The position numbers and the translations under genes were made by a program. From Limnofasciculus baicalensis BBK-W-15 (GTDB lineage: Bacteria > Cyanobacteriota > Cyanobacteriia > Cyanobacteriales > Coleofasciculaceae): 38,448 nucleotides of DNA. The DNA lies in contig NZ_JAMZMM010000013.1 in NCBI RefSeq assembly GCF_024178385.1, positions 1 through 38,448 on the forward strand, read 5' to 3'. Positions 1 to 38,448 of this stretch are shown one piece after another; within the stretch, counting starts at the first letter, position 1; every line of letters starts with the position of its first letter. Under the pieces are notes generated by a model, which was given only the letters and a program-made list of their open reading frames with translations, did not search any database and had not been told where the DNA came from.

Positions 1-61
1 TGTGTAGCGACAGATTTCAATCTGTCGTAAAATTTGAGAATGAAACAGCCCTGGCTTTAAC

Positions 62-78
62 AAGGGGGGTTGGGGGGG
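62..78. repeat. G-rich dispersed repeat, also related to the window's right end
   Basis: The sequence AAGGGGGGTTGGGGGGG begins with the same AAGGGGGG that closes the hairpin at 38429-38448. This resembles a common cyanobacterial intergenic repeat. The claim rests on sequence similarity between the two ends of this window. Confidence 0.45.
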
Positions 79-130
79 TGAAAATTATGGCAACAAACAA
101 GTATCTTTGCTAAAACGGGATACTCCCAAT

Positions 131-173
131 CCGCACCAGCAACACTACCAGTAGTGTTGTTCCGTAAGTCCTA
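131..173. repeat. Right-half copy of the GACTTACGCA-ended element
   Basis: About 43 bp match the right half of the element at 13683-13772: both read CCAGCAACA, then a TAGTAG/CAGTAG segment, then CGTAAGTCCTA at the end. The left half with GACTTACGCA is not visible upstream, so this is a truncated copy. Confidence 0.55.
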
Positions 174-228
174 TATATAGCAATCCTAAATAAGTCGTAA
201 ATAAATCCCAGCCAGAACCCTTGTAGTG

Positions 229-243
229 CGGGCATCTTGCCCG
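229..243. repeat. Short palindromic repeat CGGGCA-TCT-TGCCCG
   Basis: A perfect 6-bp stem with a TCT loop. A related GCGGGCATCCTGCC occurs inside the acyl-CoA synthetase gene near 18966, so this is a dispersed repeat family rather than a gene-specific terminator. Confidence 0.45.
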
Positions 244-348
244 AATAACTTTTGACAACCCATTGAAAATTGCTATCTATAACAAAGATTTTAGAATATT
301 CTCTGGCGAAAGTAACACAAGAGCGTTATAGTAACAGAAAACCCCTAT

Positions 349-380
349 TATAGCAGTCGCTAAGGCGGTTAAGGCATCCA
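349..380. repeat. End fragment of the 93-bp TATAGCAACCGCC element
   Basis: TATAGCAGTCGCTAAGGCGG followed by TTAAGGCA aligns with the reverse complement of the right end of the 93-bp elements at 8950-9042 and 13887-13979, with several mismatches and one small gap. No matching second end is seen nearby, so this is a degenerate single-ended copy. Confidence 0.35.
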
Positions 381-639
381 AAAACGCCAAAACTCATTCA
401 CAGCAATCCTTTGACTTTTGACTTTTGTTAGCGAAGCGGGACGAAGTCCCTTTTGACTTTTGCTATATATCTCCGCTCATAACTTCCACCATGCTTAAGA
501 AAACACGATAATCCTTGATTTTCCGTTAATATCATCACCAAAAACCGAGCTTTTAGAGGACTAATGACATTAGTGGAAGATCTCGGTTTAATCGCCCACA
601 ATAAAAACTATTCGTATCCCTTCAGATACGCTGTTTTAT

Positions 640-2952
640 ATGGTTAAGCGATCCCTCCAAGCATCTCCTGTGGGAATTCAACAAGCTAAACGAGCCTTTG
701 CCCTCAAGGGGTGGACGCAAGAAAATCTGGCAGGGGAAGTAAACTTAAAGACTCGTCAACCGATTTGGCGATTTTTCACCGGGCAACCCGTCGATCGCCA
801 GATTTTTATGGAAATTTGTTCGATACTGGATTTAGATTGGCGAGAAATTTTGCTTAATCCGCCTGCGGAATTTCCTGAACCCGGAGAGATGACGAAAACT
901 ACTCCTCTAAATATCGATGGTTTGGTGCAACAGGTGCGAGTACAACATCACGACACCATTCAAAACCAGTGCGGTATCTTACAATTACTCGATATTAACC
1001 ATCCAGTCATGATTGATGACATTTATGTGGATGTCAATATTTTGGAGGAAATTGCCAGTCAACAGTGGTTTGAAATTGCGGATCTGCAAAACTTAGGACC
1101 AGACGAATTCGATCGCGTTGGCTTGGGATCGGTTGAACAGAAACAAATACCAGGAATAGAGGCGGTTGAAACTTACTCAAAGCTGAGAGTTTTGGGTAAA
1201 CCAGGAGTTGGCAAAACCACCTTTTTGCAGCATTTGGCGATTCAGTGTAATCGGGGTGAATTTGCCCAGAATCAAGTACCTATTTTTATCTCATTGAGAG
1301 AGTTTGCCGAAGAATCCAGACGCGATAGTGAATTTAGTCTTTTCAGTCACATCCGTGAGGCATTTCTCACCTCTGGAATTTCCAACCCCTCTACACTTGA
1401 AACTTTGCTCCAAGCGGGGCGAATCTTACTCTTGTTGGATGGGATGGATGAAGTACTGAACCAAGACATTACAACAGTACTCAGAGAAATTCGCAAATTC
1501 TCAGAAAAATATCATCGAAATCAATTTGTAGCAACCTGTCGCACCGCCGCCAATAAACTCCAACTGCGAGGCTTCACCGATGTCGAAATTGCCCCCTTTA
1601 CCCAAGCCCAAATTACTGCCTTCGCCCAAAAGTGGTTTGTAGTACTAACTAAAACAACTACTCAATCCGGGCAAAATCAGTCTGCTCAGTTTATTCAAAA
1701 ATTAGACTTGCCCGAAAACTGGCAGTTTCGCCAACTGGTAGTTACACCTTTGTTTCTCCATCTCGCCTGCTGGGTATTTCAAGGCCAAGGCAAATTTCCG
1801 ACTAAGCGGACTGACTTTTATAAACAAGGACTGGATTTGCTACTAGGTAAATGGGATGAAGCCAAAGGAGTCGAACGCGATGATATATATCGAGGGTTTT
1901 TATTGCCCCAAAAACTAAGGCTCCTGAGTCAGTTGGCGGCTGTCACCTTTGAACAGGGGCAGTATTTTTTTGAGCAACGGATCATTGAACAATACATTGG
2001 GGACTATTTGCAGAATTTGCCCGGTGCCACCATCGAACCAGAGGAACTTCAACTCGAAAGCGAAGCTATGCTCAAAGCAATCGAGGCACAGCATGGCTTC
2101 ATCATCGAACGGGCGCGAGGCATCTTTTCGTTTTCTTATCTGGTATTTCAAGAATACTTCACGGCTCGAAAAATTGTTGCTAGCCATAATCTGGGAGGAT
2201 TAGAGCAAGCACTGGGAGGCTTGGTTAGTCATATCACCGATCCCCATTGGCACGAAGTCTTCTTGTTAACGGCTTCTATGTTGCGCAGTGCTGATTCGCT
2301 AGTACAGTTGATGAAGCAACAAATTGATACCTTAGTCGCTCAAGATCCCTATCTCCAAGAATTTTTAATGTGGGCTAGCCAAAAATCCCAGCAAATCCCA
2401 GACGAAAGCAAAATGGTTACCGCACGAGCGTTTTACCTCGCTCTTGCTCAAACCCCTCATTTGGCAGATCGCTTTGCATTAGCCAGCACGCTGGATCAAG
2501 GGATGTTTTTAGATGCGGCGTTGGAGAAATTGTTGCTAGAGTTTGCCATAGACCACAGTCAAGATTTTGCATACGTCAATGCCTGTAGTGAGGCACTCAA
2601 CAACATTCTGGTGATGATTCTGGATGCTGGATTTTATAAGTCTCTCCAACAATTGAGAGATCAATTACCATCTCCGAGTCAAAACCGGGAAAGGCTTGAG
2701 GATTGGTGGCAGGAAAACTATTCTGCCTGGGTGGAAAAGGTGAGGGGCACAATCGCCAAATATCAAAATATTCAACATCCCTGGCAGTTTAGCCCTGAGC
2801 AACAGCAAGTGCTACAGCGCTACTATGATGCCAATCAACTCTTGATTGATTGTTTAAATAGTAACTGCGAAATTACAAGGGCAATCCGGCAAGAGATTGA
2901 AGCAACATTGCTGTTACCTCAAAAGGAACTGGAAGATCGGGAATGGTTGTAG
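640..2952 (+). CDS. NACHT-domain NTPase with N-terminal HTH-like segment
   Basis: 770 residues. Residues about 10-75 (QQAKRAFALKGWTQENLA, then RQPIWRFFTGQPV) look like the small helix-turn-helix/XRE-like head found on many cyanobacterial NACHT proteins. The NTPase follows: Walker A GKPGVGKTT at 186-194 and Walker B with the NACHT-type acidic run LLLLDGMDE at 263-271. A winged-helix/helical part and a long alpha-helical C-terminus without obvious WD40, TPR or LRR repeats make up the rest. NACHT proteins are STAND ATPases that oligomerise on sensing a ligand; some bacterial ones act in phage defence. No effector domain is recognisable, so the output is unknown. The ATG start has no strong ribosome-binding site, but the HTH segment begins just after it. 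Confidence 0.82.
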   Translation: MVKRSLQASPVGIQQAKRAFALKGWTQENLAGEVNLKTRQPIWRFFTGQPVDRQIFMEICSILDLDWREILLNPPAEFPEPGEMTKTTPLNIDGLVQQVRVQHHDTIQNQCGILQLLDINHPVMIDDIYVDVNILEEIASQQWFEIADLQNLGPDEFDRVGLGSVEQKQIPGIEAVETYSKLRVLGKPGVGKTTFLQHLAIQCNRGEFAQNQVPIFISLREFAEESRRDSEFSLFSHIREAFLTSGISNPSTLETLLQAGRILLLLDGMDEVLNQDITTVLREIRKFSEKYHRNQFVATCRTAANKLQLRGFTDVEIAPFTQAQITAFAQKWFVVLTKTTTQSGQNQSAQFIQKLDLPENWQFRQLVVTPLFLHLACWVFQGQGKFPTKRTDFYKQGLDLLLGKWDEAKGVERDDIYRGFLLPQKLRLLSQLAAVTFEQGQYFFEQRIIEQYIGDYLQNLPGATIEPEELQLESEAMLKAIEAQHGFIIERARGIFSFSYLVFQEYFTARKIVASHNLGGLEQALGGLVSHITDPHWHEVFLLTASMLRSADSLVQLMKQQIDTLVAQDPYLQEFLMWASQKSQQIPDESKMVTARAFYLALAQTPHLADRFALASTLDQGMFLDAALEKLLLEFAIDHSQDFAYVNACSEALNNILVMILDAGFYKSLQQLRDQLPSPSQNRERLEDWWQENYSAWVEKVRGTIAKYQNIQHPWQFSPEQQQVLQRYYDANQLLIDCLNSNCEITRAIRQEIEATLLLPQKELEDREWL

Positions 2953-3145
2953 TTTTAAAGGTAATAAACTAAACATTTTGTGACTAATTGTAAGATTTTC
3001 ACACAATTTAGACAAACTTACATTAGTCAACCCTTTGAATCTACTCAAATTAAAACCTTCGTCTGTCATGATAGTGCCACAGTCGCGACATCGGATGTTG
3101 CTACTGATAATGGTACTATTTACATTGTTGACAACGAGGACTTGC

Positions 3146-3988
3146 ATGACTTCTCATTCTATTGAAATTTCCCCTAAAAGTGGGCAACCACTGGTACTAA
3201 ATTGGACGGCTGTAGCATTTTTCAGCACAGTTCATGCTGTAGCTCTTCTGGCTCCGTGGTTCTTTTCCTGGTCTGCTTTGGGGGTGGCGATATTTCTCCA
3301 TTGGTTGTTAGGCAGCATTGGTATTTGTCTTGGGTATCATCGCCTCTTGACTCACCGTAGTTTCCAGTTACCGAGGGGACTGGAGTATGCGATCGCAATT
3401 ATTGGAGTTCTTGCGTTACAAGGTGGACCTATTTTTTGGGTAGCTGGACACCGGATGCACCATGCTTATACTGAAGATATCGACAAAGATCCTTACTCTG
3501 CCAAACGAGGTTTTTGGTGGAGTCATGTACTCTGGCTATTATATGACCGCCCAGAATTTTTTAACTACGATATCTATAAAAAATCTGCTCCAGATTTGGA
3601 TAAACAGCCATTCTATCGCTGGTTAAACCGTTACTTTTTGCTACTCCAACTACCCCTAGGAGTCTTGCTATACTTGCTCGGAGGCTGGTCATTTGTCATC
3701 TACGGTGTGTTTGTCAGATCAGTCTTGGTTTGGCACAGCACCTGGTTTATTAATTCTGCTACCCACATCACAGGCTACCGTATCTTCAACACCCAAGATA
3801 ACTCCGGTAACCTCTGGTGGGCAGCCATTATTACCTATGGAGAAGGTTGGCACAATAATCACCACGCTCACCCAAATGTTGCCAAAGCCGGATTGAAATG
3901 GTGGCAAATTGATACCACTTGGTGGGCAATTTTCATCTTGAAGAAACTAGGTTTAGCCAAAAAGGTGGTCATGCCTGCTATTGACTAG
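3146..3988 (+). CDS. Acyl-lipid/acyl-CoA delta-9 type fatty acid desaturase
   Basis: Membrane di-iron desaturase of 280 residues. It shows the three histidine boxes of the family: HRLLTH at 65-70, HRMHH at 102-106 and HNNHH at 236-240, with hydrophobic segments between them. Box spacing and the sequence YHRLLTHRSF fit the cyanobacterial delta-9 (DesC-like) group, which introduces the first double bond into membrane lipid acyl chains using reduced ferredoxin. The frame is open upstream to 3035, but I choose ATG 3146 because a GAGGA ribosome-binding site lies about 5 nt before it and the homologous part starts there. It is alone between non-coding stretches. Which acyl position it acts on cannot be proved from sequence. 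Confidence 0.85.
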   Translation: MTSHSIEISPKSGQPLVLNWTAVAFFSTVHAVALLAPWFFSWSALGVAIFLHWLLGSIGICLGYHRLLTHRSFQLPRGLEYAIAIIGVLALQGGPIFWVAGHRMHHAYTEDIDKDPYSAKRGFWWSHVLWLLYDRPEFFNYDIYKKSAPDLDKQPFYRWLNRYFLLLQLPLGVLLYLLGGWSFVIYGVFVRSVLVWHSTWFINSATHITGYRIFNTQDNSGNLWWAAIITYGEGWHNNHHAHPNVAKAGLKWWQIDTTWWAIFILKKLGLAKKVVMPAID

Positions 3989-4027
3989 AAGGATTTGCCG
4001 TCTCCGATCGGGATTAGTTTTATGTAG

Positions 4028-4088
4028 GGTGGGCAGTCCCCAATATAAGGCAAAAAGCTTATTATTACGTTGGTGGGGACTGCCCACC
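4028..4088. repeat. Long inverted repeat downstream of the desaturase
   Basis: Two perfect 15-nt arms, GGTGGGCAGTCCCCA at 4028-4042 and TGGGGACTGCCCACC at 4074-4088, are separated by 31 nt that include AAAAAGCTTATT. It could form a terminator-like hairpin for the desaturase transcript, but no T-run follows. The form is typical of dispersed cyanobacterial intergenic repeats. Confidence 0.65.
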
Positions 4089-4189
4089 AAAGCAGTTATT
4101 GAAAGGCGTGCCAGATCTCAGTTCGAGTTAACCCAAAAATAAGATCGATACAATATCCCAATTATGAGAACAAGCTTCATGAGAGTCTG

Positions 4190-4229
4190 ACGGGTAAAGT
4201 CGATGGAGCTTAACTCCTGCATCGCCCGT
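4190..4229 (+). other. Imperfect stem-loop upstream of the CsbD-like gene
   Basis: ACGGG (4190-4194) pairs with CCCGT (4225-4229), CGATG (4201-4205) with CATCG (4220-4224) and GAG with CTC around a CTTAA loop. It lies about 155 nt upstream of the CsbD-like start. It may be a leader structure, a degenerate repeat or chance. The rest of 4089-4384 holds no gene; it has a tandem-like motif TTTAATCAATTCATTCA near 4245-4280 that partly recurs near 35640. Confidence 0.3.
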
Positions 4230-4384
4230 TACATTTTGTATCGTACTTAATCAATTCATTCAAGTTTAATCAATTCATTCAGTAAATAAAACAACCGTCT
4301 GTAACAGTAACACCAGAAGCAGATTTGTTAACTGGACTCAGGTAACCAATTCTCAAATTAAACAAATTAAATAAGGATCGCATT

Positions 4385-4999
4385 ATGAGTTTAAAGAATA
4401 AAGCCAAGGCAACTGCCAAAAATATCGAAGGTAAAGTTCAAGAAGCAGTAGGCAATCTGACTGACAATCCCAAAGCTCAGGCAGAGGGCAAAGAAAAACA
4501 GGCAGAGGCAGAAGTTAGTTTCGCTATCGAAGATTTGAAAGATCAAGTCAGGGCAGCTACCAAAAATATCGAAAGTAAAGCTCAAGAAGTACTAGCACAT
4601 CTAACTGACAATCCCAAAGCTCAGATAGAGTGCGAGGAACAACAGGCAGAGCCAGAAGTTACTTCCACTAGCGAAGATATCACAAATAAAGCCAAGGCAA
4701 CTGTCAACAATATCGAAAGTAAAGATCGAGAAGCAGTAGGCACTCTGACTGACAATCCCAAAGCTCAGACAGAGGGGAATGAACAACAGGCAGAGCCAGA
4801 AGTTACTTCCATTATGGAAGATATCACAAATAAAGTTAAGGCAACTGTCAACAATATTGAAGGTACAGTTCAAGAAGCCGTAGGCTATCTGACTGACAAT
4901 CTCAACACTCAGGAAGAGGGGAAGGAAAAACAGGCAGAGGCAGAAGATAGTTATGCTATCGAAGAAATGAAAGATAAAGTGAAAAAAAAAGTTCACTAG
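4385..4999 (+). CDS. CsbD-like stress protein made of four 48-residue repeats
   Basis: 204 hydrophilic residues built from four near-identical 48-residue units at 4-51, 52-99, 100-147 and 148-195, each with the pattern NKAKAT-NIE-K-QEAVG-LTDNPKAQ-EG-EKQAEAE, then a basic tail KDKVKKKVH. The unit resembles the CsbD family of small general-stress proteins, which are normally single-domain and about 60-70 residues. Molecular function of CsbD proteins is not known; LEA-like or desiccation/osmotic protection is often proposed. The DNA repeats (4394-4537, 4538-4681, 4682-4825, 4826-4969) point to tandem amplification, with units 2 and 3 sharing CEEQQAEPE/GNEQQAEPE-type ends. The start is supported by AAGGATCG about 5-10 nt upstream. 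Confidence 0.72.
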   Translation: MSLKNKAKATAKNIEGKVQEAVGNLTDNPKAQAEGKEKQAEAEVSFAIEDLKDQVRAATKNIESKAQEVLAHLTDNPKAQIECEEQQAEPEVTSTSEDITNKAKATVNNIESKDREAVGTLTDNPKAQTEGNEQQAEPEVTSIMEDITNKVKATVNNIEGTVQEAVGYLTDNLNTQEEGKEKQAEAEDSYAIEEMKDKVKKKVH

Positions 5000-5178
5000 T
5001 CCGTCATTTGTCACGGTGATGCAAAAGGTACGCTTCGCGCCCACTATTCAGATAAATGATTAAAAGTTTGCTGCCCTAGGAACTCTTTATTACTTTAGGA
5101 AAGATCATTCTTTAGTCTTTTTTTGCCTTTAAATCTTGACATAATCTCTCATAGACATCCAAAAATTTGGAGTAAGTC

Positions 5179-6657
5179 ATGGCTGAACTAAACGGTGTAA
5201 TGATGCAGTTTTTCCACTGGTATATTCCACCAGATGGCAATCTGTGGAATGAGCTAAAAGAAAAAGCTCAAGCATTGGCAGATAAAGGAATTACATCAGT
5301 GTGGCTACCTCCAGCCTACAAAGGGACTGCTGGTGGTTATGATGTTGGCTATGGTGTTTACGATATGTACGATTTGGGCGAATTTGACCAGAAAGGCTCA
5401 GTCCGGACTAAGTATGGTACTAAAGATGAATATGTTAGCGCGATCGCAGCAACCCAAGCTGCTGGAATCCAGGTTTACGCTGATGTTGTCATAAATCACA
5501 TGATGGGCGCGGATAAAGCAGAAGAAACCCAAGCCGTACCCCTCAATCCCGACAATCGTGGTGAAGCGATTGGGGAGATGCAGCCTGTAAAAGTCTGGAC
5601 ACATTTTAGATTTCCAGGTCGCAATGGCAAATATTCTGACGCAGAATGGCATTGGTGGCACTTTGATGCGGTGGATTATAACGCCCACAATGAAGGGGAA
5701 AATGCCATTTATCTCTTCAAAGGCAAAGAATTTGACAAGCAAGTTGATTTAGAGAAGGGTGGTTTCGACTACCTCATGGGTTGCGATTTAGATGTTGAGA
5801 ATGAGGAAGTGCGTGGGAAGCTGGACAAGTGGGGGGTTTGGTATGTCGATACGACAAACGTTGATGGATTTCGATTTGATGCGGTTAAACATGTCAAGGC
5901 AACTTTTTTCCCAGAATGGCTAAAGCGTTGCCGTCAAGAAGCCAAGCGGCGATTGTTTGCCGTGGGTGAATATTGGTCAGCTGATACCGAAGCCCTACAT
6001 CACTTTATCGAAATCACGGGCGGCGATGTCATGCTATTTGATGCCCCACTACACTACAACTTTAGCGAAGCCAGCAAAGCAGGCAATAGCTATGATATGC
6101 GGCAAATTTTCGACAATACTTTAGTCCAACAACAGCCCACCCTCGCCGTCACACTGGTTGATAATCACGATTCCCAACCCTTACAATCCCTAGAATCAAT
6201 CGTAGAAGCATGGTTTAAACCATTAGCCTACGCACTCATTTTATTGCGGCGTGATGGTTATCCTTGTATTTTCTATGCCGATTACTATGGGGCACACTAT
6301 ACCGATAAAGGTAAAGATGGTGGTGAGTACGAGATTTGGATGGATAGTCACCAGTGGCTAATTGATAAATTCCTGGAAGTTCGGCATAAATATGCCTACA
6401 GCGATCAATACGATTACTTCGACCATGCTAATACGATTGGTTGGACAAGACTCGGAAACGAACAACATCCTGGGGCAATCGCGGTAATCCTCAGTAACGG
6501 CGATTCAGGCACCAAGTGGATGGAAGTCGGTAACCCCAACACAACCTACATGGATTTGACTGAACAAATCCAAGATCTGATCGTAACAAATGATGAAGGC
6601 TGGGCAGAATTCCGCTGCAATGCGGGTTCAGTTTCCGTTTGGGTACCGCAAGACTAA
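5179..6657 (+). CDS. amyS: Cytoplasmic alpha-amylase (GH13)
   Basis: 492 residues with no signal peptide, matching the length of cytoplasmic bacterial alpha-amylases such as E. coli AmyA. GH13 regions are clear: ADVVINH at 101-107, GFRFDAVKH with the nucleophile Asp234, the general acid/base Glu264 in VGEYW, and the transition-state Asp331 in LVDNHDSQ. The start MNGVMMQFFHWY-like opening (MAELNGVMMQFFHWY) is characteristic of this group. It hydrolyses internal alpha-1,4 bonds of starch or glycogen to maltodextrins, so here it probably mobilises glycogen. GGAG at about 5170 supports ATG 5179. It sits among stress genes a few kb before the fermentation genes, which suggests a supply role. The gene symbol is by family resemblance only. 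Confidence 0.9.
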   Translation: MAELNGVMMQFFHWYIPPDGNLWNELKEKAQALADKGITSVWLPPAYKGTAGGYDVGYGVYDMYDLGEFDQKGSVRTKYGTKDEYVSAIAATQAAGIQVYADVVINHMMGADKAEETQAVPLNPDNRGEAIGEMQPVKVWTHFRFPGRNGKYSDAEWHWWHFDAVDYNAHNEGENAIYLFKGKEFDKQVDLEKGGFDYLMGCDLDVENEEVRGKLDKWGVWYVDTTNVDGFRFDAVKHVKATFFPEWLKRCRQEAKRRLFAVGEYWSADTEALHHFIEITGGDVMLFDAPLHYNFSEASKAGNSYDMRQIFDNTLVQQQPTLAVTLVDNHDSQPLQSLESIVEAWFKPLAYALILLRRDGYPCIFYADYYGAHYTDKGKDGGEYEIWMDSHQWLIDKFLEVRHKYAYSDQYDYFDHANTIGWTRLGNEQHPGAIAVILSNGDSGTKWMEVGNPNTTYMDLTEQIQDLIVTNDEGWAEFRCNAGSVSVWVPQD

Positions 6658-6666
6658 ATCAATTTC

Positions 6667-6767
6667 AGGACTTATTCTCAAGTCGTCAGAAACCGGGTTT
6701 CTTCCTCAACCTCGATCGTCTAAACCCACAATTTTTTGTAGAAACCGGGTTTCTTTAGGTAAGTCCT
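6667..6767. repeat. Element with AGGACTTA/TAAGTCCT ends and paired AGAAACCGGGTTTCTT
   Basis: The 101-bp unit begins AGGACTTA and ends TAAGTCCT, a perfect 8-bp terminal inverted repeat. Inside are two identical 16-mers AGAAACCGGGTTTCTT at 6688-6703 and 6740-6755, each nearly palindromic. The ends resemble those of the element at 13683-13772. It looks like a non-autonomous mobile or repeat element dropped behind the amylase gene. Confidence 0.6.
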
Positions 6768-6891
6768 AAATTTAATTTTTTCACTCAGGGAGTAGATTAT
6801 GCGCTCGAAAACAAAACTAATTTTATGGATATTTGATAATTACAAACAATGTCAGAAAATCCTGAGACTATAACATAATAGAGGAAATATC

Positions 6892-7335
6892 ATGAGTGCT
6901 GTAATTGACAATTTCACCAAAGAAATTCATGACTATTTAGAAGCGGTAGAAAATCGGGCAAAATCGATTAAAGAAAGAATTAAATCTGCACCGAAAAGAA
7001 CTCAAGCAGAGATTCAATCGAGACTCGATGATGCGAAGATAAAACTAGATGCTAAGAAGCAAGAATTCGATGAGTACCGAGCCAAACTCAGAACTCAATT
7101 TGAGGAAAAAGAATCTGAGATGAAGTCGAATGTTGAGTTCTGGAAAGCAAGTCATGAAATTAAAAAACTCGAACATCGAGTGGATAAAGCTGAAGATTAT
7201 GCAGCGATGATGACCTTCTTAGCAATGGCGATGATGGAAGAAGCTGAAAAAGCAACTTTGGAAGCGATCGCCGCCAGACTAGATGTCGAAGCTGCTGTGG
7301 GCACTGAATTTCAATCTACATCATCGAGGAATTAG
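6892..7335 (+). CDS. Small coiled-coil protein of unknown function
   Basis: 147 residues, highly charged and almost entirely predicted helix: long Lys/Glu-rich heptad-like stretches (KSIKERIKSAPKRTQAEIQS, KKQEFDEYRAKLRTQFEEK, EIKKLEHRVDKAEDYAA) followed by a Met/Ala-rich segment MMTFLAMAMMEEAEKA. I do not recognise a named family. GAGGAAATATC just before ATG 6892 is a good ribosome-binding site. It ends 2 nt before the GlsB/YeaQ gene, so the two are almost surely cotranscribed and it is probably part of the same stress response. Confidence 0.7.
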   Translation: MSAVIDNFTKEIHDYLEAVENRAKSIKERIKSAPKRTQAEIQSRLDDAKIKLDAKKQEFDEYRAKLRTQFEEKESEMKSNVEFWKASHEIKKLEHRVDKAEDYAAMMTFLAMAMMEEAEKATLEAIAARLDVEAAVGTEFQSTSSRN

Positions 7336-7337
7336 TC

Positions 7338-7607
7338 ATGAGTATCATTGCTTGGATAATTTTAGGCTTACTAGCAGGTGCGATCGCAAAAGCCATCGTC
7401 CCCGGTTATCAAGGTGGTGGCTGGCTTTCAACCATGTTCTTGGGTGTCATTGGTGCATTTATTGGCGGTACTTTGCACATTTTTATCAAGACTGGAACCC
7501 TCCAATTATCAGCCCCAGGTTTGAGCGTTCCTGGAGTATTTGTCGCGGTTTTGGGTGCAATCATTGCGATCTTTATCTATAGCTTTATGTCTCGTAGAAG
7601 CGTGTAA
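7338..7607 (+). CDS. GlsB/YeaQ/YmgE family stress membrane protein
   Basis: 89 residues and very hydrophobic, with the family pattern IIAWIILGLLAGAIAKAI-PG and the Gly-rich second segment FLGVIGAFIGG, then a third hydrophobic segment VFVAVLGAIIAIFIYSF ending in a basic SRRSV. Proteins of this family (also called transglycosylase-associated) are small inner-membrane stress proteins with no proven biochemical activity. It starts 2 nt after the coiled-coil gene stop, suggesting a two-gene operon. Confidence 0.85.
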   Translation: MSIIAWIILGLLAGAIAKAIVPGYQGGGWLSTMFLGVIGAFIGGTLHIFIKTGTLQLSAPGLSVPGVFVAVLGAIIAIFIYSFMSRRSV

Positions 7608-7672
7608 ATTATCGCCATTGCTACAGTCACTTACGAATTTTGTTGTTGTTTATTAACTTAGATGAGTTTGAC

Positions 7673-8014
7673 ATGAAATACATTTCTGCATTGCTATCCC
7701 ACCTGCGCCCTGTCCAGATGTTACTGTCTACCTTACTCTGTACTATGCTATTTTTTGCCAGCGGCTTCTCAACACTAGCGGCCAAAAATATTCCTACCAA
7801 AGGGACAGTACAACTAGACAAGATTGAACAGAAAGCCCAAAAGGCAATTGATTCTCCAGCGATGTCACTTGAAACTATTGAGAAGCGCTCTCAGGGAGGA
7901 TTGAATGAAGTACAGGGTGATGCGGATCGCGACAAAATGAACAGTTCCAATGACCCTAAGTTGCCAGTAGTCAAACAAGCTGAAAAAGCACTTAGCAACA
8001 TTCAGAAAAGCTAA
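7673..8014 (+). CDS. Small exported protein resembling cyanobacterial low-temperature-induced proteins
   Basis: 113 residues. A hydrophobic signal-like segment (MLLSTLLCTMLFFASGFSTLAA, about residues 16-37, written here in part: LLSTLLCTMLFFASGF) precedes a mature part containing QLDKIEQKAQKAIDSPAMSL, GGLNEVQGDADRDKM and a helical C-terminus VVKQAEKALSNIQKS. The N-EVQG-AD-DKM pattern is what I associate with cyanobacterial low temperature-induced proteins, but this is memory-based and moderate. The frame extends to a TTG at 7640; I choose ATG 7673 because the hydrophobic signal follows closely. Neither start has a strong ribosome-binding site. Periplasmic location is inferred. Confidence 0.55.
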   Translation: MKYISALLSHLRPVQMLLSTLLCTMLFFASGFSTLAAKNIPTKGTVQLDKIEQKAQKAIDSPAMSLETIEKRSQGGLNEVQGDADRDKMNSSNDPKLPVVKQAEKALSNIQKS

Positions 8015-8051
8015 GGCTTAATTCTTTGATTCAGAGAGAACCTGATTCTTC

Positions 8052-8115
8052 TCTTACTGTTGTGTTGCTCGATCCAAATGACTTCAAGTCAAGACTGATG
8101 CTCACAACAGTAAGA
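8052..8115. repeat. 13-bp perfect inverted repeat in a gene-remnant region
   Basis: TCTTACTGTTGTG (8052-8064) is the exact reverse complement of CACAACAGTAAGA (8103-8115), with 38 nt between. It may be a terminator for the upstream exported-protein gene or the ends of a small inserted element. No T-run follows the right arm. Confidence 0.5.
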
Positions 8116-8300
8116 TTACTAACGAATCACAAATTCAATTTGATGAAAATCAAGCCATTTACAAAGATTTAGATTATGGCATGAACTACGGCAAGTTTCG
8201 CCGGATTTGGCGGCTGTACTTAATTTGGTCTATTTGTTATTTCGATAGCTGTGATGGAGAATTTTTTGGGAATGGTCAATACCTAATGGTTCATGCCTAG
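8082..8300 (+). pseudogene. C-terminal remnant, possibly of a CFA-type SAM methyltransferase
   Basis: The frame ending at TAG 8298 is open back to a stop at 8079 without a good start codon. It reads ...NQAIYKDLDYGMNYGKFRR, then IWRLYLIWSICYFDS and a closing NGQYLMVHA. The pattern W-YL-----F-----G--QY-- near a C-terminus resembles cyclopropane-fatty-acid-synthase-like methyltransferases, but I am unsure of the family. The N-terminal catalytic part is absent, so I treat it as decayed. The internal ATG at 8181 could give a 39-residue peptide but lacks a clear ribosome-binding site. Confidence 0.35.
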
Positions 8301-8416
8301 TAGTCTAGATCTTGAAATCACAAAAATCTTATCAACTCTAGGGCGATAAAATATGATTGTATTTGTGTAAGTTTTTTCAATCCAATCTAAATATTCATTT
8401 CAACAAGTAGGAAAAT

Positions 8417-8908
8417 ATGAGCGATCTAATTGTAATTGGCTTTCCAGACGAATTTAAGGCAGATGAAGTATTGCTCGATCTCAGAAAACTGGAGCGAGGA
8501 TATCTGATCGATCTAGAAGATGCAGTGATCGTGGTGAGAAATAAAGAGGGCAAAGTCAAGGTTAAACAAACTCAAGAACTTGTCGCTTCTGGCGCATTAA
8601 GTGGCGGTTTCTGGGGATTGTTAATCGGCTTAATCTTCCTTAATCCTCTCCTGGCATTTTTTGGTGCAGCAGTGGGAGCTATTTCTGGTGCATTAACAGA
8701 TATCGGCATTGATGATAACTTCATTCGAGAATTAGGCAACACCCTCGAATCGGGAACCTCTGCCATTTTTGTCTTGGTGAGAAAGTCTACACCTGACAAG
8801 GTTTTAGAAGATTTGAGCAAATTTGAGGGAAAAGTTCTCCGAACTTCGTTATCCCATGAAGATGAGGCAAAACTTCAGGCGGCTCTTAGAAAAAGCGAAG
8901 CAGGGTAA
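8417..8908 (+). CDS. DUF1269 family membrane protein
   Basis: 163 residues starting MSDLIVIGFPDEFKADEVL, the recognisable opening of DUF1269 proteins, with a Gly-rich hydrophobic hairpin in the middle (GALSGGFWGLLIGLIF, then FFGAAVGAISGALTDIGIDD) and a soluble end (SGTSAIFVLVR). Members are common in cyanobacteria and often sit with stress or ion-transport genes; their biochemical role is unknown. TAGGAAAAT before ATG 8417 serves as the ribosome-binding site. A second, broken copy with the same first residues lies at 13646. Confidence 0.8.
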   Translation: MSDLIVIGFPDEFKADEVLLDLRKLERGYLIDLEDAVIVVRNKEGKVKVKQTQELVASGALSGGFWGLLIGLIFLNPLLAFFGAAVGAISGALTDIGIDDNFIRELGNTLESGTSAIFVLVRKSTPDKVLEDLSKFEGKVLRTSLSHEDEAKLQAALRKSEAG

Positions 8909-8949
8909 ATCATAGCTCCAAAAAATCTCGAAGTCATCGCCTATCAATA

Positions 8950-9042
8950 TATAGCAGCCGCCCGTGTTAAGGCATTCTCAGCTACCAAATTTTAACAAGG
9001 GGCTGAGAGCCAATTGTCCTAACCGCTGTGGCGGTTGCTATA
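8950..9042. mobile_element. 93-bp element with TATAGCAACCGCC-type ends (copy A)
   Basis: The left end TATAGCAGCCGCC and the right end GGCGGTTGCTATA are inverted repeats with one mismatch. Copy B at 13887-13979 is also exactly 93 bp. The core of copy A matches the core of copy B in the opposite orientation, while the outer arms keep the same orientation. The size and structure fit a MITE-like or foldback element. It lies between the DUF1269 gene and the Cys-rich gene and adds a spurious upstream extension to the latter's frame. Confidence 0.65.
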
Positions 9043-9074
9043 AAAGGAGATTCTCTGTTCAGGAAGGAAGGCAA

Positions 9075-9410
9075 ATGGAAACACAATCGATAGCAAATCA
9101 GCCATCTAATTCACTTCCTCCAACCCGGGGAAGGATTGAAACTCTCCCTGGATTGAATGGAGCCTTCCTGACGATCGTTAGCCTTGCGATAATCTACGGG
9201 ATTGTCGCTTCAATTTATCCTGGCATTCCCAAGCGTATAAAGCATTTATTCAGCTTCAAATCGCGTCACAAGATTTTGTGTCATCGCTGTCGATATTTTA
9301 GCAATAATGCCTATCTTAAGTGCGCTCTCCATCCAGTAACCGTACTGACCAAACAAGTGGTTAATTGTAGCGATTACTGTCTAAATAGCCAGGAAAAACG
9401 GGCAGTTTAA
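9075..9410 (+). CDS. Small Cys-rich single-pass membrane protein
   Basis: 111 residues: a polar N-terminus, one membrane segment at about 30-49 (AFLTIVSLAIIYGIVASIY), a basic stretch, then a conserved-looking cluster CHRCRYFSNNAYLKCALHP with Cys69, Cys72, Cys83, and later Cys98 and Cys102. The spacing suggests a small metal- or redox-binding domain. I recall similar short proteins in cyanobacteria but no named family. The frame is open from 8964, but that part is translated repeat DNA; AGGAAGGAAGG at 9061-9071 places the real start at ATG 9075. It is probably expressed with the following CDF exporter. Confidence 0.6.
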   Translation: METQSIANQPSNSLPPTRGRIETLPGLNGAFLTIVSLAIIYGIVASIYPGIPKRIKHLFSFKSRHKILCHRCRYFSNNAYLKCALHPVTVLTKQVVNCSDYCLNSQEKRAV

Positions 9411-9427
9411 AATTTTGTGCTACTCGG

Positions 9428-10384
9428 GTGAGCAAAGATACTTTCCTTGCCCAAATCGTGACAGTCAAAAGTATGAATATATCTGTCAATCATCGTCCTT
9501 CAGCTCGCTCCTACGCGGTTCTATCCATTGGTGCCGCCGTAATGACTATTGCGCTGAAGTTTGGAGCATATAGCCTGACGGGTTCCGTGGGTTTGCTGTC
9601 CGATGCCTTCGAGTCAATTGTGAACTTGGTGGCAGCGATTGGTGCTTTTTGGGCTTTGTCTTATGCCGCCAAGCCGCCCGATGAGAAGCACTCCTTTGGA
9701 CATTCCAAAGCAGAATATTTTTCCAGTGCCTTGGAAGGATTCTTAATTTTGGTAGCTGCCGGAAGCATTGCCGTTGCCGCTGTGGATCGTTTTTTCCATC
9801 CCCAGCCGATTGAGCAGGCTGGATTGGGGCTAGTGTTAGCCCTCTTGGCAACAGCGATCAATGGTGGAGTCTCCTGGATTTTGCTCCAGGCTAGCCGACA
9901 GCTCCGCTCCATCACCCTCCGGGCTGATGCCTATCACTTGCTCACAGATGTGTGGACATCGGTAGGGGTGGTGCTAGGGATTGGGCTGGTTAGCGTTACG
10001 GGCTGGTTTGTGCTAGATCCCATTGTTGCCCTACTCGTCGCGGCCAACATTGTTTGGACTGGATGCAAACTGCTCGGAGAAACTGGATTTGGTTTACTTG
10101 ATGGCGCAATCCCTGACGATGAACAAAAGGCGATCGCGCTGATCATGAGTGAATATAAAACTCAAGGGATTCAGTTTCACGCTCTACGAACCCGGGTTGC
10201 TGGCTCCCGTAGCTTTGTGTCGTTTCATGTATTGGTTCCAGGAGCGTGGACAGTTCAGAGAGGCCATGATGTTTGCGAAATAATCGAACAGGCGATCGCC
10301 CTCGCACTACCAGGAACAAATGTCACAACACACCTAGAACCTTCAGAAGATCCAATTAGTTGGAATGACGAGAAATTAAATTGA
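9428..10384 (+). CDS. Cation diffusion facilitator (CDF) metal exporter
   Basis: 318 residues, six membrane segments and a C-terminal cytoplasmic domain, the usual CDF build. Signature stretches are TGSVGLLSDAFESIVNLVAA in segment 2 (Asp59, Glu62), HSFGHSKAEYFSS in the loop, and DAYHLLTDVWTSVG in segment 5 (His170, Asp174). CDF proteins export divalent metals (Zn, Fe, Mn, Co) against protons; the specific metal cannot be told here because the segment-2 site differs from the D-x3-D of YiiP. The start is uncertain: GTG 9428 opens the frame, ATG 9473 (MNISVNHRPS) is an alternative, and neither has a strong ribosome-binding site. It precedes an MgtA-type ATPase, so a cation-homeostasis role fits. 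Confidence 0.88.
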   Translation: MSKDTFLAQIVTVKSMNISVNHRPSARSYAVLSIGAAVMTIALKFGAYSLTGSVGLLSDAFESIVNLVAAIGAFWALSYAAKPPDEKHSFGHSKAEYFSSALEGFLILVAAGSIAVAAVDRFFHPQPIEQAGLGLVLALLATAINGGVSWILLQASRQLRSITLRADAYHLLTDVWTSVGVVLGIGLVSVTGWFVLDPIVALLVAANIVWTGCKLLGETGFGLLDGAIPDDEQKAIALIMSEYKTQGIQFHALRTRVAGSRSFVSFHVLVPGAWTVQRGHDVCEIIEQAIALALPGTNVTTHLEPSEDPISWNDEKLN

Positions 10385-10464
10385 ATTACGATGCAATATC
10401 GCTAACTTTACTCCAATAATTTTCAATCGCTGCGGCGCATTAATCAACTGATGAATTAAATCCC

Positions 10465-13014
10465 ATGAATCCACAAAATTCCCCGTTTTGGAGCTTACCC
10501 ACAGATCGAGTGCTTCAGGAGACGCACTCCACAATCGCAGGGTTAAGCGGTCAAGATGCGAAACAACGCCTGAGCGAGTACGGCGCAAATAGCCTCAAAC
10601 AAAAACGCAAATCGAGCGCATTAATGCTCTTGCTCAATCAATTCAAGAGTCCGATTATCTTGATTCTAATTTTTGCGGCGGTGCTATCAATTTTTCTGAA
10701 AGATGCTGCAGATGCCATTATCATTTTGACGATCGTACTCATCAGTGGGCTATTAGGATTTTGGCAAGAACGAGGAGCCTCGAACGCCGTCGATAAATTA
10801 TTGGCATTAGTACAAGTTAAAGCAACTGTTTTGAGAGATGGTCAATCTCAAGAAATCCCCAATGAGTCAGTGGTTCCTGGCGACATTGTAGTCCTTTGTG
10901 CAGGTAAAAATATTCCGGGCGACTGTCTAGTTTTAGAGTCGCAAGATCTATCAGTGGATGAAGCCGCACTGACAGGAGAAACCTATCCAGTTGACAAGAT
11001 AAGTGGCGTATTACCTGCTGAAACTGAACTGGGAAAACGCACTAATTACCTCTATATGGGAACCAATGTAATTAGTGGAACGGCGAAAGCAGTCGTCGTT
11101 CATACCGGAAAAAAAACTGAATTCGGCAAAGTATCGGAACGCCTGAAACTCAGACCTCCCGAAACAGAATTTGAACATGGACTCAGCAAGTTTGGCTACT
11201 TTCTGATGGAAGTAACGCTAATTTTGGTAGTTCTAATTTTTGTCGCCAACGTCTTCCTCCATCGCCCAGTGCTGGAATCATTTATGTTTTCTTTGGCGCT
11301 AGCGGTTGGTTTGACTCCCCAATTGTTGCCTGCAATTGTCAGCGTTAACTTGGCTCGTGGTGCCAAGAAAATGGCGAAAAAGGGGGCAATCGTGAAGCAC
11401 TTACCCGCGATCGAAAACTTTGGCAGTATGAATGTATTTTGCACCGATAAGACGGGGACGCTAACGGAAGGAGAGGTGAAAATTCACTCTGCGGTTGATG
11501 TGGATGGGAAAGAAAGCGTTAGCGATGGCGTAGACTCGACGCAGGCGAATCGCGTTCTACTTTACGCTTATTTGAATGCTGCATCTGAGTCGGGTTATGT
11601 GAATCCCATCGATAAAGCGATTCGCGAATACAAAACCTTCGATATTTCTGCCTATCAAAAGCTGGATGAAGTCCCTTATGATTTTAACCGCAAACGTCTC
11701 AGCATCTTATTCAAAAAAGAAAGTACCCATCTGATTGTGACTAAAGGCGCACTGAAAAATATTCTGGATGTTTGCTCAAAGGTTGAAACTCCTGATGGAA
11801 AAACGATCGATATTGTAGATGAGCGAGAGAAACTCTACCAAGAGGCTGAAGAATTGGGCAGTAAGGGATTTAGAGTTTTGGGTGTGGCTGCTCGCGATTT
11901 TAATCGAGATTCATTCAGCAAAGATGATGAAACGAATATGACATTTATGGGCTATCTTGCTCTATTCGATCCGCCAAAAGCTGGCATCGCGGAAACTCTC
12001 AAAGAGTTGGAATTAATGGGAGTCACCCCGAAGATGATTACCGGAGATAGCAAGGCGGTTGCTATTAGTATTATTCAGCAGGTAGGATTGCCTGAACCAA
12101 AGATTTTGACAGGATCTGAACTAGATAAGCTCAGTGATGAAGCTTTGATACATCGAGTACAACATACAAATGTTTTTGCTGAGGTAGAGCCAAACCAAAA
12201 AGAGCGAATTATTATCGCTCTTAAAAAAGCAGGAAATGTAGTTGGATATCTGGGAGATGGCATTAACGATGCCTCTGCACTTCATGCCGCCGATGTCGGG
12301 ATCTCAGTCGAGAGCGCAGTCGATGTCGCCAAGGAAGCTGCTGACATTGTATTGATGGAAAAGGATTTGAATGTCCTCCTGGCAGGTATAAAGGAAGGAC
12401 GAATTACATTTGCTAACACTTTAAAATATGTATTTATGGCAACTAGCGCCAATTTTGGCAATATGTTTAGCATGGCGGGAATTTCTCTATTTATCCCCTT
12501 TTTACCGCTCCTGCCCAGTCAGATTTTGCTGACGAATCTATTCACTGATTTCCCAGAATTGACGATCGCAACCGATCGCGTGGATCGGGAACAGATTAAC
12601 CAACCTCACCGCTGGAATATGGGCTTTATCCGCAACTTTATGTTGGTATTTGGGTTACTCAGTTCCGTGTTTGATTACCTCACCTTTGGAGCCTTACTCC
12701 TTGTGCTACACGCCGATCCAGCGCAATTCAGAACTGGTTGGTTTATGGAATCAGTGATTTCTGCATCCATCATTGTCTTATCCATTCGCACACACCAGTC
12801 TATTCTTCACAGTAAACCGAGTCGAGCTTTGTTTTCAACAACGATTGCGATCGCCGGGATCGCGCTCTTCCTGCCTTATACACCCCTTGCAAGTCTACTG
12901 GGATTTCAAGCCTTGCCGATTGAATTTCTTTTGTTACTGGCAGCAATTGTCGGACTTTACATCCTCTGTGCCGAAAACGTGAAACGAGTGTTTTATAGCC
13001 GCGTAAAATTTTAG
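10465..13014 (+). CDS. mgtA: MgtA-type (P3B) P-type ATPase, putative Mg2+ transporter
   Basis: 849 residues with all P-type ATPase landmarks: TGE at 170-172, phosphorylated Asp328 in CTDKTGT, and GDGIND at 597-602. The subgroup is indicated by LAVGLTPQLLPAIVSVNLARGA with KHLPAIENFGSMNVFC around the phosphorylation site and ANFGNMFSMAGISLFIPFLP in the M5-M6 region, both close to MgtA/MgtB. MgtA imports Mg2+ across the inner membrane using ATP. The transport specificity is inferred from these motifs. No magnesium-sensing leader is obvious in the 80 nt before the start. The gene is followed 53 nt later by the DUF3611 gene, likely in the same unit. Confidence 0.85.
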   Translation: MNPQNSPFWSLPTDRVLQETHSTIAGLSGQDAKQRLSEYGANSLKQKRKSSALMLLLNQFKSPIILILIFAAVLSIFLKDAADAIIILTIVLISGLLGFWQERGASNAVDKLLALVQVKATVLRDGQSQEIPNESVVPGDIVVLCAGKNIPGDCLVLESQDLSVDEAALTGETYPVDKISGVLPAETELGKRTNYLYMGTNVISGTAKAVVVHTGKKTEFGKVSERLKLRPPETEFEHGLSKFGYFLMEVTLILVVLIFVANVFLHRPVLESFMFSLALAVGLTPQLLPAIVSVNLARGAKKMAKKGAIVKHLPAIENFGSMNVFCTDKTGTLTEGEVKIHSAVDVDGKESVSDGVDSTQANRVLLYAYLNAASESGYVNPIDKAIREYKTFDISAYQKLDEVPYDFNRKRLSILFKKESTHLIVTKGALKNILDVCSKVETPDGKTIDIVDEREKLYQEAEELGSKGFRVLGVAARDFNRDSFSKDDETNMTFMGYLALFDPPKAGIAETLKELELMGVTPKMITGDSKAVAISIIQQVGLPEPKILTGSELDKLSDEALIHRVQHTNVFAEVEPNQKERIIIALKKAGNVVGYLGDGINDASALHAADVGISVESAVDVAKEAADIVLMEKDLNVLLAGIKEGRITFANTLKYVFMATSANFGNMFSMAGISLFIPFLPLLPSQILLTNLFTDFPELTIATDRVDREQINQPHRWNMGFIRNFMLVFGLLSSVFDYLTFGALLLVLHADPAQFRTGWFMESVISASIIVLSIRTHQSILHSKPSRALFSTTIAIAGIALFLPYTPLASLLGFQALPIEFLLLLAAIVGLYILCAENVKRVFYSRVKF

Positions 13015-13067
13015 CGGTTTGATGCTCCTGCTATTGTTCAAATCAAAAATTTAGAGGGAAATATCTT

Positions 13068-13649
13068 ATGTCTACCAACCTGGAATTAACATCTCATCCT
13101 TCAGAGAGGCCGCAATCTGGCAGTTTACTGCGATTGTTGGGGTGGAGTGGTTTTTGGATACAGTTTGTTTTAACTATTGTTTCTGGACTGATTTTAGGTT
13201 TCGCGATGCTCGATCCGAACCTTAATCTTAATCTCAAGTCTGGGATCAGTTTGCTATCAGTAATTGGGGGAATTACAGCTTTAGCCTTAAGCATTTACTG
13301 GTTCTTTCGTTATGTTCTTCTTGGGCGACAATTGTCAGGATCGGAGCAGGCCTTACATCCTAACCGTAAGGAAACAATTCATATTTTGCAGCTAGGAGTT
13401 TTAGTCAACTTGGCGGCAATGTTACTGACGTTAGTCGGTATTGAAACGATTGTTGGATCGTTGCTCCTCAAAACCCTATCAGTTCCCCAAGGAGTCTCTG
13501 TCTATCCCATCGGGCAACAAATGATTGAGCCGATCGATATTTTTGTCGTACAAGCGAATATCAGCATGATTGTGGCTCAATTTGTGGGGATCGTAATTCC
13601 ATTTTGGCTGGCAAGTCGTGTCGAACACCATTGGGAGAAAACACTATGA
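13068..13649 (+). CDS. DUF3611 family membrane protein
   Basis: 193 residues with four likely membrane segments (SGFWIQFVLTIVSGLILGFA, then a segment near 60-85, one near 105-130, and one near 160-182). The GWSGFWIQFVLT opening and an external loop with IEPIDIFVVQANISMI match DUF3611, a family of cyanobacteria and chloroplasts without an assigned biochemical role. AGAGGGAAA lies about 7 nt before ATG 13068. Its TGA stop overlaps the ATG of the broken DUF1269 copy (ATGA), showing that the two were once translationally coupled. Confidence 0.75.
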   Translation: MSTNLELTSHPSERPQSGSLLRLLGWSGFWIQFVLTIVSGLILGFAMLDPNLNLNLKSGISLLSVIGGITALALSIYWFFRYVLLGRQLSGSEQALHPNRKETIHILQLGVLVNLAAMLLTLVGIETIVGSLLLKTLSVPQGVSVYPIGQQMIEPIDIFVVQANISMIVAQFVGIVIPFWLASRVEHHWEKTL

Positions 13650-13808
13650 GCGATCTAATCGCGATTGGGTTTAATGGTAAACATGACTTACGCAAAGGCT
13701 CTATCCGTAGGGTGCGTTATACTCTGTTAACGCACCAGCAACATTATTAGTAGCGTTGCTGCGTAAGTCCTAGGTAAACTTAAAGCAAGGGAAGCTAGTA
13801 ATGTCTAA
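13646..13808 (+). pseudogene. DUF1269 gene remnant interrupted by a small element
   Basis: From ATG 13646 the frame reads MSDLIAIGFNGK, nearly the same as the intact DUF1269 gene at 8417 (MSDLIVIGFPDE). A 90-bp element then interrupts it. If the element and one 7-bp duplication are removed, the frame continues as GKLKAREASNV before a TAA at 13806; the LKA-EA portion matches FKADEV of the intact protein. So the gene was already truncated or decayed beyond the element, and the insertion came into its 5' end. The start overlaps the DUF3611 stop. Confidence 0.7.
13683..13772. mobile_element. 90-bp MITE-like element with GACTTACGCA ends and a 7-bp target duplication
   Basis: GACTTACGCA at 13685-13694 is the exact reverse complement of TGCGTAAGTC at 13760-13769. 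Internally GGTGCGTTA pairs with TAACGCACC. The unit is flanked by direct repeats GGTAAAC at 13676-13682 and 13773-13779, the signature of transposition. It encodes nothing, so it must have been moved by a transposase elsewhere. A half copy lies at 131-173. Confidence 0.75.
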
Positions 13809-13886
13809 TTAGGGATGTCAACAATTATTAATTAAAGGTGATAAAAATTTACAGGCTATTTTAGAGTTTGTTTGCGGAGAATCAGC

Positions 13887-13979
13887 TATAGCAACCGCCC
13901 GTGTTAGGACAATTGGCTCTCAGCCAATTGTTAAAATTTACTAGCTGAAAATGTCCTAACTGCTGTGGCGGTTGCTATA
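13887..13979. mobile_element. 93-bp element with TATAGCAACCGCC-type ends (copy B)
   Basis: The ends TATAGCAACCGCC and GGCGGTTGCTATA are perfect 13-bp inverted repeats. Inside is a perfect hairpin CAATTGGCT/AGCCAATTG with a CTC loop. Length equals copy A at 8950-9042, but the core is inverted relative to the outer arms. The rest of 13809-14114 holds no gene I can recognise. Confidence 0.7.
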
Positions 13980-14114
13980 AGTTAAGTAGTGGTGGAACCT
14001 ATTACGCAAGACGACTATTTCTGGAAACTCTGCAATTATCGCTCGCTCTTGTTCCCACTCGTCAACTGTGCAACTACAAACCCATTATGAGGCAAGGCAA
14101 CTTGTTACTCCTCT

Positions 14115-16949
14115 ATGGCAAATCATCCTCCTATCTGGACTCTATCTACTGAGCAACTCTACGAAACTCTGTCAACTTCGGCACAGGGACTTTCCGAAGC
14201 AGAAACAGCACTCAGAATCAAGCATTACGGATTTAATGAACTACCGGAACCCGCTCGGCGATCGCTATTTCTCCGCTTCACGGATCAGTTAACCCATTTC
14301 ATGGCACTTTTACTCTGGGTTGCAGGTATCCTGGCTTTTATTTCCGGTACACCTGAACTCGGTTGGGCAATCTGGGCTGTAATTTGGATTAATGCTGGTT
14401 TCAGTTTTTGGCAAGAATTTCAGGCGGAACAAGCCTTAGCAGCCCTCAATAAAATGTTGCCCGCCAAAGCTAAAGTCTATCGAGATGGGAAATTATGTGA
14501 GATTGCTGTGAGGGAGATGGTGCCGGGAGATGTGATGGAGTTGGAAGAAGGCGATCGCATTTCCGCCGATGCCAGAATGGTTTCAGCTCAGTCTTTATAT
14601 GTCGATGTCTCAGTGCTAACTGGAGAATCGCTTCCAGTTGCCAGAAATGCCGAATCTGTCGTCACGGAAAAGATACGTGCCTCGGAAGCAAATAATCTCG
14701 TTTTTGCGGGTTCTACCGTTTCCGCAGGGCATGGTTTAGCTGTCGTCTACGCTACAGGAACTCATACCGAGTTTGGTCAGGTTGCCCACCTAACGGCAAC
14801 CGTGAAGCGAGAACCCAGTACCCTGGAAGTGCAAATTAACAGAGTTGTCCATATCATCACAGGGATCGCCCTCGGGATGGGTGTTTTGGTGTTTTTCCTG
14901 ACTAACCTCTTGGTGGATATGGGAGTCAAGGAAAGCTTCATTTTTGCGATCGGGATTATTGTAGCGCTTGTTCCAGAAGGATTGCTCCCAACCGTTACTC
15001 TGGCTCTGGCAATTGGTGTGAAACGGATGGCAAAGCGTAATGCTTTGGTGCGTCGCCTCTCGGCAGTGGAGACATTGAGTGCTACAACCGTTATCTGTAC
15101 GGACAAAACTGGGACACTAACCAAGAATGAGATGACGGTGCGCCAACTGTGGATTCCCACAACTGAGATTGAAGTCACCGGAATCGGCTACGATCCAACT
15201 GGAGGAGAGGTGCGAGTTCCGAATCAGCGGCACGAGTCCCAGGTTAAGCTGCTACTTGCAGGATCAGCTCTCTGCTCCAATGCCCGTCTCAACCATCCAG
15301 CAGGTTCAAGTCAGTGGCAGGAGATTGGCGATCCTACAGAAGCCGCTCTCCTGGTGACTGCCATCAAAAAGGGACTGAAACTCGAACAATTACAGCATCA
15401 ACTTCCTAGAAAGCAGGAAATTCCCTTTGATTCGCGCCGACGGATGATGAGTGTGGTGTTAGAAAGAAGTGCGGATGATTCAGGTTTAGGGTTTGAATTA
15501 GACAACCAATCATCCCATCTGAAAAGGCTCACGGCTCCCTATCTAATTTTTACCAAGGGATCGCCATTAGATGTACTGGAACACTGTTCACAGATTCTCA
15601 GAGATGGGCATATAGAAGAATTATCAGCAGCACAACGGGCAGAGGTAACTGCCGCTAATGATACATTTGCCAGTCGAGGTTATCGAGTTTTGGGAGTTGC
15701 TACCCGGCAGAAAGAGGAGCAAGAGCCGCAAGAAGCCCAGGAGTTGGAGCAAAATCTGATTTTCGTTGGGTTAGTGGCAATGATCGATCCGCCGAGAGCA
15801 GAAGTGGCAGATGCGATCGCAAAATGCCATCAAGCGGGTATCCAAGTAACCATGGTAACAGGAGATTATGGACTCACCGCAGAAGCGATCGCCCGTAAAA
15901 TTGGTTTAGTGAATGGGAAAGCCAGAGTGGTTACGGGCGAAGAAATGGGTCATCTCTCAGATGCCCAACTCCGTCAAATCTTGCATCAAAAATCTGGGTT
16001 AGTCTTTGCGCGTGTGATGCCTGAACAGAAGTTAAGGCTGGTTCAGGCTTACATCGCCATGGGTAATATCGTAGCAGTGACAGGTGATGGAGTGAATGAT
16101 GCTCCAGCCTTGAGAGCCGCCCATATCGGGATTGCCATGGGGATGAGTGGCACAGATGTGGCACGGGAAGCCGCTGATATTGTCCTGATTGATGATAACT
16201 TCGCCACCATCATCAGTGCGATCGAGGAGGGACGAGCTGTATATCAGAATATTCGTAAGTTTATTACCTATATCCTGTCATCCAACATACCAGAGCTGCT
16301 CCCCTTTCTGGCGATGATCTTTCTAAAAATTCCGCCCGCTTTGGTAATTCTGCAAATTCTGGCGATCGATTTGGGCACAGATATGCTTCCCGCCCTAGCT
16401 TTGGGCGCAGAAAAACCGGAGGCAGGCATCTTGCTGCAACCCCCCCGCAAGAAGTCCAAACCCTTACTAGATATGTCCTTACTCCTCCGTGCCTATTGCT
16501 TTTTAGGGTTGCTGGAAGGCTTGGCAGGAATGACAGGTTTTCTGTTGGTTTGGTGGGCAAATGGCTACGGGATTACCGAGTTGCAGGCGATAAATTCGGC
16601 GATTCTGGCACATTCGGCGAATGCTACCCAGATGGCAATTTATCATCAAGCAACCACTGTGATGCTGGCTGCGATTGTGGCTTGTCAGTGTGGTAACGTT
16701 TTCGCCTGCCGCAGTGAGCGTATCTCAATTTTTCGCTTAGGTTTCTTTGGCAATCGTTTGATTTGGTTAGGCATTGTGATTGAGTGGGCGCTGATTCTGT
16801 TGATTATCTATGTTCCACCCTTACAAAAAATCTTTGCGACTGCACCCCTATCTCCCTTGCAATGGTTGATGCTGCTTCTCTGTCCACCATTGATACTGAT
16901 GGCTGATGAAGTACGAAAGCGAATTGTTCAAAGCTCGCATCCCATTTAG
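14115..16949 (+). CDS. Na,K-ATPase-like (P2C-type) cation-transporting P-type ATPase
   Basis: 944 residues. P-type landmarks: TGE at 169-171, phosphorylated Asp330 in ICTDKTGTLT, GDGVND at 657-662. The subgroup motifs are striking: M4 LVPEGLLPTVTLALAIGVKR (PEGLL at 287-291), M5 YILSSNIPELLPF (719-731) and M6 ILAIDLGTDMLPALALG with Asp752 and Asp756. These align closely with animal Na,K-ATPase M4 PEGLLATVT, M5 YTLTSNIPEITPF and M6 CIDLGTDMVPA. The cation-binding acids Glu727, Asp752 and Asp756 are therefore conserved. It likely exports Na+ or another monovalent cation from the cytoplasm; a Ca2+ pump is the alternative. No beta subunit is seen nearby. The start lacks a strong ribosome-binding site. 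Confidence 0.85.
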   Translation: MANHPPIWTLSTEQLYETLSTSAQGLSEAETALRIKHYGFNELPEPARRSLFLRFTDQLTHFMALLLWVAGILAFISGTPELGWAIWAVIWINAGFSFWQEFQAEQALAALNKMLPAKAKVYRDGKLCEIAVREMVPGDVMELEEGDRISADARMVSAQSLYVDVSVLTGESLPVARNAESVVTEKIRASEANNLVFAGSTVSAGHGLAVVYATGTHTEFGQVAHLTATVKREPSTLEVQINRVVHIITGIALGMGVLVFFLTNLLVDMGVKESFIFAIGIIVALVPEGLLPTVTLALAIGVKRMAKRNALVRRLSAVETLSATTVICTDKTGTLTKNEMTVRQLWIPTTEIEVTGIGYDPTGGEVRVPNQRHESQVKLLLAGSALCSNARLNHPAGSSQWQEIGDPTEAALLVTAIKKGLKLEQLQHQLPRKQEIPFDSRRRMMSVVLERSADDSGLGFELDNQSSHLKRLTAPYLIFTKGSPLDVLEHCSQILRDGHIEELSAAQRAEVTAANDTFASRGYRVLGVATRQKEEQEPQEAQELEQNLIFVGLVAMIDPPRAEVADAIAKCHQAGIQVTMVTGDYGLTAEAIARKIGLVNGKARVVTGEEMGHLSDAQLRQILHQKSGLVFARVMPEQKLRLVQAYIAMGNIVAVTGDGVNDAPALRAAHIGIAMGMSGTDVAREAADIVLIDDNFATIISAIEEGRAVYQNIRKFITYILSSNIPELLPFLAMIFLKIPPALVILQILAIDLGTDMLPALALGAEKPEAGILLQPPRKKSKPLLDMSLLLRAYCFLGLLEGLAGMTGFLLVWWANGYGITELQAINSAILAHSANATQMAIYHQATTVMLAAIVACQCGNVFACRSERISIFRLGFFGNRLIWLGIVIEWALILLIIYVPPLQKIFATAPLSPLQWLMLLLCPPLILMADEVRKRIVQSSHPI

Positions 16950-16990
16950 TTGGTGAATAAATATGAGAACCAACCTATAGGAGAACCATC

Positions 16991-17362
16991 ATGAGTGTAC
17001 CAAACGACCATCAAACCTCTCACCCCAAAAACCTTGCCTATAAGGGGCAGTTAATCTGTCCATATTGCCAATATTCTTTTCCCTTAACTTGGCATCGATA
17101 CTGGGCTGCACCCTTGGGAAGTTACCGATGTCCCCAATGCAAGAAGTTGTCCCATCTCAAAGCTAATTCCGTTTGGGTATTCCCCATCCTAGTTATAGGA
17201 ATAATCTTTATATTCGGAATACCATCATTAGCTTTAGCATACATTTCTAATAATTTTTTGGCTGGGGCGGCTTTCTTTGTAATAAGTAGCTTGGGAATAG
17301 TCATCCCAATTGATAAATGGCTAGACGGGCATTTAAGACGACTTCAAATTCGTTCACAATAA
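16991..17362 (+). CDS. Zinc-ribbon protein with two membrane segments
   Basis: 123 residues. The N-terminal part has two CxxC knuckles, CPYC at 23-26 and CPQC at 47-50, a typical zinc ribbon. Two membrane segments follow (SVWVFPILVIGIIFIFGI and FLAGAAFFVISSLGIVI), ending in a basic DKWLDGHLRRLQIRSQ tail. I do not know a named family. TAGGAGAACC gives a good ribosome-binding site for ATG 16991. It lies 41 nt after the P2C ATPase gene and 24 nt before the acyl-CoA synthetase gene. A broken paralogue is at 29900-30024. Confidence 0.65.
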   Translation: MSVPNDHQTSHPKNLAYKGQLICPYCQYSFPLTWHRYWAAPLGSYRCPQCKKLSHLKANSVWVFPILVIGIIFIFGIPSLALAYISNNFLAGAAFFVISSLGIVIPIDKWLDGHLRRLQIRSQ

Positions 17363-17386
17363 AATCTAACTCCCCAATTAAAATCT

Positions 17387-20302
17387 ATGTCCATCGCAAA
17401 CGATTCCAAAGAAATTCTGCGCGAACGTGCCTATGACATTCTGCGTTCCGAATACCGTCCATTAAATGCTATTTTTGCACCCAAAACGATCGCAGTTATT
17501 GGAGCCACAGAGCGACTTGGTAGTGTTGGTAGAACCCTGTTGTGGAATCTGATCACCAATTCGTTTGGTGGTACGGTGTTTCCGGTTAACCCGAAACGAT
17601 TCAGCGTTTTGGGTATCAAAGCTTATCCAACAGTGGCAGCGATTGGAGAACCAGTGGATTTAGCTATCATCGCTACTCCTGCACCAACGGTTCCAAGTAT
17701 TATTCGCGAATGTATTGCGGCTGGAGTTAAAGGCGCGATCGTCCTTTCGGCTGGATTTAAAGAAATCGGCACCGTAGGTATTGAATTAGAGCAACAGTTA
17801 TTAGCACAAATTCGTGAAAGTCAAATGCGGCTGATCGGGCCAAATTGCTTGGGCGTGATGAACCCAATTACCGGATTGAATGCCACTTTTGCTAATAGTA
17901 TGGCTCGTCCGGGAAAAGTTGGTTTTATTAGCCAGAGTGGGGCGTTATGTACAGCAATTTTAGACTGGAGTCACCGGGAAAATGTCGGATTTAGCGCCTT
18001 CGTTTCTCTGGGTTCGATGTTGGATGTAAATTGGGGGCATTTGATTGATTATCTCGGTGACGATCCACATACTGAAAGCATTGTCATCTACATGGAATCG
18101 ATCGGCGATGCGCGATCGTTTCTGTCTGCTGCCCGCGAGGTAGCATTAACTAAGCCGATTATTGTGTTGAAAGCGGGTCGCACTGAAGCTGCTTCAAAAG
18201 CTGCGGCTTCCCACACGGGATCTTTAACTGGCAGCGATGCAGTGCTTGATGCTGCTTTCCGGCGCTGCGGCGTGTTGCGGGTAAACACGATCGCGGATTT
18301 ATTCGATATGGCAGAAGTGCTAGCAAAACAGCCTCGTCCTAAAGGCCCTCATCTTACTATTATCACCAATGCTGGAGGCCCCGGCGTATTAGCAACAGAT
18401 GCGCTGATTGCTACTGGGGGCGAATTGACAGAATTATCGGCTGATGCGATCGCCTCTCTGAATGCGATTCTACCTCCTCACTGGAGCCATCACAATCCGA
18501 TCGATATTTTAGGAGATGCCGATCCCAACCGCTACGCTAAAACTCTGGAAATTGCAGCCAACGATCCTAACAGCAATGGACTGCTAGTCATTCTCACGCC
18601 CCAAGCAATGACCGATCCCAGTCAAACAGCCCAACAGCTCAAACCCTACGCTAAACTGCCTGGTAAGCCAATTCTTGCCAGTTGGATGGGCGGAAGTGAG
18701 GTGTCACAGGGCGAGTTACTGCTAAATCAAGCTGGAATTCCCACCTATCCCTATCCCGATGCAGCGGTGCAGGTATTTAGCTATCTGTGGCGATCGAGCT
18801 ACAATCTACGTGAACTCTATGAAACTCCGGTTTTACCCACATCTTGCACCATTGTCAAGAACAGGCAAGATGCCTTTTCCACAACAAACCATGAGTTTTC
18901 TGGTGGGGCGGGCTTTGAGAACAGGCAAGATGCCTGTTCCACAAACTATGAGTTTTCTGATGGGGCGGGCATCCTGCCAGCCTGTATCCAGGCTGCACAA
19001 ATCATTGATGCCGCCCGCCAGGAAGGGCGAACAATTTTGACGGAAGTGGAATCCAAGCAGATTTTAGCCGCTTATGGGATTCCCACCGTTCAAACCTGCA
19101 TTGCGACTACCGAAGATCGAGCCGTTGAATGTGCCAGGGCGATCGGGTATCCTGTGGTTCTCAAACTGTTTTCCAAAACTATTACCCATAAAACAGATGT
19201 GGGCGGAGTGCAGTTGAATTTGATGGACGAAAACGCAGTCCGAAACGCTTACCAAGCTATTAAATCTGGTGTTCAAGCCTTAGCTGGAGAGGAGAATTTT
19301 CTAGGCGTTACTGTGCAGCCAATGATTGAGCTTGAGGGATATGAACTGATTATTGGTAGTAATCTCGACCCGCAATTTGGCCCAGTGTTGCTATTTGGAA
19401 CTGGCGGACAATTAGTGGAGGTTTTCCAAGATCGGTCGATCGCCCTACCGCCTCTGAATACAACCTTAGCACGCCGGATGATGGAGCAAACCCGGATTTA
19501 CAAAGCATTAAATGGTGTGCGAGGACGAAAGGCGGTTGATTTACCTGCACTCGAACAATTGATGGTGCAGTTTAGTCAACTGGTTGTAGAACAACGTTGG
19601 ATTAAGGAAATAGACATCAATCCTCTATTAGCAACTTCAGAGCAATTGCTAGCCCTCGACGCTCGCATTATTTTACATGAGTCAGACATCGATGAAAACC
19701 AACTGCCAAAATTAGCGATTCGTCCTTATCCCACCCAATATGCAACTCCGTGGACGATGAAAAACGGTATTTCAATTACAATTCGTCCGATTCGTCCAGA
19801 AGATGAACCGTTGATGATTCAATTCCACAAAACTCTGTCTGAGGAAAGCGTTTATTTTCGCTACTTTCATTTAATTAAGCTCAGTCAACGGATTGCTCAC
19901 GAACGACTGACTCGCCTCTGCTTTATTGATTACGATCGCGAAATGGCACTCGTCGCCGATTACCAAAATCCTGAAACTGGAACTCATGAAATTCTAGCTG
20001 TGGCGCGTTTGAGCAAATTGCACGGCATGAATGAAGCAGAATTTGCGCTGTTGGTGAGCGATAGTTATCAATGTCAGGGATTAGGAACAGAATTACTCGA
20101 TCGCCTGATCCAGGTGGGACAGGATGAAAAGCTCGATCGAATTACGGCTGAAATTCTCTGCGACAATTCCGGGATGCAGCGAGTTTGCAAAAAACTCGGA
20201 TTCCAGATTCTACGGGGGATCGATTCTAATGTTGTCAAAGCAGAGATTCAGACATCAAAGCCAAGTCCAAAAGGTTCAGAAGCCAGCACTCATCCCAACT
20301 GA
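17387..20302 (+). CDS. ADP-forming acyl-CoA (acetate-CoA) ligase fused to a GNAT acetyltransferase
   Basis: 971 residues. Order: CoA-binding Rossmann domain (about 28-125, IAVIGAT, PNCLG at 152-156), succinyl-CoA-ligase-like domains with [10 protein letters not shown] (His276) at 275-284, an ATP-grasp domain (about 550-770), and a C-terminal GNAT domain (about 790-960) with the acetyl-CoA loop QCQGLGTEL. The first three form an NDP-forming acyl-CoA synthetase that can turn acetyl-CoA, ADP and phosphate into acetate and ATP. The whole layout is that of Pat/PatZ lysine acetyltransferases, where the synthetase part can be inactive; the SHTG His, normally needed for catalysis, is present here. 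Residues about 491-531 are translated repeat DNA inserted between domains. It precedes pflB and suits fermentation. Confidence 0.88.
18858..18977 (+). repeat. Two tandem 60-bp repeat units inserted in frame in the ligase gene
   Basis: Units 18858-18917 and 18918-18977 both begin AGAACAGGCAAGATGCC and carry TGAGTTTTCTG-TGGGGCGGGC. Each is exactly 20 codons, coding for [16 protein letters not shown] and EFS-GAG stretches. The second runs into GCGGGCATCCTGCC, related to the palindrome at 229-243. The insertion falls in the linker between the ligase core and the ATP-grasp domain. Confidence 0.7.
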
Positions 20303-20364
20303 TTCGGGCTTGCTTGTTGCTCAGGATTGTCGATCGCGCTTAAAATTTGGTCAAATAGTCCCAT
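20290..20364 (-). pseudogene. N-terminal stub of a DUF937 family protein, minus strand
   Basis: On the minus strand, ATG at 20364 is preceded by GGAGCGAAG and reads MGLFDQILSAIDNPEQQAS, then PNQLG and a stop at 20290. This closely matches the start of cyanobacterial DUF937 proteins (MGLFDQIL-A--NP-QQ). Only 24 residues remain, and the stub runs convergently into the end of the ligase gene. It is the only minus-strand gene trace I found. Confidence 0.6.
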
Positions 20365-20545
20365 AATCTTCGCTCCGTACTGTAGTTGCTCAATTCTAGA
20401 TTAGCTCAACAGCATGAACTAACCACCACTGACGCGATCGCCTACAGTGGGGTTTCCATCTCGGCGACGGCACGAGTACGCATTGTCTCTTGCAAATGTT
20501 CATCATGCTGACGGTTTTCCTCACAGGTTCTTCGCATTTTGTTTG

Positions 20546-20623
20546 TATAATAGAATTGAGACAAAAAACAGGCTTCTAGTGACCAAAATTGTCTTCAGAT
20601 CTTCCAGGAAACCTGGAAGCCTG
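20546..20623 (+). promoter_or_regulatory. Candidate pflB promoter -10 and leader with competing hairpins
   Basis: TATAAT at 20546-20551 is a perfect -10 hexamer about 135 nt before pflB; no matching -35 is seen, so an activator may be required. In the leader, CTTCCAGG (20601-20608) pairs with CCTGGAAG (20612-20619) over an AAA loop, while CAGGCTTC (20569-20576) pairs with GAAGCCTG (20616-20623). The pairs share GAAG at 20616-20619, so only one can form fully. The remaining 20365-20545 contains a weaker CCACTG/CAGTGG hairpin near 20427-20453 and no gene. Confidence 0.35.
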
Positions 20624-20684
20624 ATGTCTTGAGACTCATAGCTGAATCCTCATCGCTGACTTAAGCCAGGAGGCAGAGAACGAT

Positions 20685-22913
20685 ATGTTTGAGCAATGGC
20701 AAGAATTTAATTCAGGCAATTGGATGAACGAAATTGATGTACGTGATTTCATCCAAAAGAACTATCGGCCCTATGAAGGCAATGAATCGTTTCTAGCTGA
20801 CGCAACAACAAGAACCCAAACGCTCTGGAGTCAAGTAACCAGTTTAATGGCTCAAGAGCGAGAAAAAGGAATTTTGGATGCAGATACGGCGATCGTTTCG
20901 ACAATTACATCTCACAATCCAGGCTACATCGATCGCAATTTAGAACAGATTGTAGGCTTGCAGACAGATCAACCTTTGAAACGAGCAATTATGCCGTTTG
21001 GCGGGATTCGCGTGGTGCAAGCTTCCCTCAAAGCCTACGGTTATCAACTCGAACCAGCCACTGAGCAGATTTTCACCAAGTACCGTAAAACCCACAGTGA
21101 CGGCGTATTTGATGCCTACACCCGCGAAATGCGCTTGGCGAGGCACTCTGGTATTATCACCGGATTGCCGGATGCCTACGGGCGAGGGCGGATTATTGGC
21201 GATTACCGTCGAGTTCCATTATATGGGGTCGATCGCCTGATTGATGACAAGAAAACGCAATTACAATCGCTGGAAGTTGATGCGATCGATGTTGACATCA
21301 TCCGACTGCGAGAAGAGATTAACGAACAAATTAAAGCTTTGTTTGAGTTAAAGGAAATGGCGACAAGCTACGGCTTTGATCTTGGTCGTCGGGCCGCTAA
21401 TGCTAAAGAAGCCGTGCAGTGGCTCTATTTTGCTTATCTAGCAGCAGTTAAAGAGCAGAATGGGGCGGCCATGTCTCTCGGGCGAGTCTCGACTTTCCTG
21501 GACATTTATTTTGAGCGCGACATGAAGAATGGCACGATGAATGAATCGGAACTTCAGGAACTGATCGACCATTTTGTGATGAAATTGCGCATGGTCCGCT
21601 TTTTGCGAACACCTGACTACAACGAGTTGTTTTCTGGCGATCCGACTTGGGTGACAGAGTGTATTGGCGGTATGGGTGAAGATGGTAGAACCTTGGTAAC
21701 AAAGACCAATTTCCGCATTCTCAATACGCTATTTAACCTCGGTTCTGCACCAGAGCCAAACCTGACTGTATTGTGGTCTGAACGATTGCCGATCGCCTTC
21801 AAACGTTATTGTGCTAAAGTTTCGATCGAAACCAGTTCGATTCAATATGAAAATGATGATTTGATGCGTCCCTATTGGGGAGATGATTATGCGATCGCCT
21901 GTTGTGTTTCGGCGATGCGAATCGGCAAACAAATGCAGTTTTTCGGCGCACGGGTGAACTTGGCGAAATGCTTGCTGTATGCGATTAACGGCGGCAAAGA
22001 TGAAAAATCTGGCGAACAAATTGCCCCGGCTTACGCACCGATTACCTCTGAATATTTAGATTATGACGAGGTGATGCAAAAGTTCGATCGGATGATGGAC
22101 TGGCTGGCCAAAGCCTACATCAATACGCTGAATGTGATTCACTGTATGCACGATAAGTATTGCTACGAACGATTAGAAATGGCATTGCACGATCGCGATG
22201 TCTTCCGCACGATGGCCTGTGGGATTGCTGGACTTTCAGTAGTAGCAGATGCACTTTCTGCCATCCAATATGCCAAGGTGAAAGTCATCCGAGACGAACA
22301 TGGATTAGCAGTAGATTATCAAATTGCAGGGGATTTTCCCAAGTACGGTAATAATGACGATCGCGTTGACCAAATTGCCGTCAACTTAGTTAAAGGCTTC
22401 ATGAACAAGCTGAAGCAGCACAAAACCTATCGCAATGCTGTTGCAACGCAATCCGTACTGACAATTACTTCCAACGTGGTTTACGGCAAAAAGACGGGTA
22501 ATACGCCCGATGGACGCAAAGCAGGTGAACCATTTGCACCGGGAGCAAATCCGATGCACGGACGGGATACAAAAGGTGCGATCGCCTCTCTAGCTTCGGT
22601 TGCTAAATTGCCTTACGCCTACGCGCAAGACGGGATATCAAACACCTTTTCGATTGTACCAGGAGCGTTGGGTAAGATTGAGGGCGATCGGCTGACAAAC
22701 CTCGTCGGAATGCTAGATGGTTACTTCCACGATGGTGGCTTTCACATGAATGTGAACGTGCTGAATCGAGACACGCTTTTGGATGCAATGGATCATCCTG
22801 AATTGTATCCACAACTCACGATTCGTGTTTCTGGTTATGCCGTTAATTTCATCAAACTGACGAGAGAACAACAATTAGATGTGGTGAAACGGACTTTTCA
22901 CGATCGGTTCTAA
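20685..22913 (+). CDS. pflB: Pyruvate formate-lyase (formate C-acetyltransferase)
   Basis: 742 residues, close to the roughly 760 of E. coli PflB. The active-site pair Cys406-Cys407 lies in [20 protein letters not shown], and the glycyl-radical site Gly717 is in [13 protein letters not shown]. The enzyme converts pyruvate and CoA to acetyl-CoA and formate under anoxia; the glycyl radical is destroyed by oxygen. AGGAGG at 20668-20673 gives a strong ribosome-binding site for ATG 20685. The activase gene follows at 23210. PFL is uncommon in cyanobacteria, and the presence of both enzyme and activase with AdhE argues it is functional. Related glycyl-radical enzymes lack the double Cys, so the assignment is firm. 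Confidence 0.96.
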
Positions 22914-22920
22914 GCAAGTT

Positions 22921-22942
22921 GGGGTGAGTAATATCTCACCCC
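22921..22942 (+). terminator. Hairpin directly after pflB
   Basis: GGGGTGAG and CTCACCCC form a perfect 8-bp stem around TAATAT, 8 nt after the pflB stop. A weak T-rich stretch (GGTTTTGATT) follows some 8 nt later rather than at once, so it may be a terminator or an mRNA-stabilising end separating pflB from pflA. Confidence 0.5.
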
Positions 22943-23019
22943 TGCTAATGGTTTTGATTGGATAAGTAGGTAGGCGGGATTCAACAAAACCATGTAACAG
23001 TTTTCATGGGAGTTCAAAT

Positions 23020-23118
23020 ATGATTGCTTTAAAAAGTATTGTAATTTGGCTAGTTTTTCTCATTGCCGAGAGCCTGAATGGAACGGTTCGTATCCTATGG
23101 CTGTTAAGGCATCAATAG
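23020..23118 (+). pseudogene. 32-codon fragment resembling the start of a small membrane protein
   Basis: ATG 23020 with GGGAG about 7 nt upstream reads MIALKSIVIWLVFLIAES, then LNGTVRILWLLRHQ and stop. The AES-NGT-R sequence after a first membrane helix looks like the opening of a larger multi-pass protein that has lost the rest. It could also be a genuine small membrane peptide. It lies between pflB and pflA; the rest of 22943-23209 holds a possible -10 (TATAAT at 23162) 48 nt before pflA. Confidence 0.35.
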
Positions 23119-23209
23119 TGAGGGGAGGGTGAAGCAAGAGGATATAAATATTTTCTCGGGCTATAATAAAGTTAAGGGTTGAAAAATCCAACAAGAGGAA
23201 GTAGCAACA

Positions 23210-23953
23210 ATGTCAGTTTCTACATCTGTTTCTGGTTACATCCACTCGATCGAAACCTGCGGCACTGTTGATGGCCCGGGTATTCGGTTTGTAATTTTCA
23301 CAGCAGGCTGTCCCCTACGTTGCCTGTACTGCTCTAATCCTGATTGCCGATATCTAGAAAACGGTAAAAAGGTGAGTGTTGATGAATTAATCGCAGACAT
23401 TCAGAAATACACCTCTTACATGAATTCTTCTGGAGGTGGAGTCACCGTTAGCGGTGGTGAACCATTGTTTCAATCTCACTTTGTCACAGAGATTTTTAGG
23501 CGCTGTCAAATATTAGGAATTCACACGGCATTAGATACTTCTGGATACTGTGACTTGCAGGCTGCAAAACAAGTTTTAGAATTTACCAATCTCGTTCTAC
23601 TCGATATTAAATCTTTCGATCCAGCAACGTATCATAAAGTTACCAGCGTCGATCTCGAACCTACCTTAATTTTGGCGAGATATTTAAGTGAGATTCATAA
23701 ACCAGTTTGGCTGCGATTTGTGCTGGTGCCCGGGCTTACGGACGATCGCCAAAACGTTGAAAAACTGGCAGACTTTGTTGCAGGTTTAAAAAACATCGAA
23801 AAAGTCGAAGTTTTACCGTTTCACAAAATGGGTGAATACAAGTGGCAACAGTTGGGATATGACTATCAACTCAAAGATACTCAACCTCCAACACCAGAGT
23901 TAATCCAGCAAACATTAGAGATTTTTAGAAGTCGGGGACTGAATGCTGTTTGA
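23210..23953 (+). CDS. pflA: Pyruvate formate-lyase-activating enzyme (radical SAM)
   Basis: 247 residues, the family's usual length. The 4Fe-4S cluster motif CPLRCLYC provides Cys34, Cys38 and Cys41, with the aromatic-Cys ending typical of radical SAM enzymes; SGGGVTVSGGEPLFQ is the SAM-binding GGE motif. The N-terminal HSIETCGTVDGPGIRFVIF is characteristic of PFL activases. It uses SAM and an electron (flavodoxin or ferredoxin) to make the glycyl radical on PflB. AGAGGAAG about 8 nt before ATG 23210 is the ribosome-binding site. A TATAAT at 23162-23167 may allow separate transcription from pflB, about 300 nt upstream. Confidence 0.95.
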   Translation: MSVSTSVSGYIHSIETCGTVDGPGIRFVIFTAGCPLRCLYCSNPDCRYLENGKKVSVDELIADIQKYTSYMNSSGGGVTVSGGEPLFQSHFVTEIFRRCQILGIHTALDTSGYCDLQAAKQVLEFTNLVLLDIKSFDPATYHKVTSVDLEPTLILARYLSEIHKPVWLRFVLVPGLTDDRQNVEKLADFVAGLKNIEKVEVLPFHKMGEYKWQQLGYDYQLKDTQPPTPELIQQTLEIFRSRGLNAV

Positions 23954-23963
23954 GAGCTAACTA

Positions 23964-24062
23964 TAGCCTCGATCGGATTTCTGGAGGTGCGTCGCCTCCG
24001 ACAAAAAGTAAGTTCCATTTAACCAGTCGTTTCGACGCACCCTACAGATTAGCCTCGATCGG
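23964..24062. repeat. Small element between 13-bp direct repeats upstream of adhE
   Basis: TAGCCTCGATCGG occurs at 23964-23976 and again at 24050-24062. The 73 nt between them contain GGTGCGTCG and its reverse complement CGACGCACC, plus a small GGAGG/CCTCC hairpin. The layout suits an insertion with target duplication, or a slipped duplication. It occupies most of the pflA-adhE gap. Confidence 0.5.
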
Positions 24063-24110
24063 TATCTCACTTCGCAAGAAAACCATTATCATAGGAAGGT
24101 ATGTATCCAA

Positions 24111-26816
24111 GTGGTTGTAACTAATATCCAAGAACTCGAAACACTCATTCAACAAGTCAAAATTGCTCAAGCAAAGTATGCGACTTACTCCCAAGAACAA
24201 GTCGATACCATCTTCAAGAAAGCGGCGACTGCTGCTAATACTCAACGCATTCCTTTAGCAAAATTGGCAGTGGCAGAAACCGGAATGGGTGTTGTTGAAG
24301 ATAAAGTGATTAAAAATCACTTCGCTTCAGAATACATCTACAACAAATACAAGCACGATCGCACTTGCGGCTTAATCGAAGAAGATAAATCCTTTGGCAT
24401 TCAAAAAATCGCTGAACCAATGGGAGTTTTAGCTGGGATTGTTCCCGTCACTAATCCCACTTCAACGGCGATTTTTAAGGCTTTGATTGCACTGAAAACT
24501 CGCAATGCAATTATTTTCTCTCCTCATCCACGGGCGAAGCAGAGTACGATCGAAGCTGCTAGAGTTGTGCTAGAAGGCGCGATCGCCGCTGGAGCACCAG
24601 AGCACATCATCGGCTGGATTGACGAACCGACAGTGGAGTTATCCCAAGCCTTGATGCAGCATCCCGACATCAAGCTGATTTTGGCAACGGGCGGGCCGGG
24701 GATGGTTAAATCTGCTTATTCATCGGGACATCCGTCTTTGGGTGTGGGTGCAGGTAATACCCCGGCGGTGATTGATACAACGGCAGATATTCAAACTGCT
24801 GTCAGTTCGATTTTGATCAGCAAAACCTTCGACAATGGGATGATTTGTGCTTCGGAACAGTCGGTGATTGTGCTGGATGCGGTGTACGATCGAGTAAAGC
24901 AAGAATTCATCGATCGAGGTGCTTACTTCCTGACAGCAGAAGACAAGGAAAAAGTTAGCAAAATCCTCCTGAAAGATGGTCATATTAATCCGGCTATTGT
25001 CGGACAATCGGTGGAGGCGATCGCCCAAATTGCCGAAATTGGATTAGTTTGTCTGGAGTTTCAGAGTCACAACCGTGCAGAAATTGAAAGCCACAATCCC
25101 GTCCCCTGCACTTTGCCTAAAGTTTTGATTGCCGAAGTCGAAAACATCGGTACGACTGAACCATTTTCCTATGAAAAATTGTCTCCGATTCTGGCGATGT
25201 ATCGGGCAAGCAATTTCAATGATGCTGTGGAGAAAGCCGGAAAGTTAGTCGAATTTGGCGGGAAAGGACACACGGCTGTTTTGTATATCAATTCAGCAAA
25301 AATTGAGGATATTAAGTATTTTGAGAACACGGTAAAAACATCGCGAGTGCTGATCAATACTCCCTCTTCTCAAGGTGCGATCGGCGATCTTTACAACTTC
25401 AAACTAGACCCATCTTTGACACTAGGCTGCGGCACTTGGGGCGGTAATACGATTTCAGATAATGTGACTCCTCATCATTTACTGAACATCAAAACAGTGT
25501 CAGAGCGGCGGGAAAATATGCTTTGGTTCCGCGTGCCGCCCAAGGTTTACTTTAAGTCTGGTTGTCTTCCTGTCGCCCTGCGCGAATTAGCAGGCAAAAA
25601 GCGAGCTTTCATCGTCACGGATAAACCGCTATTCGATTTGGGATTGGTCGAAAAACTCACGACAGTTTTAGATGAAATTGGGGTGAAACACGATATTTTC
25701 CATGATGTTGAACCCGATCCTACCCTTGCAAATGTTACCAAAGGATTGGAATTACTCAACAGCTATCAACCTGATGTAATTATTGCGATCGGCGGTGGTT
25801 CGCCAATGGATGCAGCAAAAGTGATGTGGCTGATGTACGAGCATCCAGAGGTGGAGTTTGAGGGGTTGGCGATGCGGTTTATGGACATCCGCAAGCGGGT
25901 ATATGAGCTACCAACCCTCGGTCAAAAAGCGATGCTGGTGGCGATTCCTACAACCTCTGGTACTGGCTCAGAAGTCACGCCTTTTGCGGTGGTTACAGAT
26001 GAGCAAGCAGGGATTAAATACCCGCTGGCCGATTATGCACTAACTCCAAATATGGCGATCGTCGATCCGGAATTAGTGCTGAATATGCCCAAGAAACTGA
26101 CAGCCTACGGTGGGATTGATGCTTTAACTCACGCTTTGGAATCCTACGTTTCTGTACTCGCAACGGAGTTTACGGAAGGATTAGCGCTGGAGGCGATCGG
26201 GCTTTTATTCAAGTATTTACCTCGTGCTTACCACAACGGTGTCAGCGATCCAGAAGCGCGGGAAAAAGTACATTATGCTGCGACGATCGCAGGTATGGCT
26301 TTTGCCAATGCTTTCTTAGGTGTTTGTCACTCGATGGCGCATAAATTAGGCTCTACTTTCCATGTGCCGCACGGATTGGCAAATGCGTTGATGATTTCTC
26401 ATGTAATTCGTTACAACGCGACTGATGTTCCATTCAAACAAGCGATTTTTCCGCAATACAAATATCCTCACGCGAAAGAGCGGTATGCCGAGATTGCCGA
26501 TTATTTAAGGCTGGGTGGAGATTCCCCGGATGAAAAAGTCGAAAAACTCGTGGCAGCGGTGGAAAACTTAAAGCATCAAGTAGAAATTCCGGCGACGATT
26601 CGAGAAACATTAGGAGAAGAAGATCGCACTTTTTACGAGAAGGTTGAAGTCATGGCCGAACAAGCTTTTGACGATCAATGTACTGGTGCAAATCCCCGTT
26701 ATCCGCTGATTCGCGACCTGAAAGAGTTGTATGTCTTAGCTTACTTGGGTTGCCGTATTGATGCTGCGCCTTTCTATGCAGAACCTTGCGAGATTTTGCC
26801 AACGACCGTTGCGTAG
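24111..26816 (+). CDS. adhE: Bifunctional acetaldehyde-CoA/alcohol dehydrogenase
   Basis: 901 residues (E. coli AdhE: 891). The N-terminal aldehyde dehydrogenase half has catalytic Cys246 in DNGMICASEQS. The C-terminal iron-dependent alcohol dehydrogenase half has GGGSPMDAAK and metal ligands Asp670, His674 (GGIDALTHALES), His740 and His754 (CHSMAHK, HVPHG), at the same spacing as E. coli. It reduces acetyl-CoA to acetaldehyde and ethanol, re-oxidising two NADH. The start is GTG 24111 with AGGAAGG 11 nt upstream; ATG 24101 is in another frame with an early stop. It completes the PFL branch: acetyl-CoA goes either to ethanol here or to acetate plus ATP through the ligase at 17387. Confidence 0.96.
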   Translation: MVVTNIQELETLIQQVKIAQAKYATYSQEQVDTIFKKAATAANTQRIPLAKLAVAETGMGVVEDKVIKNHFASEYIYNKYKHDRTCGLIEEDKSFGIQKIAEPMGVLAGIVPVTNPTSTAIFKALIALKTRNAIIFSPHPRAKQSTIEAARVVLEGAIAAGAPEHIIGWIDEPTVELSQALMQHPDIKLILATGGPGMVKSAYSSGHPSLGVGAGNTPAVIDTTADIQTAVSSILISKTFDNGMICASEQSVIVLDAVYDRVKQEFIDRGAYFLTAEDKEKVSKILLKDGHINPAIVGQSVEAIAQIAEIGLVCLEFQSHNRAEIESHNPVPCTLPKVLIAEVENIGTTEPFSYEKLSPILAMYRASNFNDAVEKAGKLVEFGGKGHTAVLYINSAKIEDIKYFENTVKTSRVLINTPSSQGAIGDLYNFKLDPSLTLGCGTWGGNTISDNVTPHHLLNIKTVSERRENMLWFRVPPKVYFKSGCLPVALRELAGKKRAFIVTDKPLFDLGLVEKLTTVLDEIGVKHDIFHDVEPDPTLANVTKGLELLNSYQPDVIIAIGGGSPMDAAKVMWLMYEHPEVEFEGLAMRFMDIRKRVYELPTLGQKAMLVAIPTTSGTGSEVTPFAVVTDEQAGIKYPLADYALTPNMAIVDPELVLNMPKKLTAYGGIDALTHALESYVSVLATEFTEGLALEAIGLLFKYLPRAYHNGVSDPEAREKVHYAATIAGMAFANAFLGVCHSMAHKLGSTFHVPHGLANALMISHVIRYNATDVPFKQAIFPQYKYPHAKERYAEIADYLRLGGDSPDEKVEKLVAAVENLKHQVEIPATIRETLGEEDRTFYEKVEVMAEQAFDDQCTGANPRYPLIRDLKELYVLAYLGCRIDAAPFYAEPCEILPTTVA

Positions 26817-27131
26817 CGGGAGGACGATGGAGTAGAAAAAGGTCAAAAAAAGCTGAGACTAGAGGGGATTGAAAGAGACTGTTGGCGAATTAAAAGATGA
26901 CCTAACGAACTATGTAGGGCTTGCTGAATAAGTCAGGAAAAACCCCGAGCGGGATTGATGATTTATTTCAATCTGGTTTCTGGTTATGGCTTGCTACTCA
27001 TTTCTGGAGATGTCTAATGAAACGATTTGCCATAGGCAATGCTACGCAATGCTGGACGGTAGCTAACAAACATTTACAGCCGAAGGGTTTGAACTCAGAA
27101 AATAATTGCTACACCCAATTAAAGGACATTT
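26817..27131. other. Gap after adhE with an insertion-sequence-end-like segment
   Basis: About 315 nt without a convincing gene. At 26917-26934 the text GGGCTTGCTGAATAAGTC resembles the terminal sequence of some cyanobacterial insertion sequences, but there is no transposase reading frame, so this is at most a leftover end. An open frame through 26921-27214 has no conserved look and overlaps the next gene. Confidence 0.3.
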
Positions 27132-28250
27132 ATGATGAACAGAGGGAAATTTATCAGCGTTGCGGTTGGGACAACAATTGCGGTTGGGGCAACATCTTAT
27201 TTATTGAGCGATAAACGTAATCTTGTTAGGGCGGATATCAAACCGATAGACGATAACAATGCAACCCTCAAGCCGGATGAAAAAGAGATTTTGTTTCTTG
27301 CTTCCCTTGCACCAAGTGGTCACAACACCCAGCCTTGGTTTGTCCAATATCTCGAGCCTTATCACTGGATTATCGGCAACGATAAAAGCAAATGGCTTCC
27401 TGCTGTTGACCCAACTCAGAGAGAAACGATTTTATCGATTGGCGCGTTCATTCAAAATCTGGACTATGCGGCTGGTGCTTTTGGCTACGTCTGCGATTGG
27501 AGTTTGCTAGCTACGAGCAATCAAGATGAACGGGTGATGGAAGTAAAACTGATCGAAGCCGCATCGAAAAATGATTTTGACATCGCAAAAATCAAAAATC
27601 GCCGCACGGTTCGTTCTAATTTTTTAAGTGATGTGCTGAAACCAGAAGATCTCAAATATCTTGTCAATTCAGAACCAGAATTCATTTATTATCTGTCTGC
27701 CACCAGTAAGGAAAGTCAATTTGTCAACCAACAAACCATCGAAGCCAACCGCCTTCAAGCCTATCGAGATCCAGCGCAGCAAGAGTTATCCGACTGGATC
27801 AGATTCTCTAGTCAAGATGCAAAGAAACATCGTGATGGGCTGACAACGGCAAGCATGGAAATAGAAGGAATTTCTGGCTGGGTGGTGCGGAATTTTTACG
27901 ATAAAAACAATGTGATGAAAAATGATTTTAGAGAGGTAGGTATCGATAAAGTTAAACAGCAAGTTTCGGAATCAGCAGGTTGGATTCTGATTACCAGCAA
28001 GGACAATCTGGTGGCAACGCTGCTCGAAACTGGCCGACGAATGCAGCGACTTTTTCTAAAAGTGCGGGAAAAGAATATAGCCATTCATCCTATGACTCAG
28101 ATATTGGAAGAACCATCAACAAAACAAAAGCTAAATCAATCAATTGGGATTAGTGAAAATATTCAATTTATCTTACGAGTGGGTTATTTGAATAATTATC
28201 CGCCACCAGTATCACTACGCCGACCTGTTGATTGGTTTGTGCGGCAATAA
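27132..28250 (+). CDS. Membrane-anchored nitroreductase-like (Acg-type) flavoprotein
   Basis: 372 residues. A hydrophobic N-terminus (ISVAVGTTIAVGATSYLL, about 8-25) suggests a membrane anchor or export signal. The nitroreductase fold is indicated by ASLAPSGHNTQPWFVQYL (58-75), the usual FMN-contact region, and NRRTVRSNF. The closing NNYPPPVSLRRPVDWF is distinctive. Acg-type members lack some standard nitroreductase residues and may sequester flavin rather than reduce nitro compounds, so activity is uncertain. AAAGGA precedes ATG 27132 (or ATG 27135). A broken second copy of the C-terminus lies at 30767-30832. Confidence 0.7.
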   Translation: MMNRGKFISVAVGTTIAVGATSYLLSDKRNLVRADIKPIDDNNATLKPDEKEILFLASLAPSGHNTQPWFVQYLEPYHWIIGNDKSKWLPAVDPTQRETILSIGAFIQNLDYAAGAFGYVCDWSLLATSNQDERVMEVKLIEAASKNDFDIAKIKNRRTVRSNFLSDVLKPEDLKYLVNSEPEFIYYLSATSKESQFVNQQTIEANRLQAYRDPAQQELSDWIRFSSQDAKKHRDGLTTASMEIEGISGWVVRNFYDKNNVMKNDFREVGIDKVKQQVSESAGWILITSKDNLVATLLETGRRMQRLFLKVREKNIAIHPMTQILEEPSTKQKLNQSIGISENIQFILRVGYLNNYPPPVSLRRPVDWFVRQ

Positions 28251-28394
28251 TTATATGAATTTAAACGGAAAGGGTTTTCATAGAATTCAAAGTTAGACTA
28301 TTCACATTATTCGTACCTTCGTCACAAATTTCTCATCTTTTTTCAAGATTATGAGAGATAGTCGATATTCTTATTGTTTACGAGGATGAAATTT

Positions 28395-29264
28395 ATGAAA
28401 TGGCAACAATTAGTTTTGGCTTTTATAGCCACCATTTGCATGATCTTCGCGGGCAATGCCCTGGCACAGACTGATATTAATATTAATAATGCTAACCTCA
28501 TTCGCTTTGGTGGCAGTATAACCGTACCAGAAAATCAAGTCGTCGAAAATGCCATTGCGTTTGGTGGGAGTGTTACTGTCTCCCCTAATGCCAGAGTTTT
28601 GGATACTGCGATCGCTTTCGGGGGGGATGTCATCCTGAAAAAAGGAGTGCAGGTAGAGGGTGATGTTTACTCCTTTGGCGGCAAAATTGTAAAAGAAGAA
28701 GGTGCGAACATTGGTGGTAGGTATACAACCAATGATCGACCTGGGATGATGGATGGTTCCAATCGAGGTAGAGGTAGCTTCTTCTACACTATTTCTTTCA
28801 GTCCCATTTTTAGAATTGGTAACGCCGTACTAGCAGCTATTCTCGGACTGATTATTTTACATACCAATCCACAGTTCCTACCAAATTTAGCTACAAAATT
28901 ACGTCAACACCCCACTTTGACTGCTCTATGGGGAATTGGGGCAATTGTCGCCATTATCTTTGCCTGCATCTTTCTGGCAATTACACTCATTGGTATTCCC
29001 CTGATTCCACTACTAAGCCTGACGGTGATTATCACTTCTCTAGTAGGGTCATTAGGTGTAGCACTTTTTGTTGGTCAAAGCCTAGTCAGTAATCGTAATT
29101 GGTCGTTACAGCAGCAATTCTTGGTAGGTTTAGCAATCCTGACAATTGTGACACTAATTCCATTTTTCGGAGGGTTAATAGTTTTCCTAGTCAATATGTT
29201 CGGCTTGGGTGTCATATTGCTGTGGAAATTTGGTAGAGAAAAACCTCAAATAGCTACTGAGTGA
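28395..29264 (+). CDS. Exported bactofilin-like (polymer-forming) domain membrane protein
   Basis: 289 residues. A signal peptide ends in GNALA-QTD near residue 25. Next comes a beta-helical repeat of about 15-20 residues (FGGSITV, FGGSVTVSPNARV, FGGDVILKKGVQVEGDVYSFGG), like bactofilin/polymer-forming domains, then four hydrophobic segments (VLAAILGLIILHT, ALWGIGAIVAIIFACIFLAI, a segment near 195-220, and LIVFLVNMFGLGVILLW). Role: likely an envelope-located scaffold or stress protein; unproved. The frame opens at TTG 28374 and ATG 28386, but I choose ATG 28395 because GAGG at 28382-28385 is 9 nt upstream and the signal peptide begins there. Confidence 0.65.
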   Translation: MKWQQLVLAFIATICMIFAGNALAQTDININNANLIRFGGSITVPENQVVENAIAFGGSVTVSPNARVLDTAIAFGGDVILKKGVQVEGDVYSFGGKIVKEEGANIGGRYTTNDRPGMMDGSNRGRGSFFYTISFSPIFRIGNAVLAAILGLIILHTNPQFLPNLATKLRQHPTLTALWGIGAIVAIIFACIFLAITLIGIPLIPLLSLTVIITSLVGSLGVALFVGQSLVSNRNWSLQQQFLVGLAILTIVTLIPFFGGLIVFLVNMFGLGVILLWKFGREKPQIATE

Positions 29265-29321
29265 GTAGGGTGACATGAATGTCCATCCTGTATTTGACCT
29301 TATTTAAGTTTAAAAAAATCC

Positions 29322-29903
29322 ATGATTTACTTGCCTTTGATTTCAATCCTGTTCCTTGTTGGACCAGCACTTGCAGCGATCGCCATCACGCGATCGCTGA
29401 ACACCCGTGGACATTTGGTTTTGTTGGGCATGTGTATCCTCTACGGAATTTTTCCATTGCTGGTCACTTGGGGGGGAATGGGTTTAGCTAAACGCTTTGG
29501 TTGTTCAGCGGAAGCAGTTCGCTTTATTTGTCCGTCCTCATCTTGGCTTGGAGGAGTCATTTCGGGGATGTTCATGGCTCACTGGCTGGCGATTTTCGCG
29601 ATTCCATCAGCCATTTTAGGTGCGATCGGACTCCTGATTTCTTTGATTCTCAAGGTCAAGCGATCGAATGCCAATACTCCCGTCATGCCAAGGACTATAT
29701 TTCATCGCAGTCGTCATAAAGTTTTCGCAGGCGTGTGTTATGCCCTTTCTCAGCTATGGAATTTACCAATCCTGGGTGTCCGGATTGTGACCGTTATTTT
29801 AGCAATCGTCCTCCCTGGATTTATTTTTCTGTACTTTTGGTGTTGGTTGGCATTCCCAATCGAGCCGCGATCTCAACAACAACCTGTAGGAAAACAATCA
29901 TGA
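29322..29903 (+). CDS. Multi-pass membrane protein with C-terminal PspC domain
   Basis: 193 residues. Residues 1-112 hold three hydrophobic segments of no recognised family (ISILFLVGPALAAIAI, LVLLGMCILYGIFPLLV, and one at about 88-111). Residues about 126-181 form a PspC domain: FHRSRHKVFAGVCYALSQLW, then VRIVTVILAIVLPGFIFLYF and W-AFP. PspC proteins sense or transmit cell-envelope stress in other bacteria. The TGA stop overlaps the ATG of the broken zinc-ribbon gene (ATGA), so a coupled pair existed. It is one of three envelope-type genes in this half of the window. Confidence 0.7.
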   Translation: MIYLPLISILFLVGPALAAIAITRSLNTRGHLVLLGMCILYGIFPLLVTWGGMGLAKRFGCSAEAVRFICPSSSWLGGVISGMFMAHWLAIFAIPSAILGAIGLLISLILKVKRSNANTPVMPRTIFHRSRHKVFAGVCYALSQLWNLPILGVRIVTVILAIVLPGFIFLYFWCWLAFPIEPRSQQQPVGKQS

Positions 29904-30024
29904 GTCTACGCAAAGATCGTCAAAATCCTCACCACCCAAAAACCACCTTTGCGGGACAGTTAGTTTGCCCGCTCCAATTGTGTTATGGATAACAGGATTT
30001 GACAGGTATCTAAATCAATGCTAA
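29900..30024 (+). pseudogene. Internally deleted copy of the zinc-ribbon membrane protein
   Basis: The first frame reads MSLRKDRQNPHHPKTTF, then AGQLVCP, matching MSVPNDHQTSHPKNLAY and KGQLICP of the intact gene at 16991. After about 29970 the match shifts frame: APIVLWITGFDRYLNQC aligns with the C-terminal GIVIPIDKWLDGH. The second zinc knuckle and both membrane segments are missing. This is the two ends of a gene joined by an internal deletion of roughly 240 bp, with a frameshift. Its tail overlaps the start of the next gene. Confidence 0.7.
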
Positions 30025-30674
30025 AAAACATGAATAAAACAATTTATAAAGTTGGGTTTTGGTCAGGATTTATTGCATTTATTTCAACAGTTGCATTTGT
30101 TATTGTTCAGGTATTGCAGCTTTTTGGTGTTCTCAGTTATCCAGTCGATGAAATTTTAATTTACGGATTTTCTCTTTGCATCGTAATACCTTTCTTGCTA
30201 GAAATGCTGGCACTTCACCATATAGCTCCATCTGAGAAAAAGTTTTGGAGTCATGCGGCTCTGATTTTTACAGTCTTATATGTAGCGTTCGTCACAGCTA
30301 ATTATGTTGTTCAACTAGCAACGGTAATTCCGATGACACTTCAGGGATCTTCAGATGAGATCCCGATCCTAAAACAAACTCCGCACTCTCTCTTCTGGGA
30401 CTTTGATGCAATTGGCTATATATTTATGGGATTCGCCACCTTATTTGCTATTCCTATATTTGAAAAACAGGGATTTCAAAGGTGGGTGAGATATTCTTTC
30501 TTAGTTCATAGTCTTGTTACCCCTTTGATTGTATTTGTTTATTTCTATCCCAACTTTTCGGAGAAGTTACTTCTTATTGCAATTCCTTGGGGAATTACAG
30601 CTCCGGTGTCAATGTTACTCCTTGCCATAATGTTCAAGAAGGATTCTGAAGTAAGCACTCAAACAAAAGGATAA
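30018..30674 (+). CDS. Six-segment membrane protein of unknown family
   Basis: 218 residues, strongly hydrophobic with about six membrane segments (GFWSGFIAFISTVAFVIVQV, IYGFSLCIVIPFLLEMLAL, AALIFTVLYVAFVTANYVV, IGYIFMGFATLFAIPIF, SFLVHSLVTPLIVFVYFY, GITAPVSMLLLAIMF). I do not recognise the family; the pattern is like DUF-type integral proteins scattered in cyanobacteria and other bacteria. ATG 30018 (MLKNM) overlaps the zinc-ribbon remnant; ATG 30030 (MNKTIYKVGF) is an equally good start. No strong ribosome-binding site is seen before either. Confidence 0.6.
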   Translation: MLKNMNKTIYKVGFWSGFIAFISTVAFVIVQVLQLFGVLSYPVDEILIYGFSLCIVIPFLLEMLALHHIAPSEKKFWSHAALIFTVLYVAFVTANYVVQLATVIPMTLQGSSDEIPILKQTPHSLFWDFDAIGYIFMGFATLFAIPIFEKQGFQRWVRYSFLVHSLVTPLIVFVYFYPNFSEKLLLIAIPWGITAPVSMLLLAIMFKKDSEVSTQTKG

Positions 30675-30766
30675 GAATAAATCAAACAAATGCACGGCAC
30701 ATAACAGCAGCCAAAAAAACTCGGCGAAAAATGACAGAGAGAAGAATAGCTACAGCCAAGGATAGG

Positions 30767-30832
30767 TTGTTTAAAAATTATCCACAACCAGTTTCACTAC
30801 GCCGCCCCGTTGATTGGTTTACTCGTTCATAA
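30767..30832 (+). pseudogene. C-terminal stub of a second nitroreductase-like gene
   Basis: The frame ending TAA 30830 reads NYPQPVSLRRPVDWF then TRS, nearly identical to the last residues NYPPPVSLRRPVDWF-VRQ of the intact gene at 27132. Nothing of the rest of the protein is visible in the 90 nt upstream, so this is the tail of a deleted or partly duplicated paralogue. The remaining 30675-30864 has no other gene. Confidence 0.7.
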
Positions 30833-30864
30833 ATACCGCCCACAAATAAATTTTTTCTTACTGT

Positions 30865-31686
30865 ATGGTTCTCAATAAAAACATGAAACCAAAGAAGCGA
30901 TCGCTAAATCAAATTGGACTTTTTCTACTTTACACTTTTTCGATAACTTGGCTATCTTGGCTGATTATTATCATTGGGAATAACTACTTTAATTCCCTTT
31001 GGTATGGTGAGCCTTTATTTTGGATACCTTACTTGATCGGTGGGTTAGCTCCAGCCATTAGTTCTTATATTATCTATCGACAGTTCAATCAAGATTTTGG
31101 CAAAGAATCTTTTGGTAAGTTTGTCTTTGGCAAAAAAATAGATGGAAAAGCATGGCTGATATTTGGATTATTTACAATTTGGCGTTTGTTGATGATTTGG
31201 GTTGCTTTTGGCATCAATAAACCTGTCTCAATTCTCTCGATAATTATTAATTTACCACTGCTCATCCTTTTCGGTGGATTAGAAGAATTAGGTTGGCGCG
31301 GAATTTTACAGCCTCAATTAGAAAAGATAATTAATTATTTACCTTCTATCCTTGTTGTAGGAAGCATTTGGAGTATTTGGCATTTGCCATTATGGTTTAT
31401 CAAAGGCACAGTTCAAAGTTCATTTCCATTTGGATTATATTTACTTTCAGGAATAATTTTAACCTCCAGTTTTACAACCCTCTATAAATACACAAAGAAC
31501 TTATTTCTCTGTGTATTAAGCCATGCTTGGTTTAATGGATCTATTGGATTAGCTTTATATATGGGCAATAATGGAACCTTGCAGCTAAATTTGAATTGGA
31601 AAGTAATTGTAGTCTTTTCTATCGAGTTAATAGTATCTGTCATTTTAGGAATAGCTTACCATCGTAAGAAACCCATTCTGTGTTAG
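30865..31686 (+). CDS. CPBP family intramembrane metalloprotease
   Basis: 273 residues with about seven hydrophobic segments. The CPBP (CAAX protease/Abi) motifs are complete: EELGWR with Glu140, Glu141 and Arg145, SIWHLPLW with His173, and SHAWFN with His220 and Asn224. These residues form the active site in the Rce1/CPBP fold. In bacteria such proteins act in membrane-protein maturation, bacteriocin self-immunity or stress signalling; substrate unknown. The start may be ATG 30865 or ATG 30883 (MKPKKRS). It overlaps or nearly abuts the next CPBP gene, forming a pair. Confidence 0.82.
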   Translation: MVLNKNMKPKKRSLNQIGLFLLYTFSITWLSWLIIIIGNNYFNSLWYGEPLFWIPYLIGGLAPAISSYIIYRQFNQDFGKESFGKFVFGKKIDGKAWLIFGLFTIWRLLMIWVAFGINKPVSILSIIINLPLLILFGGLEELGWRGILQPQLEKIINYLPSILVVGSIWSIWHLPLWFIKGTVQSSFPFGLYLLSGIILTSSFTTLYKYTKNLFLCVLSHAWFNGSIGLALYMGNNGTLQLNLNWKVIVVFSIELIVSVILGIAYHRKKPILC

Positions 31687-31730
31687 CAATAGTTTCAAAG
31701 GACGAAAAGGAACTTCATTTAACAACAATT

Positions 31731-32540
31731 ATGAATAACAGCAAGCCAGAAAATCACTCGCCATTAAAATTCTTTCTACTTGTTTTTGGACTTTCTATCC
31801 CTTTATGGATAATTGAAACAAGAATTGAAGTTAAAGGGCTACCGTTAGATATTCCTATAACAGACATATTAGCTGCATTTACACCATTGATTGCAGCCAG
31901 CATTCTCGTTTACAAAGAAGAAGGATCTATTGGTACTAACAAACTGTTTAACAGAATTTTAGATTTCTCAAGAATCACAAAAAAGATCTGGTATTTGCCT
32001 GTAATTTTGCTGCCATTTTTAATATATTTGTTGATATATATAACAATCCATCTCATAGGATTACCTCTTCCAATCAATTTTTACATTCCTTTTCTTTCAA
32101 TCCCTTTTCTTTTTTGTTTATTTTTCCTCGGAGCTGTGGCAGAAGAAACTGGCTATATGGGTTATGCCATTGATTCTATGCAAGAACGGTTTGGCGCTTT
32201 ATTAGCAAGTATCCTCATCGGTATACCTTGGGCAGTATGGCATTACCCGTCAATAATTCAACAAGGACACAATCTAACTTGGATCGTATGGGCAACTCTC
32301 GGCACAGTGGCTGTGAGAGTTCTAATTGTTTGGATTTACAACAATACAGGCAAAAGTTTATTTGCTTGCATCCTATTTCATACTTTGATGAATGTAGGAA
32401 GACCTTTGTTTCCAAGGGATGGAATACATAATCCATTGGTTGATTATCCTGATATTCACTATTCAATAATTGCGATCGTCGCAGGTATTGTTGTCTTTCT
32501 ATGGGGAACAAAGACATTAGCTCGTTATAGATATGCCTGA
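31731..32540 (+). CDS. Second CPBP family membrane protein, variant EExxxM motif
   Basis: 269 residues from ATG 31731 (MNNSKPENHSPLKFF); the frame is also open from GTG 31680, which overlaps the previous stop. Motifs: AEETGYMGYAID in place of the usual EE-x3-R (Arg replaced by Met), IPWAVWHYPSI with the conserved His, and LFHTLMN with His and Asn. Hydrophobic segments flank these. The loss of Arg may alter or abolish protease activity, although subgroups with this change may still be active. It lies directly behind CPBP gene 30865. An internally deleted relative with a similar N-terminus is at 35512. Confidence 0.78.
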   Translation: MNNSKPENHSPLKFFLLVFGLSIPLWIIETRIEVKGLPLDIPITDILAAFTPLIAASILVYKEEGSIGTNKLFNRILDFSRITKKIWYLPVILLPFLIYLLIYITIHLIGLPLPINFYIPFLSIPFLFCLFFLGAVAEETGYMGYAIDSMQERFGALLASILIGIPWAVWHYPSIIQQGHNLTWIVWATLGTVAVRVLIVWIYNNTGKSLFACILFHTLMNVGRPLFPRDGIHNPLVDYPDIHYSIIAIVAGIVVFLWGTKTLARYRYA

Positions 32541-32599
32541 CTTTGCCGCAGATGAAGTCTGTTTATTTAAGTTTCAATTAAACCAATGGAGACAAAACA

Positions 32600-33262
32600 A
32601 TGAAATCGAAGCTATTCCGTTTGACTCTGTGTTTGGCAGCCTTGGGCATGTTCGCAGCCTGCTCTTTAAATTGGAATGGAATTAGAGGATCGGGAATTAT
32701 CAAGACTGAATCTAGAGAAGTGACGACATTTTCATCAATCTCCTTTAAATCTGTAGGCAAACTCAAGATCCAGCAGACTGGCAAAGAATCTCTCACAATT
32801 ATCGCCGAGGATAACATCCTACCAATTTTGGATGGACATGTATCTGGGCAAACCTTGTATATCAGTAACGCCAATAAATCAAGCATTGATCCGACACAGC
32901 CTATTGAGTTCATTGTGGAGGTTAAGAGCTTGGAGCGCTTAGATATCAATGGAGTTGGTAGTATTGAAGTCAAAGATATCCAAGGTAAACGTTTATCAGT
33001 TTCGCTGGATGGAGTGGGTAGCATTGCGATCGCAGGAAATGTTGATGTATTGGATCTCAGTCTTTCTGGAGTCGGTAGCTTTAATGGTGCAGAGTTGAAG
33101 GCTAAACAGGCTACAGTTCGGAATAAAGGCATAGGAAGTGCTGTGGTTAATGTGAGTGAGCAGTTGGATGCGACTGTATCAGGCGTAGGGTCAATAGAGT
33201 ATATTGGATCTCCTCAAGTCAAAGAATCTGTAAAAGGTATGGGGGCAATCAAGAAACGATAG
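32600..33262 (+). CDS. DUF2807 (head GIN domain) lipoprotein
   Basis: 220 residues. The signal peptide ends in a lipobox GMFAAC with Cys21, so it is a predicted lipoprotein. The mature part is a beta-helical DUF2807 domain with repeating GVGSIEV, GVGSIAI, GVGSFNG, GIGSAVV, GVGSIEY units. Such putative auto-transporter adhesin head domains are envelope-exposed and often lie with PspC or other envelope-stress genes in other bacteria. GGAG 10 nt before ATG 32600 is the ribosome-binding site. Function: unknown, likely envelope surface or stress. Confidence 0.8.
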   Translation: MKSKLFRLTLCLAALGMFAACSLNWNGIRGSGIIKTESREVTTFSSISFKSVGKLKIQQTGKESLTIIAEDNILPILDGHVSGQTLYISNANKSSIDPTQPIEFIVEVKSLERLDINGVGSIEVKDIQGKRLSVSLDGVGSIAIAGNVDVLDLSLSGVGSFNGAELKAKQATVRNKGIGSAVVNVSEQLDATVSGVGSIEYIGSPQVKESVKGMGAIKKR

Positions 33263-33319
33263 CTTCGATCAAATCCATTTGCGATGGAATAACCGCAATT
33301 GAGTGGAGGAAAATTAGCA

Positions 33320-33394
33320 ATGCCATTTACCACCGAACAATTTTTTCTGGTTTTCAACAAATACAATCAAAATACTGGAGATAGTAATGACTAA
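33320..33394 (+). pseudogene. N-terminal stub of a DUF6064 gene, overlapping the next gene
   Basis: Reads MPFTTEQFFLVFNKYNQ then NTGDSND and stop, against MPFTTEQFFRVFEKYNQ of the intact DUF6064 gene at 35810. The surrounding 91 nt (33281-33371) repeat 35771-35861 with about 7 mismatches, including the GTGGAGGAAAATT ribosome-binding site. The stub's stop overlaps the start of the DUF6544-like gene by 8 nt, so it may now work as a leader peptide delivering ribosomes to that gene. Confidence 0.7.
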
Positions 33395-34169
33395 ATCAAT
33401 TTCTCTCAATACGCTCTGGGAGTCAGCGACACCTACTGAGCTTGTATTCAACTCAGATAAACTCTCTCACTTGCCAGAAGCAGCAAAACGGTATCTCGAA
33501 CACACAATCGCGCCTGGAACAAAGCTTGCTTCTGCGGTTCGTTTGAAGATGCACGGCGAAATTAAATTGAAAAAGTGGATTCCATTCAAAGCCGAGCAAG
33601 TCATTTGCTGGGAACATGGATTTATTTGGAGTGCTACGGCATGGATGAATGGCTTACCAATTGTCGGATCGGATCGTGTCATAGATGGCGTTGGTGCGAT
33701 GCAGTGGAAGCTGTTAGGATTATTCCCTGTAATGACGGCGAGTGGTGCTGATATTACGCGGTCTGCTATTGGTCGCCTTCAATCAGAGTCAGTGTGTTTA
33801 CCTTCTGTATTCTGCGGCGATGACGTTTTATGGACAAGCACAGAGTCAGCGGATCTAGACTCCAATTTGCATTCCAGTTTTGTCGTGCAAGGCGAGAAAG
33901 CCGAACTAGATTTCACTATCGAGTCGGCAAAGCCGAGGCTACGCCAACGAACAGGTTGTCTCAAGACCTTCAAGTTACCACGATGGGGCAATCCAGACGG
34001 TGCTGAGTTCCGTTATGTGGACTTCGGTGGAACTTTAGAGGAAGATCGCACATTTTGCGGCTACACCATTCCTACCCGTCTACGAATTGGATGGTACTTT
34101 GGCACTGAGCGGTTTGAGTCGGAGGGCGAATTTTTCCGAGCCACAATCGATGATGCAATCTATCGATAA
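33387..34169 (+). CDS. DUF6544/DUF6920-like protein, soluble form
   Basis: 260 residues without a membrane anchor. The layout LPEAAKRYLEHTI, then LKMHGEI, KKWIPFKAEQV, FIWSATAWM, IDGVGAMQWKLLGLFPV and later RYVDFGGTLEE matches the protein at 37554 (LPAPVQRFFRTVL, LSQTGEF, KWSPFTATQ, FDWDARIQM), so the two share a family. I place it in the DUF6544/DUF6920 group from memory; no function is known. The usual ExxGEL-R-xxE stretch is altered here. A 26-nt dispersed repeat (33923-33948) is inserted in frame. GGAGATAG before ATG 33387 is the ribosome-binding site. Confidence 0.5.
   Translation: MTKSISLNTLWESATPTELVFNSDKLSHLPEAAKRYLEHTIAPGTKLASAVRLKMHGEIKLKKWIPFKAEQVICWEHGFIWSATAWMNGLPIVGSDRVIDGVGAMQWKLLGLFPVMTASGADITRSAIGRLQSESVCLPSVFCGDDVLWTSTESADLDSNLHSSFVVQGEKAELDFTIESAKPRLRQRTGCLKTFKLPRWGNPDGAEFRYVDFGGTLEEDRTFCGYTIPTRLRIGWYFGTERFESEGEFFRATIDDAIYR
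33923..33948 (+). repeat. Small dispersed repeat inserted in frame (copy 1)
   Basis: A 26-nt sequence with GGCAAAGCC and GAGGCTACGCCAAC lies inside the DUF6544-like gene and codes for SAKPRLRQ. Its right 14 nt are identical to the end of the copy at 36932-36956. Small dispersed repeats of this kind are known in cyanobacterial genomes. Confidence 0.6.
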
Positions 34170-34191
34170 AAACATGTAGGAAATTTTCGTG

Positions 34192-35502
34192 ATGAAGCAT
34201 AAGTGCGATGAGACTATTATCATTATTGGGGCGGGAATTGCTGGGCTTGCGGCAGGTTGCTATGCCCAGATGAATGGTTATCGAACTCAAATCTTTGAGA
34301 TGCACGATCGACCAGGTGGACTGTGTACAGCATGGCAGCGACAGGGATTTATTTTTGATGGTTGTATCCATTATTTGTTTGGCTCTGCACGAGGACAGCC
34401 TTTCTACCAACTCTGGGAGGAACTTGGCGTTGCGGGGCAGCAACAATTTGTCCATCATGATGAATTGCTGCGGGTGAGCAAACCTGATGGGAAAACTTTA
34501 ATTGTTTACAGTAATCCCGATCGATTGGAGCAGCATTTAAAAGAAATATCACCGATAGATCGCCGATTAATTAGCGATTTATGTACAGGGATTCGCACTT
34601 TTACTCGCTTCGATCTGTCACTACTTCAACAGCAACCCAAAGCATTAATGCAGTTAGGTGACTGGGGAAAGTTAGCGCGGAAAATGTTGCCATTTATCTG
34701 CCCACTAGTGCGATGGGGGAACCTTTCAGCAGCAGAGTTTGCCGAAAGGTTTCAAGATCATCAGGCGATTGGTGTGCGGTTATATAACAACGAAACATGC
34801 GATGCAGATCGAATTATTTCAGCCTGTGACGGGCACAATACGCTGTTTGGGTTACTAGATCGGCAATATGTCCCCCGCGAGATCCAACGTTACTACGATG
34901 GACACTTACCGATTCATTCCCAACTACAGGTATCACTGGGGGTAAATCGCGATCTATCAAACGAACCGCATTGGACTACTCATTTGCTCAATGAACCTGT
35001 CGTAATTGCAGGGGAAAAGCGGTATGAGATTGGAGTCAAACACTATTGCTTCGATCCCTCTCTAGCACCACCAGGGAAATCGGTGCTGATGGTTGTTTTG
35101 ACAACTAACTATGACTATTGGCAACGTATTTATGGTCGATCGATCTACGATGCAGAAGAAATTCAAGAATCACAAATTATCATCGATCTTTTAGATCGAT
35201 TTTATCCTGGGATTAAGAATGATATTGAGTTTGTAGATGTGGCTACACCTCTCACCTACGAGCGTTATACAGGCAACTGGCAAGGATCGAGTTGTGGTTG
35301 GCTCCTGACCAAACAAACCCTCCCATTATCGATAAAAGGCTTACCTAAAACATTACCTAAACTGCGGAATTTTTATGCGATCGGGCAATGGGTCGAACCA
35401 GGTGGGAGTGTGCCAGTGGTTGCCATGTCTGGACGCAATATTATTCAGCAAATTTGTAGAGAAGACAAGCAGACTTTTCGGTCAATAACACCTGAAAAAT
35501 AG
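34192..35502 (+). CDS. FAD-dependent oxidoreductase, phytoene-desaturase-like, with a missing middle
   Basis: 436 residues from ATG 34192 (GTG 34189 just upstream also possible). The dinucleotide-binding motif GAGIAGLAAG at 13-22 and EMHDRPGGLCTAW mark the CrtI/CrtO-like amine-oxidase family. The C-terminus GQWVEPGGSVPVVAMSGRN is also typical. At about residue 190 the text jumps from AERFQDH to QAIGVRLYNNE: in the family a stretch of roughly 80-100 residues (with L---A-----GYP-GGS-) lies between. So the protein appears to carry an in-frame deletion of its substrate-domain part. Activity is doubtful. The reaction (carotenoid-type or other) cannot be told. The deletion size is from memory of the family. 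Confidence 0.65.
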   Translation: MKHKCDETIIIIGAGIAGLAAGCYAQMNGYRTQIFEMHDRPGGLCTAWQRQGFIFDGCIHYLFGSARGQPFYQLWEELGVAGQQQFVHHDELLRVSKPDGKTLIVYSNPDRLEQHLKEISPIDRRLISDLCTGIRTFTRFDLSLLQQQPKALMQLGDWGKLARKMLPFICPLVRWGNLSAAEFAERFQDHQAIGVRLYNNETCDADRIISACDGHNTLFGLLDRQYVPREIQRYYDGHLPIHSQLQVSLGVNRDLSNEPHWTTHLLNEPVVIAGEKRYEIGVKHYCFDPSLAPPGKSVLMVVLTTNYDYWQRIYGRSIYDAEEIQESQIIIDLLDRFYPGIKNDIEFVDVATPLTYERYTGNWQGSSCGWLLTKQTLPLSIKGLPKTLPKLRNFYAIGQWVEPGGSVPVVAMSGRNIIQQICREDKQTFRSITPEK

Positions 35503-35511
35503 AAGGTTAAA

Positions 35512-35626
35512 ATGGAAAATAACGTACCAGCAAACAAATCACCAATCAAATTATTTTTGTTATTTTTTTTCTGTCAATACTAATAAAATTATTTTTGCGC
35601 TGATTCTCTTTCATGCCATATATGGC
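35512..35626 (+). pseudogene. Internally deleted CPBP protease remnant
   Basis: ATG 35512 reads MENNVPANKSPIKLFLLFF, similar to MNNSKPENHSPLKFFLLVF at 31731. A T-run then ends the frame at TAA 35581. One frame over, KIIFALILFHA (about 35585-35617) matches the C-terminal region KSLFACILFHT of the same family. The whole catalytic middle is gone, leaving the two ends joined. The rest of the gap to 35770 has no recognisable gene. Confidence 0.65.
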
Positions 35627-35770
35627 AAGCTTTGTATCGTAATCAATCAATTCAACCAACTCATTCAGAAAATCATGCGATCGCCTGTCACACTCAAAGC
35701 TTGGTATGAGCGGAAGATATTAACTTCCTCCTTTAGTCGAACAATAGCGAACTGCTGACAGCTATGAATT

Positions 35771-35861
35771 GCAACGGAATAACCGCAATCGAGTGGAGGA
35801 AAATTAGCAATGCCATTTACCACCGAACAATTTTTTAGGGTTTTCGAGAAATACAATCAAA
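35771..35861 (+). repeat. 91-nt duplicated segment (source copy at the DUF6064 start)
   Basis: This segment covers the upstream region, ribosome-binding site and first 17 codons of the DUF6064 gene. It matches 33281-33371 at about 92 percent by eye. The shared part starts at GGAATAACCGCAAT and ends at ATACAATCAA, then the two copies diverge abruptly. Confidence 0.7.
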
Positions 35862-36457
35862 CTGTATTTCCGATGCAATTTTTACTAATTTTAGTGGCGA
35901 TTGCCTCGATTGCACTGGCAGGAAGTCCAAAACCGTTCGCAAACACAACTATTTCGGGATTACTCGGTTTTCTCTGGTTGTGGACAGGTGTTGTTTACCA
36001 TTTGATCTTTTTTACAAAAATCAGTCCACCCGCCTATATCTTCGGGGCATTATTCATTTTTCAAGGCTTATTATTTTTATACGAAGGCGTGGCAATAAAT
36101 CGTTTGATTTTTCGCGCTAGCCAGAAATTTTACGGCATTCTCGGCGCGATATTTATTGCTTATGCCCTAGCGATATATCCGTTAATTGGCTACGCTCTGG
36201 GGCGAATTTTTCCATCATCACCTACATTCGGCGTACCTTGTCCGACAACCATTTTCACGTTCGGCTTGCTGCTCTGGACAGACAAAAAAATTCCGTTAAG
36301 TTTATTGATTATTCCAGTTTTATGGTCGATTGTCGGAACCTCAGCGGCTTTAAATTTCGGGATTAAAGAAGATTTCGGATTGCTTGTCGCAGGAACGCTC
36401 GGAACGGCTTTTATTATTCGACGCAATTTAACACCAAAAATGGATAAATTGTCTTGA
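35810..36457 (+). CDS. DUF6064 family membrane protein
   Basis: 215 residues, mostly hydrophobic, with about six or seven segments (FLLILVAIASIALA, ISGLLGFLWLWTGVVYHLIF, AYIFGALFIFQGLLFLY, ILGAIFIAYALAIYPLIGY, TTIFTFGLLLW, LLIIPVLWSIVGTSAAL). The start MPFTTEQFF-VF--YN and the motif FGVPCPTTIFTFGLLL are hallmarks I associate with DUF6064; function unknown. GTGGAGGAAAA gives a strong ribosome-binding site for ATG 35810. A truncated duplicate of its start lies at 33320. Confidence 0.75.
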   Translation: MPFTTEQFFRVFEKYNQTVFPMQFLLILVAIASIALAGSPKPFANTTISGLLGFLWLWTGVVYHLIFFTKISPPAYIFGALFIFQGLLFLYEGVAINRLIFRASQKFYGILGAIFIAYALAIYPLIGYALGRIFPSSPTFGVPCPTTIFTFGLLLWTDKKIPLSLLIIPVLWSIVGTSAALNFGIKEDFGLLVAGTLGTAFIIRRNLTPKMDKLS

Positions 36458-36535
36458 CGCAATATGGAAAGTGAAACCAAATTAACACTGATTAAAATCC
36501 TTAAAATTTAAGTCATTTCTACGAGGAGTAATAAA

Positions 36536-37183
36536 TTGAATATTTTTATTCTGTTTGCTGGTTTCTTGGTTCTTTTGTATTTTCTTGTGATTAGATCCTG
36601 GCAGTTAACTTGGGGAGCAACTAAAGAGGAGATTACTCAGTCTTTAATTGGCGATGAAATTGTCCAAAAGCCTCACTTCGTTGCCACAAGAGCGGTATCG
36701 ATCGAAGCTCCACCTACTGAAGTATGGAAATGGATAATTCAAATTGGTTCTGGGAGGGCTGGTTTTTATAGTATCGATCTGATAGACAATGCCAATATAC
36801 CGAGCGCAAGAAATATACTACCAAAATATCAAAAAATTGAGAAAGATTACTTTATTCCATTTACTCCTAACCAAAAGAATGGAATGTGGGTTAAAGATTA
36901 TCGAGAACCTGAGTATATCTTATGGTGGGATTCTCCGAGGGAGAGGCTACGCCAACAAAAAGCAAATGGAACATGGGGCTGGTTCTTACGACAAACTGAA
37001 GCTGGTGATACAAGACTAATAACTAGATTAAGAACCAAATATAATTTTAGCTTTCCCTGGATTATCTATTATATCTTCTATGACTTGGGAGACATTATCA
37101 TGATGAGTAAATGTATGTTGGGCATCAAAAAAAGAGCGGAAACAATTCATCACAAAAATGTTGGAGGTAAAGTTCAAACATGA
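36536..37183 (+). CDS. Membrane-anchored SRPBCC (START-like) protein with a TTG start
   Basis: 215 residues: one N-terminal membrane segment (IFILFAGFLVLLYFLVI) then a SRPBCC-type ligand-binding fold, suggested by TRAVSIEAPPTEVWKWIIQI, GRAGFYSIDLIDN and GTWGWFLRQTEAGDTRLITR. This fold binds hydrophobic ligands; the ligand is unknown. The start is TTG 36536, supported by ACGAGGAG at 36521-36528 and by the absence of a nearby ATG. A dispersed repeat (36932-36956) adds SPRERLRQQ in frame. The stop overlaps the next start (ATGA), so the broken CPBP gene was in the same unit. Confidence 0.65.
   Translation: MNIFILFAGFLVLLYFLVIRSWQLTWGATKEEITQSLIGDEIVQKPHFVATRAVSIEAPPTEVWKWIIQIGSGRAGFYSIDLIDNANIPSARNILPKYQKIEKDYFIPFTPNQKNGMWVKDYREPEYILWWDSPRERLRQQKANGTWGWFLRQTEAGDTRLITRLRTKYNFSFPWIIYYIFYDLGDIIMMSKCMLGIKKRAETIHHKNVGGKVQT
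36932..36956 (+). repeat. Small dispersed repeat inserted in frame (copy 2)
   Basis: TCTCCGAGGGAGAGGCTACG continuing CCAAC: a TCTC/GAGA mini-hairpin followed by the 14-mer GAGGCTACGCCAAC shared with 33935-33948. It falls inside the SRPBCC gene between WWDSP and KANGTWGW. Confidence 0.6.
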
Positions 37184-37535
37184 GAACCACCCATAAACCT
37201 TTCTCCCTCATAACATATCTATTGATTGTCGTGGCGGTATCTTGGCCATTTCAAATCGCCTATGTCCTGTGGGCAGAGACACCGTTTATGCGCTATGCCT
37301 TAAGCTCATTACCGATGATTATGGTCACAGTTGCCACCTATATTGCTGGTCGCTATATATTCCATGATGGCTTCTCCAAAGCTGGCTGGAATTGGGGTAA
37401 ATCAAAACACTATTTAGCAGTCTTTTCACTTTTGATATTTATCTTCCCTGTTGGTTAGCAAAATACACGAAGTTAATCTATACAACCATTTTCGCGATCG
37501 TTCTCATCATCACAATCTATCAAAGTCTAAATTAA
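37180..37535 (+). pseudogene. Internally deleted CPBP protease gene (N-terminal ORF 37180-37458)
   Basis: The first frame gives 92 residues: SLITYLLIVVAVSWPFQIAY, ETPFMRYALSSLPMIMVTVA, ATYIAGRYIF, GWNWGKSKHYL, then an early stop. This is the N-terminal part of a CPBP protease, lacking the EE-x3-R, His and HxxxN motifs. Immediately after, in another frame, LAKYTKLIYTTIFAIVLIIT then IYQSLN and TAA 37533 looks like the protein's last membrane helix. So the gene is again reduced to its two ends by an internal deletion with frameshift. The 92-residue product could still be made, since the start overlaps the SRPBCC stop. Confidence 0.6.
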
Positions 37536-37553
37536 CAAACATAGGTAAGTATC

Positions 37554-38420
37554 ATGTGGATGAAATGGATTGCAATTATTGGTGTTTTCATCATAGTCTC
37601 CCTTGGAATTGCTGCCATTTATAGTGGCTATCGCTGGCAGTCAGATACTGATAAATTACGCGCCAAATTAACAAGTGGACGGCGAACAATTGAGCCAAAA
37701 ATCTACGACCAAAAAGAGCTTGAAGGTTTACCAGCCCCCGTACAGCGATTCTTTCGGACAGTACTCAAGGATGGACAGCCAATCGTGACTGCAGTTAAAC
37801 TCTCTCAGACAGGAGAGTTTAATATGAGCGAGACAGAAGACAAGTGGAGTCCATTCACTGCAACTCAATTTGTCATCACTCAACGTCTAGGTTTTGATTG
37901 GGATGCACGCATCCAAATGGCTCCAGGAGTGAATATATTTGTCCATGATACATATCTGTTAGGAGAAGGCAACTTACACGCATCATTACTCGGTTTTTTC
38001 ACCCTGGCAAAAATGCACAATACGCCTGAATTGAACCAAGGTGAATTATTGCGATTCTTTGCTGAAGCTGCTTGGTATCCTACTGCCCTATTACCCAGTC
38101 AGGGTGTACGCTGGGAAGCAATCGATGACACCTCTGCTCGCGCTACTCTGACGGATGGTGCAACAACTGTCTCTCTCGTATTTCAGTTTAATGCTGAAGG
38201 TGCGATCGCTACTATGCGGGCTGATGCGCGTTATCGTGACAAGCTGACTGCTATGCCCTGGGGTGGCAGATTTTGGGAATATTCAGTTTGCGATGGGATG
38301 CTTATTCCCTTAAGAGGTGAAGTGGGATGGGAGCATCCAGAAGGCACTCGACTCTATTACAAAGGGCTGATTACAGAGATTAACTGGGAGCATCCCGAGA
38401 AAGGAAGAAATGCAGGTTGA
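37554..38420 (+). CDS. DUF6544/DUF6920-like protein, membrane-anchored form
   Basis: 288 residues. One N-terminal membrane helix (WIAIIGVFIIVSLGIAAIY) then a soluble domain with the family pattern LPAPVQRFFRTVL, VKLSQTGEFNM, WSPFTATQ, FDWDARIQMAPG, VHDTYLLGEG, LNQGELLRFFAEAAWYPTAL, and a C-terminal W-Y-GLITEINW. The same domain, changed and without the anchor, is at 33387. No function is established for the family. AGGTAAG about 7 nt upstream supports ATG 37554. Confidence 0.6.
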   Translation: MWMKWIAIIGVFIIVSLGIAAIYSGYRWQSDTDKLRAKLTSGRRTIEPKIYDQKELEGLPAPVQRFFRTVLKDGQPIVTAVKLSQTGEFNMSETEDKWSPFTATQFVITQRLGFDWDARIQMAPGVNIFVHDTYLLGEGNLHASLLGFFTLAKMHNTPELNQGELLRFFAEAAWYPTALLPSQGVRWEAIDDTSARATLTDGATTVSLVFQFNAEGAIATMRADARYRDKLTAMPWGGRFWEYSVCDGMLIPLRGEVGWEHPEGTRLYYKGLITEINWEHPEKGRNAG

Positions 38421-38428
38421 TTCTTACT

Positions 38429-38448
38429 CCCCCCTTTGACAAGGGGGG
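38429..38448. repeat. CCCCCCTT-TGAC-AAGGGGGG hairpin at the window end
   Basis: A perfect 8-bp stem with a TGAC loop, 8 nt after the last stop. It may act as a terminator, but its right arm is the same AAGGGGGG as in the repeat at 62-78, which favours a dispersed repeat. The window ends here, so what follows is unknown. Confidence 0.6.

Follow-up and report, generated by a model that had tools for sequence, protein, structure and literature searches.

The window analyzed here, a 38,448-nt stretch of a Limnofasciculus baicalensis BBK-W-15 contig (NZ_JAMZMM010000013.1), carries a run of four intact open reading frames in which a gene for an ADP-forming-type ligase fused to a GNAT acetyltransferase precedes pflB, pflA and adhE (Table 1). 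A complete PFL/AdhE set accompanied by such a fusion had been proposed in the initial annotation, and Pfam and NCBIfam searches confirm this composition of the locus. PflB, PflA and AdhE pass the curated NCBIfam cut-offs of their families, scoring 1234.9 bits against 994.2 for TIGR01255, 320.5 bits against 231.75 for TIGR02493 and 1389.3 bits against 951 for NF010378, respectively, and their catalytic residues are in place. Every catalytic residue that had been assigned to these three enzymes, as well as His276 of the ligase, was recovered at the position previously given for it. Two features that the initial annotation did not mention are His601, a second histidine of the ligase, and a repeat insert in the alpha-beta linker.

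Table 1. Features of the fermentation locus (window positions) and of the phosphoketolase–ackA locus elsewhere in the same genome.
Feature	Position	Strand	Description
Ligase-GNAT fusion	17387..20302	+	971 aa; ADP-forming-type acyl-CoA (acetate) ligase with C-terminal GNAT acetyltransferase; Pfam/NCBIfam
Alpha part	17483..18760	+	CoA_binding_2 (33-159), Succ_CoA_lig (175-312), Ligase_CoA_2 (324-458); Pfam
SHTG motif with His276	18209..18220	+	Expected phospho-histidine loop; alignment
Insert in alpha-beta linker	18858..18987 (about)	+	In frame; repeat dispersed through the genome, present in two copies; direct repeats D7, D8
Beta part	19013..19675	+	ATP-grasp_5 domain (543-763); Pfam
His601	19187..19189	+	Second (beta) phospho-transfer histidine, in ITHKTD; alignment
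GNAT domain	19775..20206	+	Residues 797-940; Glu885, P-loop Q895-x-x-G898-x-G900; Pfam, alignment
PflB, pyruvate formate-lyase	20685..22913	+	742 aa; TIGR01255; Cys406-Cys407, Gly717
PflA, PFL-activating radical SAM enzyme	23210..23953	+	247 aa; TIGR02493; CPLRCLYC from residue 34
AdhE, bifunctional acetaldehyde/alcohol dehydrogenase	24111..26816	+	901 aa, GTG start; NF010378; Cys246, Asp670, His674, His740, His754
XFP phosphoketolase directly upstream of ackA	L085 2770-6592, contig C654		Same genome, outside the window

Additional features were recorded elsewhere in the window. Tandem repeats of 144 bp are present in an open reading frame at 4385-4999, which encodes three CsbD-like domains, and a NACHT-domain protein with an NCH2 C-terminal helical domain (640-2952) may be a defence or signalling protein of the STAND type. 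The 58-nt arms of an inverted repeat (8966-9023 and 13903-13960) are separated by 4.9 kb; additional short repeats occur close by, and the stretch between the arms includes a P-type ATPase gene. A 93-nt stretch occurs twice at 92% identity (33279-33371 and 35769-35861); a DUF6064 gene (35810) has its start within the latter copy, the former may be a remnant of such a gene, and two DUF6920/DUF6544 paralogues are found near these repeats at 33387 and 37554.

Ligase domains and phospho-transfer histidines

A single chain holds CoA_binding_2, Succ_CoA_lig, Ligase_CoA_2, ATP-grasp_5 and GNAT domains (Pfam). The features expected of an ACD are present, namely CoA-binding, flavodoxin-like and ligase-CoA domains together with an ATP-grasp beta domain, a histidine within SHTG in the alpha part and a second histidine in the beta part. 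We take these two residues, His276 and His601, to be the phospho-transfer histidines of ACD-type ligases. Against TIGR02717 (acetate-CoA ligase alpha), the alpha part reaches 548.8 bits, slightly below the cut-off of 567.15; because this cut-off is a model threshold and not a chemical feature, the protein is described here as working like an ACD and is not filed as a TIGR02717 equivalog.

Conservation of these residues was assessed in two sets of sequences. The first combines the window protein with 80 loci obtained by scanning public genomes, and all 81 of its proteins have His276, His601 and Glu237. In the same alignment, E. coli PatZ keeps Glu237 and His601, the latter column showing H in 82 of 82 rows with PatZ included, but has a gap at the segment containing His276 and SHTG. 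The second set was drawn from a class sample of 166 cyanobacterial genomes with a completeness of at least 90% and consists of 91 homologues, one from each of 91 of the 94 ligase genomes; two-copy genomes contributed one copy, and the window itself (G000) and two partial proteins (G030 and G274) are not among the 91. SHTG was found in all 91, and His601 in all 89 rows with letters at that position. The 80-locus set and the class sample overlap, so their counts are not additive, and L004 and L088, like L046 and L090, are identical proteins. Mean pairwise identity amounted to 0.72 for the alpha part, 0.68 for the beta part and 0.61 for the GNAT domain (88 rows, 1500 random pairs). Four short or cut sequences (L177, L182, L103 and L185), which have gaps in the SHTG/His601 alignment, were omitted from this comparison.

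More distant relatives retain the alpha histidine as well. Ligases of approximately 725 aa from another class of the phylum (L186-L192, from genomes such as G208 and G232) lack GNAT and carry SHTG in seven of seven cases; in the ligase search, 110 of the 173 matching genomes were same-phylum rows of this GNAT-less kind, the absence of GNAT having been checked in seven. Type I relatives are also encoded on Pseudomonadota plasmids. Among eight such proteins picked from the 60 matches listed, two of them from Sinorhizobium meliloti, seven keep HTG, and the Salinivibrio plasmid protein L109 shows a shortened segment that reads SHT without G. A Photobacterium protein (L107) keeps HTG and groups with PatZ and L109 in a FastTree phylogeny of 106 rows; this tree, from which L105, L108 and L103 were left out, has long branches among the plasmid and PatZ rows, and its deep order was not used. 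E. coli PatZ is thus the only clear loss of the alpha histidine among the proteins compared. Given that HTG is kept in these relatives of PatZ, the architecture as such does not entail losing the histidine.

An AlphaFold2 model of the fusion protein (pLDDT 76.3, pTM 0.73, 43 aligned rows) could be superposed on E. coli PatZ (9it0) over 865 residues (Z 28.4, 36% identity), on 8wzu over 591 residues (Z 31.7) and on the GNAT domain of 4u5y over 159 residues (Z 21.8). The SHTG loop and the linker are modeled with low confidence, residues 478-529 of the linker falling below a pLDDT of 50. E. coli PatZ and Salmonella Pat (type I; 9it0, 9isq) likewise arrange alpha, beta and GNAT in this order within one chain, and PatZ has His601, the GNAT glutamate and the P-loop glycines in common with the window protein. 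The two differ at SHTG, since here both histidines are present, and in the location of the gene beside pfl/adhE. ACD1 of Ca. Korarchaeum (4xyl) and the single-chain Nitrosopumilus ligases (8wzu, 9y43) share the alpha and beta domains (fold Z of approximately 31), and their SHTG aligns with His276; however, they have no GNAT domain, the alpha and beta parts of ACD1 are separate chains, and beta precedes alpha in 9y43.

The linker between the alpha and beta parts has itself accommodated two copies of a dispersed repeat without disruption of the reading frame. This repeat has 44 matches in the genome at no more than three mismatches (reversed control, 0), and the insert is absent from the linkers of all 80 other loci in the alignment.

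The match of overall architecture and fold to E. coli PatZ would also suit an explanation in which the ligase part is a catalytically dead acetyl-CoA sensor, as PatZ has been described, so that the protein would act solely as a lysine acetyltransferase, encoded near fermentation genes to report on acetyl-CoA. A passage of one review describes the ligase domains of type I and type II Pat proteins as inactive because they lack the catalytic histidine, while still binding acetyl-CoA (PMC8556138). Here, the catalytic histidine is present as His276, and the residue lost in PatZ is found in every homologue of both overlapping sets. Furthermore, the alpha and beta parts are better conserved than the GNAT domain, and SHTG is kept by the GNAT-less ligases of another class. 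We therefore regard a dead ligase part as unlikely and favor a working one.

That the ligase part of well-studied Pat proteins is regulatory or inactive had already been pointed out in the initial annotation, which is echoed by the review passage above; the accompanying view that a dual-function enzyme at this locus would be new holds less well, as the architecture with the histidine is common and some of its members already bear a bifunctional name. The domain pairing itself is widespread. It occurs, with the histidine, in records titled Chloroflexi, Acidobacteria, Verrucomicrobia, Planctomycetales, Armatimonadota (Chthonomonadales) and Betaproteobacteria, a good number of which are MAGs, as well as on the Pseudomonadota plasmids, and is common in cyanobacteria. 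For some relatives, the NCBI pipeline uses the title "bifunctional acetate--CoA ligase family protein/GNAT family N-acetyltransferase", which denotes the same architecture and is an automatic name only. What is added here is not the domain pairing but comparative sequence evidence for a putative ligase function, which is stronger than that offered before. Our literature search on this enzyme, in cyanobacteria and more widely, found no paper testing both functions, and one for PFL in Synechococcus mats returned no paper.

Acetate routes and co-occurrence with PFL

The genome of BBK-W-15 (6.6 Mb, 762 contigs), which its relatives place among the cyanobacteria, is 99.26% complete and 3.03% contaminated; being a draft, it attaches a small risk to each absence, although the class-wide pattern agrees. 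No match was obtained in it for Pta at E 1e-3 or for PduL or the CoA-transferase PF13336 at E 1e-8. One Acs and one AckA are encoded. The phosphoketolase gene directly upstream of ackA suggests that AckA more likely serves phosphoketolase, an arrangement in which it can receive acetyl phosphate without acetyl-CoA. Since Pta, PduL and the CoA-transferase are missing, the enzymes sought leave just two options for PFL-derived acetyl-CoA, the ligase and an Acs working in reverse; together with the position of AckA behind phosphoketolase, this makes the ligase the best candidate for turning acetyl-CoA into acetate and ATP.

Three further candidates were considered and rejected. AckA rendering the ligase redundant for acetyl-CoA was ruled out by the lack of Pta and PduL in this genome and by the phosphoketolase preceding ackA. 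A CoA-transferase route was dismissed because PF13336 is found in one of the 166 class-sample genomes and not in this one. A second ACD was excluded, as the ligase-GNAT protein is the single ATP-grasp_5 (PF13549) match in the genome and the sole other ligase-like match is weak (E 8e-8, query 90-271).

Across the class sample, the ligase was detected in 94 of 166 genomes (E 1e-50), PFL in 66, AckA in 139 (E 1e-30; 136 over the cut-off), Acs in 164 and Pta in 15, and PduL was found in none. A passage of a recent review states that many cyanobacteria use Pta with acetate kinase (PMC11546870). Searches of 14 control genomes returned matches for each family (PFL 3, AckA 9, Pta 10, PduL 2, CoA-transferase 4 and Acs 8). 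The ligase is present in 63 of the 66 PFL genomes versus 31 of the 100 without PFL (Fisher p 2.5e-18), and the association also appears at the genus level (p 3e-8) and within families (Mantel-Haenszel odds ratio 34, p 9e-9); owing to the relatedness of the genomes, these p-values overstate the evidence, and the within-family test is the fairest that was run. Pta does not track PFL (8 of 66 versus 7 of 100, p 0.28). The PFL genomes comprise 57 with the ligase only, 6 with both ligase and Pta, 2 with Pta only and 1 with neither. Searching the three PFL genomes that lack the ligase for ATP-grasp_5 gave no match at E 1e-10; two of these genomes carry Pta (G011 and G324), and the third (G322, 380 contigs) is the single PFL genome with neither enzyme.

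The ligase is also physically linked to fermentation genes in some relatives. Among the 80 loci, 54 carry cyanobacterial titles, and pfl or adhE genes lie beside the ligase in 17 of these, a lower bound because some loci are cut at contig ends; such neighbors were found at none of the 26 non-cyanobacterial loci. In 10 of the 17 linked loci, adhE runs into the ligase gene on one strand, with gaps between match ends of 83-259 bp in nine and 1691 bp in the tenth, whereas five are divergent and two show other arrangements. Of the 63 class-sample genomes with both genes, 21, belonging to seven families, have the ligase no more than 15 kb from pflB; the other 42 do not show the two genes at this distance on a single contig. 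On the 106-row tree, the linked state changes 13 times when cut loci are scored as not linked.

Shared ancestry or a shared anoxia-tolerant lifestyle, rather than one pathway, could in principle produce the link between ligase and PFL. The genomes are not independent, and one family of 17 small genomes (f25) has PFL in none and the ligase in one. Nevertheless, the association persists within families and when f25 is removed (p 4e-15), Pta shows no such association, and physical linkage recurs in scattered branches of the tree. An explanation by lifestyle or ancestry is, in our judgment, highly improbable.

It could also be argued that the ligase is active but serves acetate uptake, or acts on propionyl-CoA or another acyl-CoA, with fermentation acetate being derived from a reversed Acs or from phosphoketolase and AckA. 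Acs and AckA are indeed frequent in the class sample, and PFL was not matched in 31 of the 94 genomes with the ligase. Substrate specificity is not readable from sequence, and the fold relatives of the model take in 4-hydroxybutyrate and 3-hydroxypropionate ligases and a DMSP lyase. Moreover, Acs can yield ATP in reverse, and Syntrophus is described in part of one report as making ATP with Acs (PMC4992975). However, being present almost everywhere, Acs offers no explanation for the retention of the ligase in PFL genomes, and the linkage of the ligase to adhE and pfl is operon-like. Two 3-Mb cyanobacterial genomes (G171 and G291) also speak against this reading; PFL, AdhE, AckA and the ligase are present in both, the ligase gene adjoins pflB-pflA-adhE, and no match was found for Pta, for PduL or, at E 1e-100, for Acs. 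This alternative accordingly appears improbable. Acetate formation by the predicted ligase is instead suggested by the arrangement of the genes, by the association with PFL and by the rarity of Pta.

A passage on Chloroflexus aurantiacus offers a parallel in a phototroph, as acetate is described there as being formed from acetyl-CoA by one ADP-forming acetate-CoA ligase, with other acetate-forming enzymes missing from the genome (PMC11187502). By that description, one-enzyme acetate formation would be alike in the two systems.

Acetyltransferase domain and proposed mechanism

The protein joins an N-terminal NDP-forming ligase to a C-terminal GNAT domain in one chain and has both the P-loop R/Q-x-x-G-x-G/A and the conserved glutamate, as in type I Pat. 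In the 80-locus alignment with PatZ included, G898 and G900 are each found in 82 of 82 rows, and the Glu885 column contains E in 76, Q in 4 and R in 2; in the class sample, E885, G898 and G900 are each present in all 87 rows with letters there. From these features, the GNAT domain probably acetylates proteins, perhaps including Acs. The Acs of this genome retains PKTRSGK, the motif that surrounds the lysine known to be targeted by Pat. Acs is a natural first candidate for the target of the GNAT domain because this motif is kept and because re-activation of acetate would waste ATP. G171 and G291 keep the GNAT domain without an Acs match at E 1e-100, which indicates that Acs is not the sole target.

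Related acetyltransferases have been described. S. lividans PatA (4u5y, with the Acs C-terminal domain) has a similar GNAT fold, yet its GNAT is N-terminal (type II, according to a passage in PMC8556138) and that of the window protein is C-terminal. For phototrophs, a 2025 review refers, in one passage, to cGNAT2 as the acetyltransferase with an activity called confirmed (PMC12224894).

We consider it fairly probable that this locus supports a dark-anoxic PFL/AdhE fermentation in which the ligase part makes acetate and ATP and the fused GNAT is a protein acetyltransferase. In the mechanism that we infer, including the direction and substrate of the ligase and the activity and target of the GNAT domain, PflB activated by PflA would cleave pyruvate into formate and acetyl-CoA under dark anoxia. 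AdhE would reduce part of the acetyl-CoA to ethanol, thereby reoxidizing NADH, and the ligase part would convert the remainder, with ADP and phosphate, to acetate and ATP. The phosphoryl group would pass from phospho-His276 to His601 and on to the ATP-grasp site, so that the ligase would do the job of Pta and AckA in E. coli. The GNAT domain would acetylate proteins in an acetyl-CoA-dependent manner, the most economical target being the AMP-forming Acs, whose inactivation would keep the cell from spending ATP on re-activating newly formed acetate.

A broader proposal can be advanced only tentatively, and we hold it with less than even confidence. One polypeptide may couple an ATP-making ligase and a GNAT domain on the same acetyl-CoA pool, such that fermentation flux sets the acetylation of Acs and other enzymes; type I Pat proteins may, correspondingly, have arisen from working ATP-making ligases, with E. 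coli PatZ as a derived form whose histidine was lost.

If true, these proposals would explain how PFL-bearing cyanobacteria without Pta, an enzyme seen in so few of the sampled genomes, gain ATP from acetyl-CoA. They would also call into question the general view that the ligase part of type I acetyltransferases is dead, and would tie night-time fermentation in phototrophs directly to protein acetylation.
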